Assembly (NCBI RefSeq): GCF_013459645.1
Contig: NZ_CP054861.1
Location: 2,530,001-2,594,000, forward strand
DNA length: 64,000 nt
Direction: 5' to 3'
Origin: Martelella sp. NC20
GTDB lineage: Bacteria; Pseudomonadota; Alphaproteobacteria; Rhizobiales; Rhizobiaceae
The position numbers and the translations under genes were made by a program. Positions 1 through 64,000 of the stretch are shown piece by piece. The notes under the pieces were generated by a model, which saw only the letters and a list, made by a program, of their open reading frames with translations, ran no database searches and had not been told where the DNA came from. The stretch's first letter is position 1; the number at the start of each line of letters is the position of its first letter.

Positions 1-1272
1 AAAGCGCGACGGCGGGCGGCGGGCGGCATCGCTCGTCACCGGTTCGGGGAGGAACATGCGCAAGGGGCGGGGATGGTCCATGCGCCATTCGGCCTCCACC
101 CTTCCATAGGCGCCGGGGATGTCGGTGAAACCGCGTTCGGGGATATGGCTTGCGACGGGCTGGAAGCGGACGATGTTGTCGAGCCCGATGCGGGCGCCGA
201 GACGGGTCACGAGATCGTCCAGCGCCTCGCCCTCGACCAGCCCGCCTTCGCCGATCTGCTCGGCGGGCAGGTTTTCCACATCGCCGGCCTCAAGCCTGAT
301 CCGCTCGATGCCGAACCCGGCCTCGATCTCGCTGACGGGGCGCTCGAAAAGCCTGAGAATGCGGGACGCATCGCGCATCGGGCGGGCAAGGCGGAGCGTG
401 ACGCGCTGATCGCTCTGGTCGACCCGCTCGACGACGAGGGTGATGGCGCGCGCGCCCGCTTCCTTCGCCTTCAGCCGCAGGCAGAGCGTGTCCAGCAGGC
501 GGGAAAGCGCGGCCATGACGTCATCGACAAGGCCGATCGGCTCGGGGAAGGTCATCCGCACGCCGTAATGCGGCGGCTCGGAAAGCGGCGACACGGCCTC
601 GCCGCGTGTCCCCGTGGCCTGCTCGAGCCGCTCGATCAGCGCCATGTCGAAGCGGCGGGCAAGGGTGGCGCGCGGCAGGGCCGTCATGTCGGCAATGGTG
701 TTGAGGCCGAGGCGTTTCAGCGCGGTCGCGGTCTTTTCGTCGATACGCAGTGCGGCGACCGAAAGCGGGCCAATCGCAGCTGAGGTCTTGCCGGCAGGCG
801 CAATGCCGGGGGCAAAATGCGAGAGCGCCCAGGCAGCACCGCGCGTGTCGGCGATGCCGATATTCACGGAAAGCCGGGTGCGCGAAAGCCGTGCCTTCAT
901 GTCTTCGAGCATCGCCGCCTCGCCGCCGAAAAGGTGGGATGCGCCGGTGATATCGAGCACCAGCCCATCCCCGCCGTCGAGCCCGGCATGGGGCGTGTAG
1001 CGCGTGGCCCAGCGGGCGAGCATGGTGAGAAACCGCCGGTCGGCGTCAAGGTCGGCGGGCCGGGTGACGAGATCCGGCACATAGGCGCGGGCATCCGCAA
1101 GCCCCATGCCGCGCTCCAGCCCTTGCCGCTCCGCGTCCCGGTTCAGGCAATAAAGCCGGTCGTGATTGCCCTCGCTCAGCGTGACGGCGAACGGACCATC
1201 AACCGGGCGGGCCCTCAGAACCCGCTCGCTCGGCAGTCTTTGAAACCACATGGATACGACGCGCCGTTTCAT
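1..1272 (-). CDS. imuB: ImuB, Y-family polymerase-like SOS mutagenesis protein (3' end outside window)
   Basis: About 424 codons are present and the frame runs off the left window edge. The N-terminus reads MKRRVVSMWFQRLPSERVLR, typical of ImuB, and the body has the HhH-like segment TALKRLGLNTIADMTALPRA. ImuB is a catalytically inactive Y-family relative that links the beta clamp, ImuA and DnaE2 in error-prone repair. I chose ATG at 1272; ATG at 1251 is possible but would cut the conserved N-terminal strand. The start lies about 70 bp inside imuA, so the two are probably translationally coupled. dnaE2 would be expected further left but is not visible. Confidence 0.9.
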   Translation of the reverse strand, partial: MKRRVVSMWFQRLPSERVLRARPVDGPFAVTLSEGNHDRLYCLNRDAERQGLERGMGLADARAYVPDLVTRPADLDADRRFLTMLARWATRYTPHAGLDGGDGLVLDITGASHLFGGEAAMLEDMKARLSRTRLSVNIGIADTRGAAWALSHFAPGIAPAGKTSAAIGPLSVAALRIDEKTATALKRLGLNTIADMTALPRATLARRFDMALIERLEQATGTRGEAVSPLSEPPHYGVRMTFPEPIGLVDDVMAALSRLLDTLCLRLKAKEAGARAITLVVERVDQSDQRVTLRLARPMRDASRILRLFERPVSEIEAGFGIERIRLEAGDVENLPAEQIGEGGLVEGEALDDLVTRLGARIGLDNIVRFQPVASHIPERGFTDIPGAYGRVEAEWRMDHPRPLRMFLPEPVTSDAARRPPSRF

Positions 1273-1780
1273 CCCAGCGAACTGCCCAACTGTTAATTGT
1301 TCCTGTTTTGTTCTTTATAATCGACCACGCCTGAAGAGTCGAGTCGGAAGCCGAAAACATCGGTTTGCAGAGCCAGCGCGTGGTCGCCGCCTGATTGCCG
1401 GCCCCTTCCGGATGGAGCGAAAGGCCGATCGTCCTTCCGCTTTCGGCGGCAAGCTGCAGGCGGCGGCCGGGGGTGAGCTCGATAGGCTTGTCCATCTCCA
1501 TGACGACGAGGCCGACGGCGCCGGAGCGCAGGCCTTCCTCGGCGGCGGCCAGCGTCTCCGTCTGGTCGGCGGTGCGCGCGAGGATGATGTCGCGCGGATC
1601 GAAAAATGCCGAGAGCGCCACCGGATTGATCTCCTCGGTAAACCACGAAGGCTTGATCCACAGCACCGTGCCGCCGGTCATGCCGGAAAGCGCTGCCGCA
1701 AAAAACGTGGCGCCGGGGCCGGAAGCGTCATGCACCCGGCCGCGCTGGAGCGGAAATATGGTCGAAAATTCATCCTGCAT
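1199..1780 (-). CDS. imuA: ImuA, RecA-like SOS mutagenesis accessory protein
   Basis: A 193-aa protein of the ImuA family, a RecA-fold relative lacking most of the ATPase core. Landmarks are FPLQRGRVHDASGPGATFFAAAL near residues 9-31 (split here as FPLQRGRVHDASG and GATFFAAAL) and the ending WDETARRIHVVSKTAERAG. It partners ImuB and DnaE2 in damage-induced mutagenesis. It overlaps the imuB start, and its own start has no clear Shine-Dalgarno. A LexA-like direct repeat lies about 28 bp upstream, consistent with SOS control. At 193 aa it is somewhat shorter than many ImuA proteins. Confidence 0.85.
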   Translation of the reverse strand: MQDEFSTIFPLQRGRVHDASGPGATFFAAALSGMTGGTVLWIKPSWFTEEINPVALSAFFDPRDIILARTADQTETLAAAEEGLRSGAVGLVVMEMDKPIELTPGRRLQLAAESGRTIGLSLHPEGAGNQAATTRWLCKPMFSASDSTLQAWSIIKNKTGTINSWAVRWDETARRIHVVSKTAERAGSEGPPG

Positions 1781-1807
1781 GGAGGGATGATATAGCGGAT
1801 CGGATGA

Positions 1808-1822
1808 GAATGAAAAGGGAAC
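1808..1822. promoter_or_regulatory. Putative LexA (SOS) box of imuA-imuB
   Basis: GAAT-N7-GAAC on the plus strand, read as GTTC-N7-ATTC toward imuA. The alphaproteobacterial LexA operator is the direct repeat GTTC-N7-GTTC, so there is one mismatch. It sits about 28 bp upstream of the imuA start, in the expected position. Confidence 0.6.
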
Positions 1823-1840
1823 AAAAACGAGAGCGAGCCC

Positions 1841-2584
1841 TCATGCCTGTTCCATCAGGGCCACCGCATCCGCGCCGGCGGGAAAGCGCAACCGGCCCGA
1901 TGTGTCGTGTGCGGCCCGCCAGACCGCCTCGGCAACGTCGCTTTCCTTCGTCGTCAGTGGCGGGTTGGCATAACCGGCGAAAACGGGACCCGCATAGTCC
2001 GCATAGGTTTCGGGGATCAGATCCATGACCGGGATATCGGTATTGGCGGCAAATTGCGTCGTCGGGGCATAGCCGGGTTCCACAAGCTTCGCGCCGATCC
2101 CGAAAGCGCCGAGCTCATGGGCGAGCGACCCCGTAAAACCCTCGATCGCCTGCTTGCTGGCGGTATAGGCGGCGGCGAGCGGCATTGGGGCAAGCGTTAC
2201 GCTGGAGGTGACGTTGACGATCACGCCGGATTTGCGCGCGCGCATCGCGGGGATCACCGCCTGGGTCATCGCCATGACGCCGAAGGTGTTGGTCTCGAAC
2301 ACCTTGCGGATATGGGCCATCGGCGTCGCCTCGAATGCGCCGACGACGCCGATGCCGGCATTGTTGACCAGAACGTCGATCGGGCCGGCGGCGGCGATCG
2401 CGGCGGCAATGCTGTCGGCGCTGGTGACATCCAGCGGCAGAAGGCGGATGCGTTCGGAGGCGGGAAAGAGGTCCGGGCGGGGGGAGCGCATGGTGGCGAT
2501 CACGGTCCAGCCCTCGGCATGGAAATGGCGGGCGGTCTCAAGCCCGTAGCCGGACGAACTGCCGGTAATCAGAACGGTTTTCAT
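1841..2584 (-). CDS. SDR family oxidoreductase
   Basis: A 247-aa classical short-chain dehydrogenase. Visible are TGSSSGYG (7-14) for NAD(P) binding, NNAG (74-77), the catalytic Ser around 127-128 and YTASK (Y140, K144). The ATG at 2584 is preceded by CAGGAGATTGAT, a good ribosome site; an in-frame extension to 2650 is not needed. The substrate cannot be inferred. It is transcribed divergently from an AraC/cupin regulator that probably controls it. Confidence 0.9.
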   Translation of the reverse strand: MKTVLITGSSSGYGLETARHFHAEGWTVIATMRSPRPDLFPASERIRLLPLDVTSADSIAAAIAAAGPIDVLVNNAGIGVVGAFEATPMAHIRKVFETNTFGVMAMTQAVIPAMRARKSGVIVNVTSSVTLAPMPLAAAYTASKQAIEGFTGSLAHELGAFGIGAKLVEPGYAPTTQFAANTDIPVMDLIPETYADYAGPVFAGYANPPLTTKESDVAEAVWRAAHDTSGRLRFPAGADAVALMEQA

Positions 2585-2680
2585 ATCAATCTCCTGTGTG
2601 ATGTTGACGAGACCGATGTAGCGTGGATAAACTGGATTATCATCAATCAAAAGTCCTATTTTAATTTGCGATAGTCCATT

Positions 2681-3574
2681 ATGGCAGATCCCCTTTCCGA
2701 TGTTGTCCGGCTTCTCCGGCCCGGCGCCGTGTTTTCAAAGGGCATCAGCGGCGCCGGTCGCTGGGCTGTGCGCTATGCCGAATTCGGCCAGCCGGGTTTT
2801 TGCGCGGTGCTCGAGGGGCGCTGCAGGCTGGCCGTCGATGGCGAGGCCCCGGTGGTGCTCGAGGAGGGCGATTTCGTGCTGCTGTCCGCCACCCCGGCCT
2901 TCACCATGTCCGGCATGGAGCCGGCGCAGCCGGTCTTCATCGACCCCAAAGCCGATCCCTTGCCTGATGGCGCGGTGCGTTATGGGCGGCAGGAGGGGCC
3001 GGCCGATCTCAGGCAGTTCGGCGGCTGGTTCAGCTTCGCGTCGCCCGACGCCGGTCTCCTTGTGGCGCTGCTGCCGCGCATGATCCATATCCGCGGGGTC
3101 TCAAGACTTGCGCAACTCGTCCGCCTCGTGGGCGAGGAGGCTGCGGGGGAGGAGGTCGGCCGCGAACTCATTCTGGAGCGCTATGTCGAGATCCTGCTGA
3201 TCGAGGCGCTGCGGGCCGTGCCGGCCGAAAGGACGCTGCCCGGCCTGCTCAGGGGCCTTGCCGATCCCCGGATCGCGGCGGCGCTCAGGGCCATGCATGG
3301 CGATGTCGGTCGCGCCTGGACCGTGCCGGACCTTGCCCGCATCGCCGGCATGTCCCGTTCGGCCTTCTTCGATCGTTTCGCCCGCATGCTCGGGACCCGG
3401 CCGATGGAATATCTCGCCGGATGGCGCATGAGCCTTGCCAGGGACCTGCTTCGCCATGGCGGCCACACGCTGGACGAGATCGCCGAGACGATCGGCTACA
3501 GCTCCGCAAGCACCTTCAGCACCGCCTTCAGCCGCCATACGGGCAGCCCGCCCGGCCGTTTTCGGACCTCATAA
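2681..3574 (+). CDS. AraC-family regulator with N-terminal cupin domain
   Basis: 297 aa. Residues 1-180 form a cupin-type sensor (AraC cupin_6, RclR-like; VLEEGDFVLLSATPAFTMSG lies near 60-80). Residues about 200-297 carry two AraC helix-turn-helix units (TVPDLARIAGMSRSAFFDRF and LDEIAETIGYSSASTFSTAF). This architecture is common in regulators that switch on a divergently placed oxidoreductase, here the SDR gene across a 96-bp gap. The inducer is unknown; RclR-type members sense reactive chlorine, but that is only a family analogy. Confidence 0.88.
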   Translation: MADPLSDVVRLLRPGAVFSKGISGAGRWAVRYAEFGQPGFCAVLEGRCRLAVDGEAPVVLEEGDFVLLSATPAFTMSGMEPAQPVFIDPKADPLPDGAVRYGRQEGPADLRQFGGWFSFASPDAGLLVALLPRMIHIRGVSRLAQLVRLVGEEAAGEEVGRELILERYVEILLIEALRAVPAERTLPGLLRGLADPRIAAALRAMHGDVGRAWTVPDLARIAGMSRSAFFDRFARMLGTRPMEYLAGWRMSLARDLLRHGGHTLDEIAETIGYSSASTFSTAFSRHTGSPPGRFRTS

Positions 3575-3620
3575 TCATATCGCGCTCGCCTCGTAAAACC
3601 GCTGCTGCTAGACTTCCCCC

Positions 3621-4181
3621 ATGTTGGATTTCGAAACATGCAATCAGGCGCGGCTGAGGCGCGATCCGGCGTTTGACGGCAGGTTCTTTACCGCCGTTCG
3701 CACGACGATGATCTATTGCCGGCCGGTCTGCCCGGTGAAACAGCCGCTGACCAAGAATGTCAGCTATTACCAGACGGCGGCGGCCTGCGAGCGGGCCGGA
3801 TACCGGCCATGCCTGCGCTGCCGGCCCGAAACCGCGCCGTTTTCACCCGCCTGGAACGGCACGCGCACCACGGTCGAGCGGGCGCTGAAACTGATCGCGG
3901 AAGGCGCGCTCGACAATGGTTCTGTCAATGAACTGGCCGAACGCCTCGGCGTCGGCGTCCGGCACCTGTCGCGGCTGTTTGCCGCCCATGTCGGCGCATC
4001 GCCGCTGCAGACCGCGCAGACGCTGAGGATCGGCCGGGCGAAGCGGCTTCTGGACGAGACGGCGCTTCCCGTCACAGAAGTCGCCTTCAGGGCCGGCTTT
4101 GGCAGCGTGCGGCGCTTCAATGCCGCCTTTTCGAGACTTTACGGGCGTCCGCCGTCCTCGATCCGGAGACCGACGCGATGA
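3621..4181 (+). CDS. adaA: AdaA-like: Ada metal-binding domain plus AraC HTH
   Basis: 186 aa. Residues 1-75 are the Ada zinc domain with four cysteines C33, C37, C64 and C67 (YCRPVC and CLRC); C33 corresponds to the methyl-phosphotriester acceptor. Residues 85-183 are an AraC-type DNA-binding domain ending RLYGRPPSSIR. It lacks the C-terminal methyltransferase of E. coli Ada and the glycosylase of Ada-AlkA fusions. The stop overlaps the next start in ATGA, and the next gene supplies the missing methyltransferase. It should act as a methylation-activated regulator of the alkylation response. Confidence 0.88.
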   Translation: MLDFETCNQARLRRDPAFDGRFFTAVRTTMIYCRPVCPVKQPLTKNVSYYQTAAACERAGYRPCLRCRPETAPFSPAWNGTRTTVERALKLIAEGALDNGSVNELAERLGVGVRHLSRLFAAHVGASPLQTAQTLRIGRAKRLLDETALPVTEVAFRAGFGSVRRFNAAFSRLYGRPPSSIRRPTR

Positions 4182-4696
4182 CCGCGCTGTTTTACACCTA
4201 TGTCGACAGTCCCGTGGGCGCGCTGCTGGTCGCCGGCGATGGCAACCGGCTGCATTACATTTCGTTTCCGACCGGCCACAAGGCGTTCGGGCCGCAGGCG
4301 GACTGGCAGCGCTACGACGCCCCCTTCGCCGAGGCGCGGCGGCAGCTCGACGCCTATTTCTCGGGCGAGCTGAAGCAATTCGATCTCGCCTATCATCTGT
4401 CGGGCGGCGGTTTTCAGAACCGGGTGTGGGAGTATCTGGCGACGATCCCCTATGGCGAGACGACCACCTACGGCACGATCGCCAGGGCGCTCGGCGATCC
4501 GAACGCAAGCCGGGCGGTGGGGACGGCGAACGGCAACAATCCGCTGCCGATCCTGTTGCCCTGTCACAGGGTGATCGGCGCCAATGGCGCATTGACCGGT
4601 TTCGGCGGCGGGCTGCCGACCAAGGAATATCTGCTGCGGCTGGAAAACGCGCTGCAGGAACCGCCCCAGGCAGACCTGTTCGCCGGTCGTTTGTAG
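4178..4696 (+). CDS. ogt: Methylated-DNA--protein-cysteine methyltransferase (Ogt/AdaB)
   Basis: 172 aa. The PCHRVIGANG motif holds the acceptor Cys129, with the downstream TGFGGGLPTKEYLLRLE hallmark. It removes methyl groups from O6-methylguanine in a suicide reaction. It overlaps the upstream adaA-like gene by 4 bp, so the pair behaves as a split Ada, like adaA-adaB of Bacillus. Confidence 0.95.
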   Translation: MTALFYTYVDSPVGALLVAGDGNRLHYISFPTGHKAFGPQADWQRYDAPFAEARRQLDAYFSGELKQFDLAYHLSGGGFQNRVWEYLATIPYGETTTYGTIARALGDPNASRAVGTANGNNPLPILLPCHRVIGANGALTGFGGGLPTKEYLLRLENALQEPPQADLFAGRL

Positions 4697-4835
4697 CAGT
4701 TCGTTGACAAACCCTGTTTGCAATCACGGAATTGCCTCCCTCTCCGCCGTCATCCCGGCCTTGAGCCACTGCTGTCCGGTTTAGCGATCCGTCCTCATTC
4801 CGGGCCGTTGTGTTGACCACAACCCTCCCCACTTG

Positions 4836-4980
4836 CGTCATCCTCGTGCTTGACACGAGGATCCATTCACGGTTTCGGCACGAAAACGATTGAGGCTTAT
4901 GGTTCAGGGCATAAAATCGGTAACCGGTGTTGCATGAGGAGAGGTACATGGATCCTCGTGTCAAGCACGAGGATGACGCC
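4836..4980. repeat. Paired inverted REP-like palindromes, locus 1
   Basis: Two copies of a GTCATCCTCGTGCTTGACAC-type unit face each other at 4836-4866 and 4948-4979. Each is itself palindromic (CCTCGTG...CACGAGG), ending in GGATCCA. Similar pairs recur at 5117-5219, 28512-28630 and 31881-31963, so this is a dispersed bacterial repeat family. Confidence 0.75.
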
Positions 4981-5114
4981 CGAGAGAGTGGCGAACGCGA
5001 TGCCAAACCTGTGCAGCGCAGGAATGGCAACCGTGTCCGGTTACGCCAGATCGTCGTAATTCTGTTTTAATTCAATATCTTGCATTGTATTATCGAAACT
5101 AAACCGGACATCTG

Positions 5115-5220
5115 TGGCCTTGAGCCGGGATCCAGTACGTGGCGAGTCCTTGCGCGCAAAGGCTCCTTCTCAACTCACCACACATGGCCCTGGATGCCGG
5201 CTCGAGGCCGGCATGACGGA
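5115..5220. repeat. Paired REP-like palindromes, locus 2
   Basis: GGCCTTGAGCCGGGATCCAG at 5117-5136 faces CCTGGATGCCGGCTCGAGG...CCGGCATGACGG at 5189-5219. The framework is the same as locus 1 (GTCAT, inverted arms around CTTGA or CTCGA, ATCCAG) with a different arm sequence. Confidence 0.7.
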
Positions 5221-5276
5221 TGGGGAGGGCTTTGTCGGCAGCCCGCTCATTTTTTGCCGTCCGACCGCGAAATGCT

Positions 5277-6281
5277 TCAGGCCGTCCCGGCGGACTTCAC
5301 CCAGGCCGACGGGCTCCTGCCGGTGACCCGCAGAAATTCACGATTGAAATTCGATTTGGTGTTGAAACCGCTTTCCAGCATGGCGGTGGTGACATTGTCG
5401 CCGGCACTGAGCCTTTCGCAGGCATGGTCGATGCGGAACCGGTTGATGTAACGGGAGATATTCTCGCCGGTCGCCCGGTTGAGCGCTGCCGAAAGCTGCT
5501 TGGCCGGCATCTGCAGGCGCCGGGCGAGGCGCGCAAGGGTGAGCGAGGGTTCGAGGTAAAGCCTTTCGTCGGCAAGCAGGCGATCGAGCCGTTCGAGGAT
5601 GTCGCGATCGCCCTCTTCCGGCACGGGCGAGGGCGCTGGCCGTTGCGGCTCCTCCTCCTCGAGTTCGCCGAATGCGTTCGGCGAAACGCTCAGCAGGCCG
5701 ACCGCAAGCAGCGCGGCCGAGGTGAAAATGCTGATAATCAATTGCGCCCATTCGGGCCTCTCGGAGAGGAAGGCGGCCGCGATCAGGCTGTCGCTCAGCG
5801 CCGACAGCAGCAGGCTGACGGCGATGCCGGTCCAGAGCCATTGCGACTGGCGTCCCGCCTCCAGCCGCGCCAGCGGCAGGGCGTCCCCGCCCGATTTCAG
5901 CACGTAAATGATCATGCCGCCATAGAGGATGAAGATCGCCGGCAGAATGATGTCGATGGTGGCGGGCGCGAACAGGATGCAGAAGATGGTAAACCCCGGC
6001 ACCAGCAGATGGAGGCTGTCGCGGGCAGGCTTTATCGGCCGCAGGAATGCGGTCTGGAAGGTCAGCCAGGCGAGAACCGGTATCAGCGTGGCCGTGACCG
6101 GCTGGACGGGGTGCAGCAGGGAAAGCCCGTAATATTGCAACAGGGCGACGATCAGGCTCTGCATGGCGCAGGCCGAGAGAAACACGATGACCACCGGCGG
6201 CCGTGCCTCGACGGTCAGCACCCGCAGGATCAGAAAACCAAGCACCAGCGCGGTGACCAGCGGGACCGGCAAAACCAGCAT
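5277..6281 (-). CDS. Membrane-anchored AraC-family regulator (7TM-type sensor)
   Basis: 334 aa. Residues 1-205 hold about seven hydrophobic segments (for example LVTALVLGFLILRVL and IVALLQYYGLSLL). An acidic/proline linker (ELEEEEPQRPAPSP) follows, then a C-terminal AraC HTH at about 225-334 ending GRSPSAWVKSAGTA. The class couples a membrane sensor to DNA binding. The region just upstream contains an 8-bp palindrome with a 9-bp spacer that occurs again in front of the hydrolase gene at 7631, suggesting that gene is its target. Confidence 0.87.
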   Translation of the reverse strand: MLVLPVPLVTALVLGFLILRVLTVEARPPVVIVFLSACAMQSLIVALLQYYGLSLLHPVQPVTATLIPVLAWLTFQTAFLRPIKPARDSLHLLVPGFTIFCILFAPATIDIILPAIFILYGGMIIYVLKSGGDALPLARLEAGRQSQWLWTGIAVSLLLSALSDSLIAAAFLSERPEWAQLIISIFTSAALLAVGLLSVSPNAFGELEEEEPQRPAPSPVPEEGDRDILERLDRLLADERLYLEPSLTLARLARRLQMPAKQLSAALNRATGENISRYINRFRIDHACERLSAGDNVTTAMLESGFNTKSNFNREFLRVTGRSPSAWVKSAGTA

Positions 6282-6282
6282 G

Positions 6283-6416
6283 TCGTCTCCTTCAGTTTCC
6301 GGTGTGATCGTTCATAAACCGGTTTCGGGCGACCTGAAACCGGATTGAGGACGCTGAAGGCGCTGGAAATCGGGAGAAGAGGGCCTCTCAACCCGAAAGG
6401 ACCATATCCATGAAAC
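6283..6416. repeat. 134-bp direct repeat, copy 1 (duplicated divergent promoter)
   Basis: Gap-free match to 7504-7637. The first 75 bp are identical; roughly 11 mismatches fall in the last 60. It begins 1 bp upstream of the AraC regulator start and ends in ATGAAAC, which here gives only MKHN and a stop. It is therefore an orphan copy of the hydrolase promoter and start codon. Confidence 0.93.
6319..6343. promoter_or_regulatory. Palindrome, putative operator, copy 1
   Basis: CCGGTTTC-N9-GAAACCGG, perfect 8-bp arms, 38 bp upstream of the AraC regulator start. The second copy is at 7540-7564. It could be an operator, or a structured RNA element in the leader. Confidence 0.55.
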
Positions 6417-6461
6417 ATAACTGATCGCACAGACATTCGCTCCCCCATAATCCAACAAACG

Positions 6462-6490
6462 AAAACGGGCAGATTGCATCAACTTGCCCG
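6462..6490 (-). terminator. Rho-independent terminator of the 6518-7210 gene
   Basis: Read on the minus strand: CGGGCA, a 13-nt loop, TGCCCG, then TTTTCGTTTG. It sits about 30 bp beyond the stop codon of the hypothetical gene. Confidence 0.65.
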
Positions 6491-6517
6491 GCAGGTTTTC
6501 CTGACGGATCCCCCGCT

Positions 6518-7210
6518 TCAATTGATGCTGACCTTGGCTTTCTCCGCTTTGATCAGAACCTCGGGCTTCACACCCTGAGTATTGGGGAAACGGCTGTTGA
6601 CCATCGAGGCATCTGCATCGATGCGATAGCTAATCGCATCTGTATCAGCAAAGCGCATGTCGGCATCCATGAACTTTGAGTCGATCATGATCGTCTCGTC
6701 CTTGTGCACGCTGGTATAGGCAATATTCGCCTTCAACGCGTTGCTGTTCAGGTCCAGATCCCGCACCTCACCACTGAAGTTGAAGTCTGCGGCGGAGCTG
6801 ACAAGCCGTACCTGACGGAACACGCCCTTAAGATCGATTTCCGCAGCCGGCTGCTCAATGGTAACAGAACTGCCTTCCTTCACATTCGCGGTGAAGGTGG
6901 CATGGCAATTCGACAGTTCGCTTGATGCGATGTCCACTGTCAGCGTGTCACTCTCGACTTTCAGGGTGCTTTTTGTGGTGCACTCACCATAGCTCCAGAT
7001 TGACGAGAGTTGACCGATCCAGCCGCTGCGCTTGTGACTGATCGCCCCGCTATAAGCTTCCGCGGGCCCGGTCGTCAGAACAACACTGCCGGGCTGCCCC
7101 AGAATGCGTATATGGGTGACCCCGGTCAGGTCTAGATGATCGCTTGCAGCCTGCGCTGAGGCGAAAGGCAAGGTCATGAGCAAGGTTGCCAAGATTCGTT
7201 TGCAGGTCAC
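6518..7210 (-). CDS. Secreted hypothetical protein, beta-strand-rich
   Basis: About 230 aa from a GTG at 7210, preceded by AAAAGGAGTTTGACT. The upstream in-frame extension to 7351 has no ribosome site. The N-terminus TCKRILATLLMTLPFASAQA is a signal peptide. The mature part is a series of short alternating strands (LDLTGVTHIRILG, VTIEQPAAEIDLKG, VRLVSSAADFNFSG), reminiscent of DUF2807/DUF4097-type beta-helical exported proteins, but I do not recognise it firmly. It looks less GC-rich than its neighbours, has its own terminator, and lies inside the segment flanked by the 134-bp repeats, so acquisition is likely. Confidence 0.7.
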   Translation of the reverse strand: MTCKRILATLLMTLPFASAQAASDHLDLTGVTHIRILGQPGSVVLTTGPAEAYSGAISHKRSGWIGQLSSIWSYGECTTKSTLKVESDTLTVDIASSELSNCHATFTANVKEGSSVTIEQPAAEIDLKGVFRQVRLVSSAADFNFSGEVRDLDLNSNALKANIAYTSVHKDETIMIDSKFMDADMRFADTDAISYRIDADASMVNSRFPNTQGVKPEVLIKAEKAKVSIN

Positions 7211-7359
7211 AGTCAAACTCCTTTTACAGCGGACTTGATGACTGGAAACTCTGCCAATTCGGAGATTAAATCGACCTTGATCCTGTTTCTGGTCGTCCTG
7301 ATACGCGATCCAGGTCATTTTTCCAGGCCCAGACCGCATATCAGGACACATTCTGGGCC

Positions 7360-7503
7360 TTAAGCTGGCACGGCAGCAAACAGCAGTCCCGCCAGTTTCT
7401 GGCGATCGACCTTACCAGCCATCGTCAGCGGCAGTCTTTCGACAACATGAATTGCGCGTGGACAGTAGGAGGCCGGCAGCCGCGCCTTCTTCTCACCTGC
7501 AAT
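7360..7503 (-). pseudogene. C-terminal remnant of an acyl-AMP ligase / adenylation enzyme
   Basis: An open frame of 47 codons ending in TAA translates to the end of an AMP-forming ligase: YCPRAIHVVERLPLT and then MAGKVDRQKLAGLL, the A10 motif with its catalytic lysine (K31 of the fragment). Nothing upstream of codon 1 belongs to the gene, because repeat copy 2 starts at the very next base (7504). It is a truncated relic marking a recombination junction. Confidence 0.72.
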
Positions 7504-7637
7504 TCGTCTCCTTCAGTTTCCGGTGTGATCGTTCATAAACCGGTTTCGGGCGACCTGAAACCGGATTGAGGACGCTGGAGGCGCTGAAAATCAGAAGAAA
7601 GGGGCGTCTCAACCCGAAAGGACAACGCCCATGAAAC
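7504..7637. repeat. 134-bp direct repeat, copy 2 (hydrolase promoter)
   Basis: Partner of 6283-6416 at a constant offset of 1221 bp. It contains the second CCGGTTTC-N9-GAAACCGG palindrome and runs into the start codon of the functional hydrolase gene. Confidence 0.93.
7540..7564. promoter_or_regulatory. Palindrome, putative operator, copy 2
   Basis: The same perfect CCGGTTTC-N9-GAAACCGG dyad as at 6319-6343, here 66 bp upstream of the hydrolase start. Its retention in both copies supports a binding-site role for the neighbouring AraC regulator, but no direct evidence is available. Confidence 0.55.
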
Positions 7638-8659
7638 GACTTCTTCTTTCCATCCTGCTCCTCGGCGGTCTCGCCGCGAATGCCTTGGCGACGGAAGATC
7701 TTCCAGGCTATGAACGGATGACGGTTTTTCCAAAACAGCGCGCAACCCCGGTGGCCGCCGCCCTCTGGTATCCCGCGGGCGTTCAGAGCTATCGCGGCCA
7801 CGTCGGCGACAATCCGGTGTTTTACGGCACATCCGTCTGGATGGGCGCGAAGATTGCCGAAGGGCAATATCCGCTGTTCGTGTTCTCTCACGGCTCCGGC
7901 GGCAATATGGACAACAGCGCCTGGCTGTTTTCGGCACTGGTCGAAAAGGGCGCGATGGTGCTTGCCGTCAATCATCCCGGCAGCACGTCGGGCGATTCCT
8001 CACCGCGGGCCACGGTGTTTCTGGACCGTCGCGCCGGCGATATTTCCGCAGCACTCGACGCACTGCTCGCCGATCCGGTTCTGGGGCCGCATGTGGACCG
8101 GTCGCGGATAACCGCGCTCGGCTTCTCGCTCGGCGGCGCGACCGTGCTCAATCTCGGCGGCCTGCGGTTCGACCGGGCAGCCTATGGCGACTACTGCCGA
8201 GACAATCCGGAGGCGGCCGATTGCGTCTTTCTTGCCAAGGGCAATGTCGACTTCGATCATCTGCCGGAAGGTTTTGAAGGTGACGCGCGCGACGATCGGA
8301 TCAGCCGCGTCATCGCCATCGATCCCGGTTTCACCTACGCGGCGACAGCAGACAGCATTGCCGCTGTCGAGCGTCCCGTTCTGGTGATCAATCTGGGAGA
8401 AAAGGACCTCATGAAGGCGGCGGATGTCTCCGACAAGGGCAGCAATCTTGTTGCGCGCCTGCCGGACGGCGAGCGCGTTGTCATCGCGCCCGCGCATCAT
8501 TTTACCTTTCTGGCGCTCTGCAAGCCGGAGGGGGCAGCCCTTCTGGCAGAGGAGCGGGACGATCCGGTCTGCACCGATCCTGCCGGGGCGGATCGCGCTC
8601 TGGTGCATGAGCGCATCATCGAGGCCGTCGCGGCCGGGCTCGATAAAGCTTCGGACTGA
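7631..8659 (+). CDS. Secreted alpha/beta hydrolase (dienelactone hydrolase-like)
   Basis: 342 aa with signal peptide MKRLLLSILLLGGLAANALA. The nucleophile elbow GFSLGG puts the catalytic Ser at 166, the oxyanion region is FSHGSGGNMDN (85-95), and APAHHF supplies a candidate His at 289/290. It resembles the predicted exported dienelactone hydrolase group (COG4188), which includes PAF-acetylhydrolase-like enzymes. The ribosome site CCCGAAAGGACAACGCCC lies within repeat copy 2. The substrate is unknown, probably an ester in the periplasm. The likely regulator is the membrane AraC protein at 5277-6281. Confidence 0.85.
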   Translation: MKRLLLSILLLGGLAANALATEDLPGYERMTVFPKQRATPVAAALWYPAGVQSYRGHVGDNPVFYGTSVWMGAKIAEGQYPLFVFSHGSGGNMDNSAWLFSALVEKGAMVLAVNHPGSTSGDSSPRATVFLDRRAGDISAALDALLADPVLGPHVDRSRITALGFSLGGATVLNLGGLRFDRAAYGDYCRDNPEAADCVFLAKGNVDFDHLPEGFEGDARDDRISRVIAIDPGFTYAATADSIAAVERPVLVINLGEKDLMKAADVSDKGSNLVARLPDGERVVIAPAHHFTFLALCKPEGAALLAEERDDPVCTDPAGADRALVHERIIEAVAAGLDKASD

Positions 8660-8704
8660 GCGCAATCACGGCTCGTGGCAACGGGCGTCGCCTGTGTGGC
8701 GCGC

Positions 8705-9538
8705 CTATCTGCCACGCGTCGGGATTTTCCTCTCGTAATAGCGGAAGATCGTCACCAGGATGCCGGTGAGGCAGAGGTAGAGGAAGGCGAGGAACAGCAG
8801 CGGTTCGTAGGTCAGGAAGGTCGACTGGCGGATATCGCTGACGACCGAATAAAGGTCGATGACGGTGATGGTCGCGACCAGCGGCGTCGACTTGAGTTGG
8901 ACCACGGTCTCGCCGGCAAGCGTCGGCAGCGCGCGGTGGATGGCGCGCGGCAGCCAGATCCGGGTCAGCACCTTCCAGCGACCCATGCCATAGGCGCGGG
9001 CGGCCTCCAGTTCGCCGTTGGGCACGCCTGCAAAGGCGCCGCGCATGACCTCGCCTTCGTAACCGGCATAGGAAAGCGTCAGCGCGAGCAGGCCATAGGG
9101 CCAGGCCTCGCGCAGATAGGGCCAGATGAACGACTCGCGGATGCCGGGAATGCCGGGAAACAGCGAGCCGAGCCCGTAATAGAGCAGCCAGAGTTGCAAC
9201 AGCAGCGGCGTGCCGCGGATGATGGTGCAGAATATTTTCGCAGGCCAGGCCAGGAAGAACGGTCCCGTCACCTGCACGAGGCCGAGCGGGATTGCCATCA
9301 GCAGGCCGAGCACGGTCGAGGCGATCAGCAGCAGCACCGTCACCCACAGGCCCGTCGCCAGCATGCCGGCATATTCGGGAAGCCAGTCCCAGCGCATCTT
9401 CACCGCCATCAGCACCAGCAGGCCGATAGCGACCGCGATGATGATAAGCCGGTGCGGGCGCATCAGCGCGGAAAGTCGGGGCAGCGGCGGCGGGGTCTCA
9501 AGTTCGCCGAGATCGCCGGATATATCGCGGTCGCTCAT
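8705..9538 (-). CDS. Polar amino acid ABC transporter permease (HisM-like)
   Basis: 277 aa inner-membrane permease. An N-terminal cytosolic stretch is followed by a transmembrane core with the EAARAYGMGRWKVLTRIWLP EAA loop. Its start overlaps the stop of the partner permease in ATGA, so translation is coupled. It is the last gene of the minus-strand transporter arm. The context (DDAH, AruH-like and AruI-like genes) suggests arginine or methylated arginine as cargo; that is inference. Confidence 0.92.
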   Translation of the reverse strand: MSDRDISGDLGELETPPPLPRLSALMRPHRLIIIAVAIGLLVLMAVKMRWDWLPEYAGMLATGLWVTVLLLIASTVLGLLMAIPLGLVQVTGPFFLAWPAKIFCTIIRGTPLLLQLWLLYYGLGSLFPGIPGIRESFIWPYLREAWPYGLLALTLSYAGYEGEVMRGAFAGVPNGELEAARAYGMGRWKVLTRIWLPRAIHRALPTLAGETVVQLKSTPLVATITVIDLYSVVSDIRQSTFLTYEPLLFLAFLYLCLTGILVTIFRYYERKIPTRGR

Positions 9539-10245
9539 GTCCGCTGCCTCGCTGTGCCGCGGCTGACGCGGCGTTCGAGGATCGACAGCAGCACGTTGGA
9601 AACCAGCGTGACGGCGAGGTAGAGGACGCCGGCGGCGGAGAAGAACAGGAAATATTCATGCGTCACGCCGGCCGCCTGCCGGGTTGCCAGCGTCAGTTCG
9701 GTAAAGCCGACGACGGCGAGAAGGGCGGTGTCCTTGGTGGTCACCAGCCAGAGATTGGCAAGGCCGGGGATTGCATGCGGCAGCATCGCCGGCAGGGTGA
9801 TCCGCCGCATCGTCATCGCGGGCGGCATGCCATAGGCGCGCGCCGCCTCGATCTGGCCGTGGGGTATGGCGAGGATCGCCCCGCGCAGCACCTCGGTCGA
9901 ATAGGCGCCCTGGACGAGGCCGATGACGGCGATGCCGGCGAGCATGCCGGAGATATCGATGGAGGAGAAGCCGAGCGCGCCCATCAGGTTGTTGAGCGAG
10001 GCGGTGCCGGCATAATAAAGCAGCACGATCAGCACCAGTTCGGGAATGGCGCGCACGACGGTGGTGTAGATCTCCAGGAGGTCGCGGATCACCGGTCCGC
10101 CATAGAGTTTGCCCGCCGCGCCGAAAATGCCGATCACCTGCCCCACCGCAAAACCACCGGCGGCGACTTCGAGCGAGGTGACAAGCCCTCTCAGCAGCAC
10201 CCCGCCCCATCCGGGCGGCGACAAGGCCAGCAATTCCCAGTTCAT
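9535..10245 (-). CDS. Polar amino acid ABC transporter permease (HisQ-like)
   Basis: 236 aa, with the EAA loop EAARAYGMPPAMTMRRITLPAM. ATG at 10245 is preceded by AAGGAAAACGA; the GTG seven codons upstream is less good. It pairs with the permease at 8705-9538. Its gene is separated from the upstream binding protein by about 210 bp containing a RIME-like repeat, which may lower permease expression relative to the binding protein. Confidence 0.92.
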   Translation of the reverse strand: MNWELLALSPPGWGGVLLRGLVTSLEVAAGGFAVGQVIGIFGAAGKLYGGPVIRDLLEIYTTVVRAIPELVLIVLLYYAGTASLNNLMGALGFSSIDISGMLAGIAVIGLVQGAYSTEVLRGAILAIPHGQIEAARAYGMPPAMTMRRITLPAMLPHAIPGLANLWLVTTKDTALLAVVGFTELTLATRQAAGVTHEYFLFFSAAGVLYLAVTLVSNVLLSILERRVSRGTARQRT

Positions 10246-10293
10246 TCGTTTTCCTTGTTTTGGCACCTAAGGAGGCGGTGCGACTCTCCAAAC

Positions 10294-10440
10294 GATCTCC
10301 CCCTTTGAGGGGGAGATGCCCCGACAGGGGCAGAGAGGGGTGCAGCGCATGCCCGAAGCTCTGAGATGGTGGTGAGGGTTCACCCCTCTCTGTCGCTTTC
10401 GCGACATCTCTCCCTCAGGGGGAGAGATTGAGGCTGCGAG
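10294..10440. repeat. RIME-like intergenic element, copy 1
   Basis: Two palindromic arms (CTCCCCCTTTGAGGGGGAG with CCCGACAGGGGC; TGTCGCTTTCGCGACA with CTCCCTCAGGGGGAG) flank a variable centre of about 45 bp containing GTGCAGCGC. It matches the RIME-type elements of rhizobial genomes. It sits inside the transporter operon, between the binding-protein and permease genes. Confidence 0.85.
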
Positions 10441-10457
10441 GCACTCATTGGCTTCAA

Positions 10458-11237
10458 TCAGTCACCATAGATGTCGAAATCGAAATACGGCGCCGAGATT
10501 TTCTCATAGGTGCCGTTTTCGCGGATCGCGGCGATGGCTGCGTTGAACTTTTCGAGCAGTTCGGTGTCGTCCTTGCGCAGGCCGATGCCGATGCCGGGGC
10601 CGTAGATGTCAAGGTCCTCGGCGACCGTGCCGACCATTTCGCAGCAGGCCTTGCCGTCGTCGCTTTCCAGGAAGGGCTGCAGGGTCACCAGATCGGCGAT
10701 CTCGGCGTCGATGCGGCCGGCATAGAGATCCTGATTGACCTCGTCCTGGGTCTGGTAGGTCTTCAGCTTGGCGTCGGGGAAGTGTTTTTCGGCGTAGTCC
10801 TGATTGGTGGTGGAAATCTGGACGCCAAGAATCTTGCCCGAAAGCGCCTCGGCCGTCGGCTCGATACCGGAGCCCTTGGCGGCGACGATTGCGCCAGGCG
10901 TGCTGTAATACTTGTCGGAGAAGGCGATTTCCTTCTCGCGATCCGGCGTGACCGACATCGACGACATGATGGCGTCGATCTTGCCGGCCGTCAAAGCCGT
11001 GATGATGCCATCCCAGGCGATCGGGGTGACGACGCAGTCGAGTTCGGCCTGATCGCAGACAGCACTCATGAAGTCGATTTCCCAGCCGCTCCACGTCCCC
11101 GAGGCGTCCGGCACCGTGAACGGCGGGTAGGGCTCGGCGGCGACGCCGACCTTGACGGTCTCGGCGGCAGCGCTGCCGGCCGAAAGCAACGCCGCGACAG
11201 CGGCTGCGCCGATCAGTGCGGATTTGAATTTTCTCAT
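10458..11237 (-). CDS. Periplasmic amino acid-binding protein (ArgT/HisJ family)
   Basis: 259 aa with signal peptide MRKFKSALIGAAAVAALLSAGSAAA (split as MRKFKSALIGAAAV and AALLSAGSAAA). The mature SBP_bac_3 fold shows VAAEPYPPFTVPDASGTWSG and MSSMSVTPDREKEIAFSDKY. The ribosome site is AGAGGGAATAGATC. It is the family that binds arginine, lysine, histidine, octopine and similar compounds. It lies between the ATPase gene and the permeases, and the divergent arginine-catabolic genes make an arginine-like ligand likely. Confidence 0.93.
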   Translation of the reverse strand: MRKFKSALIGAAAVAALLSAGSAAAETVKVGVAAEPYPPFTVPDASGTWSGWEIDFMSAVCDQAELDCVVTPIAWDGIITALTAGKIDAIMSSMSVTPDREKEIAFSDKYYSTPGAIVAAKGSGIEPTAEALSGKILGVQISTTNQDYAEKHFPDAKLKTYQTQDEVNQDLYAGRIDAEIADLVTLQPFLESDDGKACCEMVGTVAEDLDIYGPGIGIGLRKDDTELLEKFNAAIAAIRENGTYEKISAPYFDFDIYGD

Positions 11238-11287
11238 GATCTATTCCCTCTTTTGGTTTTAATTGAAAGGCGGGCGAGCCCGCCGGA

Positions 11288-12079
11288 TTACTGAACCGTG
11301 CTGATGAATTTCCTCAGCCGTTCGGAAGTCGGATTGTCGAACACGGTTTCGGGCGCGCCCTGTTCCTCGACGCGGCCATTGTGCAGGAACACGATTTCGC
11401 TCGCCACTTCGCGGGCGAAACCCATCTCGTGGGTGACGAGCAGCATGGTGCGGCCCTCTTCCGCAAGGTCGCGGATCACGGTCAGCACCTCGCCCACCAG
11501 TTCGGGATCGAGTGCCGACGTCGGCTCATCGAACAGCATCGCCTCCGGCTTCATCGCCAGCGCGCGGGCAATCGCGGCGCGCTGCTGCTGGCCGCCGGAG
11601 AGAAAGGCCGGGTAGGCGTCGCGCTTTTCGTAGAGGCCGACGCGTTTCAGCAGGATTTCGGCCTCGGCGATCGCCTCGTCGCGCTTCACGCCCAGCACAT
11701 GCACCGGCACCTCGATGACATTCTGCATCAGCGTCATGTGCTGCCACAGGTTGAAGCTCTGGAACACCATGGCAAGCCGGGTGCGGATGCGCTGGACCTG
11801 TCTGCGGTTGGCGGGCATCAGCCCGCCATGGCCGTCGGATTTAAGCGCGATCTCCTCGCCATGCACGCTGACCCGGCCGCGCGTCGGCCATTCCAGCATG
11901 TTAATGCAGCGCAGCAGCGTGGACTTGCCGGAGCCCGAGCCGCCGATGATCGCGATCACCTCGCCCTGGCGGGCGGCAAGCGACACGCCTTTCAGCACCT
12001 CGAGATCGCCAAAGGATTTGTGCAGTTCCTCTACGGCGACCGCCTCGGCGGCGCCGTCCGTATTGTTTTCAGCCTTCAT
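11288..12079 (-). CDS. Polar amino acid ABC transporter ATPase (HisP/GlnQ-like)
   Basis: 263 aa from ATG at 12079. Walker A is GGSGSGKST, the signature is LSGGQQQRAAIARALA, and Walker B is MLFDEPTSALD, followed by the amino-acid-transporter pattern VTHEMGFAREVASEIVFLHNG. The frame extends to 12142, but the extra residues are not family-like and would run toward the promoter palindrome. It is the first gene of the transporter arm. Confidence 0.92.
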   Translation of the reverse strand: MKAENNTDGAAEAVAVEELHKSFGDLEVLKGVSLAARQGEVIAIIGGSGSGKSTLLRCINMLEWPTRGRVSVHGEEIALKSDGHGGLMPANRRQVQRIRTRLAMVFQSFNLWQHMTLMQNVIEVPVHVLGVKRDEAIAEAEILLKRVGLYEKRDAYPAFLSGGQQQRAAIARALAMKPEAMLFDEPTSALDPELVGEVLTVIRDLAEEGRTMLLVTHEMGFAREVASEIVFLHNGRVEEQGAPETVFDNPTSERLRKFISTVQ

Positions 12080-12167
12080 CAAAAACGCTTTGCCGTTCCC
12101 GGTGGGCCGGTCTGCACTTCTTGCGGTGCAATCGGCCGGCAATCAAAAATTATGATGTCACCATATT

Positions 12168-12200
12168 TGTACACTTGCGAGCTTATTATGCAAGTGTATA
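12168..12200. promoter_or_regulatory. Palindromic operator in the divergent transporter/catabolic promoter
   Basis: TACACTTGC-N11-GCAAGTGTA (12170-12198), with 9-bp perfect arms and one more matching pair after a mismatch. It lies in the 157-bp gap between the ABC ATPase start and the DDAH-like start. It is the best candidate binding site for the TetR/BetI regulator at 13108-13737, allowing joint control of both arms. Confidence 0.65.
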
Positions 12201-12236
12201 ACTACGATAGAATTTCAGTCAGCATGGAGACGCGTG

Positions 12237-13106
12237 ATGAGTTTCGGAGCCCAGACAATGGCGGAGCCGATCCGGCGGGTAATGATGCGAAGACCCGGAA
12301 AGAGCCTGATTTCGGCCGATCCGGCGGTCTGGCACTATGGCAAAACATTCGATCCGGCGCGGGCCGTGTCGCAATACGCAGTGTTCGCCGATCTGGTTGC
12401 CGCCTCCGGCGCGGACATACTTTGGTATGAGGACGAGGGCGACGGGCTGGCCGACGCGATGTTCACCCACGATCCCTCGCTGGTCACCAACCATGGCGCG
12501 ATCCTGCTGAACATGGGCAAGATGCTGCGGCGCAACGAAGTGGCCGGCCATGAGGCGGTCTATGCCGCCGCCGGCATTCCGGTGCTCGGGCGGCTCACCG
12601 GGAATGCCACGGTCGAGGGCGGCGATTGCGTCTGGGTCGACGAGAAGACGCTTGCGATCGGTCGCGGCGTCAGGAGCAATGCCGAGGGCATCGCGCAGGT
12701 GCGCGAACTGCTTGCCCCGCATGGGATCGAGGTTCTCTCGTTCGACCTGCCGCTGTGGCAGGGCGAAGAGGCATGCCTGCACCTGATGAGCGTGATCTCG
12801 CCGCTCGCCGAGAAACTGGCGCTGGTCTATGCGCCGCTGCTGCCGGCGCCGTTCTACCAACTCCTGAAGGCGCGCGGCTATACGCTGGTCGAAGCGCCCG
12901 ATGACGAGTTCATGGCCTCGAACGGACTCAACCTGAATGTGCTGCCGACGCGGCCTTTCGAAGTCATCGCCGTTGCCGGTTTCGAAAAGACCGGGGCAGC
13001 GATGGAGGCGGCCGGTTGTACCGTCTCCACCTTCGAGGCGGATGCGCTCTGCATTGCCTGCGAGGGCGGGCCGACCTGCCTGACAAGGCCGATTTGGCGA
13101 GGTTGA
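12237..13106 (+). CDS. DDAH-family amidinohydrolase (dimethylarginine dimethylaminohydrolase-like)
   Basis: 289 aa. Family marks are EGGD (127-130), catalytic His182 in CLHLMS and nucleophile Cys281 in GGPTCLTRP. DDAH cleaves methylated arginines to citrulline and methylamines; related enzymes include arginine deiminase and amidinotransferases. ATG at 12237 follows GGAGACGCG; a GTG three bases earlier is also possible. It is the first gene of the plus-strand arm, followed after 1 bp by a TetR regulator and then by transaminase and decarboxylase genes. Its exact guanidine substrate is inferred. Confidence 0.85.
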   Translation: MSFGAQTMAEPIRRVMMRRPGKSLISADPAVWHYGKTFDPARAVSQYAVFADLVAASGADILWYEDEGDGLADAMFTHDPSLVTNHGAILLNMGKMLRRNEVAGHEAVYAAAGIPVLGRLTGNATVEGGDCVWVDEKTLAIGRGVRSNAEGIAQVRELLAPHGIEVLSFDLPLWQGEEACLHLMSVISPLAEKLALVYAPLLPAPFYQLLKARGYTLVEAPDDEFMASNGLNLNVLPTRPFEVIAVAGFEKTGAAMEAAGCTVSTFEADALCIACEGGPTCLTRPIWRG

Positions 13107-13107
13107 G

Positions 13108-13737
13108 ATGAGCCGGAAAACCTTCCGTCGCGTGGGCGATGCCGAACGGCGCGCCGACCTGATCGAGGCGATGCTGGATTGCATCGCCGAGGGCGGGATG
13201 CAGCATGCGACGGTGCGGGAGGTGGCGGAGCGCGCCGGCGTCAGCGGCGGCCTGATCCGGCATTATTTCGAGACCAAGGAACAGTTGCTGCACGCCGCCT
13301 ACCAGCGAACCATGGCGGTGATGCTGGATATCGGCGCCGCCGCCGAAGAGACCGGCGAGGGGTCTCCGCGCTATCGGCTCCGCGACTTCGTGGTTGCCTG
13401 CCTGACGCCGCCGATGATCGACGCCCGCAGGCTTTCGCTCTGGGCGGCCTTCGTTGCCATGGCGCGTATCGACCCGGCAATGGGCGCGATCCACCGCGAG
13501 AACTATCTCGCCTACCGGGCGCTGATCGAGCGGCTGCTTGCCGGCGCCTGTTCTGCCGAGGGCCGCCAGGAAACCCCGGACCGGCTGGCGCGGCTTGCGA
13601 TCGAGATCAACGCGGTGCTCGACGGGCTTTGGCTCGAGGGTTCGCTGGCCGCGGATCTGTTCGAGCATGATGAATTGCTGAAGGCCGGGCTGCACGCGGT
13701 GGAAGCCATCACCGGTCTCCGGCTCGAAGAGGAATGA
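13108..13737 (+). CDS. TetR/BetI-type transcriptional regulator
   Basis: 209 aa. An N-terminal HTH (ATVREVAERAGVSGGLIRHYFETKEQLL, residues about 33-60) is followed by a BetI-like C-terminal domain rich in aromatic and hydrophobic residues. It sits inside the catabolic operon, directly after the DDAH-like gene and 9 bp before the transaminase start. It probably represses both arms through the palindrome at 12168-12200. Confidence 0.88.
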   Translation: MSRKTFRRVGDAERRADLIEAMLDCIAEGGMQHATVREVAERAGVSGGLIRHYFETKEQLLHAAYQRTMAVMLDIGAAAEETGEGSPRYRLRDFVVACLTPPMIDARRLSLWAAFVAMARIDPAMGAIHRENYLAYRALIERLLAGACSAEGRQETPDRLARLAIEINAVLDGLWLEGSLAADLFEHDELLKAGLHAVEAITGLRLEEE

Positions 13738-13746
13738 GGTTTGACC

Positions 13747-14943
13747 ATGCACTACGCGAAAATTTCCGAACGGCTCGGTGGCCTCGGCTCCGACAAGTGG
13801 GCGGTGCATCTGAAGGCGCGGGCGATGAAGCGGGCGGGAGCGCCCGTCCTTGAACTCACCATCGGCGAACCCGATATCGCGCCCGACCCGGTGCTGGCCG
13901 AGACGGTGATCGCGGCCCTTGCCGGCGGCCGCACCGGTTATTCGAACGGGCGCGGCGAAGCGCCGCTCCTCGATGCGCTTTCGAAGCGTTACAGCGCCCG
14001 CACCGGGCGGGCCATCGGCCATGAGCATATCGTCTGCTTTCCCGGCACCCAGACGGCCCTGTTCGCGGTGATGCTGACGCTGGTGGAGGCGGGGGACGGC
14101 GTGCTTGTCGGCGATCCGCTCTATGCCACCTATGAGGGGCTGATCCGCGCCACCGGAGCCGAAATGGTGCCGGTGCCGCTTGCGCCCGGCGATGGTTTCC
14201 ACATGCGCGCCGAGATGCTGGAGCAGGCGGTCACGCCGAATTCGAGGGTCCTGCTCCTCAATTCGCCGCACAATCCGACCGGGGCTGTTTTGAGCGCTGA
14301 CGAGATTGCCGGGATCGGCGAGGTCTGCCGCCGGCATGATCTCTGGATCGTCGCCGACGAGGTCTACGAGGAACTGATCTTCGGCAACGCATTCGCCTCG
14401 CCGCTCGACGATGCCGGGCTTGCCGAGTGCACCATCGCGGTCTCCTCGATCTCGAAATCCCATGCCGCTCCCGGTTTCCGCAGCGGCTGGGCGGTCGGGC
14501 CGGCGGAGTTCTGCCTCCGACTACTGCCGGTGGCGGAAACCATGCTGTTTGGAAACCAGCCCTTTATCGCCGATGCCACGGCCGCGGCGATCGAACGCCC
14601 GAGCGGGGTTTCGAGCACGTTGCGCGCCTCGCTCAAGCGCAGGGCGGAACGGCTGGTCGATGCGCTTTCCGGCGCGCCGGGCATTGCCTGCTTCATGCCG
14701 GAGGCGGGGATGTTCGCCTTCGTGGATGTGCGCGCAACCGGTATCGATGGCGAGAGTTTCGCGCTCGGACTGCTCGAAGCGGAAAAAGTGGCGGTGATGC
14801 CGGGGTCGTCCTTTGGCAACGGCGCAGGCGGCTTTATCCGCATCAGCCTCACCGTGCCGGAAGAAACGATCGCCGAGGCCGCCCGGCGCATCAGGCGCTA
14901 TGCGCAAGGCCTTGCCGGCGCGGGCAAGGCGGCTTCGGCATGA
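13747..14943 (+). CDS. Class I/II PLP aminotransferase, AruH-like (arginine:pyruvate transaminase)
   Basis: 398 aa. The fold type I landmarks are visible: NSPHNPTGAVL, DEVYEEL with the PLP-contacting Asp and Tyr, SSISKSHAAPGFRSGW with the Schiff-base Lys in SKS, and a C-terminal Arg in GGFIRISL. The overall pattern matches AruH of Pseudomonas, which converts arginine to 2-ketoarginine. ATG at 13747 is preceded by GAGGTTTGACC. Its stop overlaps the next start (ATGA), and the next gene encodes a 2-oxo acid decarboxylase, so the two steps are coupled. Confidence 0.82.
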   Translation: MHYAKISERLGGLGSDKWAVHLKARAMKRAGAPVLELTIGEPDIAPDPVLAETVIAALAGGRTGYSNGRGEAPLLDALSKRYSARTGRAIGHEHIVCFPGTQTALFAVMLTLVEAGDGVLVGDPLYATYEGLIRATGAEMVPVPLAPGDGFHMRAEMLEQAVTPNSRVLLLNSPHNPTGAVLSADEIAGIGEVCRRHDLWIVADEVYEELIFGNAFASPLDDAGLAECTIAVSSISKSHAAPGFRSGWAVGPAEFCLRLLPVAETMLFGNQPFIADATAAAIERPSGVSSTLRASLKRRAERLVDALSGAPGIACFMPEAGMFAFVDVRATGIDGESFALGLLEAEKVAVMPGSSFGNGAGGFIRISLTVPEETIAEAARRIRRYAQGLAGAGKAASA

Positions 14944-16523
14944 GCACGGATATGAGTGTCGGGGAGGCGCTGGTTCATCTGCTGGAGGCCCACGGGGTCG
15001 AGATCGTTTTCGGCATTCCCGGCGTGCATACCGCCGAGCTCTATCGCGGGCTTGCCGCTTCGAAAATTCGCCATGTGACGCCGCGTCACGAACAGGGGGC
15101 GGGTTTCATGGCGGATGGCTATGCCCGCGTCACCGGCCGGCCGGGCGTCTGCTTCGTCATCACCGGGCCGGGACTTACCAATACCATCACCGCGATGGCG
15201 CAGGCGCGCGCCGATTCGGTGCCGATGCTGGTGGTTTCTGGCGTCAATGCGCGTTCGACGCTTGGCAGGGGGCAGGGTTATCTCCACGAACTGCCGGACC
15301 AGAGCGGCCTGATCAGGAGCTTCGCCAAGGCCTCGTTCACGCTGACTGATGCGTCGGAACTCGCCGGGACGCTGGCGCGGAGCCTCGCGCTTGCAATTTC
15401 GGGCCGGCCGGGGCCGGTGCACCTCGAAATCCCGACGGATGTGATGGTCGCGCGTCTGCCGAAGGCGGAAATGGTCGCCGTCGAACCGGCGCAGCCCCAG
15501 ACTGATGCGGGCGCTTTAAAAGCCGCAACCGCCCTGATCGCAGGCGCGCGCGCTCCTGTCATCCTTGCCGGCGGCGGCGCCATCCGTGCGGATCTGTCAT
15601 TGCGCATCTTCGCCGAAAGGATCGACGCTCCGGTGGTGCTGACCGTGAACGGGCGCGGGCTGCTGGCGGATCATGCGCTGCGGGTTCCCGCAAGCCCCAG
15701 CCTTGCGCCGGTACGCGATTTGCTGGCGGCAAGCGACCTGGTGATTGCGGTGGGCACGGAGTTCGGTCCCACCGATTACGACATGTATGCCGATGGCGGG
15801 TTTCCGACGCTGCGGAAACTCGTGCGGCTGGATATCAGCGAGGGGCAGATCGGCGCGGGGCCCGAGGCTGACGTGGCGCTTGTCGGAGACAGCAGCGCCG
15901 TGCTCTCCCGCCTTCTGGATATGCTTCCGGAGACCGGGGGGCGCAACGGCGCTGCCCGGGCCGATGCCGCCCGCCGGGCCGCCATGGCAACTCTTGAGCC
16001 CAGGGTTGCGGGCGAGGTTGCGTTGCTTCAGCGGTTGTACGGGGCGACGCCCCACGCCCGGTTCGTGGGCGATTCGACCCAACTCGTCTATGCGGGAAAT
16101 CTCTATTGCGATGCACCGCGACCGGGACACTGGTTCAACGCGGCGACCGGCTATGGAGCGCTCGGTTATGTGCCGCCGGGCGCCATCGGCGCGGCGCTTG
16201 CCGATCCTGCGGTTCCGGTTGTGGCGATCGTCGGCGATGGCGGCCTGCAGTTCTCGCTTGGCGAGATCGGCGTGGCGGCGGAAGAGCGGCTTGATGTCGT
16301 GTTCCTGGTCTGGAACAATCACGGTTATCGCGAAATCGAGACCTTCATGTTGGATGCCGGCATAGCGCCTGTCGGCGTGAAGCCTCCGCCGCCCGACATG
16401 GCCCTGATCGCAAAGGCCTACGGACTTGGCTTCCGCAGGGCAGAAGACGAAGCGCAACTGGTTGAGGCAGTTGCCGTCTGCGCTCGAAAGGGCGGCGCGC
16501 ATCTGGTGGAATACGCCGTCTAG
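14940..16523 (+). CDS. ThDP-dependent decarboxylase, AruI-like (5-guanidino-2-oxopentanoate decarboxylase)
   Basis: 527 aa with the acetolactate-synthase fold. The N-terminal pyrimidine domain has the catalytic Glu in PRHEQGAGFMADGYAR, a central domain follows, and the ThDP-binding GDGG begins the C-terminal signature, ending in WNNHGY. AruI decarboxylates 2-ketoarginine to 4-guanidinobutanal. Assignment to AruI rather than to acetolactate synthase or another oxo-acid decarboxylase rests mainly on the coupled AruH-like gene and the guanidine-hydrolase context. The true start is ATG at 14940; the same frame is open further upstream only as a shadow of the transaminase. Confidence 0.82.
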   Translation: MSTDMSVGEALVHLLEAHGVEIVFGIPGVHTAELYRGLAASKIRHVTPRHEQGAGFMADGYARVTGRPGVCFVITGPGLTNTITAMAQARADSVPMLVVSGVNARSTLGRGQGYLHELPDQSGLIRSFAKASFTLTDASELAGTLARSLALAISGRPGPVHLEIPTDVMVARLPKAEMVAVEPAQPQTDAGALKAATALIAGARAPVILAGGGAIRADLSLRIFAERIDAPVVLTVNGRGLLADHALRVPASPSLAPVRDLLAASDLVIAVGTEFGPTDYDMYADGGFPTLRKLVRLDISEGQIGAGPEADVALVGDSSAVLSRLLDMLPETGGRNGAARADAARRAAMATLEPRVAGEVALLQRLYGATPHARFVGDSTQLVYAGNLYCDAPRPGHWFNAATGYGALGYVPPGAIGAALADPAVPVVAIVGDGGLQFSLGEIGVAAEERLDVVFLVWNNHGYREIETFMLDAGIAPVGVKPPPPDMALIAKAYGLGFRRAEDEAQLVEAVAVCARKGGAHLVEYAV

Positions 16524-16537
16524 AATCTGCAATTCTC

Positions 16538-16574
16538 AAAAAATACCCCCGGAAAGCGTTGCCGCTCCGGGGGT
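16538..16574 (-). terminator. Rho-independent terminator of the porin gene
   Basis: On the minus strand: ACCCCCGGA, a 12-nt loop, TCCGGGGGT, then ATTTTTTGAG. A second GC hairpin (GCCGGGCC...GGCCCGGC) lies just before it. It also closes the converging AruI-like transcript. Confidence 0.88.
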
Positions 16575-16614
16575 AGTGCCGGGCCCATGAGGCCCGGCGA
16601 TGCTTTTGCGTGAC

Positions 16615-17691
16615 TTAGAAGTCGCGCTGCAGACGGAACCAACCAGCCCAGTAGTCATCAGCATAGTACTGATCAGGCGTGTCGGTGTACTGAACGTTCA
16701 GCTTGGCGCTCAGGCCTTCGACAATGGTGTAGTCGAACAGGGCGCCAGCGGACCAGAAGTCCTCGTTGTCGGCACCAGGAACGTTAGCCGAGGTCCACTG
16801 AACAGCAGGCGTGACGGCGAACTTGTCGGTCACGTTCAGCTTGTAGCCAGCAGCAAGTGCCCACTCGGCGTAGACGCCCGTCGCAACGGTCGGGGTCGGC
16901 AGCGAGTAGTCGACGAATTCATTGTCGTAGTTGTTGGAGTAAGCGTTCCAACCGGTGGAGTAGTTAGCACCGAGATCGAGCGAGCCCGGGCCGAGCGCCA
17001 GCGAAGCCATGGCACGGAACGAAGCTTCTTCGTTGTAGGTGTCGTAACCGACATCAAGCTTGGCGCCAAAGCCGCCGGCCTGGAAGCCTACGCGACCGGA
17101 AACGCCGAGCTTCGGCACATTGTCGCCAGAGTTGGAGAGGCCAACCATGGACGGCTCAAGAGCGTCGAGCGAGAGGCCGCCAACGAAACCTTCACCGACA
17201 TATACGTAACGCATCGAGTTGAAGTTGGTCTGACCGGCAAGGTCGTCGATTTCGCCGAGAAGACCTTCATCCCAGTAGCTGAGGAACTTACCAGCCTGGA
17301 AGCCGCCAAGCGAGAGGTAGGCTTCGTCAATGTAAGTGGTGGTCGAGCCGTCGTTCGAATAGTATTCGCTGTTCAGAACGATCGCACCGGTCAGGGCGCC
17401 GAGTTCGGTGTCGGTCTTGGACGTGATGGCGAGCTGGCCACGCGTCCAGACGTTCCAGGTGTCCGGGCTGTTGGCGCCGGTCTGGGCGTCGATCTGGAAA
17501 CGGATGTAACCGCCGACGTTGAGGCAGGTTTCAGTGCCGGGGATGTAGAAATAGCCGGCGCCGAAAGCGTCGCAGACTTCTACATAGTTCGCCTGAACGG
17601 GTTCGATCACGACGACCGGATCAGCTGCCTGAGCAGCGGAGGCAGCTGCGAAAGCTGCCGCGGAGCCCAGGAAAAGGCTTTTGATGGTCAT
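16615..17691 (-). CDS. Outer-membrane porin (alphaproteobacterial Omp2b/RopA type)
   Basis: 358 aa. Signal peptide MTIKSLFLGSAAAFAAASAAQA is followed by the porin_2 opening ADPVVVIEPVQANYVEVCDAFG and the conserved FYIPGTETCLNVGGYIRFQ. Alternating amphipathic strands end in the terminal aromatic WFRLQRDF, as expected for a trimeric 16-strand beta-barrel. GAGGATTTAACT precedes the ATG. Codon choice is noticeably cleaner than in neighbours, typical of a highly expressed outer-membrane protein. Confidence 0.95.
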   Translation of the reverse strand: MTIKSLFLGSAAAFAAASAAQAADPVVVIEPVQANYVEVCDAFGAGYFYIPGTETCLNVGGYIRFQIDAQTGANSPDTWNVWTRGQLAITSKTDTELGALTGAIVLNSEYYSNDGSTTTYIDEAYLSLGGFQAGKFLSYWDEGLLGEIDDLAGQTNFNSMRYVYVGEGFVGGLSLDALEPSMVGLSNSGDNVPKLGVSGRVGFQAGGFGAKLDVGYDTYNEEASFRAMASLALGPGSLDLGANYSTGWNAYSNNYDNEFVDYSLPTPTVATGVYAEWALAAGYKLNVTDKFAVTPAVQWTSANVPGADNEDFWSAGALFDYTIVEGLSAKLNVQYTDTPDQYYADDYWAGWFRLQRDF

Positions 17692-18066
17692 AGTTAAATC
17701 CTCAATTTAATCGAGCATGGAAAGGAGGCGTTAGCCCCGATTTAGTGAAGTCCGGCGAATTGCCCCCCGGCTTCTGTCACCCATTAACAACGTCTTAGGC
17801 GCCGGTCTCAATGAACCCTAGGTGGAAATATAAATCAATTGATTGAATAAAAGGGGGTGGTGCAAATTCGCAACAAAAACTCATGCGAGGAATTGTGAGC
17901 GAATCAACCCGATCACGATCGGCGATTCATCGGGTTTCTCGTGATCTGGCAGAAAGACCCATATAAATCAGATGATTAAAACGAAATTCATTCGCAGGTG
18001 CACTCTCCGCACCGGTGGTGCGACGCATGTTTGTGCCGTTCTTCGACCCGGAGAATGGAGGAGAAA

Positions 18067-18177
18067 ATGAACAAAGTGTTAATTCGCCTCCGCACGCCCG
18101 TTCGGGCGCTGAGAAAAAGCCCATCTGGATGTCCGTACGTTTGCTCTCCAAGGGCCTGTCGGTTAATGTATTTATGA
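18067..18177 (+). CDS. Candidate small ORF, 36 aa
   Basis: ATG follows the strong ribosome site GGAGGAGAAA. The product begins MNKVLIRLRTPVRALRK and is rich in Arg and Cys (three cysteines in CPYVCSPRAC). The coding DNA contains a 6-bp-arm hairpin at 18095-18108. It could be a short leader peptide or chance. No homologue is recognised. Confidence 0.35.
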   Translation: MNKVLIRLRTPVRALRKSPSGCPYVCSPRACRLMYL

Positions 18178-18312
18178 TATAAAGCTTTTAAAACAATTAG
18201 ATAGATGGATGTCGAGGCATTCGTTCCACTGACGGCGGCGATCACAAGGAGTGGTTTTGAGCCAGCCGCTGGAGCGAGTAAGGCATCGATAGCGTGGACA
18301 ATTCCTCCAGTT

Positions 18313-18346
18313 GAAAAAAGGACGCGCCCATCATGATGAACGCGTC
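18313..18346 (-). terminator. Rho-independent terminator after fabI
   Basis: On the minus strand: GACGCG, a 14-nt loop, CGCGTC, then CTTTTTTC. It is located about 45 bp beyond the fabI stop codon. Confidence 0.75.
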
Positions 18347-18389
18347 ATACACAACCTAAGATTTAATTAAGTGTTGCGATATCCCGGAA

Positions 18390-19199
18390 TCAGGTCTCCG
18401 GGTCGCCGCGCCGCATCATTTCGGGGATGGGCATCGAAAGGATATTGTAGCCATTGTCGACGAAATGAATCTCGCCGGTCACGCCGGAAGAGAGATCTGA
18501 GAGCAGATAGAGCGCAGAACCGCCGACATCCTCGATCGTGGTCGAGCGGCGCAACGGCGCATTGCGCTGCTGCCATGCGTAGACCAGGCGCGCGTCTCCG
18601 ACGCCGGAGCCGGCCAGCGTGCGCACCGGACCTGCGGAGATCGCATTGACGCGTATGCCCTGCGGTCCGAAATCGCCGGCAAGGTATCGCATCGAAGCCT
18701 CGAGACCGGCCTTCGCCACACCCATGACATTATAGTTCGGCACCACCGCGGTGGAACCGCCATAGGTCAGCGTCAACAGCGAACCGCCATCCGGCATCAG
18801 TTCGGCGGCGCGCTTGGCGATTTCAGTGAAGGAAAAGCAGGAGATCACCATGGTGCGGACGAAATTCTCCCGCGATGTGTTGGCGTACTGGCCCTTCAGT
18901 TCACTCTTGTCGGAAAACCCGACCGCGTGAACGACGAAATCGAGCTTTCCCCACCGTTCCTTGATCGCGGCAAATACCGAATCGACGCTTGCGATATCTT
19001 CGACGTCGCAGGGAACCACGAAGTCGGAGCCGACTTCGGCTGCCAGCGGATGAACCCGGCGGCCAAGGGCCTCGCCCTGATAGGTGAAGGCGAGTTCCGC
19101 GCCTTCGGCGTGAACCGCCTTGGCGATGCCCCAGGCAATCGAATGATTGTTGGCAACGCCCATTATCAGGCCGCGTTTGCCATTCATAAGTCCGGTCAT
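18390..19199 (-). CDS. fabI: Enoyl-ACP reductase (NADH), FabI
   Basis: 269 aa. The nucleotide-binding GVANNHSIAWGIA is present. The catalytic set Tyr146, Tyr156 and Lys163 falls at the same numbers as in E. coli FabI when translation starts at ATG 19199. An upstream ATG at 19214 overlaps the fabB stop and is the alternative start. FabI performs the last reduction of each fatty-acid elongation cycle. It is third in the fabA-fabB-fabI order that is conserved beside irr in Rhizobiales. Confidence 0.95.
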   Translation of the reverse strand: MTGLMNGKRGLIMGVANNHSIAWGIAKAVHAEGAELAFTYQGEALGRRVHPLAAEVGSDFVVPCDVEDIASVDSVFAAIKERWGKLDFVVHAVGFSDKSELKGQYANTSRENFVRTMVISCFSFTEIAKRAAELMPDGGSLLTLTYGGSTAVVPNYNVMGVAKAGLEASMRYLAGDFGPQGIRVNAISAGPVRTLAGSGVGDARLVYAWQQRNAPLRRSTTIEDVGGSALYLLSDLSSGVTGEIHFVDNGYNILSMPIPEMMRRGDPET

Positions 19200-19206
19200 T
19201 TGCGCA

Positions 19207-20433
19207 TTATCCATTGTAGCGCTGGAAGACCAGCGTAGCGTTCGTGCCGCCAAAGCCGAACGAGTTGGAAAGGACGGTATCGATCCTGGCGTTGTCGATG
19301 CGCTCGCGCACGATCGGAACGCCATCGAATTCGGGGTCGAGTTCGTCGATGTGAGCGCTTTTGCCGATGAAGCCTTCCTGCATCATCAACAGGCTGTAGA
19401 TCGCCTCCTGAGCGCCGGCAGCACCCAGCGAATGCCCCGTCAGTGATTTGGTCGACTGGATGTGCGGCATCCTGTCGCCGAAGACTTCCTTGATGGCGCC
19501 GATCTCGCGGCTGTCGCCGACCGGTGTCGAGGTGCCGTGGGTGTTGATGTAGTCGATCTCGTCAGCGACGGTCTCGATCGCCATGTTCATGCAGCGCACC
19601 GCGCCTTCTCCGGAAGGGGCGACCATGTCGTAGCCGTCCGACGTGGCGCCGTAGCCGACAACTTCGCCGTAGATCTTGGCGCCGCGGGCCTTGGCGCGCT
19701 CCAGTTCCTCCAGAACCACGACGCCGGCGCCGCCGGCAATCACGAAGCCGTCGCGCTTGGCGTCATAAGCCCGCGATGCCCGGGTCGGATCGCTTTCGTT
19801 GAAATCGCTCGACATCGCGCCCATGGCGTCGAACAGGTTGGACATCGTCCAGTCGAGGTCCTCGTGGCCGCCGGCGAACATCATGTCCTGCTTGCCCCAC
19901 TGGATCATCTCGACGGCATTGCCGATGCAGTGCGCCGAGGTCGAGCAGGCCGATGAGATCGAATAATTGATGCCGTGGATCTTGAACCAGGTCGCAAGCG
20001 TGGCAGACGCCGTCGACGACATCGCCTTCGGCACGGCGAAGGGACCGATCCGCTTCGGTGAGCCGTTCTTGCGGGTGATGTCGGCTGCTTCGATCAGGGT
20101 GCGGGTCGACGGTCCGCCCGAGCCCATGATGATGCCGACGCGCGGCTTCTGGCTGTATTCGCTTTCCTCAAGACCGGAATCGGCGATCGCCTGCTTCATG
20201 GCGATATGGTTCCAGGCGCCGCCCTGCGAGAGAAACCGCATGGCGCGGCGATCGACCTTGTCGCTGGTATCGATGTTCGGGCTGCCCCAGACCTGGCAGC
20301 GGAAGCCGTTTTCCGCAAAGTCCGGCGAAAAGGAAATGCCCGATTTCGCCTCACGCAGCGAGGCGGTGACTTCGGCCGCATCGTTTCCGATCGAGGATAC
20401 GATTCCCAACCCTGTGACGACAACACGTCTCAT
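19207..20433 (-). CDS. fabB: 3-oxoacyl-ACP synthase I, FabB
   Basis: 408 aa. The Cys-His-His triad is visible: Cys163 in [10 protein letters not shown], His in [11 protein letters not shown] and His in [12 protein letters not shown]. With FabA it makes unsaturated fatty acids by elongating cis-3-decenoyl-ACP. It lies 36 bp after fabA and abuts fabI, so the three form one operon. Confidence 0.96.
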
Positions 20434-20469
20434 ATCTGTTGACCTCTTATTTGTCTTGCAAGCGAAACG

Positions 20470-20985
20470 TCACTCTGCCTTGTCCTTGGACAGGCCGACG
20501 CGCAGGTCGCTCGCCTGGTAGATCGTTTCGCCATCGGCCTTCAGCCAGCCATCGGCTGTTCCCAGCACCAGGCGACCGCGCATCACGCGCTTGAAGTCGA
20601 TACCGTATTCGAGAAGTTTGACGGTGGGACGAACCATGCCCTTGAACTTCACCTCGCCGGTGGAAAGCGCCATGCCCCGGCCTTCCTCGCCCAGCCAGCC
20701 GAGAAAGAAACCGGTCAACTGCCACATGCCGTCAAGACCCAGGCAGCCGGGCATGATCGGGTTGCCCTTGAAGTGACAGGCGAAATACCAATCGTCGGGC
20801 GCGACGTCATATTCGGCGCGGACGAAGCCCTTGCCATGGGCGCCGCCGGTCTCCGAAATCTCGGTGATCCTGTGGACCATCAACATCGGCGGAAGCGGCA
20901 ATTGCGCATTGCCCGGGCCGAAAAGCTCGCCCTCGGCGCATTTTATGATGTCTTCATAGTCGAAATGCGATTGTCTCGTACTCAT
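20470..20985 (-). CDS. fabA: 3-hydroxydecanoyl-ACP dehydratase/isomerase, FabA
   Basis: 171 aa. His71 in [12 protein letters not shown] and Asp85 in LGLDGMWQL form the catalytic pair. It introduces the double bond in unsaturated fatty-acid synthesis. It is the first gene of the operon, divergent from irr across about 300 bp. Confidence 0.96.
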
Positions 20986-21287
20986 TAAAACTCTGCTTCC
21001 CTTCGTTCAGCGAGGGGGTTTCGTGCCTGCCTCAAGATAAGGGCGTAATCACCTTGCAGCAATGCGCCGCGGCGTTACTTTACCAAAATCTGCAAACCCT
21101 TCATCGTTTCGCTCCACCCGTGGCCATACAGGAAGCCGCCGCCTGCTGCCAGAGTGAAACGCCCCGGGTGCCCGTATTTGCAGTTTAATTTAAGGTGCTG
21201 CAAGCCCTTGCCCTATTGAAAGCGATTCTCAAGCCCGTTATATCAAACTATATTTGTGTTGTGACAGTTCCGGCACCCAAGGGAATT
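20986..21287. other. fabA-irr divergent intergenic region
   Basis: 302 bp with no gene. A sigma70-like promoter for irr is visible (separate entry). I found no clear palindromic operator for fabA. Confidence 0.55.
21216..21243 (+). promoter_or_regulatory. Putative irr promoter
   Basis: TTGAAA, a 16-bp spacer, TTATAT. The -10 box lies about 45 bp upstream of the irr ATG. Confidence 0.45.
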
Positions 21288-21704
21288 ATGGCAGCGAGAA
21301 ATCGTATCTCAGAAGACAGGCTTCGTGAAAGCGGTCTGCGCCCGACGCGCCAGCGCGTGGCGCTGGCCGAGCTGCTGTTTGCCAAGGGCGATCGCCATCT
21401 GACGGTCGAGGAACTGCATGACGAGGCGACCGAGGCCGGCGTTCCGGTTTCGCTTGCCACCGTCTACAACACGCTGCATCAGTTCACCAATGCCGGCATG
21501 ATCCGGGTGCTCGCGGTCGAGGGCGCCAGGACCTATTTCGACACCAATACCTCCGACCATCACCATTTCTTCATCGAGGGTGAAAACCAGGTCGTGGACA
21601 TGCCCGAAAGCAGCATTTCGCTGACCGGCATGCCGACCCCGCCCGAGGGCATGGAAATCGCCCATATCGATGTCGTGGTCCGCCTGCGCCCCAAGCGGCG
21701 CTGA
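21288..21704 (+). CDS. irr: Iron response regulator Irr (Fur family)
   Basis: 138 aa from ATG at 21288 (AAGGGAATT upstream). It has a Fur-type winged helix (GLRPTRQRVALAELLF, VSLATVYNTLHQF) and the Irr-typical His cluster DHHHFF (91-93), implicated in heme sensing. Like Rhizobium Irr, it lacks the N-terminal GCPWH heme motif of Bradyrhizobium. Irr represses heme and iron-using genes when iron is low. The open frame continues 31 codons upstream but without a ribosome site. Confidence 0.92.
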   Translation: MAARNRISEDRLRESGLRPTRQRVALAELLFAKGDRHLTVEELHDEATEAGVPVSLATVYNTLHQFTNAGMIRVLAVEGARTYFDTNTSDHHHFFIEGENQVVDMPESSISLTGMPTPPEGMEIAHIDVVVRLRPKRR

Positions 21705-21709
21705 CACGA

Positions 21710-22504
21710 TCATGTCCCGGTCGCCGGCCCGGCCGTTTTCGCCGGACGCCGCGAAAGCGCCAATCCCGCCCATTCCCTCAAAGCCGTCGAAAGCATCGCC
21801 GCGTTGACCATCGGCTTGTCGTGGCTGAAGGCGAAACGGACATTTCCGTCGGTGCGATAGTCGGCCGGCCACGGCGTCACCTCCATGCGCTGGCGGCGGA
21901 ACTGTTCCACCGACCGCGGCATATGATAGGCCGACGTGATCAGAAGGCAGCGGGCGTCTCCCAGGTCATGCTTCTCCAACAATGCCGCCGTCAGGCTGGC
22001 GTTTTCCGCCGTGTTGCGCGCGCGCGGTTCATAAATCAGCCGTTCTCCCGCAATGCCGTGATCGGCGAAGAACCGGGCGGCGGGAGCGGCCTCGCCATTG
22101 ATATTGCCGGAGAGTGCATTGTCGCCGCCGGTCACCAGGATCTTCATCTGCGGATAAAGCCGCGCGAGCCTGAGCGCCTCGATATAGCGGTCGGCCGCGC
22201 GGGAGAAGACATAGGTCCCGCGCCGCGCCGAAATGTCGGTGCTGATGCCGCCGCCGAGCACGATCGCCAGGGCCGGCGGCGTCTCGAGCGCCGGCCGGGC
22301 AAACCGGTTTTCGAGACCCGCCATCAGCATTGTCCCGATATTCGTGAAACAGGCGATGCCGAGCGTGACGACCGCCAGCGCGGCAAACGCCGCCGCTGCG
22401 TCGCTCCGCGAAAAGACGAGGCAGACAAGCGCGACCAGCATTGTCAGGAATGCGAGGGCGAGCGGCTGGCATATCATCCAGAACAGTTTTGAAACGACAA
22501 ACAT
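21710..22504 (-). CDS. YdcF/ElyC-like DUF218 membrane protein
   Basis: 264 aa. Two N-terminal membrane helices (about 8-32 and 37-60) precede a DUF218 domain with AIVLGGGIS, ILVTGGDNA, EPRARNTAENA and ITSAYHMPRSV. Members of this family (ElyC, SanA) affect envelope or polysaccharide metabolism; the reaction is unknown. It converges on irr with a 5-bp gap and follows galM by 15 bp on the same strand. Confidence 0.85.
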   Translation of the reverse strand: MFVVSKLFWMICQPLALAFLTMLVALVCLVFSRSDAAAAFAALAVVTLGIACFTNIGTMLMAGLENRFARPALETPPALAIVLGGGISTDISARRGTYVFSRAADRYIEALRLARLYPQMKILVTGGDNALSGNINGEAAPAARFFADHGIAGERLIYEPRARNTAENASLTAALLEKHDLGDARCLLITSAYHMPRSVEQFRRQRMEVTPWPADYRTDGNVRFAFSHDKPMVNAAMLSTALREWAGLALSRRPAKTAGPATGT

Positions 22505-22519
22505 CCGGCCGCTCCGGCC

Positions 22520-23557
22520 TTACTCCGGACCCTTTTTCGCCTCGCTCTTGCGGAAGGCATAGTCGGTTTCCTGCCGAAGAACTTCGCCCGGGCGCAGCAC
22601 GGCGTTCGGAAAACCCGGATGGTTGACGGCGTCGGGCCAGACCTGGGTTTCGAGACAGAAGCCGGCGAACGGTCCATAGGGAAAGCCGCTCAGCCCCTCC
22701 GGGGTCTCGTCCAGCTTGAAGGCGGTGTAGAACTGTACGCCGGGCTCGGTGGTCAGCACATCCATGGTGACGCCGGAGGAGGGCGCGCGCACGCTGATCA
22801 CCGGGCGCTTTTCCATGCGTTCCGACGACAGGCAGAAATTATGGTCGAACAGCACCTGCCGGCTGTTGGGATAATCCCGCTTCATCGGCTGGGGCTTGCG
22901 GAAATCGAATGGCGTACCCGCCACCGGTTCGATCGCGCCGGTCGGGATCTGGCGCTCATCGGTTGGTAGGTAATGTTCGGCGGCGATCATGAGCTGGTGT
23001 TCCAGCGTATCCGTGCCGTTGCCGAGATTGAAATAGCTGTGATTGCAGATATTGGCGATCGTCGGCTTGTCGGTGGTGGTCTCGTAGACCACCGAGAACA
23101 CGCCGCGCGATTTCAGCTGGAAATGGGCGCGGATCGTGCAATTGCCGGGAAAGCCGCCCCGGCCGTCGCGATCCACGATCTTCAGCGTCACCCGGTCATC
23201 GCCGATCTCCTCGAATTCCCAGAGGCTGACGCCGGTGCCGTCGCTGCCGCCGTGGAGATTGGTGATGCCGTTTTCATTGCATTCGACCTGATATTCCGTG
23301 CCGTCGATGGTGAAGCGTCCATCGGCGATGCGGTTGGAGGAGCGTCCGGGCGTGGCGCCGAAATAGGGCGAATAGTCGAGATAATGCTCGAATGTTTCAA
23401 ACCCCAGAACCAGCGCGTGAGGATGTCCCTCAAGACGCAGGTCCTGCACCACCGCGCCCCAGTTCAGGATATTGGCGGTCAGTCCGCCGCCGGAGATCGT
23501 GACCCGTTGCACCGCCTGTCCGTCGCGGGTTTTTCCGAAGACCTGGGGCGTATTCAT
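22520..23557 (-). CDS. galM: Aldose 1-epimerase (galactose mutarotase)
   Basis: 345 aa from ATG at 23557, preceded by GCGGAGAAACACA. GalM-family motifs are NLHGGSDG, NHSYFNLGNG (containing a catalytic His) and FCLETQVWPDAVNHPGFP near the catalytic Glu. It interconverts alpha and beta anomers of aldoses. It probably shares a transcript with ydcF downstream; metA lies 58 bp upstream on the same strand. Confidence 0.93.
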   Translation of the reverse strand: MNTPQVFGKTRDGQAVQRVTISGGGLTANILNWGAVVQDLRLEGHPHALVLGFETFEHYLDYSPYFGATPGRSSNRIADGRFTIDGTEYQVECNENGITNLHGGSDGTGVSLWEFEEIGDDRVTLKIVDRDGRGGFPGNCTIRAHFQLKSRGVFSVVYETTTDKPTIANICNHSYFNLGNGTDTLEHQLMIAAEHYLPTDERQIPTGAIEPVAGTPFDFRKPQPMKRDYPNSRQVLFDHNFCLSSERMEKRPVISVRAPSSGVTMDVLTTEPGVQFYTAFKLDETPEGLSGFPYGPFAGFCLETQVWPDAVNHPGFPNAVLRPGEVLRQETDYAFRKSEAKKGPE

Positions 23558-23615
23558 TGTGTTTCTCCGCGAAATGTCATTGCGGCGCGGATAGTGCGCC
23601 GGAAAGCAGAGCGCT

Positions 23616-24548
23616 TCAAGCGCTCTGCCGGTCGGTCCCGATTTCTTCCAGATGATAGGGCGTGGTCTGGTAAACCTCGTTGATCCAGTTGCCGAACAGA
23701 AGATGGGCATGCGAGCGCCAGCGGTTCTGCGGCATGCGGTCGGGGTCATCGTCGGGGAAGTAGTTATGCGGCAGGTCGACCGGCACATTGGCCGTAACGT
23801 CGCGCCGGTACTCGTCGCCGAGCGAGTTCGAATCATATTCGATATGATTGAACATGTAGAGCCGGTTGGCGAATTCCTCCTGGGCAAGGCACGGTCCGAC
23901 CTCGTCGGAATCGATCAGGATCTCCATGCCGGGCGCGTTCGCCAGTTCGTCGCGCCGCACTTCCGTCCAGCGGGATACCGGGACCTGGAAATCGTCGGCA
24001 AAGCCGTTGAGATAGATCGACGCCGGTTTCAGGTTGCGGTGGCGATAGATGCCGAAGGCCTTCTTGTCGAGCAGATGTTTCGGCACTCCATGGAAGTGGT
24101 AGGCCGCCGCCATCGCGCCCCAGCAGATATTCATCGTCGAATGGCAGTTGGTGGTCGTCCAGTCGAGGATTGTCTTCAACTCGTCCCAGTAGGTGACTTC
24201 CTCGAAATCGAGCGTCTCGATCGGCGCGCCGGTGATGATGAAGCCGTCGAACTTGCGTGTCGAAACCTCGTCCCAGGTGTTGTAGAACGACAGCAGGTGT
24301 TCGATCGGGGTGTTCTTGGCCTTGTGGCCGCCGACCCGGATCAGCGACAGCTCGATCTGCAGCGGCGAGGCGCCGAGCAGGCGGGCGAACTGCAACTCGG
24401 TCTTGATCTTGTTCGGCATGAGATTGAGCAGCCCGAAGTGGAGCGGGCGGATATCCTGCCGCTCCGCAACCGTTTCCGTCTTGACCCGCACGCCTTCGGC
24501 AATCAGCGTTTCATAGGCGGGCAACGTGTCTGGAATCTTGATAGGCAT
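23616..24548 (-). CDS. metA: Homoserine O-acetyltransferase, MetA-type (MetAA)
   Basis: 310 aa. Nucleophile Cys142 lies in NICWGAMAA and the His in FNHIEYD. The acyl-specificity position 111 is Glu (GAPIE), the residue that in MetA enzymes favours acetyl-CoA over succinyl-CoA, so acetylation is predicted. It starts methionine synthesis. ATG at 24548 fits the rhizobial N-terminus [10 protein letters not shown]; a GTG two codons upstream is possible. It is controlled by the SAM-II riboswitch and terminator in its leader. Confidence 0.94.
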
Positions 24549-24562
24549 GTTCACATCCGTAC

Positions 24563-24599
24563 AAACAGAAAACCGGCCGCGTCCAAATCGCAGGCCGGT
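24563..24599 (-). terminator. Leader terminator of metA (riboswitch expression platform)
   Basis: ACCGGCC, a 14-nt loop, GGCCGGT, then TTTTCTGTTT on the minus strand, lying between the SAM-II aptamer and the metA start. It implies transcriptional attenuation when SAM is bound. Confidence 0.65.
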
Positions 24600-24623
24600 C
24601 CGAATGGGCTTCCGCTCGCTCGG

Positions 24624-24676
24624 CCCTTTAGCGACTTGTTTAACGTGGCTGCAAGCCGGCCGGCCAAATCACCACG
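24624..24676 (-). promoter_or_regulatory. SAM-II riboswitch aptamer (metA leader)
   Basis: The minus-strand RNA reads CGTGGTGATTTGGCCGG, then CCGGCTTGCAGCCACGTT (overlapping), then AAACAAGTCGCTAAAGGG. This matches the SAM-II consensus: stem CGTGG/CCACG, loop GATTTG, GCTTGCAG, and the 3' pseudoknot strand GCTAAAG. It is 75 nt upstream of metA. Confidence 0.9.
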
Positions 24677-24724
24677 AGGAAGTCCGTAGATAGCGCCGCA
24701 AAGGGCGAACGTCAATATTCCTGG

Positions 24725-25357
24725 TCACGCGGCCGAGCGCCGCCATGCCGCCGTGGCGATGCCCATGGCCATCAGCGCGCCGCCACCGAGGCGAGGCAGG
24801 AAAGCGTTGACGGCGGGGGAGGCGAGTTTTTCCCGCAACCTGTCTGCAAGCAGCGCATAGGCGAGCGTGTTGAGCGCGGCGAGGCCGACGAAGGTCGAAA
24901 TCAGGATGACGAATTGCGGCACGAGGGGCGCTTCCGGCTTCACGAATTGCGGCACGAAGGCGATGAAGAACACGATCGATTTCGGGTTCAGCGCGGTCAC
25001 CATCAGGGCATGCAGAAAGACATGCCGGGGGGAAAGCGAGGCGGCGGCGGACGATGGAACGGCATCGCCGATCCCTTTGCTGCGGAACAGCCTGAAGCCG
25101 AGATAGACGAGATAGACCGCGCCGACCCATTTCAGCACGACGAACAGTTGCGCGGACGCCAGCACCAGCGCGCCGAGGCCCGCAAGCGAGGCGGTCATGG
25201 CGATGAAATCGCCAAGCGCGACGCCCGCGACCGTTGCCAGCGCCACCCGCTTTCCCTGGCTCAATGCGTAGCTCAGCACCAGCAGCACCGTCGGCCCGGG
25301 GATCAGCAGAAGCGCGGTCGAGGCGGCGGCGAAGGCCAGCCAGATATGCAGGTCCAT
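24725..25357 (-). CDS. LysE/RhtB family amino acid exporter
   Basis: 210 aa with six hydrophobic segments. The opening WLAFAAASTALLLIPGPTVLLV contains the family IPGP motif, followed by GVALGDF and TALNPKSIVFFIAFVPQF. ATG at 25357 is preceded by GGAAGGAAACGATC. It exports amino acids or homoserine lactone-like compounds; the substrate is not deducible. It is upstream of metA on the same strand but separated by the riboswitch leader, and divergent from copZ. Confidence 0.9.
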   Translation of the reverse strand: MDLHIWLAFAAASTALLLIPGPTVLLVLSYALSQGKRVALATVAGVALGDFIAMTASLAGLGALVLASAQLFVVLKWVGAVYLVYLGFRLFRSKGIGDAVPSSAAASLSPRHVFLHALMVTALNPKSIVFFIAFVPQFVKPEAPLVPQFVILISTFVGLAALNTLAYALLADRLREKLASPAVNAFLPRLGGGALMAMGIATAAWRRSAA

Positions 25358-25454
25358 GATCGTTTCCTTCCGGGCATTGACGCGGTTTCGATGAGCAAAG
25401 ACAGAGCTTCTGTCGGTTTTCAAGCAGTACTTGCAAAAATCTTCAACGGTGCTC

Positions 25455-25486
25455 TTGACCTTCCAGTCACTGGAAGCCCCATCTCT
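25455..25486 (+). promoter_or_regulatory. CueR/MerR-type copper promoter of copZ-copA
   Basis: TTGACC (25455-25460) is followed by the perfect dyad CTTCCAGT-C-ACTGGAAG (25460-25476) in a long spacer before the -10 region near CATCTC. This is the layout of MerR-family Cu(I) activators (CueR). No cueR gene is present in the window. Confidence 0.75.
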
Positions 25487-25526
25487 GCTGCAACGAATGC
25501 CAAAAGGAGCCAGAAGGAGAATGACG

Positions 25527-25730
25527 ATGACCGAGACCCTGAAAATCGAAGGCATGGGCTGCGGCGGCTGCGTGACGACTGTGACGAAGGCGCTTTCCGC
25601 CGTTCCGGGCATTTCCGACGTGGCCGTCAGTATTGAAAAGCACGAGGCCCGCTTCTCCCTGAACGCGCCGGCAACGCGCGAACAGGCGGTCAAGGCCGTC
25701 GAGGATTCGGGATACGACGTGAAGGGGTGA
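25527..25730 (+). CDS. copZ: Copper chaperone CopZ (HMA domain)
   Basis: 67 aa. A single heavy-metal-associated domain with GMGCGGC, whose two Cys bind Cu(I). ATG at 25527 is 8 bases from AAGGAG; the ATG at 25521 is too close to it. It hands copper to the CopA ATPase encoded next, across a 240-bp gap that holds a RIME-like element. Confidence 0.88.
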   Translation: MTETLKIEGMGCGGCVTTVTKALSAVPGISDVAVSIEKHEARFSLNAPATREQAVKAVEDSGYDVKG

Positions 25731-25784
25731 GACGACCGGGGGAGGCAGCTTATTGCCTGACCCTTGTTTTGAATTGAAGCGCCG

Positions 25785-25930
25785 CAGCCATCAATCTCCC
25801 CCCGTGAGGGGGAGATGTCGCGAACGCGACAGAGAGGGGTGAACCCTCTCAATGTACTCAGAATTTGCGGTTGTCGCTGCACCCCTCTCTACCCCTGTCG
25901 GGGCATCTCCCCCTCAAAGGGGGGAGATTG
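25785..25930. repeat. RIME-like intergenic element, copy 2
   Basis: Same bipartite structure as the element at 10294-10440 but in the opposite orientation: GTCGCGAACGCGAC arm on the left, CCTGTCGGGGC arm on the right. It lies between copZ and copA and reaches within 45 bp of the copA start. Confidence 0.85.
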
Positions 25931-25972
25931 TTTGGAGCGAGTGGCCACCGTCCGCCAGGAAGAAAACCGACC

Positions 25973-28444
25973 ATGGAACAGACCATCTCGACGGCAAAGA
26001 AGCCGACCCACATCACCCTCCCGGTGACGGGCATGACGTGTGCCTCCTGTGTGGGCAGCGTCGAGCGGATCGTGGGCCGGGTGGAGGGCGTCTCTGGGGT
26101 TTCCGTCAATCTCGCCACCGAGACGGCCGATGTCACGCTCGCCGATCCGAAGATCGCTGGCGACGTCGTCGCGGCGATCGGGAAGGCCGGCTATGGCGTG
26201 GCGCTCGAAACCGTCGAGTTCGGCATCGAGGGCATGCACTGCGCCTCCTGCGTCGGCAATGTCGAACGCGCGCTGATGGCCGTGCCGGGCGTGGTTTCGG
26301 CGCATGTCAACCTTGCAAGCGAGCGGGCGACCGTGAAGGCCGCGGCGGATATCACAGCGCTTGCCGCCGCCATCGAGGTGGCGGGCTACACCCCGCGCCG
26401 CATCACCGACACCACCGCCGAGACCGAGACGCATGCGGATATAAGGGCGAAGGAACAGGCCGCGCTGAAGCGCGATTTTCTGGCGGCGTTCCTCTTCACC
26501 CTGCCGCTGTTCGTGCTGGAAATGGGGTCTCACCTGATCCCGCCGCTCGGCCACGCCCTGATGAACGCGGTCGGCATCTTCCCTCTGCATATCCTCTATT
26601 TCGCGCTGGCGACCATCGTCGTGTTCGGTCCCGGCCGCCGCTTCATCCGCCAGGGTGCTGCCTCGTTCAGAAGACTGTCGCCGGACATGAACGCGCTGGT
26701 GATGATCGGCTCGCTCGCGGCCTGGGGCTATTCCACGCTGGCGACCTTCATGCCGCAGCTTTTCCCGCAAGGGGCCGCGCAGGTCTATTTCGAAAGCGCC
26801 GCCGTCATCGTCACGCTGATCCTGCTCGGTCGCTATCTGGAGGCCAAGGCCAAGGGCCGCACTTCCGCCGCGATCACCCATCTGATGGGCCTGCAGCCGA
26901 AAACGGCGCGGGTGGAACGCGACGGCGCGACCCTCGATATCCCGATTGCCGATGTGAAGCATGGCGATATCGTCGTGGTCCGCCCGGGCGAGCGGATCGC
27001 GGTCGATGGCGAGGTCGTCTCGGGCGGCTCGCATGTCGATGAATCGATGATCTCCGGCGAGCCGGTTCCGGTGAAGAAGACCGAGGGTGACAGCGTCACC
27101 GGCGGCACCATCAACAAGACCGGCAGTTTCACCTTCCGCGCCACCGCCATCGGCGCCGATACCGTGCTGGCGCGCATCGTCAAAATGGTGGAAACCGCGC
27201 AGGGCGCGAAGCTGCCGGTGCAGGCGATGGTCGACAAGGTCACGGCCTGGTTCGTGCCGGCGGTGCTGGCGGCTGCCGCGCTGACATTTGTCATCTGGCT
27301 GATCTTCGGACCCGCGCCGGCGCTGTCCTTCGCGCTCGTCAATGCGGTGGCGGTGCTGATCATTGCCTGCCCCTGCGCCATGGGGCTCGCCACGCCCACT
27401 TCAATCATGGTCGGCACGGGCAGGGCGGCGGAAACCGGTGTGCTGTTCAGGAACGGCGAGGCATTGCAGACCCTGCGCGACACCAGGATCGTTGCCTTCG
27501 ACAAGACCGGAACGCTGACCGAAGGCCGGCCGCTGGTGACCGATATCTTCACCGTCGACGGCTTCGACGACGATGCGCTGCTGGCGCTCGTCGCCGCGGT
27601 CGAGGCGGGCTCGGAACATCCGCTCGCCGAAGCCGTCGCGGCCGGTGCGCGGGAGAAGAGCCTTACCGTGGAAAAGGCGCAGGATTTCGAAGCCGTGCCG
27701 GGTTATGGCGTGACGGCATCGGTTGGCGGCAGGTCCGTCACCGTTGGCGCGCGTCGGTTCATGGAAAAGCTTGGCGTCGAAACAGCAGGCCTTGACGACG
27801 AGGCGGAACGACTGGCGGCGAAGGCGCGTTCGCTGCTGTTCGTCGCGGTCGACGGTGGTCCCGCCGGCGTCATCGGCGTCGCCGATCCGGTCAAGCCCTC
27901 GGCAAAGGCCGCGATCACGGCGCTGCATGCGGCGGGCGTGAAGACCGCGATGATCACCGGCGACAACGAGAACACCGGCCGCGCGATTGCCGCCGAGGTC
28001 GGGATCGACACCGTGGTTGCCGACGTCCTGCCGGATGGCAAGGTCGCAGCCCTTGAGGAATTGCGCGCGGCCCACGGCGTGATCGCCTTTGCCGGCGACG
28101 GCATCAACGACGCCCCGGCGCTTGCCGCCGCCGATACCGGCATCGCCATCGGCACGGGCACCGATATCGCCATCGAAACCGCCGATGTCGTGCTGATGTC
28201 GGGCGATCTGTCCGGCGTGGTCAACGCCATCGCGCTGTCGCGGGCGGTGATGCGCAATATCGCCCAGAACCTGTTCTGGGCCTTCGCCTACAATGTGGTG
28301 CTGATTCCGGTCGCCGCCGGCGCTCTCTATCCCGCAACCGGCATCCTGCTGTCGCCGATGCTGGCCGCGGCGGCGATGGGGCTATCGAGTGTGTTCGTGC
28401 TGAGCAACGCGCTGCGGCTGAAGCGGTTCCGGAAGGTGGCGTAG
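25973..28444 (+). CDS. copA: Cu(I)-exporting P1B-1 ATPase CopA
   Basis: 823 aa. Two N-terminal HMA domains have CxxC pairs C23/C26 and C90/C93, followed by eight membrane segments, the actuator TGE-type loop (SGEPVPV), the copper-site CPC in [15 protein letters not shown], phosphorylation site [17 protein letters not shown] and [11 protein letters not shown]. It pumps Cu(I) to the periplasm. I chose ATG at 25973 (AGGAAG upstream); the frame stays open back through the RIME-like repeat, which should not be coding. Confidence 0.95.
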
Positions 28445-28657
28445 TCGGGTGGGGCTTCAGCCGATTTCCTTCTCCGAGGATTGAGATCAAGGCAAAAGCC
28501 TGTCTCCCATCGTCCGTCATGCCGGCCTTGAGCCGGCATCCAGGGCCGTATGGCAATGTCTTTGCGATCTATTCTTATTGATGCGCCCGTCGTGTCGCCC
28601 TGGACCCCGGATCAAGTCCGGGGCGACGGCAGAGAAGGAGGAAACCGAACAGTGGCC
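28445..28657. repeat. Paired REP-like palindromes between convergent genes
   Basis: Units at 28515-28543 (GTCATGCCGGCCTTGAGCC...GGCATCCAG) and 28597-28628 (CCTGGACCCCGGATCAAGTC...GGGGCGAC) face each other between copA and the converging NlpC gene. Same family as loci 4836-4980, 5115-5220 and 31881-31963. Confidence 0.75.
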
Positions 28658-29515
28658 CTACTTAACCGGCCTCAGATACGAGGTCGGGTTGCCGTAATGC
28701 GGCGCGATGCGGGTGATGGCGTGATCGAGGTTTTCACGGGTGACGCGCATGGTCGCGCCATTGGCGTGGATCAGCGTCCTGGCATCCTCCATCAGCCCGA
28801 CATGACCTTTCCAGAATACCAGATCGCCGCGTTTCAGGCCGCGCCGGGTCACCGGGTCGCCGTCCATCAGTTCCTGCATGTCGGAATCGCGCGGCACGGT
28901 GCGCCCGGCCATCATCATCGCAAGCTGCACCAGGCCCGAGCAATCGAGCCCGAAGCCGGATCGCCCGCCCCACAGATAGGGCGTCTCGAGAAAGCGCAGC
29001 GCCGTCTTCACGGGGTCGCGCTCGAACGGACGGCCGAGCGGAAAGCAATGGTCGGCGAAGACGGCGGTTCCGTCCGCCGACAGGAGATAGCGGTTGCCGC
29101 CGGCCTCGGCCTCGTCCACGAACGTCATCCGGCTGCCCATGGAAAGCGCGGATACCGGGCCCGTCTTGAGGTCGGGCTCGGGGTAGAGGAAGGTCCGGGG
29201 GACGGAGATCACATGGGTCGCCGCCTGCTGGGCGCCCTCGGCAACGCTATCCTCCGGCAGGTAGCCGACATAGCAGTCGAAACGGGACTGCACCCACAGC
29301 CACCCGTTGGCGCGCTCGAAGATATCGACCGTCTCGCCGAAAAGAAGCTGGGTATCGACCCTTGCCGAATGCGCCGGCTTGCGCCGCACCGCGGCGACCG
29401 GAACGATCACCTGGGCCGGGAGCGGATCCGCGAACCGGGCCGCGCGGACGATGCCGGACAGCCGGGCGTCGGCGAGATCATCCCTGAAGGCGTGAAGCCG
29501 GCGGTCGAGTTCCAT
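28658..29515 (-). CDS. NlpC/P60 family peptidoglycan hydrolase with SH3 domains
   Basis: 285 aa. Bacterial SH3-like domains occupy about residues 35-155, followed by a C40 peptidase domain with Cys192 in GLDCSGLVQ, His238 in GHVGLM and His250 in LIHANG. No signal peptide is seen. It probably cleaves gamma-D-Glu-diamino acid bonds in peptidoglycan or muropeptides. It follows the M17 peptidase with a 3-bp gap, suggesting joint peptide recycling. Confidence 0.9.
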   Translation of the reverse strand: MELDRRLHAFRDDLADARLSGIVRAARFADPLPAQVIVPVAAVRRKPAHSARVDTQLLFGETVDIFERANGWLWVQSRFDCYVGYLPEDSVAEGAQQAATHVISVPRTFLYPEPDLKTGPVSALSMGSRMTFVDEAEAGGNRYLLSADGTAVFADHCFPLGRPFERDPVKTALRFLETPYLWGGRSGFGLDCSGLVQLAMMMAGRTVPRDSDMQELMDGDPVTRRGLKRGDLVFWKGHVGLMEDARTLIHANGATMRVTRENLDHAITRIAPHYGNPTSYLRPVK

Positions 29516-29518
29516 GCA

Positions 29519-30892
29519 TCAGCCTTTGCGGATGGTTTCGAAAATGGCCCGGATCGCCTGCGCCTCGCCGCCGGCGGGGCCGAAATCGCGATCGGCCTGG
29601 GCATAGGCGTAGATGTCGAAATGCGCCCATTCCCTGGCGCGGCCGACGAATTGTTTGAGAAACAGCGCGGCGGTGATCGCGCCCGCCAATCCGCCCGAAG
29701 GCGCATTGGTAAGGTCGGCGATGCCGGTCTTCAGCTTGGCCTCGTAGCCGTTGAAAAGCGGCATCCGCCACACCGGATCGCACAGCCGCTCGCCTTCTGC
29801 CGAAAGCGTTTCGGCAAAGGCGTCGGAGGTGGTGAAAAACGGCGCGATATCCGGGCCGAGCGCCACGCGCGCGGCCCCCGTCAGCGTCGCCATGTCGATC
29901 AGAAGGTCGGGCAGTTCCTCATCCGCATAGGCCAGCGCGTCGGCCAGAATCAGGCGGCCCTCGGCGTCGGTATTGTCGATCTGCACCGTCAGGCCCTTGC
30001 GCGAGCGGTAGATGTCGCCCGGGCGGAAAGCGTTGCCCGCGACGGAATTTTCGACGCTCGGGATGATGACGCGCAGATCGATATCGAGACCGGCATCCAT
30101 GATCATCAGCGCCAGCGCCATCACATTGGCCGCCCCGCCCATGTCCTTCTTCATCACCGCCATGCCGCTCGCGGTCTTCAGGTCGAGGCCGCCGGTGTCG
30201 AAGCACACGCCCTTGCCGACAAGGGTGATCGCGCGGGCGCCCCTGCGGCCCCAGCGCATCTCCATCAGCCGCGGCGCCTTCTCGCCGGCGCGGCCGACGG
30301 CGTGGACCAGCGGAAAGCCCGCCGACAGCAGGTCGTCGCCGCGGATCGCCTTGAAGCTGGCGTCATGGTGGCGGGCGAGGCCTGCAAACACCTCTTCCAG
30401 ATGGTCGGGCTGCATGTCGTTGGCGGGCGTATTGACGAGATCGCGGGCAAGGCAGATCGCGGCCCAGTTGCGTTCGATCGCCGCAGCATCGACGCCGTCG
30501 GGCATCGCGAGCCGCACGGCTTTCGCGGCCGGCTTGATGTAGCGCTCGTAGCGGTAGGAACCGGCTGCAAAGCCGGTCAGCGCGAGCGTCGCATCGCCGG
30601 CATACTGCGCCAGCCGCCAGTCGCCCGCCGGCAGCAGTTTCGTCAGCCGGCCGAAGGCGAAGGGATTTGCGCCGTTGCCGAGGCCGAAAAGCGCGCCGCC
30701 GAGGCCACCGTCATCGCCGGGAACAAGCAGGAACTCGCCTTCGCTGCCTGAGTAACCGGCGGCGGCGGCGAAGGCGCGGATGCTGTCCGGCAGCTTGTCC
30801 GTCTCGCCCTGGGCGAGCGCGTAGAGCGGCCGGGTCGCCGCGTCGGCGGGACAGAAAGGGAGTGGTCGGGTGATATACTGGAAGTGCGGCAT
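29519..30892 (-). CDS. M17 leucyl aminopeptidase family protein
   Basis: 457 aa. M17 signature NTDAEGRL (307-314) with catalytic Arg313, and the metal/catalytic segment GKGVCFDTGGLDLK (Lys227, Asp232, Lys239). A dinuclear metal cytosolic aminopeptidase. ATG at 30892 starts MPHFQYITRP; the frame is open far upstream but out of context. It forms an operon with the NlpC/P60 gene. Confidence 0.93.
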   Translation of the reverse strand: MPHFQYITRPLPFCPADAATRPLYALAQGETDKLPDSIRAFAAAAGYSGSEGEFLLVPGDDGGLGGALFGLGNGANPFAFGRLTKLLPAGDWRLAQYAGDATLALTGFAAGSYRYERYIKPAAKAVRLAMPDGVDAAAIERNWAAICLARDLVNTPANDMQPDHLEEVFAGLARHHDASFKAIRGDDLLSAGFPLVHAVGRAGEKAPRLMEMRWGRRGARAITLVGKGVCFDTGGLDLKTASGMAVMKKDMGGAANVMALALMIMDAGLDIDLRVIIPSVENSVAGNAFRPGDIYRSRKGLTVQIDNTDAEGRLILADALAYADEELPDLLIDMATLTGAARVALGPDIAPFFTTSDAFAETLSAEGERLCDPVWRMPLFNGYEAKLKTGIADLTNAPSGGLAGAITAALFLKQFVGRAREWAHFDIYAYAQADRDFGPAGGEAQAIRAIFETIRKG

Positions 30893-31009
30893 GTTGCTTT
30901 GCTCGGGTTCCCGCGTACTTTCGCGCGAAAAAACTTTCTGTAAACTAACCAAAGGCGGTGGAGGTGATTCCATACGCCCATCGGGGCGCTGAGAACAGAC
31001 GGAGATTGA

Positions 31010-31804
31010 ATGAAAATGAACAATCCCACCGGTCAGGCATCGCGCGCGGCGATCCTGCTCGCCGCAGGCCTTGTTGCCTTGTCGGGGTGCGCCAGCGTAC
31101 GCGGCGGCGGCACGAACAGTTCCGGATACCGCATGGCCGAGGACTTCGCGGGGCTTTCGGTTTCCCAGCAGGCGCAGGTCAGTTATCGGCTGGAAGGCGC
31201 CTATCTTTCCCGCCCCGGCCGGCTGAACACCGGTATTGAGTATTCGGAGTATCTCAAGGCGACCGGCGATTACAAAAAGGCCAATGAGGTGATGCGGCAG
31301 GTGGCCGCACTCAATCCCGGTTCGGGCGAGGCGCAACTGTTCTACGCCAGGTCGCAGGCAGCGCTCGGCTATTATCCGGATGCGCTCAGAACCGTGCGCC
31401 AGGCCGGCCAGCTCAGCCCCGACGACTGGCGCGTCTATATGGAAGAAGGCGCGATCCTCGACCAGATGGGCCAGCCGATGGAAGCGCGGATGCGCTATCG
31501 CAAGGCGCTCAGCCTGTCGCCGAACAATCCCGACGTGTTGTCGGCGATGGCGACCTCCTATGTGCTGACGCATAATCTCCAGAACGCTGAAGATTTTCTG
31601 CGTCAGGCGGCGGAACAGCGCGATGCCGGCTCCGACGTCCGGCTCAATCTCGGCCTCGTTCTGGCGCTTCAGGGCAAGCAGGAAGAAGCCCGGCGCGTGG
31701 TCACCGCCGGCGTCTCGGCCGACGAGGCGCAGCAGAACCTCGCGGCGCTGGCAGCGGCAACGGCGCCCGGCGGGGCGTGGGAGCAGTATGCGGTCGGGAT
31801 GTAG
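31010..31804 (+). CDS. TPR lipoprotein, TadD-like
   Basis: 264 aa. Signal peptide with lipobox LSGC (Cys near residue 27), then at least three tetratricopeptide repeats (YKKANEVMRQVAALNPGSGE, YYPDALRTVRQAGQLSPDDW and GQPMEARMRYRKALSLSPNN). It resembles TadD-type pilus assembly lipoproteins, but no tad genes are nearby, so the role is open. It is divergent from the M17 gene. Confidence 0.85.
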   Translation: MKMNNPTGQASRAAILLAAGLVALSGCASVRGGGTNSSGYRMAEDFAGLSVSQQAQVSYRLEGAYLSRPGRLNTGIEYSEYLKATGDYKKANEVMRQVAALNPGSGEAQLFYARSQAALGYYPDALRTVRQAGQLSPDDWRVYMEEGAILDQMGQPMEARMRYRKALSLSPNNPDVLSAMATSYVLTHNLQNAEDFLRQAAEQRDAGSDVRLNLGLVLALQGKQEEARRVVTAGVSADEAQQNLAALAAATAPGGAWEQYAVGM

Positions 31805-31880
31805 GGATAAGCGTCGTCACTTTTGCACGAGGCTATTGTGGTCCGGTTTGGCGACGTTCCGCCGCACTCTCCCGTCCACC

Positions 31881-31963
31881 TGTGTCATGCTCGTGCTTGA
31901 CACGAGCATCCAGGCGACACGGAGAACGCCGCCTGGACCCTCGGGTCAAGCCCGAGGGTGACC
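31881..31963. repeat. Paired REP-like palindromes, locus 4
   Basis: GTCATGCTCGTGCTTGACAC...GCATCCAGG (31883-31912) faces CCTGGACCCTCGGGTCAAGC...GAGGGTGAC (31931-31963), in the gap between the TPR gene and the converging SDR gene. Confidence 0.75.
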
Positions 31964-32055
31964 CTGAATAGGGGGAGAGGGCGTTCGTCAAACTGAGTCG
32001 CGGAAGAGAAAAGCTATGTTCAGGATCTGCGGAAAGACATATGAGCCAGCCATCC

Positions 32056-32922
32056 TCAATACGCCCGCATATCCCACAACTGCTTCAGCGACTGGCGGTA
32101 GTTCGGGAATTCGAATTCATAGCCGAGCTTGCGCAGCTTGGCGTTGCTGACCCGCTTGTTCTCGCCCCAGAACGATTTCGCCATGGGCGACATGTCGGCC
32201 TTCTCGAACGGGATTTCCGGCGGCGGCTCGATGCCCATCAGCCGCGCCGCCTCGGTGATCACATCCTGTGGCGGCGCCGGTTCATCGTCGGTGACGTTGA
32301 AAATTCCGCCGATCTCGCGCTCGGCAAGAAACGCCGCGGCATAGCCGATATCTTCCACCCGGATGCGGTTGAAGACCTGGTTCTTCTTGATGACGCGCTG
32401 GGCCGAGCCGTCCATCAGCTTGCGGAACGGGTTGCGGCCGGGCCCATAAATGCCTGAAAGCCTGAGAATGGCCACCGGAAGACCGTGTTTCTCGCCGGTC
32501 TCCAGCCATTGTTCCTCGGCAGCCAGACGCTGTATTGAGCGCTCCGAGGTGGGTCGGCATTCGGAGGTCTCGTCCACCCATGCGCCGTCATGATCGCCGT
32601 AGACGCCGACGGTCGAGAGATAGCAGAGCCATTGCAGGTCCGGCAGTTCGTTATGAGCGGTGCGGCTTGCGATATTGAGCACGCAATCGCCATCGGGACC
32701 GGGCGGGATCGACTGCACCAGATGGGTGACGCAGGAAAGCTTGTGGCCAAGTGCGGGGTCGACGGCGTTGCCGTCGAAGACGAAGGCCTCAATGCCGACA
32801 TCGCCGAGACTGGCGGCCTTCTCGGCGGTGCGCGTTGTGCCGGCGACATGGCGTGCGGAGGGGGCTAGTGCGGCGGCGATCGCCTTTCCGGAATATCCGG
32901 CGCCGAAAATCATCAGATGCAT
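32056..32922 (-). CDS. SDR-type NAD(P)-binding epimerase/dehydratase (YeeZ-like)
   Basis: 288 aa from ATG at 32922 (GAGGAAGAGACGCT upstream). N-terminal dinucleotide site [24 protein letters not shown] and a ConDeHydr-like IYGPGRNPF. Members of this atypical extended-SDR group have no established reaction. The start overlaps the queG stop by 10 bp, so the gene is coupled to queG. Confidence 0.85.
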
Positions 32923-34052
32923 AGCGTCTCTTCCTCGCGTTGCCATTCGTGACGGACGGTTTCATCAGTCTCATGTAAGCGCGTTCTTGCCAATGCCGCA
33001 AATTCATCTCGGGGCAGAAGCCGCGCCAGCGCCCAGACCGCCATCGCCCGGACAGCTGCGCTGTCATCATCGATCAGGCGCTCGCAAAAGGGGGCAAGCG
33101 AAGGTTCGCCGCTGTTGCCGGAAGCGATCAGGCAATTGCGGACGAACCGGTCGCGGCCGATCCGCTTGATCGGCGAGCCGGCGAAGCAGGCGCGAAAGGC
33201 GGCATCGTCGAAGCCGAGAAATTCGGACAGGCGCGGGGCTTTCAGATCGTCGCGCGCGACCAGTTTCATCTCCGAGGACTGTTCCGCGAACTTGTTCCAC
33301 GGACAGGCCGCAAGACAGTCGTCGCAGCCATAGATCCGGTTTCCCATGGGCGCGCGGAATTCGAGCGGGATGACGCCGTGATGCTCGATGGTGAGGTAGG
33401 AAATGCACCGCCGCGCATCGAGCCGGTAGGGCGCCGGAAAGGCATTTGTCGGACAGACATCGAGACAGGCGCGGCATGAGCCGCAATGGTCACGCTCGCC
33501 GGCATCGGGAGCAAGGTCAGCGGTGGTGAAGATCGAGCCCAGGAACAGCCATGAGCCGAACTCCCGGCTCACCAGATTGGTGTGCTTGCCCTGCCAGCCG
33601 ATGCCCGCCTTTTCGGCAAGCGGCTTTTCCATGACGGGCGCGGTATCGACGAAAACCTTGACCTCGGCGCCGGTGCGGGCGGCGAACCGGCCGGCGATCT
33701 GCTTCAGCCGGCCCTTGATGACATCGTGGTAATCGCGGTTTCTGGCATAGACCGAAATATTGGCCCGCTCCTTCCGTTTCAGAAGCGGTCGCGGGTCCTC
33801 CTCCGGCCCGTAATTCATCGCCAGCATGATGACGGAGCGCGCCTCGGGCCAGAGCTTCAGCGGCGAGGACCGGCGCTCGAACGTGTCCGCCATCCACGCC
33901 ATCTCGCCATAATGGCCCTTTGCGATCCCCTCGGCGAGCGCCTTTGCCGCTTCCGGCATATCTTCGGCGCGCGCGATCCGGCAGGCAGAGAAGCCTTGCA
34001 AGAGGGCTTCCTCGCGCAGGAAATGTTTCAGCTTGTCGGAACGCTCGTCCAT
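32913..34052 (-). CDS. queG: Epoxyqueuosine reductase QueG
   Basis: 379 aa. Catalytic Asp136 lies in VDTAPVMEK. Cluster ligands C190, C193, C196 and C200 ([12 protein letters not shown]) and C216, C243, C246 and C250 ([10 protein letters not shown]) build two 4Fe-4S clusters. A C-terminal HEAT-like part follows. With a cobalamin cofactor it reduces epoxyqueuosine to queuosine in tRNA. ATG at 34052 matches family N-termini; the open frame extends upstream. It sits in the uppP-gst-queG-SDR order common in Rhizobiales. Confidence 0.95.
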
Positions 34053-34120
34053 CTTGCCGCCGTTTCGTCGATCCGCATCGCCGCAAAGACGATGCTTTCT
34101 CCAAGGTGGCGTGTTGCGGC

Positions 34121-34813
34121 CTAAAAATCCAGATCGGCGTAGTGAGAAACCGGAACCACGCCGCGCACCCGGTCGGCGAGAAGCGCGCGGAAGGCGGGGC
34201 GCGATTTCAGCCGCTGGTACCATTCCTTGGCGGCGGGCGTCTCGTCCCACTTGATCTCGCCAAGATAATCAAGCGCGGAGATCGCGCCGCCGGCGGCAAG
34301 GTCGGCATAGCTCATCCGCTTGCCGGCCAGCCAGCCCCGGCTTCCGGCAAGCCAGGCGAGGTATTTCATGTGCTGGCGGATATTGGCGCGGGCAGCGCGC
34401 AGCACCCGCGAATCGGGCGCGCCGCCGCCATATTCGGTGCTCATCTGCAGCTTGTAGACCCGCTCGCGGCAGAGCGGATGGGTGACGTCCTGTTCGAGCT
34501 TCAGCAGGAACCATTCCGTGAGCCGGCGGATTTCGGCGCGCTGGAACGGCTCCTCGGCCAGAAGCCGGCGTTCGCGCTGGAGCACGCCATGGGTCTCGTC
34601 CATGAATTCGGCGATCACGAACGGCCCGCAAAGCGCGCGCATGTTGTCATCGACATAGACCGGCAGCGTGCCGGCCGGATTGGCCGTCAGGAAGGCCCTG
34701 CGTTTTTCCCAGGGCCGCTCCTCGATCAGGTCGACCTCGAAGGCATATTCGCCGATCACCAGGCGAATGAAGCGGGAGGCGGCGGACATGGGGTGGTGAT
34801 AGAGCGTAGACAT
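34121..34813 (-). CDS. Glutathione S-transferase family protein
   Basis: 230 aa. Thioredoxin-like N-domain with the cis-Pro segment [12 protein letters not shown] (about 45-56) and an alpha-helical C-domain with [20 protein letters not shown]. The substrate is unknown. It lies between queG and uppP on the same strand. Confidence 0.9.
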
Positions 34814-34929
34814 CTGGCTTCCGTCGCGGGAGGCTCGGATCGGAGCCCGGCCTGACGCCGCGGCAAGACCCGGTCTCGGGGTTGCGTTGTCGCCTATATA
34901 ACCACCGAAGGATTAATGATGGGTGACCG

Positions 34930-35769
34930 TCAGCCGTCGGGGCTGATCACGCCAAGCGCAAGCAGGACCAGAAGCCCGCCTCCGAGCGCCACCCGGTAAT
35001 AGACGAACGGCATGTAGCTGCGGGTCGAGACCAGCCGCAGGAAGAACACGATCACCGCATAGCCGACGAAAAAGGCGATCACGGTCGCAAGCGCCGTCGG
35101 CCCCCAGCCGACCGGATTGTCCTCGCCGATGCTTTTGAAAAGCTGGTAAAAGCCGGAGCCGAAGACGGCCGGAACGGCCAGCAGAAACGAATAGCGCGCC
35201 GCCGCCTCGCGCGTGTAGCCGAGCAGCAGTCCGGCGCTGATCGTGCCGCCTGAGCGCGAAACGCCCGGTATCAGCGCCATCGCCTGGGCCAAGCCGAAGA
35301 GAATGCCGTCGCGCCAGGTCAGTTGCTCCAGCCGGATGCGCTTGGCGCCGATCCTGTCGGCAATGCCCATGATGACGCCGAAGATGATCAGCATTGCGGC
35401 GGTGATGTAGAGGTTGCGCAGCGAGGTCTCGATTTCGTCCTTGAACAGCAGGCCGAGGATGACGATCGGCAGCGAACCGATGATGATCAGCCAGCCCATG
35501 CGGATGTCGGCCTTGTCGTAACCGCTGCCGAGCCTGAGATTGTGGCCGAGCCAGGCCTTCGCGATCCGCACGATATCCGACCGGAAATAGACCAGCACGG
35601 CGAGTTCGGTGCCGATCTGGGTAATGGCGGTAAACGCCGCCCCCGGATCGGCCCCGGAAGGCAGGAATTCGCCGGCGATGCGCAGATGCGCGCTGGAGGA
35701 GATCGGAAGAAATTCCGTCAGCCCCTGCAACAGGCCCAGAAAGGCGGCCTCGATCCAACCGATAATCAT
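34930..35769 (-). CDS. uppP: Undecaprenyl-diphosphatase UppP (BacA)
   Basis: 279 aa, about eight membrane helices. Signature motifs are [15 protein letters not shown] (14-28) and [14 protein letters not shown] with the active-site Ser/Arg. It dephosphorylates undecaprenyl diphosphate to recycle the cell-wall lipid carrier, and overexpression gives bacitracin resistance in other species. ATG at 35769 gives [12 protein letters not shown], the family start. Confidence 0.95.
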
Positions 35770-35972
35770 GAGTTTCAGCCGACCTCGAATTGATGAAAGA
35801 AACGGAGATGCACAGCAAAGGCGCGGAGGCAAAGCGCCCGGCCACGCGCAGACGTTTACTATCCGAAGAGGGCGGGCTTGGAAAGAACGGAGCGTGCCTG
35901 TGGCGAGCGCGCGGTTATTGCACTCATGGCGCACTGCGCGTAGGTTGAGACTGGGTCAACAGGGGAAAAATC

Positions 35973-36380
35973 ATGTCGGATTCATCGATCATCGGTCGCG
36001 ACCACCGCAATGTCGGCTTCGTGGAGGCCTTGCAGCTTGCCTTCAGGAATTATTTTCTGTTCAGCGGCCGCTCCTCGCGCGGGGCTTTCTGGTTCTGGGT
36101 GCTGTGGACGCTGATCATCAGTATCGTGCTGAGCGCGGTTGATTCGATATTGTTCGGCAGCGCCAGGGTCGGCTTTTTTGGCGGTATCTGGAACCTTGTG
36201 ACCTTTATTCCGGGCATTGCCATCGGCGCGCGCCGTCTTCATGACGTCAATCGCAGCGGCTGGTGGCAGCTTATCGGGATTACCGTGATCGGGCTGCTCG
36301 TTCTGCTCTACTGGTTCGTCAAGCCGGGCCAGGAACAGACCAATGATTTCGGACCGGACGCCGAGGCGGGGAGGGACTGA
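35973..36380 (+). CDS. DUF805 inner-membrane protein
   Basis: 135 aa. DUF805 marks include NYFLFSGRSSRGAFWFWVLW, GARRLHDVNRSGWW and a C-terminal FVKPGQEQTNDFGPD. Three to four membrane helices. Function unknown. It is divergent from uppP and precedes a lytic transglycosylase by about 105 bp. Confidence 0.9.
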   Translation: MSDSSIIGRDHRNVGFVEALQLAFRNYFLFSGRSSRGAFWFWVLWTLIISIVLSAVDSILFGSARVGFFGGIWNLVTFIPGIAIGARRLHDVNRSGWWQLIGITVIGLLVLLYWFVKPGQEQTNDFGPDAEAGRD

Positions 36381-36485
36381 CGGGCTCTTTACGCGGCGCC
36401 ATCGTAATGCCTTGTAGTCGCCATAATTGATTTATCATTCGGTAACCCTGATGCCCGAGAATCCGCGCGAAAAGGAGAAGCCGGA

Positions 36486-37772
36486 ATGACCAGATCCCGC
36501 CCGCTGATGGCGATACGCATCGTCTGCGCCCTGTTTGCGATTGCGCTCGCCTTCCTTGCCGGGGCGGGTTTCTCCTCGGTCGCCAACGCCTATGACAAAG
36601 CGAGCGTCGATCGCCAGTTCAGCCAGTGGCTTGCGAGCGACATGCGCCAGGCGGCGCTGCGCTCCGGGGTTTCCGCGGCAGTCTATGACCGGACAACGCA
36701 AGGCCTCACGATCAACTGGTCGCTGCCGGACCTGGTGCCGCCGGGCACCAAGCCGCCGGCCGAGCGTCGCCAGACCCAGCCGGAATTCTCCGAGCCCGGT
36801 CCCTATTTCAGCGAGAGCAATCTGAACTATCTCGCTGTGAAAGGCCGTCAGCTCTACAATCAGTACAAGCCGGTGCTCGACCGGATCGAGGCGCAATACG
36901 GCGTGCCGGGCCGGATCGTGCTGGCGATCTGGGGCCGCGAGATGGGCTATGGCGCGGCTGAGGAAAAATACGACATTCTGCAGGTGCTCGGCACCAAGGC
37001 GTTCATGACAGGATCGCGCCAGCAGATGTTCCAGCGCGAGTTCATTGCAGCACTTCAGATCATCCAGAGCGGCGCCGCGCCTCTCGACAAGCGCAAGGCG
37101 TCATGGGCCGGCGCCTTCGGCCAGCCGCAGCTCATGCCCTCCAATTTCCAGAGCTACGCCGTCGATTTCGACGGCGACGGCGTCATCGACGTCTGGGATT
37201 CTGTGCCTGATTCGCTCGCCACCATCGCCAAGCATCTGGCAAGCGACGGCTGGGAGCGCGGGCGCGACTGGGGCTATGAGGCGGCGATCCCGGACAATGT
37301 CTCCTGCGCCCAGGAAGGGCCGGACAATGCGCGGGCAATCTCCGCCTGGGTGAAGCAGGGCATCACCCGCGTCAACGGCAAGGCGTTTCCCGCAGAAGAG
37401 ATGCGCAAGCCGGGCATGATGCTGGTGCCGCAGGGCCGCTACGGGCCGGAATTCATCGTCACGCCAAATTTCTACGTGCTCAAGGAATATAATAATTCCG
37501 ACCTTTATGCCCTGTTCGTCGGCAATCTCGCCGATCGCATCCAGTATGGCATGGGCGCGTTCGCCCAGCCCTGGCAGCGCACCGGCACGCTGCTGCGCTC
37601 GGATGTCGCCGCCATGCAGCGGAAGCTGGAAGGCATGGGCTATGACGTTGGCGGCGCGGACGGGCTGGTCGGCTTCAAGACCCGCCGCTCGATCGGCGAC
37701 TGGCAGGCGAGAAACCGCGTAAACCAGACCTGCTGGCCGACGCCGGCGTTGAAGAACGAATTGCTGCGGTAG
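36486..37772 (+). CDS. Lytic murein transglycosylase (MltB/SLT_2 type) with PG-binding domain
   Basis: 428 aa. N-terminal signal/anchor (about 8-36), SLT_2 catalytic domain with Glu152 in IWGREMGYG, FGQPQLMPSNF and FDGDGVIDVWDS, then a peptidoglycan-binding_1 domain at about 370-425 (AAMQRKLEGMGYDVGGADG). It cleaves glycan strands in the periplasm to 1,6-anhydro ends. AAAAGGAGAAGCCGGA precedes the start. Confidence 0.94.
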   Translation: MTRSRPLMAIRIVCALFAIALAFLAGAGFSSVANAYDKASVDRQFSQWLASDMRQAALRSGVSAAVYDRTTQGLTINWSLPDLVPPGTKPPAERRQTQPEFSEPGPYFSESNLNYLAVKGRQLYNQYKPVLDRIEAQYGVPGRIVLAIWGREMGYGAAEEKYDILQVLGTKAFMTGSRQQMFQREFIAALQIIQSGAAPLDKRKASWAGAFGQPQLMPSNFQSYAVDFDGDGVIDVWDSVPDSLATIAKHLASDGWERGRDWGYEAAIPDNVSCAQEGPDNARAISAWVKQGITRVNGKAFPAEEMRKPGMMLVPQGRYGPEFIVTPNFYVLKEYNNSDLYALFVGNLADRIQYGMGAFAQPWQRTGTLLRSDVAAMQRKLEGMGYDVGGADGLVGFKTRRSIGDWQARNRVNQTCWPTPALKNELLR

Positions 37773-37840
37773 TCGCGGGGCTGCTGGGGCTCGTATTGAA
37801 ACGAATGTCGACCGAACCCCATACCCGCATAGCCCCCAAT

Positions 37841-37982
37841 CGATCTCCCCCCTTGAGGGGGAGATGTCGCGAAAGCGACAGAGAGGGGTGCAGCGCTTCC
37901 AATTTACTCTGAGTATGCGGTTTGCGGTTCACCCCCCTCTGCCCCTGTCGGGGCATCTCCCCCTCAAGGGGGGAGATTGAAG
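37841..37982. repeat. RIME-like intergenic element, copy 3
   Basis: Arms GATGTCGCGAAAGCGACAGAG and CCCTGTCGGGGCATCTCCCC (each shown in part) flank a centre with GGTGCAGCGCTTCC. Same orientation as copy 2. It lies between convergent genes. Confidence 0.85.
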
Positions 37983-38059
37983 GCTGCGAGGTGGATGGGA
38001 ACGTCGTTAGGCTGAAACGGGCTGCGATACAGGCGTTCTCCGCTTCGCCCCGCCACCCC

Positions 38060-39700
38060 TCAATGATGGTGCTGGTGCACATCGTAGGGGCGGTTGAAGA
38101 TCCCGTCGCGCGGCGGGATGGTCTGGCGTTCGATCATGCGCCGGACCCGCGGCATGCCGTCTTCCCGGTGCAGCTCGCGCAGGCGGTCGAAGTTTTCGGC
38201 ATCGGCCTGGGTGCGGCGCTGGTTATGGCGCACATAATCGACCCAGGTGGGGGCGTGATAGGTCTCGAACCAGACATCGGGTTCCTCGATATCGCGCATC
38301 AGCGCCCATTTGCGCGCGCCGTCGCGCAGCCGGATGCGTCGGCGCTCGACCATCAGCCGCAGGAATTCCCGGGTATCTTCAGCCGCGATCACGAAACGGG
38401 TCTCGACCACGATCGGGCCGGAACGGGCGACGAGATTGAGCGCCGGCTCCGGTGTCTGGAACCGGTTGAGCGGATCGAGGTTCAGGCTTTCGAAGGCTGG
38501 CATCTTGAACAGCAGGCCGACTGCCGCCCCAAAGACTGCAACGCCGGCCGCCGCCAGAAAGGCATGGGTTATCGTATGGTTTTCGGCGACGTACCCCCAA
38601 AGCCAGCTTCCGCCCGCCATGCCCCCGAAGGCGGCGGTCTGGTAAAGCGACAGCGCCCGGCCGACGACCCAGCGCGGCGTCGTCAGCTGCACCACCGTGT
38701 TGAACAGCGAAAGCGCCAGCACCCAGCAGGCGCCGGCGGCAAACAGCGCCAGACAGTCGAGGATCAGGGACGTCGAGAGCCCCATGACCACTGCGCTCGC
38801 GCCAAACAGCAGGAAGGCGGCGCGAATGATCGCCTCGTTGGAAAGGGCGGCCCGGAGCCTGGCATTGGCAAAGGCCCCGCCGATCGCGCCGATGCCGAAG
38901 GCGCCGAGCATGATGCCGAAGGTCTGCGGTCCGCCGTCGATCACGTCACGCGCCACCAGCGGCAACAGCGCCACCGCCGAAACCGTGGCAAGGCCGAACA
39001 GGAAGGCGCGCAGCAACACCTTCAATATGTTGGGCGACATGGACACATAGCGCAGCCCGGCGCCGATGGCGGTGGTCATGTTCTCGCGCGGCAGCGGGTT
39101 TTCCGGGGCCATGAACTTCCAGCGAACGATCACCGTCAGCAGGCCGAGATAGCTCATGGCGTTGACGGTGAAGGCCGCCGCCGCGCCGCCGATGGCGACG
39201 ATCGTGCCGCCGACGGCCGGGCCGACGCTGCGGGTAATGTTGAAGCCGACGGAATTGAGCGTGACCGCGCCCGGTACATCGGAGCGCGGCACCATGTCGC
39301 CGACGGCGGCCTGCCAGGACGGATTGTTGAGCGCATTGCCGCTGCCGATGAGAAAGGTGAAAGCGAGCAGCATCCACGGCGTTATCACGCCGGCAACCGC
39401 CGCAAGCGCCAGCGCCACGGAGACGGCGAACATGAATCCCTGGGCGGCGAGAATCACCCGCCGGCGGTTAAAACTGTCGGCGACCGCCCCGGCGACGAGC
39501 GCGAACAGCATGACCGGCAGCGTGGTCGAGGCCTGAACCAGCGCCACCATGCTTTCCGAATTCGAAATCGAGGTCATCATCCAGGCGGCGCCGACACTCT
39601 GGATGTTGGTGCCGAGATTGGAGGCGATCGACGCAACCCAGATATTGCGGAATGTCGCATGCGCAAACGGGGCGAAAAGCGAGGGAGTCGCCGTGTTCAT
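38060..39700 (-). CDS. MFS transporter with C-terminal soluble domain (DUF894-like)
   Basis: 546 aa. Residues 1 to about 410 form a 12-helix major facilitator of the EntS-like group ([39 protein letters not shown]). Residues about 420-546 are a soluble extension with charged, basic segments and a His-rich end. ATG at 39700 follows CGGAGGAACGACCACCC. The export substrate is unknown. It is divergent from rimP. Confidence 0.87.
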
Positions 39701-39866
39701 GGGTGGTCGTTCCTCCGGGCATTTTGTTGTTTTCGTACGGGCATGGCATTGCGGATGCGACGCTGCGTTCGATCCGGCTGCCCAGCCGAACCATGAGTAT
39801 AGGGCCGAAATCGGGCGATTGCCTATATCCCGCGAGGCCGGTTCCACGTGCGGGGCACGATAAAAC

Positions 39867-39895
39867 TTGCAATTTTCCGTCCGGGGGGGTATTTA
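39867..39895 (+). promoter_or_regulatory. Putative promoter of the rimP-nusA-infB operon
   Basis: TTGCAA, a 17-bp spacer, TATTTA. It lies about 110 bp upstream of rimP. The leader contains GGGTGGGGCCGCACGGACCC followed by GCTCTTTTTT (39926-39957), which looks like a weak terminator-type attenuator. Confidence 0.5.
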
Positions 39896-40005
39896 GAACT
39901 CAAATTCTTGATCGTCAGATGAAGGGTGGGGCCGCACGGACCCGCTCTTTTTTGTTTGGCGCGGCCGCCAGGCGCCGGGAGCCTGATGGGACAGATTTGA
40001 GGAAC

Positions 40006-40623
40006 ATGGCTGACAAGGCGAGAGAAGAACGGCTGATTGTTGAAACCGGCGTCGAGAAACGGATTGCCGACATGATCGAGCCCGTTCTGGAGGATATCGG
40101 TTTCAAGCTGGTGCGGGTCAACCTCTCCGGCCAGAACGGGCTGACGCTGCAGATCATGGCCGAGCGTTTCGACGGCACGATGACTGTCGAGGACTGCGAG
40201 GACGTGTCCAAGGCGGTCTCGCCGGTGCTCGATGTCGAGGACCCGATCGACCGGGCCTATCACCTGGAAGTCTCCTCGCCCGGGATCGACCGGCCGATGG
40301 TGCGCAAATCCGATTTCTACCGCTGGAAAGGCCACTTGCTGAAATGTGAGACCTCGGTCCTCATCGGCGAGCGCAAGCGGTTCCGCGGCCGCATCATCGA
40401 GGCCGACAATGACGGCGTCACGCTGCTGCGCGACGGCGTGGCCTATGGCGAGCCGAATGAGGTCACAATCCCGTTTTCGGCGCTTTCCGAAGCCAAGCTG
40501 ATCCTGACGGACGAGTTGATCCGCGAGGCGCTTCGGGCCGACAAGCTGGCCAAGGGAAAGGCCGCCAATGAAAATGACGAAGACAACGGTGCTGAAGACA
40601 TCGACGGCACCGAAGAGAATTGA
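40006..40623 (+). CDS. rimP: Ribosome maturation factor RimP
   Basis: 205 aa. RimP N-domain ([20 protein letters not shown]) and SSPGIDRPM signature, then an SH3-like C-domain and an acidic tail ([17 protein letters not shown]). It assists 30S subunit maturation. ATG at 40006 is preceded by TTGAGGAAC. It is the first gene of the conserved rimP-nusA-ylxR-infB operon. Confidence 0.95.
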
Positions 40624-40711
40624 CAATCGCCTGGCCGCCGCTTCCAACGCGCGGGCGTGACAGCAATTTCGCGAAGCCTTGAGGCTCGCAAGCAAGAATG
40701 GAGACAGGAAC

Positions 40712-42358
40712 ATGGCAGTAAGTGCGAACCGGCTGGAACTGTTGCAGATCGCCGATGCGGTGGCGCGGGAAAAATCGATCGATCGCGAGATCGTCCTGAC
40801 CGCGATGGCCGATGCCATACAGAAGGCGGCCAAGTCGCGTTACGGGTCGGAAACCAATATCCGCGCCGATATCAATCCGAAGACCGGCGAAATCCATTTG
40901 CAGCGCCTGCTTGAGGTTGTCGAGGTAGCCGAGGATTACGGCACCCAGATCCCGCTGGCACTGGCGCTTGACCGCAACCCGGAAGCCAAGCTCGGCGATT
41001 TCATCGCCGACCCGCTGCCGCCGATGGATTTCGGGCGCATCGCCGCCCAGTCGGCCAAGCAGGTCATCGTCCAGAAGGTCCGCGAAGCCGAGCGCGACCG
41101 CCAGTTCGATGAATACAAGGACCGCATCGGCGAGATCGTCAACGGCACGGTCAAGCGCGTCGAATACGGCAATGTCATCGTCGATCTCGGCCGCGGCGAG
41201 GCGATCATCCGCCGCGACGAGATGATCCCGCGCGAAGTGCCGCGTTATGGCGACCGCATCCGCGCCTATGTCTACGATGTCCGCCGCGAACAGCGCGGCC
41301 CGCAGATATTCCTGTCGCGCACCCATCCGCAGTTCATGGTCAAGCTGTTTGCCATGGAAGTGCCGGAAATCTACGACGGCATCATCACCATCAAGTCGGT
41401 CGCCCGCGATCCGGGCTCGCGCGCCAAGATCGCGGTGATCTCGTCGGATTCCTCGATCGATCCGGTCGGCGCCTGCGTCGGCATGCGCGGTTCGCGCGTC
41501 CAGGCGGTGGTCGGCGAATTGCAGGGCGAGAAGATCGATATCATTCCGTGGTCGGAAGATCCGGCCTCCTTCATCGTCAATGCGCTGCAGCCGGCGGAAG
41601 TCGCCAAGGTGGTGCTCGATGAGGATGCCGAGCGTATCGACGTCGTCGTGCCGGACGACCAGCTTTCGCTGGCGATCGGCCGTCGCGGCCAGAATGTCCG
41701 GCTTGCCTCGCAGCTCACCGGCTGGGACATCGACATCATGACGGAGAACGAGGAATCGGAGCGCCGCCAGAAGGAATTCAACGAACGCTCGCAGCTGTTC
41801 ATGGACGCGCTCGACGTCGACGAGATGGTCGGCCAGGTTCTGGCCTCGGAAGGCTTCGCGGCGATCGAGGAACTGGCCTATGTCGAACTCGACGAAATCG
41901 CCTCGATCGAGGGTTTCGACGCGGAGACCGCCGAGGAAATCCAGATGCGCGCCCGCGAGCATCTCGAGCGTCTCGAGGCCGAACTGGACGAAAAGCGCCG
42001 GGAACTCGGCGTTTCCGACGACCTGCGCCAGATCGACGGCATGACGCTGGCGATGATGGTGGCGCTTGGCGAGGAAGGCATCAAGACGATGGAAGACTTC
42101 GCCGGCTGCGCAGCGGACGATCTGGTCGGCTGGGCCGAGCGTCAGAACGGCCAGACCAAGCGTTTCGAAGGCACGCTGTCGTCCTTCGCTCTCTCCCGCG
42201 TCGAAGCCGAAAACATGATCATGCAGGCGCGTCTGGCCGTCGGCTGGATCACCGAGGAAGACCTCGCGGCCGATCTTCCCGAGGAAGAGGAAGAGGAAGC
42301 CGCGGGCGAGGAAGAGCCGGCGGCTGACGATCTGAGCGGCGTATTCCCGCAGTCGTGA
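40712..42358 (+). CDS. nusA: Transcription termination/antitermination factor NusA
   Basis: 548 aa. N-domain that contacts RNA polymerase, an S1 domain, two KH domains ([36 protein letters not shown]) and two C-terminal helix-hairpin-helix repeats, ending in an acidic tail. GACAGGAAC precedes the ATG at 40712. It modulates pausing and termination. Its stop overlaps the next gene. Confidence 0.97.
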
Positions 42359-43017
42359 CCATGCCCCGCAAAGCGGTCGAGGCGGCGGCGATGAACGAGC
42401 GCACCTGCATCGTCACCCGCAAGGGCGGCGATCCGGATGACCTCATCCGGTTCGTCGCCGGCCCCGACCAACAGGTGGTGCCGGACCTGAAGCGCGCGCT
42501 TCCGGGCCGGGGCTGCTGGGTTGTGGCGGAGCGCTGGGCCATCGACAAGGCGGTCGCCAAGGGCCTGTTTTCCCGGGCGCTGAAACAGAAGGTCGAGGCC
42601 GCGGATGATCTCGGCCAGATCGTTGACATGTTGATGGCGCGCCAATTGGCGGGTATGATCAACATGGCGATCAAGGCCGGGGAATTTGTTACGGGTTCGG
42701 CCAAGGTCGACCTTGCGATCAGAAGCGGTGCGGCGATCGCCGTGTTTCATTCCGCCGATGCCGCCCCCGACGGCGTTCGCAAGCTGAACCAGGCTCGTAC
42801 GGCCTTCATGCATCAAAGCGAGGCCGATGCGCCGGTCCCGGCGCTGAGGCCTTTCAAGGCGGACGAAATCGGCACTCTTTTGCATGAGAATGCGTTTAAA
42901 CACGCCGCAGTGCTTGCGGGAAAGGCCGGTGAGGGTGTAGTGAAGCGCGCAATGATACTTCAAAGGTACCGGTTAGACCCCGGAGCCGAAGGAAAAGCCG
43001 CGATGACGAACACATGA
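42355..43017 (+). CDS. YlxR-type RNA-binding protein (DUF448) with L7Ae-like C-domain
   Basis: 220 aa from a GTG overlapping the nusA stop (GTGA); ATG at 42361 is the alternative. The DUF448 part has [11 protein letters not shown] and LPGRGCWV; the C-terminal half is an L7Ae-like fold ([27 protein letters not shown]), as often seen in alphaproteobacteria. It is the usual partner between nusA and infB. Confidence 0.92.
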
Positions 43018-43117
43018 CGACGTCACGGAAGTTGGCCGGACGCCAGAATATGAATTATTAGGGCGGGTATACTGTCTCCGATCGGAGACGGTTCCCGCGC
43101 CAAGGAACGGGAACCGA

Positions 43118-45850
43118 ATGACGGACAGTAAAGACGACAAGACACTCGACAACGAAGGCAAGAAGACACTGAAGCTTAAGCCATCGGGTGTGAGCCAGGG
43201 CACCGTGCGCCAGGATATGGGCCGCGGTCGCAGCAAGGCGGTCGTGGTCGAAACACGCAAACGCCGGATCCACAAACCCGGTGAAGATACCCCAACTGCG
43301 GCTCCCGCATCGCGCGCGCCCGCGCCTCAGGGCGGCCAGCCGCGCGCGGGCGAGACCCGCCGCAATGATGACCGCCCGACGCACCAGCCCAAGGGCCAGC
43401 CCTCGCGCCCGGGCGCGCAGAACCGCCAGCGCGGCGGACAGCCGGATCGCGGCGGTTCCGACAGGGGCGGCCAGAACCGCCCCCGCGGCAATGTGCTTCA
43501 TGATCTCTCCCAGGGTGAAATGGACGCCCGTCGCCGTGCGCTGGTAATGGCCCAGCAGCGCGAGGTCGAGGATGCCGAGCGCCGCAAGCGTGAAGCCGAA
43601 GAGGCCCGCATAGCCGAAGAAGCCGCCAGGCGCGAGGCCGAGGAAAAGGCAAAGCGCGAGGCCGAGGAAGCCAAAGCCCGTCCTCCGGCCCCGGAACCGG
43701 TGGTCGAGCAGCCGCCTGCGGCGGCTGAAGTGCCGGTCGTGCCCAATTTGCCGCCGGACGAAGACGCCAAGCCGAGCCGAACCGCACAGCGTCCGCGTCC
43801 CAAGGGCGCGACAGCCGAAGATGATGATAGCCTGGCACGTGGTCGCAAGCCGCGCCGCGAAGGTGAGGACGATGGCGCACCGGCCCGCGGCAAGACGCTG
43901 AGGCCCGATGCTGCTGCGAAGCCCGCCTCCCGCCCGAAGAGCACCGGAGAGCGCCGCCGCGGCAAATTGACCGTGACCGCGGTAACCGGCGATGAGGAAG
44001 GCGGCGCCCAGCGCGGCCGCTCGCTTTCGGCCATGCGCCGGCGGCAGGAAAAGATGCGCCGCGCCCAGGCGCAGGAGCCGCGCGAAAAGGTTCTGCGCGA
44101 AGTCGTGCTGCCGGAAACCATCACCATTCAGGAACTGTCGCAGCGCATGTCCGAACGTTCGGTCGATGTGATCAAGTATCTGATGAAGGAAGGGCAGATG
44201 ATGAAGCCCGGCGACGTGATCGATGCCGATCTCGCCGAGCTGATCGCCACCGAATTCGGCCACACCGTCAAGCGCGTTGCCGAATCGGACGTGGAAGAGG
44301 GCATTTTCGACGTCAAGGACGACGAGGGCGATCTGCAGCCGCGCGCTCCGGTCGTCACCATCATGGGCCATGTCGACCACGGCAAGACCTCGCTGCTCGA
44401 CGCGATCCGCCATGCCAACGTGGTCTCCGGCGAGGCCGGCGGCATCACCCAGCATATCGGCGCCTATCAGGTCGAGCAGGACGGTCACAAGATCACCTTC
44501 ATCGACACCCCCGGTCACGCCGCCTTTACCGCGATGCGCGCCCGCGGCGCCGAGGCGACCGATATCGCCATTCTGGTGGTTGCGGCCGATGACAGCGTCA
44601 TGCCGCAGACGATCGAGTCCATCAATCACGCCAAGGCCGCCGGCGTGCCGATCATTGTTGCGATCAACAAGATCGACAAGCCGGAAGCCGACGCTCAGAA
44701 GGTCCGGACCCAACTGCTTCAGCATGAGGTGTTCGTCGAATCCATGGGCGGCGAGACGCTGGACGTCGAGGTTTCCGCCAAGACCGGCATGAACCTCGAC
44801 AAACTGCTCGAAACGATCCTGCTGCAGGCCGAAGTTCTCGACCTCAAGGCCAATGCCGACCGCACCGCCGAAGGCGTCGTCATCGAGGCCCAGCTCGACC
44901 GTGGCCGCGGTTCCGTCGCAACCGTGCTGGTTCAGAAGGGTACGCTCAAACCGGGCCAGATCGTCGTCGCCGGCGATCAGTGGGGCCGCGTTCGCGCGCT
45001 GGTCAACGATCGCGGCGACCACGTCAAGGAAGCCGGTCCGTCGATGCCGGTCGAGGTGCTCGGCCTCAGCGGCACGCCCGCTGCCGGTGACCGCTTCGCC
45101 GTCGTTGAAAACGAGGGCAAGGCCCGCGAAGTCTCCGAATACCGCCAGCGGCTCGCCCGCGACAAGGCGGCGGCCCGACAGTCTGGTTCGCGCGGTTCGC
45201 TCGAACAGATGATGAGCCAGTTGCAGGATACCGGGCTGAAGGAATTCCCGCTCCTGATCAAGGGCGACGTTCAGGGTTCGGTCGAGGCGATCGCCGCCGC
45301 GCTCGAAAAGCTCGGGACCGACGAAGTGCGCGCCCGGATCGTTCATGCGGGGGCCGGCGGCATCACCGAATCGGATATTTCGCTTGCCGAAGCGTCCAAC
45401 GCGGCGATCATCGGCTTCAATGTCCGCGCCAATGCGCAGGCCCGCCGGCTGTCCGAACAGGAAGGCATCGAAATCCGCTATTACAACATCATCTACGATC
45501 TGGTGGATGACGTGAAGGCGGCGATGTCGGGCCTGCTGTCGCCGGAGCGTCGCGAGACCTTCCTCGGCAATGCCGAGATCCTCGAGGTGTTCAATATTTC
45601 CAAGATCGGCAAGGTCGCGGGTTGCCGCGTTACCGAAGGCCGTATGGAACGCGGCGCCGGCGTCCGCCTTGTCCGCGACAACGTGGTCATCCACGAGGGC
45701 AAGCTGAAGACGCTGAAGCGCTTCAAGGACGAAGTCTCCGAAGTGCCGGTCGGCCAGGAATGCGGCATGGCCTTCGAGAACTACGAGGACATCCGCGCCG
45801 GCGACATCATCGAAGCCTTCCGCGTCGAGCACATCACGCGTACGCTCTGA
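43118..45850 (+). CDS. infB: Translation initiation factor IF-2
   Basis: 910 aa. A long charged N-terminal region includes a coiled-coil stretch rich in Glu, Ala and Arg (about 135-190). The G domain has GHVDHGKTS (near residue 417), DTPGHAAF and NKIDKPEAD, followed by domains II-IV ending [12 protein letters not shown]. It places initiator tRNA on the 30S subunit. It is the last gene of this operon here; rbfA does not follow. Confidence 0.97.
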
Positions 45851-45875
45851 TTTTCAGAGCCTGCGGAAATTGAAA

Positions 45876-45905
45876 GGGCCGGCAGCGATGCCGGCCTTTT
45901 GTTGT
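45876..45905 (+). terminator. Rho-independent terminator after infB
   Basis: GGCCGGCA-GCGA-TGCCGGCC followed by TTTTGTTGTTT, 26 bp after the infB stop. A very stable stem that ends the operon. Confidence 0.9.
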
Positions 45906-45983
45906 TTGTGATGGGGGCTTTTTACCGCTCAATGAAATGCAGTCTGGTTCGCACTATCGGTCGCGTTCGCACCTATCAGCCCA

Positions 45984-46123
45984 CAATCTCTCCCCTTGAG
46001 GGAGAGATGCCCCGACAGGGGCAGAGAGGGGTGAACCGTTTCTGCGGGCACGGCGTTTGCGGCTTATGCCCGATACCCCTCTCTGTCGCTTTCGCGACAT
46101 CTCCCCCTCAAGGGGGGAGATTG
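45984..46123. repeat. RIME-like intergenic element, copy 4
   Basis: Same orientation as copy 1: ATGCCCCGACAGGGGCAGAG on the left, CTCTGTCGCTTTCGCGACAT on the right, centre of about 45 bp. It lies in the infB-to-CNNM convergent gap. Confidence 0.85.
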
Positions 46124-46248
46124 GGAACGGCGGGGCCTCGGGTAAATTTTACGTTCCTGCGAGTCGGTTCAGGAGGGGGCGCCGAGCACTCCTGAAATCA
46201 ATGCAGCTCAGCGACACCAATCGTCAGCATGCCGAGCGACATCGCCCC

Positions 46249-47568
46249 TCACACCGCCGGCGGCGTTACCGTTGCGGCGGCGCCGAGCGGGCGGATGCGG
46301 AGCTTGGTGATGCGGTTCTTCTCGCGTTTCATGACGATGAAGCGCTTGCCGTAGAAGGTGAAGGACTGGCGTTCCTCGGGGATCGTCTGGCTCTCGTGAA
46401 TGACGAGGCCGGCAATGGTGGTCGCCTCCTCGTCGGGCAGGTTCCAGTCGAGCGCGCGATTGAGGTCACGGATCGGGACCGTGCCGTCGACCACGATCGA
46501 GCCGTCGGCCTCCTGCTGCACGCCGGAGATTTCCAGATCGTGCTCGTCTGCGATATCGCCGACGATTTCCTCCAGGATATCCTCCAGCGTGACGATGCCC
46601 TGCACCTCGCCATATTCGTCGACCACAACCGCGATATGCACCTTGCGGCGCAGAAACGCGTTGAGCTGGTCCTTCAGATTGGTGCTGTCGGGCACGAACC
46701 ACGGCTTTTGCGAAACCTTGACGATGTCGATGGTGGAGGGCGCGGCATGGGGTTCGGCGAGCGCGCGCGAAAGGTCTTTCGAGTGGACGACGCCGATGAT
46801 GTTGTCGATCGAGCCGCGCCAGACCGGAAGCCTTGTATAAGGGCTTTCGAGCACCGTCTTGACGGCCTGCTCGGGCGCGTCGTCGGCATTGACGGCGCGC
46901 ATCGCGGTCCGGTGGATCATCACGTCGGAAACCTCGAGCTCGCCGAGATCGAGCACGCCGCCGAGCCGGTCGCGGTCGGCCTTGATCACCGAGCCCTCGC
47001 GATGAAGCAGATCGACGGCGCCGCGCAATTCTTCATGCGCGGTCAGCATTTCGCCGCCCTTGGTGAGCGTCACGCCGAAAACGCCCAGGATCAGGCGCAC
47101 CACCATGTTGACGAGGCTTGAAAGCGGGCCGACCACCAGCACGAAGGCCCTGACAGGCACTGCCACCACCAGCGCGAACCGGTCGGTCGCCGAGATTGCC
47201 CAGCTCTTCGGCAGCACTTCGGCGAAGATCACCAGAAGCGTCGTCATGATCAGCGTCGCGTAGGCGACGCCGCTATCCCCGAATATGCTCAGGAACAGGG
47301 TCGTGGTGAGCGACGAGGCCAGAATGTTGACGAGGTTGTTGCCGATCAGAAGCGCGCCGATCAGCCGGTCGCGCCGCGCGATCATGGTGTTGACGAAACC
47401 GGCCCGCCGGTCGCCCTGCTGCTCTAGCGTATACATGCGCGCCCGCGAGACGGCGGTCAACGCCGTTTCCGAGCCCGAGAAGAACGCCGATACGATGATC
47501 AGGGCGACAATGATCGCCATCGTCAGACCGTATTCAGAGAAGATGTGCGAAATATCGCCTGTGGTCAT
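46249..47568 (-). CDS. CNNM/CorC-HlyC family membrane protein (DUF21 + CBS pair)
   Basis: 439 aa. DUF21 membrane domain (1 to about 190; FFSGSETALTAVSRAR), a CBS pair (about 205-335; TRLPVWRGSIDNIIGVVHSKDL, IAVVVDEYGEVQGIVTLEDI) and a C-terminal CorC_HlyC domain. The family transports or senses Mg2+ and other divalent cations. It starts within the aroB stop (ATGA), so it is coupled to aroB. Confidence 0.92.
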   Translation of the reverse strand: MTTGDISHIFSEYGLTMAIIVALIIVSAFFSGSETALTAVSRARMYTLEQQGDRRAGFVNTMIARRDRLIGALLIGNNLVNILASSLTTTLFLSIFGDSGVAYATLIMTTLLVIFAEVLPKSWAISATDRFALVVAVPVRAFVLVVGPLSSLVNMVVRLILGVFGVTLTKGGEMLTAHEELRGAVDLLHREGSVIKADRDRLGGVLDLGELEVSDVMIHRTAMRAVNADDAPEQAVKTVLESPYTRLPVWRGSIDNIIGVVHSKDLSRALAEPHAAPSTIDIVKVSQKPWFVPDSTNLKDQLNAFLRRKVHIAVVVDEYGEVQGIVTLEDILEEIVGDIADEHDLEISGVQQEADGSIVVDGTVPIRDLNRALDWNLPDEEATTIAGLVIHESQTIPEERQSFTFYGKRFIVMKREKNRITKLRIRPLGAAATVTPPAV

Positions 47569-48692
47569 TGCGGATGTTTTTCCGTCAGAAATGCCAGAAC
47601 CTCGGAGGCGGGTACATCGTCTGCGATGAAGGCCTCTCCGATGCCGCGCGTGAGGATGAAGGTCAGTTTTCCACCCTTTACCTTTTTGTCCTGGCCAATG
47701 GCATCCAGCATTATATCAGGCGGAGGGAGGTCCCCGTCAATATCCGCAAGTGATGTCGGCAGGCCCGCTTCCTTCAGATGGGCGGCCACGCATTCGCCGT
47801 CGTCGGGGCTTGCAAGGTTCATGCGCGCGGAAAACTCATGCGCCAGCACCATGCCGATCGCCACCCCCTCGCCATGGACCAGCCGTGCGCTGTCGTAACC
47901 GGTTGCCTGTTCCAGCGCATGGCCGAACGTGTGGCCGAGGTTGAGGAGGGCGCGGCGCCCGTTCTCGCGCTCGTCGGCGGCAACCACGGCGGCCTTCGCC
48001 TCGCAGCTCCTCGCGATCGCCTCGATCCGGGCATCGCCGCCCGCAAACACCGCCTGGCGGTGCTTTTCGAGCCAGTGGAAGAAATCGGGCTGGTCGATCA
48101 GCCCGTATTTGACGACTTCGGCATAGCCCGCGGCAAATTCGCGCGGGCTCAGCGTATCCAGCGTCGCTGTGTCGGCGAGCACCAGATCGGGCTGGTGGAA
48201 CGCGCCGACGAGGTTCTTGCCGTGGCGCGAATTGATGCCGGTCTTGCCGCCGACGGAGCTGTCGACCTGAGCAAGCAGCGAGGTCGGGACCTGGATGAAA
48301 TGCATGCCGCGCCGGGCAATCGCGGCGGCAAAGCCGGTGAGGTCGCCGATCACGCCGCCGCCGAGCGCGATCACCGCGTCGGAGCGTTCGATCCGGGCCT
48401 CGAGGATGAAATCGACAACGGCGGTGAGGTTGTCGAAGCTCTTGGTCTTTTCGCCCGCCGCAAGCGTCATCGCGAAGGTCTCGATGCCATCGGTCTGCAG
48501 GCTCTCGGTGAGCGTGTCGAGATAGAGCGGCGCGACATTGACGTCGGAGACGATCGCGACCTTGCGGCAGTTCAGCCGGGCAAGGGTCTCGCCGCCGGCG
48601 CTGGTCAGAAGATCGCGCCCGATCAGGATGTCATAGCTGCGGTCGGCGAGGTCGACGCGGACGATCCGCTTGTCGGATACGCTTTCAGTCAT
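47565..48692 (-). CDS. aroB: 3-dehydroquinate synthase AroB
   Basis: 375 aa. NAD site region ALGGGVIGDLTGFAA and metal-ligand segment LNLGHTFGHALE. It converts DAHP to 3-dehydroquinate in the shikimate pathway. ATG at 48692 follows AAGGAAGATATTCCC; the start overlaps the aroK end by 8 bp. Order aroK-aroB-CNNM. Confidence 0.96.
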   Translation of the reverse strand: MTESVSDKRIVRVDLADRSYDILIGRDLLTSAGGETLARLNCRKVAIVSDVNVAPLYLDTLTESLQTDGIETFAMTLAAGEKTKSFDNLTAVVDFILEARIERSDAVIALGGGVIGDLTGFAAAIARRGMHFIQVPTSLLAQVDSSVGGKTGINSRHGKNLVGAFHQPDLVLADTATLDTLSPREFAAGYAEVVKYGLIDQPDFFHWLEKHRQAVFAGGDARIEAIARSCEAKAAVVAADERENGRRALLNLGHTFGHALEQATGYDSARLVHGEGVAIGMVLAHEFSARMNLASPDDGECVAAHLKEAGLPTSLADIDGDLPPPDIMLDAIGQDKKVKGGKLTFILTRGIGEAFIADDVPASEVLAFLTEKHPQ

Positions 48693-49278
48693 GGGAATAT
48701 CTTCCTTCATCGATGGCGGCGAGCGCATTCAGCACATCGCGCATCACGGCTTCCTTGCGGACATTGCGGGAGTGGACGGTGATGTCGGCTTCCGCGTATA
48801 CCGGATAGCGGCTGTCCATCAGGTCCTTGAGCGTCTGCTTCGGGTTCTCGGTCTTCAAAAGCGGGCGGGTGTGACGGCGCCTGACGCGATCCCACAATGT
48901 TTCAAGATCGGCGTTCAGCCACAGCGACAGGCCGGAGCGGGCGATAAGCTCCCGGTTGACCGGGTTGATGAAAGCGCCGCCGCCGGTGGACACGATCGCG
49001 GGCCCCTCCGCCAGGACCCGTTCGATCACCCGGGTCTCGAGCGCGCGGAATTCCGGTTCGCCGTAAGCTGCGAAGATATCGGCGATCGTCATCTGCGCGG
49101 CGGATTCGATTTCGTGGTCGGTGTCGATATAGGGCAGGGCGAGCTGGGCGGCGACGAGCTTGCCGATCGCGCTCTTGCCGGCGCCCATCAATCCGACCAG
49201 GATCAGATTGCGCCCGGCAAGTCCGGCAATCGCCTTTTGCCGCAGTCTCGCCTGGCCGGTATCTTGTTTTACGTTCAT
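48685..49278 (-). CDS. aroK: Shikimate kinase AroK
   Basis: 197 aa. Walker [12 protein letters not shown] (29-39, Lys35), shikimate-binding Asp in DTDHEIE (52-58) and STGGGAF. It phosphorylates shikimate. It heads the minus-strand aroK-aroB-CNNM operon and is divergent from xerD. Confidence 0.95.
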
Positions 49279-49378
49279 AGCGTGCCCATTCTTGTCCTGC
49301 CACGTATCGGCAAATGCTCGGGGGGCGTCAAGCCGAACGGCGTCGAATTCGGGTTCGGACAGCAGGGAGTGGACCGCA

Positions 49379-50317
49379 TTGGATCTTTCAGGCGCTCATA
49401 TCGAGGCGTTCATCGAAATGCTGAGCGCGGAGCGGGGTGCGGCCGACAACACGCTTTCAGCCTATCAGCGCGATCTCGACGACTATCGCGACTTCATGAT
49501 TGACCGCGGCGTTTCCGTCGACGACGCGGGTTCGGGCGATATCGCCGCCTATCTCTCCGAGCTTTCGCGGCGCGGGTTCGCGGCAAGCTCTCAGGCAAGG
49601 CGACTTTCGGCGCTGAAGCAGTTCTATCAGTTTCTCTATGCCGAGGGTATGCGCGGCGACGATCCGACCGGCATCATCGATGCACCGAAAAAGTCCCGGC
49701 CGCTGCCGAAAATCCTCTCTGTCGCCGATGTCGACCGGCTGCTGGAGCAGGCGGCGGCGGAGGCGCGTGAACACGGTCCACAGTATTTTGAGAAGCTGCG
49801 CATGAGCGCGCTCATGGAAACGCTTTATGCCAGCGGCATGCGGGTTTCCGAACTCGTCACGCTGCCGGCGTCGGTGATGAAGAAGAAGGAGCGGTTTCTC
49901 ACGGTGCGGGGCAAGGGCAACAAGGAACGTGCCGTTCCGCTGTCGCGCCGCGCGCTGGATGCGCTTGCCGCCTTCGATGCCGAGCGGCAGAAAGCCGCGG
50001 GCGACCACGAAAACCCTTATCTGTTCGCCTCCCGCGGCGCTGCCGGGCATCTTTCGCGCCAGGTGTTCGCGCGCGACCTGAAAGGGCTTGCCGGCCGGGC
50101 GGGGCTCAGAACCACCACGATCTCGCCGCATGTGTTGCGCCATGCCTTCGCAAGCCACCTGCTGCAGAACGGCGCCGACCTGCGCGCGGTGCAGGAAATG
50201 CTCGGCCATGCCGACATCTCGACCACGCAAATCTACACCCATGTGCTGGAAGAGCGGCTCCGGGAACTGGTGGAAATGCATCACCCCCTTGCAAAAGAAG
50301 CCAAAAAACGGGATTAA
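49379..50317 (+). CDS. xerD: Tyrosine recombinase XerD
   Basis: 312 aa from a TTG start at 49379 (AGGGAG upstream), which gives the family N-terminus [20 protein letters not shown]. Catalytic residues are Arg155, Lys179, His251, Arg254, His277 and Tyr286. With XerC it resolves chromosome dimers at dif. The frame is open upstream, but that part overlaps aroK and is not family-like. Confidence 0.93.
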
Positions 50318-50391
50318 GCGGCACAATATTGTAAGTGGAAGCCCGAGAACCCGGTTCCGGGCCCGGCGGAAAACCCAGGGAAACTGCGACA

Positions 50392-51345
50392 ATGTACAGC
50401 TATCTCGATTTCGAAAGGCCGATCTCCGATCTGGAAGCCAAGATTATCGAGCTGAAGAAACTGGCCGATGATGGCGAGAGCATCGACACGTCGGAAGAGA
50501 TCGCGCGCCTGGAAACCCGCGTCAGCGAGGCGATGACCGATATCTACGGCAAGCTTTCGCCATGGCAGAAGGCGCAGGTGGCCCGCCATCCCCAGCGCCC
50601 GCACTTCCTCGATTACGCCAAGCGGCTGTTCACCGAATTCACCACCATCGCCGGCGACCGCAATTTCGGCGAGGACGCGGCGATCCAGGCGGGGCTTGCC
50701 CGTTTCCGCGGACGCCCCGTCGCCGTGATCGGCGAGGAGAAGGGCCACGACACCAAAAGCCGGCTGAAGCATAATTTCGGCATGCCGCGGCCGGAAGGCT
50801 ACCGCAAGGCGATCCGCCTGATGGAGCTTGCCGACCGTTTCAACCTGCCGGTGATCTCGATCGTCGATACCCAGGGCGCCTATCCCGGCGTCGGCGCGGA
50901 GGAGCGCGGACAGGCGGAAGCGATCGCGCGGTCGACCCAGATGTGCCTCCGGATCGGCGTGCCGATGATCACGCTGGTGATCGGCGAGGGCATGTCGGGC
51001 GGCGCGATCGCGATCGCGGCCGCCAACCGGGTCTATATGCTGGAACACGCGATCTATTCGGTGATTTCGCCGGAAGGGGCGGCCTCGATCCTGTGGCGCG
51101 ATTCCGCCCGCGCCAAGGAAGCGGCAACCAACATGAAGATCACCGCCCAGGATCTGAAGGGATTCGGCATTGTCGAGGAGATCATCCCCGAGCCGGTCGG
51201 CGGCGCGCACCGCAATGCCGATATCGTGATCGACGCTTCGGGCGACCAGATTGCCGAGGGGCTCGGCGAGTTCGACGGCAAGTCGCCGGAGGAAATCCGC
51301 AATCTGCGCCGCCAGAAATTCCTCGCCATCGGCCGTAACCTCTGA
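50392..51345 (+). CDS. accA: Acetyl-CoA carboxylase carboxyltransferase subunit alpha
   Basis: 317 aa. Typical AccA N-terminus MYSYLDFERPISDLEAKI, VDTQGAYPGVGAEERGQ and EGMSGGAIAIAAANRVYMLE. With AccD it transfers CO2 from biocarboxyl carrier to acetyl-CoA. ATG at 50392 starts the family sequence. Confidence 0.96.
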   Translation: MYSYLDFERPISDLEAKIIELKKLADDGESIDTSEEIARLETRVSEAMTDIYGKLSPWQKAQVARHPQRPHFLDYAKRLFTEFTTIAGDRNFGEDAAIQAGLARFRGRPVAVIGEEKGHDTKSRLKHNFGMPRPEGYRKAIRLMELADRFNLPVISIVDTQGAYPGVGAEERGQAEAIARSTQMCLRIGVPMITLVIGEGMSGGAIAIAAANRVYMLEHAIYSVISPEGAASILWRDSARAKEAATNMKITAQDLKGFGIVEEIIPEPVGGAHRNADIVIDASGDQIAEGLGEFDGKSPEEIRNLRRQKFLAIGRNL

Positions 51346-51489
51346 GGATTTGCGATCCCTCACCGGGTTGCTGTTGCCGGGGCGGAAAGAAACGGTTAAC
51401 GCTTTCTTGAAGTTTGACAGTGCATTATGATTTCCACTGCGTGGCGGGCAACCGTTGCGTTTGAAGGCAAAATCCGGCAGGTTCTATCC

Positions 51490-52695
51490 ATGCGCTTGAC
51501 TGTACTGGCCCCGATAATGTTCGCCGCTGTGGCGCTAACGGGCTGCAACAGCTTTTTTGACAGTACCGACTTCTCCTCCGTGCAGGAGAAGATGAACTAT
51601 TCTTTGCCTTCTTCCATGGTGGCGAAGATGAGTTCGCGCGACATGGCCAAGAACGCGCCGATCACGATCCGGATCTTCAAGGAAGAGGGCGTTCTGGAAA
51701 TCTGGAAGCAGAAACGCGACGGCACCTATGGCGAACTCGAGACCTATGAGATCTGCGCCTGGTCCGGTAAGCTCGGCCCCAAGAAGAAGGAGGGCGACCG
51801 GCAGGCGCCCGAAGGTTTCTATCCGCTCTCCAAGGGGCTTCTGAACCCCTATTCGCAGTATTTCCTGGCGATCAATACCGGCTATCCCAACCGCTATGAC
51901 CGCGCCAACCAGTTCACCGGCTCCGATCTGATGATCCACGGCGCGTGCTCATCGCGCGGTTGCTATTCGATGACCGACGAGCAGATCCTCGAAATCTTCT
52001 CCCTTTCGCGCGACGCCTTTGCCGGCGGCCAGCAGGCGATCATGCTGCAGGCCTACCCGTTCCGCATGACCGCGGAAAACATGGTGCGCCACCGCCACAA
52101 CGAGAACTACCCCTTCTGGCAGACGCTGAAGGAAGGCTACGACTATTTCGACGTGACCCACAAGGTGCCCGACGTCGATGTCTGCGGCGGCGACTATGTG
52201 TTCAACAAGGATCCGGTCAATGGCGGCGATGTCGCCTCCGATCGCGCCTGCCCGGTCATGGCCTCCAATATCCCGACCCAGGACATGATGCCGCTTGCGA
52301 CGAGCCGCACCGAGTACCAGAAGCAATTTGCCGCAGCGCTTGCGAAGAACGAGGACAAGGTCTGGATCGATCCGAGCGAATCGGAACGCAAGGCGATCGT
52401 CGCCGATCTGCGCAAGGACCCGACAGACGCGCTTTACCAGCCGACCGGCTCCGCGCTGGAGGCCGGCCGTTACGTCACCGTCGACGAGTACCGCATCGCC
52501 AAATACGGTCCGCTGGAGACGCCCGCCGAAGCGCCGGTCGAGATCGACACCGTCACCCAGACGGCTGCAATCCCGGATGTGCCGGACGTGCCGGTTTCCT
52601 CTTCGGTTCCGATTCCCGAGCCGAGCCCGATGGCCGCTTACGCCGAGCCCGAGCCCGCGAAGAAGGCCGACAAGCCGTTCTGGAAATTCTGGTGA
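51490..52695 (+). CDS. L,D-transpeptidase family lipoprotein (YafK-like)
   Basis: 401 aa. Lipobox LTGC puts the acylated Cys at 19. The YkuD catalytic motif is IHGACSSRGCYS (His150, Cys158). The C-terminal third is proline-rich and low-complexity. It probably cross-links or trims peptidoglycan, or anchors it to the envelope, as YafK/DpaA-type proteins do. ATG at 51490 is preferred because it opens the signal peptide. The stop overlaps the next start. Confidence 0.88.
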   Translation: MRLTVLAPIMFAAVALTGCNSFFDSTDFSSVQEKMNYSLPSSMVAKMSSRDMAKNAPITIRIFKEEGVLEIWKQKRDGTYGELETYEICAWSGKLGPKKKEGDRQAPEGFYPLSKGLLNPYSQYFLAINTGYPNRYDRANQFTGSDLMIHGACSSRGCYSMTDEQILEIFSLSRDAFAGGQQAIMLQAYPFRMTAENMVRHRHNENYPFWQTLKEGYDYFDVTHKVPDVDVCGGDYVFNKDPVNGGDVASDRACPVMASNIPTQDMMPLATSRTEYQKQFAAALAKNEDKVWIDPSESERKAIVADLRKDPTDALYQPTGSALEAGRYVTVDEYRIAKYGPLETPAEAPVEIDTVTQTAAIPDVPDVPVSSSVPIPEPSPMAAYAEPEPAKKADKPFWKFW

Positions 52696-52934
52696 GCGAA
52701 GGCTTAGCGCCGCAGTCCTTCCATTATGATCTGAAGGGGCTGAAATGCCCGCTGCCGGCGCTCAAGACCGGCAAGCGCCTGCAGGACCTTGCGCCCGGCA
52801 GTCTGCTGACCGTCGAGACCACCGATCCGCTCGCCGTGATCGACATTCCCCACCTCTGCCATGAGAACGGCCACCGGCTGATTGCCACCGAAAAGACCGA
52901 AAGCGGGCACCGTTTCGTGATTGCGCGGGCCTGA
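52692..52934 (+). CDS. TusA-like sulfurtransferase domain protein
   Basis: 80 aa from a GTG that overlaps the previous stop (GTGA). The TusA signature LKGLKCPLPALKTGKRL holds active Cys19, with DIPHLCHENGH following. TusA-like proteins relay persulfide sulfur for tRNA thiolation, molybdenum cofactor or other sulfur uses. Pairing with an L,D-transpeptidase gene has no obvious functional logic. Confidence 0.85.
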   Translation: MSEGLAPQSFHYDLKGLKCPLPALKTGKRLQDLAPGSLLTVETTDPLAVIDIPHLCHENGHRLIATEKTESGHRFVIARA

Positions 52935-52957
52935 CCGCCTCGGACGGGCCGAAAAGA

Positions 52958-54046
52958 TCAGCGCCTGAAGCCGAAGGCGGAAAGCGGGTTTTCCTCAAGC
53001 GCCGCGCGGTCCGGCCGGTCGATTGCCGGTCGGTCGAGGAAGCTTGCAAACAGCTCGCGCACCGCCGTTTCGGAAAGATCCGAGCCGATCACCACGATCC
53101 GCGTCTCCGGCGCGACGCCCTCGGGCCAGCCGGCAAGTAGACGTGCCGGATAGACCCTGTCGCCGACGCCGTGGATCGCAAGTGGGCGGGGTTCGCCGGC
53201 TAGCGCCACGATCCCCTTGATACGCAGGATATGCCCGCCGTGCTCGCCGGCCAGCCGATGCTGGAACGCCTCGATCACCGGTCGCGACGCAAGGACGCCC
53301 GCGGACAGCACGAAGGCGCGGATATGCTCGTCGTGGCGGTTGACGTCGTGATGGTGGTGATCGTGGCCGGCAACCGCCGCCCGCAACCATTCGCCGACTT
53401 GCGCCGATTTGCGCGCCGGATCGAACAGGCCCGCAACCAGAAGGCCGGGTTGAGCGGCCATGGGTGCTGCGCCATCGACGATTTCGGCGGTCGGGTTGAT
53501 GGCGGCAAGCCGCTCGGCGAGGCCGGCCGTCGCCTCAGCCGGGACGAGGTCGGTCTTGGTGATGACGAGGCGATCGGCGACGGCGACCTGGCGGGCGGCT
53601 TCGTCATGACGCTCAAGCGCCCCGATCCCGGTAACCGCATCCACCAGCGTCACCACGCCATCGATCCGGAAGCTGGCGGCAATCGCCGGATGCGCCATGA
53701 TCGCCATCAGCACGGGAACCGGGTCGGCAAGGCCGGTGGTCTCGATGATCACCCGGCTAACCGGCCTGATCCTGCCGGTCTGCATCCGGTCGAGCAGGTC
53801 GGCGAGCGTGTCGATCAGTTCGCCGCGCACCGTGCAGCAGAGGCAGCCATTGGAAAGCTCGATGATCGAATCGCCGGAGCGTTCGACCAGAAGGTGGTCG
53901 ATGCCGACTTCGCCGAACTCGTTGATGATCACCGCGGCATCGGCAAGGGCCGGATCACCGAGCAGGCGGTTCAGAAGCGTCGATTTGCCCGCGCCGAGAA
54001 AGCCGGTCACGATCGAAACGGGGATAGGATGCGAAGGCTGGTACAT
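52958..54046 (-). CDS. CobW/COG0523 GTPase (metal chaperone)
   Basis: 362 aa. Walker A GFLGAGKST (15-23), metal motif GCLCCTVRGE (CxCC), NKxD-like TKTDLVP, a His-rich loop (HDHHHHDVNRHDEH, around residues 228-241) and a CobW_C domain. COG0523 GTPases deliver Zn or Co to client proteins. No Zur site was seen. It follows dacC by 8 bp on the same strand. Confidence 0.92.
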   Translation of the reverse strand: MYQPSHPIPVSIVTGFLGAGKSTLLNRLLGDPALADAAVIINEFGEVGIDHLLVERSGDSIIELSNGCLCCTVRGELIDTLADLLDRMQTGRIRPVSRVIIETTGLADPVPVLMAIMAHPAIAASFRIDGVVTLVDAVTGIGALERHDEAARQVAVADRLVITKTDLVPAEATAGLAERLAAINPTAEIVDGAAPMAAQPGLLVAGLFDPARKSAQVGEWLRAAVAGHDHHHHDVNRHDEHIRAFVLSAGVLASRPVIEAFQHRLAGEHGGHILRIKGIVALAGEPRPLAIHGVGDRVYPARLLAGWPEGVAPETRIVVIGSDLSETAVRELFASFLDRPAIDRPDRAALEENPLSAFGFRR

Positions 54047-54054
54047 TTTGACTT

Positions 54055-55182
54055 TTATTGCTCGGGCCGGGCATAGGGCAGCGGCACATAGGTGAGATTG
54101 TCGAGCGAGCTTGCCACGGTTTCGGTGTCGTTCGGCAGGCGGAATGCATCGATGGTGGCAAATTCCTTCGGCAGCGGCTTCAGATAGGGCGACTTGAAGA
54201 TGTAATTGCCGTCGTCGTCGCGTATGTCGCCACGGTCCTGGATCGCTTCCGCGGTACAGATCTGACTGGTGATATCGGCAACCGGGCGGTCCGGGGCCGG
54301 CGGCGGCAGATAGCTCGCAAGTTCGGGGCCGGAGCGCTCATTCGTCGTCAGGCCGGCCTGCAGCAGTTCGGCGGCCTTGTCCGCGCGCGCGGGCACGCTG
54401 TTGGCGCCGAAGGCGACGGCGATCACCGTGCGGCCGCCGCGCGAGGCCGAGGAAACCTGGTTGTAACCCGAGGCGCAGACGAAGCCGGTCTTCATGCCGG
54501 TCGCGCCGTCGAAATTGCCGACAAGCAGATTGGTGTTGCGGTATTTTCCGCTGTCCGCCGCGATGCCGGGGATGGTGAAATAATAGTGATATTCCGGAAA
54601 ATCGTTGCTGATTGCGAGCGCCAGAACCGCCATGTCGCGCGCGGTGGTATATTGGCCGGTCTGCGGACTGGCCATCGAGGTCATGCCGTTGGCGTTGACG
54701 AAACGGGTGTCGACCATGCCGAGTTCGGCGGCCTTGGCGTTCATGCGGGCGATGAAGGCCTCGCGCCCGCCGATCGCGGCATCGGCGACGGCATGGGCGG
54801 CGTCGTTGGCAGAATGCACCAGCATCATCTTCAGCGCATTGTCGACCGTCACGCGGGTGCCGGGCGCGAAATACATCTTCGAGGCCGGTTCATTGGCGGC
54901 GGCTGCCGAAAAGGTGATCGCCGCGCGCGGATCGAGCCGGCCCGATTTCATGTCCTCGAACACGAGATAGGCTGTCATCAGCTTGGTGAGCGAGGCCGGA
55001 TACCATTTCCTGAACGGCTCGTTGGCAAACAGCACACGCCCGGATTTGGCATCGACCACGACATAGGGGTTGGCGTAGGCGGCGCCCGGAAGTGCCAGTC
55101 CGGCAAGCATCAGCCCGGCCAGCAGCAGGGCGCCGGCCACCGTCCGGCCAAGTTGCCGGGTTCTCGATTTCGTCCTGGCCAT
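54055..55182 (-). CDS. D-alanyl-D-alanine carboxypeptidase (PBP5/6 type)
   Basis: 375 aa. A signal peptide with an Arg-rich front is followed by S11 peptidase motifs SLTK (Ser64, Lys67), SAN (124-126) and KTG (231-233). It trims the terminal D-Ala of muropeptides. ATG at 55182 is used; a GTG at 55206 adds eight residues and cannot be excluded. Confidence 0.93.
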   Translation of the reverse strand: MARTKSRTRQLGRTVAGALLLAGLMLAGLALPGAAYANPYVVVDAKSGRVLFANEPFRKWYPASLTKLMTAYLVFEDMKSGRLDPRAAITFSAAAANEPASKMYFAPGTRVTVDNALKMMLVHSANDAAHAVADAAIGGREAFIARMNAKAAELGMVDTRFVNANGMTSMASPQTGQYTTARDMAVLALAISNDFPEYHYYFTIPGIAADSGKYRNTNLLVGNFDGATGMKTGFVCASGYNQVSSASRGGRTVIAVAFGANSVPARADKAAELLQAGLTTNERSGPELASYLPPPAPDRPVADITSQICTAEAIQDRGDIRDDDGNYIFKSPYLKPLPKEFATIDAFRLPNDTETVASSLDNLTYVPLPYARPEQ

Positions 55183-55330
55183 TTGAAACACGGGAGTTCT
55201 CTCCACTTGCCTGTCGGCTGCTATCGATATACCCCTTGAAGGGCTCGTCTTCTTGATGCGGACACGTTCGATCCCACATAATGTTAGCGTGTTTTACAAC
55301 GAATTTTAGAAAAATGCAGGGGTATCATTA

Positions 55331-56494
55331 ATGCCGGTGCTGAACTATGCCGCCGAACTTCAAAATCAAGCGGCCGAATGGCGGCGCCACCTGCATCGTC
55401 ATCCCGAGCTGCTCTATGACGTGCAGGCGACGGCGGATTTCATAGCAGGCAAATTGCGGCAGTTCGGTGTCGATGAGGTCATCGAGGGCATTGGCCGCAC
55501 CGGCGTGGTCGGCCTCATCCATGGCCGGGCGGGCGAGGGGCGCACGATCGGCCTGCGCGCCGATATGGACGCGTTGCCGATCGGCGAGGAAACCGGCAGG
55601 CCGTGGGCCTCGACAATCCCGGGGAAGATGCATGCCTGCGGCCATGACGGCCACATGGCGATGCTGCTGGGGGCTGCGAAATACCTCGCCGAGACGCGTA
55701 ATTTCAGGGGCAGGGTGGCCGTGATTTTCCAGCCCGCCGAAGAAGGCGGCGGCGGCGGCAAGGCGATGATCGAGGATGGGCTGATGGACCGGTTCTCGAT
55801 CGCCGAGGTCTATGGCATGCATAATTTTCCCGGCCTTCCCGTCGGCGCCTTTGCGATCCGCCCCGGCCCGATCATGGCGGCCACCGACGAGTTCCGGATC
55901 GTGATCACGGGCAGGGGCGGGCACGCGGCCCAGCCTCACAAGGCCATCGATCCGATCATGATCGGCAGCCAGATCGTCGGCGCGCTGCAGATGATCGTCT
56001 CGCGCAGCGCCGATCCGGTGAGCGCGCTGGTGGTCTCGGTCACCGAGTTCCACGCGGGCTTTGCCCACAATGTCATACCGTCGCAAGCCGAACTCGGCGG
56101 CACGGTGCGCTCCTTCACCCCGGAAAACCGCGACCTTGCCGAAGGCAGGATCAGGGCCATCGCCGAGGGGCTGGCCGCTGTCCACGGCGCAAAGGCAGCG
56201 GTGACCTACACCCGCAACTATCCCCCGACGGTCAATCACGAGGGCGAGACGCGCCATGCCGCGGACGCCGCGATCACGGTTGCCGGCGTCGAGGCGGTCG
56301 ATACCGACTTCGCGCCGTGGACGGCGGCGGAGGATTTTTCCTACATGCTCGAGGCCCGGCCGGGCGCCTTCATCATTCTCGGCAATGGCGACAGCGCCGG
56401 GCTGCACAACCCGGACTATGATTTCAACGACGAGGCGCTCCCCTACGGCATTTCCTACTGGGTCCGCCTCGCCGAAGCCCGCCTCGCCGCCTGA
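55331..56494 (+). CDS. M20 family amidohydrolase (hippurate hydrolase-like)
   Basis: 387 aa. RRHLHRHPEL, metal ligands in MHACGHDGHMAML, a Glu pair in PAEEGGGG, and GRGGHAAQPHKAIDP from the dimerisation domain. M20D enzymes hydrolyse N-acyl amino acids. The start follows GCAGGGGTATCATTA. It is upstream of the tRNA gene and not obviously linked to neighbours. Confidence 0.93.
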   Translation: MPVLNYAAELQNQAAEWRRHLHRHPELLYDVQATADFIAGKLRQFGVDEVIEGIGRTGVVGLIHGRAGEGRTIGLRADMDALPIGEETGRPWASTIPGKMHACGHDGHMAMLLGAAKYLAETRNFRGRVAVIFQPAEEGGGGGKAMIEDGLMDRFSIAEVYGMHNFPGLPVGAFAIRPGPIMAATDEFRIVITGRGGHAAQPHKAIDPIMIGSQIVGALQMIVSRSADPVSALVVSVTEFHAGFAHNVIPSQAELGGTVRSFTPENRDLAEGRIRAIAEGLAAVHGAKAAVTYTRNYPPTVNHEGETRHAADAAITVAGVEAVDTDFAPWTAAEDFSYMLEARPGAFIILGNGDSAGLHNPDYDFNDEALPYGISYWVRLAEARLAA

Positions 56495-56554
56495 ACCCGC
56501 AAAGCAAAATCAGGGCTTTTCATCCGGCTCTCGCTTTTGTATGGAGGGGCGAGT

Positions 56555-56631
56555 GGTCCCGTAGCTCAGCAGGATAGAGCATCAGATTCCTAATCTGAGG
56601 GTCACGCGTTCGAATCGCGTCGGGATCACCA
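56555..56631 (+). tRNA. tRNA-Arg (CCU anticodon)
   Basis: 77 nt including an encoded CCA. The acceptor GGTCCCG pairs with CGGGATC, anticodon stem TCAGA/TCTGA carries loop TTCCTAA with anticodon CCT (56589-56591), and the T-arm contains GTTCGAATC. Such tRNA-Arg genes are frequent integration sites. Confidence 0.97.
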
Positions 56632-56970
56632 TTTTCTTAATGATTTCAATCAGATGATCCACCGTGCGTTACTGTGCGCTTCCAAGGATGGTCCGGTACG
56701 GCTGTTTTTGGTGCGTCCACGGTCTTTCTTCGGGCGACCCGAAGCGCGGCGACATGACGTGTTGGAGCCGGCGCGGGCGATTTACTCCAGAGCGACGCGT
56801 CCGATTTTTTGGCGGGACGGACGCCGCGTAGCCTCACCAATCTTGTTGCCTCAGACTTTACCTCACCCGCGAGGCCTGTGAGTTGTCTTGCATTCGCCGT
56901 TAAAACTTGACTATAAAAGTCACATTAATATAACGCGATCCATGTATCACCTTATTCGTGGGAGACATTG
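56632..56970. other. Intergenic region after tRNA-Arg, no gene seen
   Basis: About 340 bp. No integrase remnant and no repeat of the tRNA 3' end could be found. The last 65 bp carry the promoter and operator of the uptake operon. Confidence 0.6.
56907..56934 (+). promoter_or_regulatory. Promoter with RirA-type iron-responsive operator
   Basis: TTGACT, 16 bp, TATAAC forms a good sigma70 promoter. Overlapping the -35 is TGACT-ATAAA-AGTCA (56908-56922), a perfect dyad that also fits the RirA operator consensus TGA-N9-TCA. Iron repression of the downstream operon is therefore likely. Confidence 0.65.
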
Positions 56971-58059
56971 ATGAAAGTCTGCAAAGCCTCGGGAATCCTG
57001 TCGGGTGCGTTCATTGCTCTGGCCGCGCATGCCGCCATGGCCGATCCGATCGAAATCACCGATCAGGCGGGACGGGAGGTCAGGCTCGAAGGGCCGGCTG
57101 AACGGGTCGCTTCAATCCCGATGCCGATGGCATCGACTCTGATCGCAATCGATGGCGGCGTCGAAAAGCAGGTCGGTATGAATCCGGTGGCCAAGCAGGC
57201 GGTTCTTGACGGTATTCTGGGCAAGATCTATCCGGAAGCCATCGACATTCCCTCCGATATCACCGCGCCGAATTTCATTCCCAATGTCGAGGAACTGGCG
57301 GCCACCAATCCCGACCTCGTCATCCAGTGGGCGGATCGCGGCGATGACCTTGTCGATCCGATCACCAATGCCGGTCTCACCGCCATGCTGATTTCCTACG
57401 GCACGGAGGAAAAGACGCGCGAATATATGACGATGTCAGCCAAGGCCATGGGCCGCGAGGACCGTATCGGCCCGCTGATCGAGTGGCGCGAGGACGTGGC
57501 CTCGGATGTCGCGAGCAAGGCGTCCGCGATCGCCGACGCAGACAGGCCGAAAGTGCTCTATCTGCAGCGCGCCATGGAAACCCTGATCGCCTCCGGCGCG
57601 AAGAACAACTACCACACCTGGTATATCGAGCTGACAGGCGGAACGAGCGCATCGGCTGACCTTGAGGCCAATGGCGTCACGATCAATCCGGAACAGATCG
57701 CCGAATGGAACCCCGACGTCATCCTGCTCAACAATTTCGAAAGCGACATTTCGCCGGAGCGGATTTACAACGACCCCATCCTTTCGCTCACCAGCGCGGC
57801 GCAGAATCGCAAGGTCTACCGCATGCCGCTGGGCGGCTATCGCTGGGACCCGCCGAACACGGAAAGCCCGCTGACCTGGATGTGGCTCGCCGATCTCCTC
57901 CATCCGGATGTCTTCAATTACGATCTGAGGGCCGAGATGAAGAAGGCCTACAAGACCATCTACGACTACGACCTGAGCGAAGAGGATATCGACAACATTC
58001 TCTGGGTTGATCGCAACGAGGGTGCAGCCAACTACGACCAGTTCAAGTCGAAGTCATGA
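56971..58059 (+). CDS. Periplasmic binding protein of a FecCD-type (iron/siderophore/B12) ABC importer
   Basis: 362 aa. Signal peptide MKVCKASGILSGAFIALAAHAAMA, then the peripla_BP_2 fold: ITDQAGREVRLEGPAERVAS, VEELAATNPDLVIQWADRG and ISYGTEEKTREYMTMSAKAMG. No lipobox. GTGGGAGACATTG precedes the ATG. The ligand is unknown; family members bind Fe-siderophores, heme, cobalamin or Ni chelates. It is the first gene of a five-gene operon with overlapping junctions (ATGA with the permease). No TonB receptor is nearby. Confidence 0.9.
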   Translation: MKVCKASGILSGAFIALAAHAAMADPIEITDQAGREVRLEGPAERVASIPMPMASTLIAIDGGVEKQVGMNPVAKQAVLDGILGKIYPEAIDIPSDITAPNFIPNVEELAATNPDLVIQWADRGDDLVDPITNAGLTAMLISYGTEEKTREYMTMSAKAMGREDRIGPLIEWREDVASDVASKASAIADADRPKVLYLQRAMETLIASGAKNNYHTWYIELTGGTSASADLEANGVTINPEQIAEWNPDVILLNNFESDISPERIYNDPILSLTSAAQNRKVYRMPLGGYRWDPPNTESPLTWMWLADLLHPDVFNYDLRAEMKKAYKTIYDYDLSEEDIDNILWVDRNEGAANYDQFKSKS

Positions 58060-59111
58060 GCATGACGGAAGCCGGCGCCCGTCTTCATGGCGGGACCGGC
58101 GCTCTCAGGGCGGGTCTGTTTGGGGCGATGCTGGCGGCGCTTGTCGCAGCCTTCATCTTTTCCATCGGGGCAGGGCGGTTTTCGGTCTCGCCCAGCCGGA
58201 TCGCGGAAATCATCGTGCAATGGATCGCCAACCCGTCCGCGCCGCTTGACAGCATCGACCAGCGCATCGTGCTTCTGGTGCGTATGCCGCGCGTGCTGAT
58301 CGCGGCCGTCTCGGGCGCAGCCCTTGCTGTCGGGGGCGCGGCGCTTCAGGGTGTCTTCCGCAACCCGCTGGTCTCGCCGCAGGTGCTCGGCATCAGCCAG
58401 GGCGCGGCCTTCGGCGGCGCGCTTTCGATCCTGCTCGGCTATGCCGGCGTGACGCTGCTGGGGCTTGCCTTCATCTTCGGCCTCGCGGCTCTCGTTCTGG
58501 TGGGTCTTCTCGCCCGCATCAACGGACGCACCGAAATCGTTACCGTTATCCTCTCGGGCATGGTCATCGGGGCGCTGTTCTCGGCACTCGTCTCCGTCGT
58601 CCAGTTCATCGCCGATCCCAACACCTCGCTTCCCGCGATCGTCTACTGGCTGATGGGATCGTTTTCGACAGCCACCTGGGCGCGGTTCTGGCTGGGGCTT
58701 CCGGGACTTGTTGTTGGCATTGTCGCCGTCTGGTTGTTTCGCTACCGGCTGAACCTGCTTGCGCTGGAGGACACCGAGGCCCGCTCGCTTGGCGTCAATC
58801 CGGATCGCGAACGCTGGTATATCTTCGTCGCCACGGCGCTGATGACGGCGACATCCGTCGCGGTTGCCGGCATTATCGGCTGGATCGGCCTTGTCGTACC
58901 GCATGCCGCCCGCATTCTTGTCGGCGAGGACCACCGGGTTCTGATACCGGCTTCCGCCATTCTGGGCGCAGCCTATCTCACCTTTGTCGATACGCTTGCC
59001 CGCACGCTGACGGCGGCGGAGATACCGCTCGGCGTGCTGACGGCGTTGATCGGCGCGCCGGTGTTCGGCATTCTGCTCAGGCGTCATTTTTCAAAGGCGA
59101 ACCAGCCATGA
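58056..59111 (+). CDS. FecCD family ABC transporter permease
   Basis: 351 aa with about ten membrane helices. FecCD marks are RMPRVLIAAVSGAALAVGGA, LQGVFRNPLVSPQVLGISQGA and GWIGLVVPHAARILVGEDHR. It overlaps both neighbours by 4 bp. A single permease suggests a homodimer as in BtuC. Confidence 0.95.
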   Translation: MSMTEAGARLHGGTGALRAGLFGAMLAALVAAFIFSIGAGRFSVSPSRIAEIIVQWIANPSAPLDSIDQRIVLLVRMPRVLIAAVSGAALAVGGAALQGVFRNPLVSPQVLGISQGAAFGGALSILLGYAGVTLLGLAFIFGLAALVLVGLLARINGRTEIVTVILSGMVIGALFSALVSVVQFIADPNTSLPAIVYWLMGSFSTATWARFWLGLPGLVVGIVAVWLFRYRLNLLALEDTEARSLGVNPDRERWYIFVATALMTATSVAVAGIIGWIGLVVPHAARILVGEDHRVLIPASAILGAAYLTFVDTLARTLTAAEIPLGVLTALIGAPVFGILLRRHFSKANQP

Positions 59112-59866
59112 TCGGACTTGAGGGTGCGGCCGTTTCCTTCGGCAGCCGGGCTATCTTTCGCGATGTCACCTTCGAGGTTCCTGTCGGACGGACCATGGCC
59201 ATTCTCGGGCCGAACGGTCGCGGCAAGACGACGCTTCTGCGCGCGCTTCTGGGCTTTCAGCCGCTTGCGGCCGGGAAGCGCACCGCGCCGAGGATTGCCG
59301 GCTATGTGCCCCAGCATGGCGCTTCGCAGGCGAAACTTTCCGGTCTCGATGTCGTGGTCATGGGGCATGCCGCCCGCATCGGGCTTTTCGGCCAGCCCGG
59401 GAAGCGTGATATCGAGGCGGCGCGGGAGGCGCTTGATATTGTGGGTGCCGCCCATCTCGCCGAACAGCGCTACGACCGGATGTCCGGCGGTCAGCGGCAG
59501 ATGATCCTGATCGCCCGTGCGCTCGCCACCGGTTCGCCGGCGCTCGTCTTTGACGAGCCGACGTCAGCGCTCGATCTTGGCAACCAGTCGAAGACGCTCG
59601 ATCTTCTGAACATGCTGCGCGCCCGCCGCGACCGGGCGATACTCTTCACTACGCACGACCCCAACCATGCGCTGGCGGCAGCCGATGACGTGCTGCTGAT
59701 GATGCCGGGCGGGCGTGAAATCAACGGGACAGTCGAGGCAATGATCACGCCGGATCTGCTGAATACGCTCTACGGCGTCGACATGCGCTGGGTGGAAATG
59801 GAAGGCCAGACCGGCAGCGCGCGTCGCGCCGTGGTGCCGGCGTTTGCGGGACGCGAATACGCATGA
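59108..59866 (+). CDS. FecE/BtuD-like ABC transporter ATPase
   Basis: 252 aa. Walker A GPNGRGKTT with Arg in the usually small position, signature MSGGQRQMILIARALA, Walker B LVFDEPTSALD and H-loop TTHDPNHAL. It powers the importer. It overlaps the next gene in ATGA, which argues that the next two products belong to the same process. Confidence 0.95.
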   Translation: MIGLEGAAVSFGSRAIFRDVTFEVPVGRTMAILGPNGRGKTTLLRALLGFQPLAAGKRTAPRIAGYVPQHGASQAKLSGLDVVVMGHAARIGLFGQPGKRDIEAAREALDIVGAAHLAEQRYDRMSGGQRQMILIARALATGSPALVFDEPTSALDLGNQSKTLDLLNMLRARRDRAILFTTHDPNHALAAADDVLLMMPGGREINGTVEAMITPDLLNTLYGVDMRWVEMEGQTGSARRAVVPAFAGREYA

Positions 59867-61167
59867 CCGTGCTCTATGTGAGATCAACCTTTGAAGGCCC
59901 CTCGGAAACCTTCCGCCGTGCCGCGGCCGATGGCTTGCTCGACATCGTCGAACAGAGCGCCCTGAAACCGCAGGATCTGTCGAAATATGGCGGGCTGATC
60001 ACCTCCAATCAGCTCGATCAGAATGCCATGCTGGAACTCAGGCCGGCGCTGGAAGCCTTTCTAGCAAGGGGCGGGCGCTGGTTCTTCAACGGCCATATGG
60101 TGCGCCCTATGGTTGCCGGGATGGAACAGTATCGGCCGATCAGGGCACCGAAACGGGCCGATTTCGACCTCAAGGCCATCAACGCTCATCCGATCTTCGA
60201 CGGCATCGACCTGAAGAAGCTGGAAACCAACAAGGACGTTGCCGGGTTTTACGGCCGCGGCTGCAATCCGCTTCCCGAAGGAGCGGTCGCCGTCAATGGT
60301 CTCGGTCCGGCGCGGGTGCCTGTCGACTGGGTCTGGGAACGACCCGGCGGCGGGCGCATCTTCAGCCATGCCGGCAATGATCTGGCGAGCATGGGGCGCG
60401 AATGGGAATTGCCGGCAACTCTTGCCGCCCGCATCGTGAACTGGGCGGCCGGCGGTGCCTGCATCGGGCAGACGACCGCGCAGCCTCTTTCCGAGACCTA
60501 CCGGGAAGCTCTGGCGGAAGCGGAAGCCTATCGGGGCATGAGAAGCGGCTCGGGCCGTGGGGGGCGTCTGGTGCTGCCATCGTCCGGCTGTTACTACCAT
60601 ATCCACGCGCTGGAAGGCTCGCGCCATGCGCGATATCTGGACGCCATCACCACGCCTGAAGCCTTGCGCGAAACGCTGAGGCCCGAAGACGCGCTGTGGG
60701 TGCCGTGTCGCACACCGGCCCAGCGGATGATTGCCGCAAAAGATGTCGTCGCGGCGCATCTTCAGGCTGGCGGGACTGTCGTGGCGCTGGGGGAGAGCCA
60801 CTCGCATCTCTGGCTGCCGAATGTGGAATTTGTCCCGACGCCGACAAACTGGTGGTGGTGGCTTGAAGAGGGCGCCGATCTCGGCGTGAGGATCGCCGCC
60901 CCTGACCATCCGTTGATGGCGGGCATGGGCGATCGGGATGCCACCTGGCATCTGCATGGCTGGTTCACGCCGCCCGAAGGCGCGGACGTCCTGATCCAGG
61001 ACGGCGAGGGCAGGGCCGTTCTCTATATCGATGAAGTGTCGACGCCGGGGCGGATGATCGTCTCGTCGCTCGACCCGATGTTCCATCACGGATCGCATTT
61101 CATGCCGGCGACGACGCGTTTCCTCGACCGGTTCATTCCCAATCTGAAAGATTATCTCGATGCATGA
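59863..61167 (+). CDS. Unassigned protein with two GATase1/ThuA-like modules
   Basis: 434 aa, not a recognised functional family. The N-half (1-200) looks like a class I glutamine-amidotransferase fold: YGGLITSNQL, LARGGRWFFNGH, NAHPIFDGIDL and RIFSHAGNDLAS. The C-half (235-434) repeats this plan (QAGGTVVALGESHSHLW, PDHPLMAGMGDRD, GRMIVSSLDPMFHHGSHF), suggesting an internal duplication. The C-half is His-rich (H246, H248, H255, H313, H315, H363, H365, H408, H409, H412) and has four consecutive Trp (330-333), which fits metal or aromatic ligand binding. No signal peptide, so cytosolic. Its overlap with the ATPase gene suggests it handles the imported compound. Confidence 0.75.
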   Translation: MTVLYVRSTFEGPSETFRRAAADGLLDIVEQSALKPQDLSKYGGLITSNQLDQNAMLELRPALEAFLARGGRWFFNGHMVRPMVAGMEQYRPIRAPKRADFDLKAINAHPIFDGIDLKKLETNKDVAGFYGRGCNPLPEGAVAVNGLGPARVPVDWVWERPGGGRIFSHAGNDLASMGREWELPATLAARIVNWAAGGACIGQTTAQPLSETYREALAEAEAYRGMRSGSGRGGRLVLPSSGCYYHIHALEGSRHARYLDAITTPEALRETLRPEDALWVPCRTPAQRMIAAKDVVAAHLQAGGTVVALGESHSHLWLPNVEFVPTPTNWWWWLEEGADLGVRIAAPDHPLMAGMGDRDATWHLHGWFTPPEGADVLIQDGEGRAVLYIDEVSTPGRMIVSSLDPMFHHGSHFMPATTRFLDRFIPNLKDYLDA

Positions 61168-61672
61168 CACGATAACGGTTTGCGAAAACGGACGGGAGCT
61201 GAGCTTTTCGTTCGATGCCATCATGGCCTATCACGGCGGCGGCTTTCCCGGCGGCGTGGTGCATGGGCTGAAAGCGATGCAGGCAGCGTTTCCGCTTCTC
61301 GATGACAAACCGCTTGAGAGGCGCGAAATATCCATTCTCACGGCCTTTACGGGGCCGGGCGGTCGCGATGCGCTGGAAATGGTGACGCGGGCGCTGACCG
61401 AAAACCGGCTGGCCGTCTTCCGTGCCCTCGGCGGCAAGGATATCATCACCGATCCGCCCGGACCTTATGTCTTCCGCTTCGCCTATCGCGGAAAGGTCGC
61501 GGAAGCGGTGATAAAGCCCGGCCATGTTCGCGAGGAATTCGTGCGGCTTGGCGGCAAGAAGGACAAGACGGCAGACGAAACCGCGCGCCATGAAGCCCTG
61601 AAGGCCGAGATGGCGGAGCGCCTTCTGCCGCTTGCCGCCGACGAGATCTACGTCGCGCGACTCGTTGAATGA
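61160..61672 (+). CDS. FmdE-like protein lacking the metal-site cysteine
   Basis: 170 aa. AYHGGGFPGGVVHGLKAMQAAF (residues 23-44, in part) resembles the FmdE HGHxCPG motif, and PGGRDALEMVTRAL resembles its second conserved block. The family cysteine is replaced by Phe29 while His25 is kept. FmdE proteins were named from formylmethanofuran dehydrogenase operons, but no such enzyme is here. It overlaps the upstream gene by 8 bp and ends the operon. Its role is unknown, possibly binding or processing the imported metal complex. Confidence 0.65.
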   Translation: MHDTITVCENGRELSFSFDAIMAYHGGGFPGGVVHGLKAMQAAFPLLDDKPLERREISILTAFTGPGGRDALEMVTRALTENRLAVFRALGGKDIITDPPGPYVFRFAYRGKVAEAVIKPGHVREEFVRLGGKKDKTADETARHEALKAEMAERLLPLAADEIYVARLVE

Positions 61673-61956
61673 GCCTTGATCGGTTCTGGTGCCGCAGTTG
61701 TTGAACATCGACAGATGTTCATGTCGACTCGAGCCAGTCTATGGGGTTGATCCTCCTTAAGCCATGCCGGGCTGATACAGATCAAGGCGCTGTCCTTGCT
61801 TTCAGCGGCGATATGATGTCGTCGCTATGGCAAAGGAAGAGGTGACGCGGCATATAATGCTTGCGACAAACACGCTGCCCAAGAATCCCCGGCACCTTTG
61901 TCCGGAAATTCCTGGCTCCTGTGTTTTCAGGCCGTCACCAGAGGCAGATCTCTCAC
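61673..61956. other. Intergenic leader of the P-type ATPase
   Basis: 284 bp without a supported gene. It contains an FNR/FixK-type box (separate entry) and a small inverted repeat near GAACATCGACAGATGTTC (61703-61720) that could end the upstream operon or be an operator. Confidence 0.55.
61772..61785. promoter_or_regulatory. FNR/FixK-type anaerobox
   Basis: CTGAT-ACAG-ATCAA, one mismatch from TTGAT-N4-ATCAA. It lies about 170 bp upstream of the P-type ATPase start and implies low-oxygen induction. Confidence 0.6.
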
Positions 61957-63864
61957 ATGAACGCGTGGCTTCCCAATCATCTCAAGACCGCTCTGCTTGC
62001 CATTGCGGCGCTCGGGCTGGCTGCGGGGCTCGCGCTCAGGGTGGCCGGCCTTCCAGGGCCGGCGGACTTTGTATGGGCGGCGGGCGTGGCGCCCGTCCTT
62101 GCCGCGCTGCTGATCGAGATCGTGCGCGGCCTTTCCAAGGGCGAGGTCGGGCTCGACATCGTGGCGGTTCTGTCAATGTCGGCCGCCCTGCTTGTCGGCG
62201 AGACTCTCGCGGCGGCGGTGGTGGCCGTGATGTATTCGGGCGGCACCTTTCTCGAGAGCTTTGCCGAAGGCCGCGCCCGCCGCGAAATGAGCGATCTTCT
62301 GTCCCGCGTTCCACGAACCGCGACGCGGTACAGCAATGGCGCGCTGGATGAGGTGCCATTGAACGCCATCGCGCCGGGCGATCTTCTGTTGATACGTCAG
62401 GGCGATGTCGCATCCGTTGACGGCACGGTCGAAAGCGACCGGGCCGTGCTGGATCAGTCGGCGCTGACGGGCGAAGCCATGCCTGTGCGTCTGGACAGGG
62501 GCCAGGATGTGATGAGCGGCTCCACCAATGCGGGCGAAGCGTTCGATCTGCGGGCAACGCGGCGGGCCGCCGAAAGCACCTATGCCGGGATCGTCCGGCT
62601 GGTCGAGGCGGCGCAGGCGTCGAAGGCTCCGATGGCCCGCATGGCCGACCGCTGGTCGCTGATATTTCTCGCCGTGACCCTTGCCCTTGCATCGGCGGCG
62701 TGGTGGTCAACCGGCGACCCGATCCGCGCCGTTGCGGTTCTGGTCGTGGCCACACCCTGCCCGCTGATCCTGGCCGTGCCGGTGGCGCTGGTCGCAGGCA
62801 TGTCGCGGGCGGCCCAGTTCGGCGTTCTGATCAAGGGCGCAAAGCCGCTGGAGGCGCTGGCGCGGATCAAGACGCTGATTCTCGACAAGACCGGCACGCT
62901 GACCGACGGACGCCCGCAACTCGTATCAATCAAGACGCTTGGCGATATGTCGGAGGACGAGGTCCTGTATTTCGCCGCCGCCCTCGATCAGGCGTCGAAA
63001 CACCCGATTGCTCAGGCCATCGTCTCTGCGGCCCAGCAGCGTGACGCCATCCTGCCGGTTCCGGAAAACGTGGTCGAGATGCCCGGCGAAGGCGTTTCGG
63101 GAACCATCGGGGGCCGGAAGGCGGTGGTCGGGGGCGCGCGTTTCGTCGCCTCTCAGGGCGGGAAGGCTGACGCCGACAGCGCGGTCACGGCGGCGGGTTC
63201 CGTTGTCGTCTCGCTTGCGGTCGACGGAAAGCTCATGGGGCATCTGGTGATGGCGGATGCGTTGCGGTCGGGCACCGCCGGGCTTCTGGCAGGACTGCGC
63301 CGGCAGGGGATCACGCGCATCCTGTTGGCGACCGGGGATCGCCGGGCGGTGGCAGAGGCCGTGACCGACGGTTTGGGGCTTGATGCGGTTCGAGCCGAAT
63401 TGACGCCGGACCAAAAGGTGCTTCTGGTTCTGACCGAGCGCAAGAACGGTCCGGTGATGATGGTCGGCGACGGCGTCAACGACGCGCCAGCGCTGGCCGC
63501 GGCCGATATCGGGGTCGCCATGGGCGCGCGCGGAGCCGCAGCCTCGGCAGAGGCTGCGGACGTGGTTCTGCTGGTCGACAGCCTTGACCACCTGCTGTCG
63601 GGGATCGAGATCGCCCGGCGATCGCGCAGGATCGCGCTTGAAAGTGTCGCGGTCGGTATTGGCCTTTCCGTTGCGGGGATGATTGCCGCTGCCTTCGGGT
63701 ATCTGACGCCCGTCCAGGGCGCGATGCTTCAGGAATTGATAGACGTTGCCGTCATCCTGAACGCGCTCCGTGCGTTGAGGATCATGCCAACTCAGGCGGC
63801 GAAATCCGGAGACCCGAACCAAGTGGGCCACGAGGCGCCGGATTTGAAGACTCATACTGTATGA
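61957..63864 (+). CDS. P1B-type heavy-metal ATPase with TPC motif
   Basis: 635 aa from ATG at 61957. No N-terminal HMA domain. Membrane segments precede the actuator (LTGEAMPV, 170-177). The metal-site helix reads ATPCPLILAVPV (TPC at 266-268), then phosphorylation site DKTGTLTDG (Asp310), SKHPIAQA and GDGVNDAPALA. TPC replaces the CPC of copper and zinc pumps; TPC is characteristic of the P1B-5 group, whose member Nia of Sinorhizobium exports Fe and Ni. The C-terminal hemerythrin-like domain of Nia is absent. Cargo is therefore an inference. Confidence 0.85.
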   Translation: MNAWLPNHLKTALLAIAALGLAAGLALRVAGLPGPADFVWAAGVAPVLAALLIEIVRGLSKGEVGLDIVAVLSMSAALLVGETLAAAVVAVMYSGGTFLESFAEGRARREMSDLLSRVPRTATRYSNGALDEVPLNAIAPGDLLLIRQGDVASVDGTVESDRAVLDQSALTGEAMPVRLDRGQDVMSGSTNAGEAFDLRATRRAAESTYAGIVRLVEAAQASKAPMARMADRWSLIFLAVTLALASAAWWSTGDPIRAVAVLVVATPCPLILAVPVALVAGMSRAAQFGVLIKGAKPLEALARIKTLILDKTGTLTDGRPQLVSIKTLGDMSEDEVLYFAAALDQASKHPIAQAIVSAAQQRDAILPVPENVVEMPGEGVSGTIGGRKAVVGGARFVASQGGKADADSAVTAAGSVVVSLAVDGKLMGHLVMADALRSGTAGLLAGLRRQGITRILLATGDRRAVAEAVTDGLGLDAVRAELTPDQKVLLVLTERKNGPVMMVGDGVNDAPALAAADIGVAMGARGAAASAEAADVVLLVDSLDHLLSGIEIARRSRRIALESVAVGIGLSVAGMIAAAFGYLTPVQGAMLQELIDVAVILNALRALRIMPTQAAKSGDPNQVGHEAPDLKTHTV

Positions 63865-63937
63865 GCCGATCGCCGCATTCCGAAATGCTGATGGCGCAGC
63901 TTGAATAGGCCGGTCGCCAACGGTAGCGGAGGCAATC

Positions 63938-64000
63938 ATGCGAAGCCGCAGAGCGCTTCCCCTTACCGGCTTGCCGAAAGCAACGGTCAGTGCGCAACCA
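63938..64000 (+). CDS. Possible start of a further gene (cut by window end)
   Basis: ATG after GCGGAGGCAATC opens a frame of 21 codons to the window edge (begins MRSRRALPLTGLP). Nothing can be said about its product. Confidence 0.25.
   Translation, partial: MRSRRALPLTGLPKATVSAQP

Follow-up and report, generated by a model that had tools for sequence, protein, structure and literature searches.

The window analyzed here, a 64-kb stretch of DNA (64,000 nt), contains five consecutive genes on the + strand that overlap by 4, 4, 4, and 8 bp. The first encodes a binding protein (SBP; 56971..58059), starting at the ATG at 56971 or alternatively at the TTG at 56968, which matches Peripla_BP_2 (58.3 bits vs. 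a Pfam cut-off of 27.5). It is followed by a FecCD/BtuC-type permease (58056..59111; FecCD, 293.8 vs. 26.5 bits) and an ABC ATPase (59108..59866; ABC_tran, 75.5 vs. 25 bits), and with all three above the Pfam cut-offs in one operon, a FecCD-type importer is encoded. The last two genes encode proteins of 434 aa (G434; 59863..61167) and 170 aa (F170; 61160..61672), for which nothing was found above a Pfam cut-off. No NCBIfam cut-off was reached by any of the five proteins. Upstream lies a candidate RirA/IRO box, TGACTATAAAAGTCA (56908..56922, no strand assigned), which has the form TGA-N9-TCA, is also a near-perfect dyad, and ends 48 bp before the SBP ATG. As the five genes overlap, they are likely translated together. 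A first-pass annotation of this DNA had described the coupled five-gene layout, with its first three genes as binding protein, permease, and ATPase and no TonB receptor nearby. Its coordinates and overlaps (4-8 bp) were reproduced exactly, Pfam gave the same assignments, and PF00593 is absent from the window, the five TonB receptors of the genome all being located elsewhere.

The operon thus shares SBP, FecCD permease, and ATPase with the type II FecCD/BtuCDF-type importers of iron chelates and cobalamin. It differs from them by two coupled downstream genes for cytosolic accessory proteins, by the lack of a TonB receptor in the window, and by proteins that stay below the NCBIfam cut-offs. A sequence search against solved structures returned 4ovk as the best relative of the SBP (E 1.7e-55). 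Weaker matches were 4ls3/4ino, named nickel/iron-binding, and 3psa (HI_1472), presumably a molybdate/tungstate binder.

Fold searches on predicted structures assigned both halves of G434 to the ThuA-like/GATase1-like fold, in agreement with the earlier description of a GATase/ThuA-like tandem. The fold is shared with 1t0b, 3rht, and the N-terminal domain of IFT52, from which G434 differs in being a fusion of two domains, in lacking an invariant Cys, and in showing no sequence-level match: the search against solved structures by sequence gave no real relatives, and BLAST of one half against the other gave no match. In many relatives the halves, GA and GB, are separate genes. Among 41 aligned homologs (alignment A3, 41 of 120 homologs listed), no Cys is invariant, C200 and C282 being nearly so. 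Judged from the alignment, G434 would therefore lack the conserved nucleophilic Cys of class I glutamine amidotransferases. Four swapped, broken, or odd-length rows (P0108, P0109, P0119, and P0120) had been removed from the 45-row alignment A1. Inspection by eye revealed no signal peptide in G434, and its nearest named homologs are from Martelella.

For F170, the fold search on the predicted structure yielded an FmdE fold, as had been proposed for the 170-aa protein. It settled a question on which a profile-profile comparison between F and seven FmdE-like proteins had reached a probability of only 6%. F170 has the fold in common with the FmdE family PF02663 (2glz, 2gvi, and 3d00) and differs from it in two respects. 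First, it has no match at the Pfam gathering score for PF02663, which 10 of 34 F homologs match weakly (E up to 5, best 3.7e-4). Second, from the His-His-Cys-Cys metal site (His15, His17, Cys19, and Cys55 of 2glz) only the first ligand position is occupied, by His25; equivalents of H17, C19, and C55 are missing by alignment (A2, comprising the window protein and 33 of 120 listed homologs, with 174 found), and C8 is the only Cys. His25 is not conserved in the distant F proteins of L097, L123b, L126, and L131, and many Arg, Lys, and His residues are invariant among close F170 homologs. With three of the four ligands missing, metal stripping at the FmdE site seems less likely than binding of a ligand (anion). 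No real relatives of F170 were found by sequence search against solved structures. A TAL effector-like nature, suggested by profile matches, was rejected, the scores being sums of many weak repeat matches.

Axelrod et al. 2010 (PMC2954224) report that most PF02663/FmdE genes adjoin metal-ion transporter genes and that one FmdE structure held mixed Zn/Ni. With such neighborhoods already reported there, the first-pass statement that the two last genes have no known role beside such transporters was too strong. At 13 classical FmdE loci of the phylum (~2.3-3.4 kb each), FecCD-like neighbors were seen at locus L104 only, fewer than that paper suggests; the stretches viewed were short.

A scan of genome contigs detected 66 loci in other genomes that encode a G434 relative. 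At 49 of them, the gene immediately upstream of the G434 homolog is FecCD, and at 48 of these F follows immediately downstream; the remaining one reaches a contig edge. The five-gene order, whose recurrence the first-pass annotation had proposed to check, is thus found elsewhere, and the homologs are not consistently located away from the transporter. The 48 FecCD-G434-F loci are mutually related and do not represent 48 independent cases; their gene order exceeds chance. At the other loci, FecCD was downstream of the G434 homolog (5/66), a Dpp-type importer was nearby (4/66, divergent in L069), an ATPase was upstream with FecCD undetected (3/66), the importer was not seen (3/66, including L038, which ends inside an SBP gene), or a contig edge intervened (2/66). 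FecCD importers accompany G434 relatives in alphaproteobacteria, betaproteobacteria (L129), and gammaproteobacteria (L124).

In 218 sampled genomes of the family, G434 was present in at least 11, F170 in at least 11, and both in at least 7, these counts being lower bounds since only some candidates per genome were scored. All 7 sampled genomes with both genes harbor at least one adjacent G434-F170 pair. Among the four family genomes with F only, L090 and L091 are of the Phn type and combine F with an importer in the absence of G434, suggesting that G434 is not needed there; no importer was recognized in the viewed stretch of L089, and G337 is a partial match. Four genomes have G434 only, L093, L094, and L095 with FecCD importers and L092 as the fourth. 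At the level of the phylum, F matches were found in 4 of 299 sampled genomes, two of them distant, and the system is therefore patchy. Recognized importers are missing beside GA/GB at L052 and L056 and, near contig edges, at L064 and L071; F or distant F stands without an importer in the stretch seen at L097 and L126, as at L089.

The TGA-N9-TCA sequence, which we take to be the RirA IRO box motif, is found ahead of 27 of the 49 related SBP genes compared (window counted), compared with a mean of 3.8 in shuffled sequences (sd 1.6, max 8, n = 200). In the gene-proximal part of the 49 upstream regions, the N9 spacing was found in 26, and other spacings from N4 to N15 in 0 to 10. The box is absent in 22 operons, 16 of which belong to the split-gene group L046-L074. 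An alternative shared stretch, approximately AAGTGGAGATTTGTAGACAAG, is shared by at least 12 of the box-less upstream regions. The genome encodes RirA (NF008886, 272 bits vs. a cut-off of 193), so that operator motif and regulator occur together, as expected for a RirA regulon, and the site is a candidate operator. Both paralogous operons of the genome are also boxed, against a background of 4 of 54 picked window ORFs, and the box precedes all three alphaproteobacterial SBP83-type relatives, two of which are near copies. As a weak positive control, TGA-N9-TCA was found within 250 nt upstream of two of the five genomic TonB receptors, with ORF starts unverified. The TGAC part could double as a -35 element, which would leave the TCA at fixed spacing unexplained; a sigma-70 promoter scan gave no match. 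Iron control, as proposed earlier, is supported by the recurring box and the genomic RirA, and the operon is probably switched on under iron shortage.

Importers of other classes were also found beside the accessory genes. SBP_bac_5 (Nik/Dpp) importers accompany GA/GB and/or F at L065, L070, and L073 (by Pfam) and L069 (by BLAST), with further cases at L132 (as annotated) and at L125 in Paenibacillus, Bacillota (by reading only). NMT1/NrtA importers were detected at L123 (E. coli ED1a plasmid pECOED) and L130 by Pfam and at L131 as annotated, and an SBP_bac_8/6 plus BPD_transp_1 importer lies with GA/GB on a haloarchaeal plasmid (L128). Only GA/GB was seen in L128 and L130, and only F in L123 and L131. 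The accessory proteins, together or singly, are not confined to FecCD importers. Tight coupling to a transporter, which the first-pass annotation had emphasized, stands (48/66 loci), whereas specific coupling to FecCD does not. On a tree of the GB half, the Dpp label requires 7 changes, with starred branches forcing at least 4, and shows little more clustering than expected by chance (an equally low value in 42 of 500 shuffles). This tree keeps 55 of 86 rows (FecCD rows at least 85% alike were thinned), does not include the window sequence, and has several long branches; its importer labels were set by hand and are doubtful for the second copy in L065 and for the divergent L069.

A sister operon was found on contig C3 of the same genome. 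A divergent LysR gene and a frame-broken G434 copy are followed by genes for SBP, FecCD, ATPase, and F (56% to F170) and then by phnGHIJ, with two further ATPase genes occupying the positions of phnK and phnL. PhnI and PhnJ exceed their Pfam cut-offs (L082), and PhnG-J are annotated in plasmid relatives; the sister operon thus has the phnGHIJ core of C-P lyase, the enzyme that cleaves carbon-phosphorus bonds, and the window operon does not. The C3 copy of F is found at 99.4% on a 263,333-base plasmid of Martelella sp. NC18. Among its plasmid relatives, for which 15 of 69 matches were opened, SBP-FecCD-ATPase-F-phnGHIJ and two ATPase genes are annotated on Agrobacterium vitis and Rhizobium sp. 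ZX09 plasmids (predicted conjugative), and the same phnGHIJ-bearing run is present on a Proteus mirabilis plasmid (predicted mobilizable; F 70% identical to the C3 copy). On a Labrenzia plasmid (predicted conjugative), the run is visible up to phnH in the opened stretch. Plasmid-borne sister operons were found in 3 of 5426 E. coli genomes, and a window-type operon directly adjoins the sister operon in A. vitis, L018, and L019.

The iron-type box also precedes sister operons: of 13 alphaproteobacterial cases, several of which are near copies and not independent, 12 have TGA-N9-TCA no more than 120 nt from the SBP start (1000 shuffles gave a mean of 0.68, sd 0.82, and a maximum of 5; at other spacings the count was 0 or 1). 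In the 13th, L149, a box at 6054-6068 lies ahead of the likely true start once the start codon is moved. Eleven of the 13 show phn genes; in L038 and L040, the contig stops short of them. The gammaproteobacterial copy L122 has no TGA-N9-TCA site; a Fur-like site there was rejected, as its best match was equaled in 147 of 1000 shuffles. Canonical C-P lyase operons (phnGHIJKL plus phnCDE) share phnGHIJ and the ATPase genes at the phnK/phnL positions with the sister operon. The latter differs in carrying a FecCD-type importer and F at the position of the phosphonate importer, a divergent LysR gene, and, in alphaproteobacteria, the upstream iron-type box. No phnCDE genes are annotated in the opened stretches around sister operons, for which the gene table is incomplete.

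We give an even chance to the reading that the window holds an iron-repressed (RirA-type) operon importing a small iron chelate, with G434 and F170 handling the cargo in the cytosol. The binding protein would hand the cargo to the FecCD/ATPase importer, a step supported by sequence. G434 and F170 would then take over the chelate in the cytosol, assist in releasing the metal, and hand on the organic ligand, G434 likely as a ligand-binding receptor or in a hydrolytic step other than amidotransfer, and F170 likely through an anion or ligand site. In the sister operons, the ligand may go straight into C-P lyase, and some members of the importer family would accordingly carry metal-phosphonate chelates as a source of iron and phosphorus. 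We infer that the window type carries iron and the sister type a phosphonate chelate. A role on the cargo side is argued for most strongly by the persistence of the accessory families across changes of importer class and by the position of F immediately ahead of a catabolic pathway. The sister operons with C-P lyase lend indirect support to the plausible idea that G434 and F170 open or modify the imported complex. Counting against this reading are the nickel signals that dominate the Nik/Dpp branch, the 22 box-less operons, the loci with GA/GB or F but no recognized importer, the lack of G434 in L090 and L091, and the loss of His25 in distant F proteins.

The neighborhoods bear on which metal is carried. 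Nickel-type genes lie beside Nik/Dpp relatives (HupE/UreJ_2 in L070, L073, and L132; NicO in L073), pointing to nickel or cobalt in that branch, and at L098 a distant F homolog (25%) is found, by eye, amid hyp (NiFe hydrogenase maturation) and NiCoT-like genes. They would fit a nickel or cobalt chelate as the cargo, with G434 and F170 handling nickel and the iron box reflecting cross-regulation only, as would the nickel-binding names of 4ls3/4ino and the mixed Zn/Ni FmdE structure of PMC2954224. For the window operon we regard this as unlikely: RirA-type boxes recur in window-type operons, F170 lacks most of the FmdE metal ligands, and a further candidate nickel-type transporter, NicO, is encoded at C1:397840 in the same genome. 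In addition, TonB receptors flank the FecCD-type relatives L034 (Pfam), L133 (annotated), and L129 (by eye), suggesting a siderophore theme at these loci. An amino acid-type chelate, considered from DAO, M24, and Ldh_2 genes downstream of L083, was set aside, as none were recognized by eye beside the related L095.

That G434 and F170 do not act on the cargo and are instead cytosolic regulators or docking subunits (trans-inhibition or assembly) appears improbable. Translational overlap with the ATPase gene, the lack of an invariant Cys in G434, and the largely lost FmdE metal site of F170 would suit such a role, but homologs accompany importers with unrelated permeases and ATPases, which argues against specific docking, and in the sister operons F lies immediately before phnG. 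Equally improbable, in our view, is that the operon encodes a conventional importer for a known compound and has retained the accessory proteins for historical reasons: FecCD importers for citrate, cobalamin, heme, and molybdate-type compounds exist and the SBP is weakly similar to HI_1472, but SBP, permease, and ATPase reached no NCBIfam cut-off, and G434 relatives keep FecCD importers across three proteobacterial classes and stand with other importers in Bacillota (L125) and on the haloarchaeal plasmid.

Import of an iron chelate with cytosolic handling of the cargo can be extended, tentatively, to a more general proposal. GA, GB, and F may be a portable cytosolic module that releases metal from organic chelates behind several unrelated ABC importers; in one plasmid-borne branch, the freed phosphonate would be cleaved by C-P lyase, and a single iron-controlled operon would harvest iron and phosphorus. 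A Nodularia study (PMC9846622) has components of this kind in separate loci. While the parts are of known kinds, we found no description of the conserved combined operon, the importer swaps, or a FecCD-linked, iron-boxed C-P lyase branch in the open-licence literature.

To our knowledge, the mechanism of intracellular metal release is not known for many small chelates imported by FecCD systems, and this release becomes testable with a conserved pair of accessory proteins whose folds can be predicted. The linkage of C-P lyase to an iron-type box and a FecCD importer suggests that chelators of the phosphonate class, either natural or synthetic such as aminopolyphosphonates, could enter cells as metal complexes. 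Such uptake would be of consequence for how phosphonates are turned over in soil and water.

The five-gene operon of the window is directly preceded by a tRNA-Arg (CCT) gene at 56555-56631, a possible insertion point for an island. About 3 kb upstream, on the opposite strand, a CobW-family GTPase with a His-rich stretch is encoded (52958-54046). The operon is followed, after about 190 bp and in the same orientation, by a gene for a heavy-metal P-type ATPase (61861-63864).

In relatives carrying the two halves of the 434-aa protein G434 as separate genes, a stretch like AAGTGGAGATTTGTAGACAAG recurs upstream of the binding protein gene, in place of the iron-type box (TGA-N9-TCA). It was found at loci L047, L049, L051, L053, L057, L061-L063, L066-L068 and L074. 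In a third paralogous operon of the window's genome (L083, 5079-14532), the G434 halves are swapped; this operon has an iron-type box, and genes for DAO, an M24 peptidase and Ldh_2 lie downstream of it. On contig C3 of the same genome, a G434 copy is frame-broken (L082, about 7390-8700), as it is in L043; intact relatives are present in L038 and L040.

Two divergent proteins of the FmdE-fold family F flank an NMT1/NrtA-type ABC importer on the E. coli ED1a plasmid pECOED (L123, 10001-13436). A plasmid-borne operon with the order LysR / SBP-FecCD-ATPase-F-phnGHIJ plus two ATPase genes was detected at L082 (G000:C3:108000-122000), L122, L127, L149 and L150. There, a chelate-type importer precedes C-P lyase genes, and in alphaproteobacteria an iron-type box accompanies the operon.
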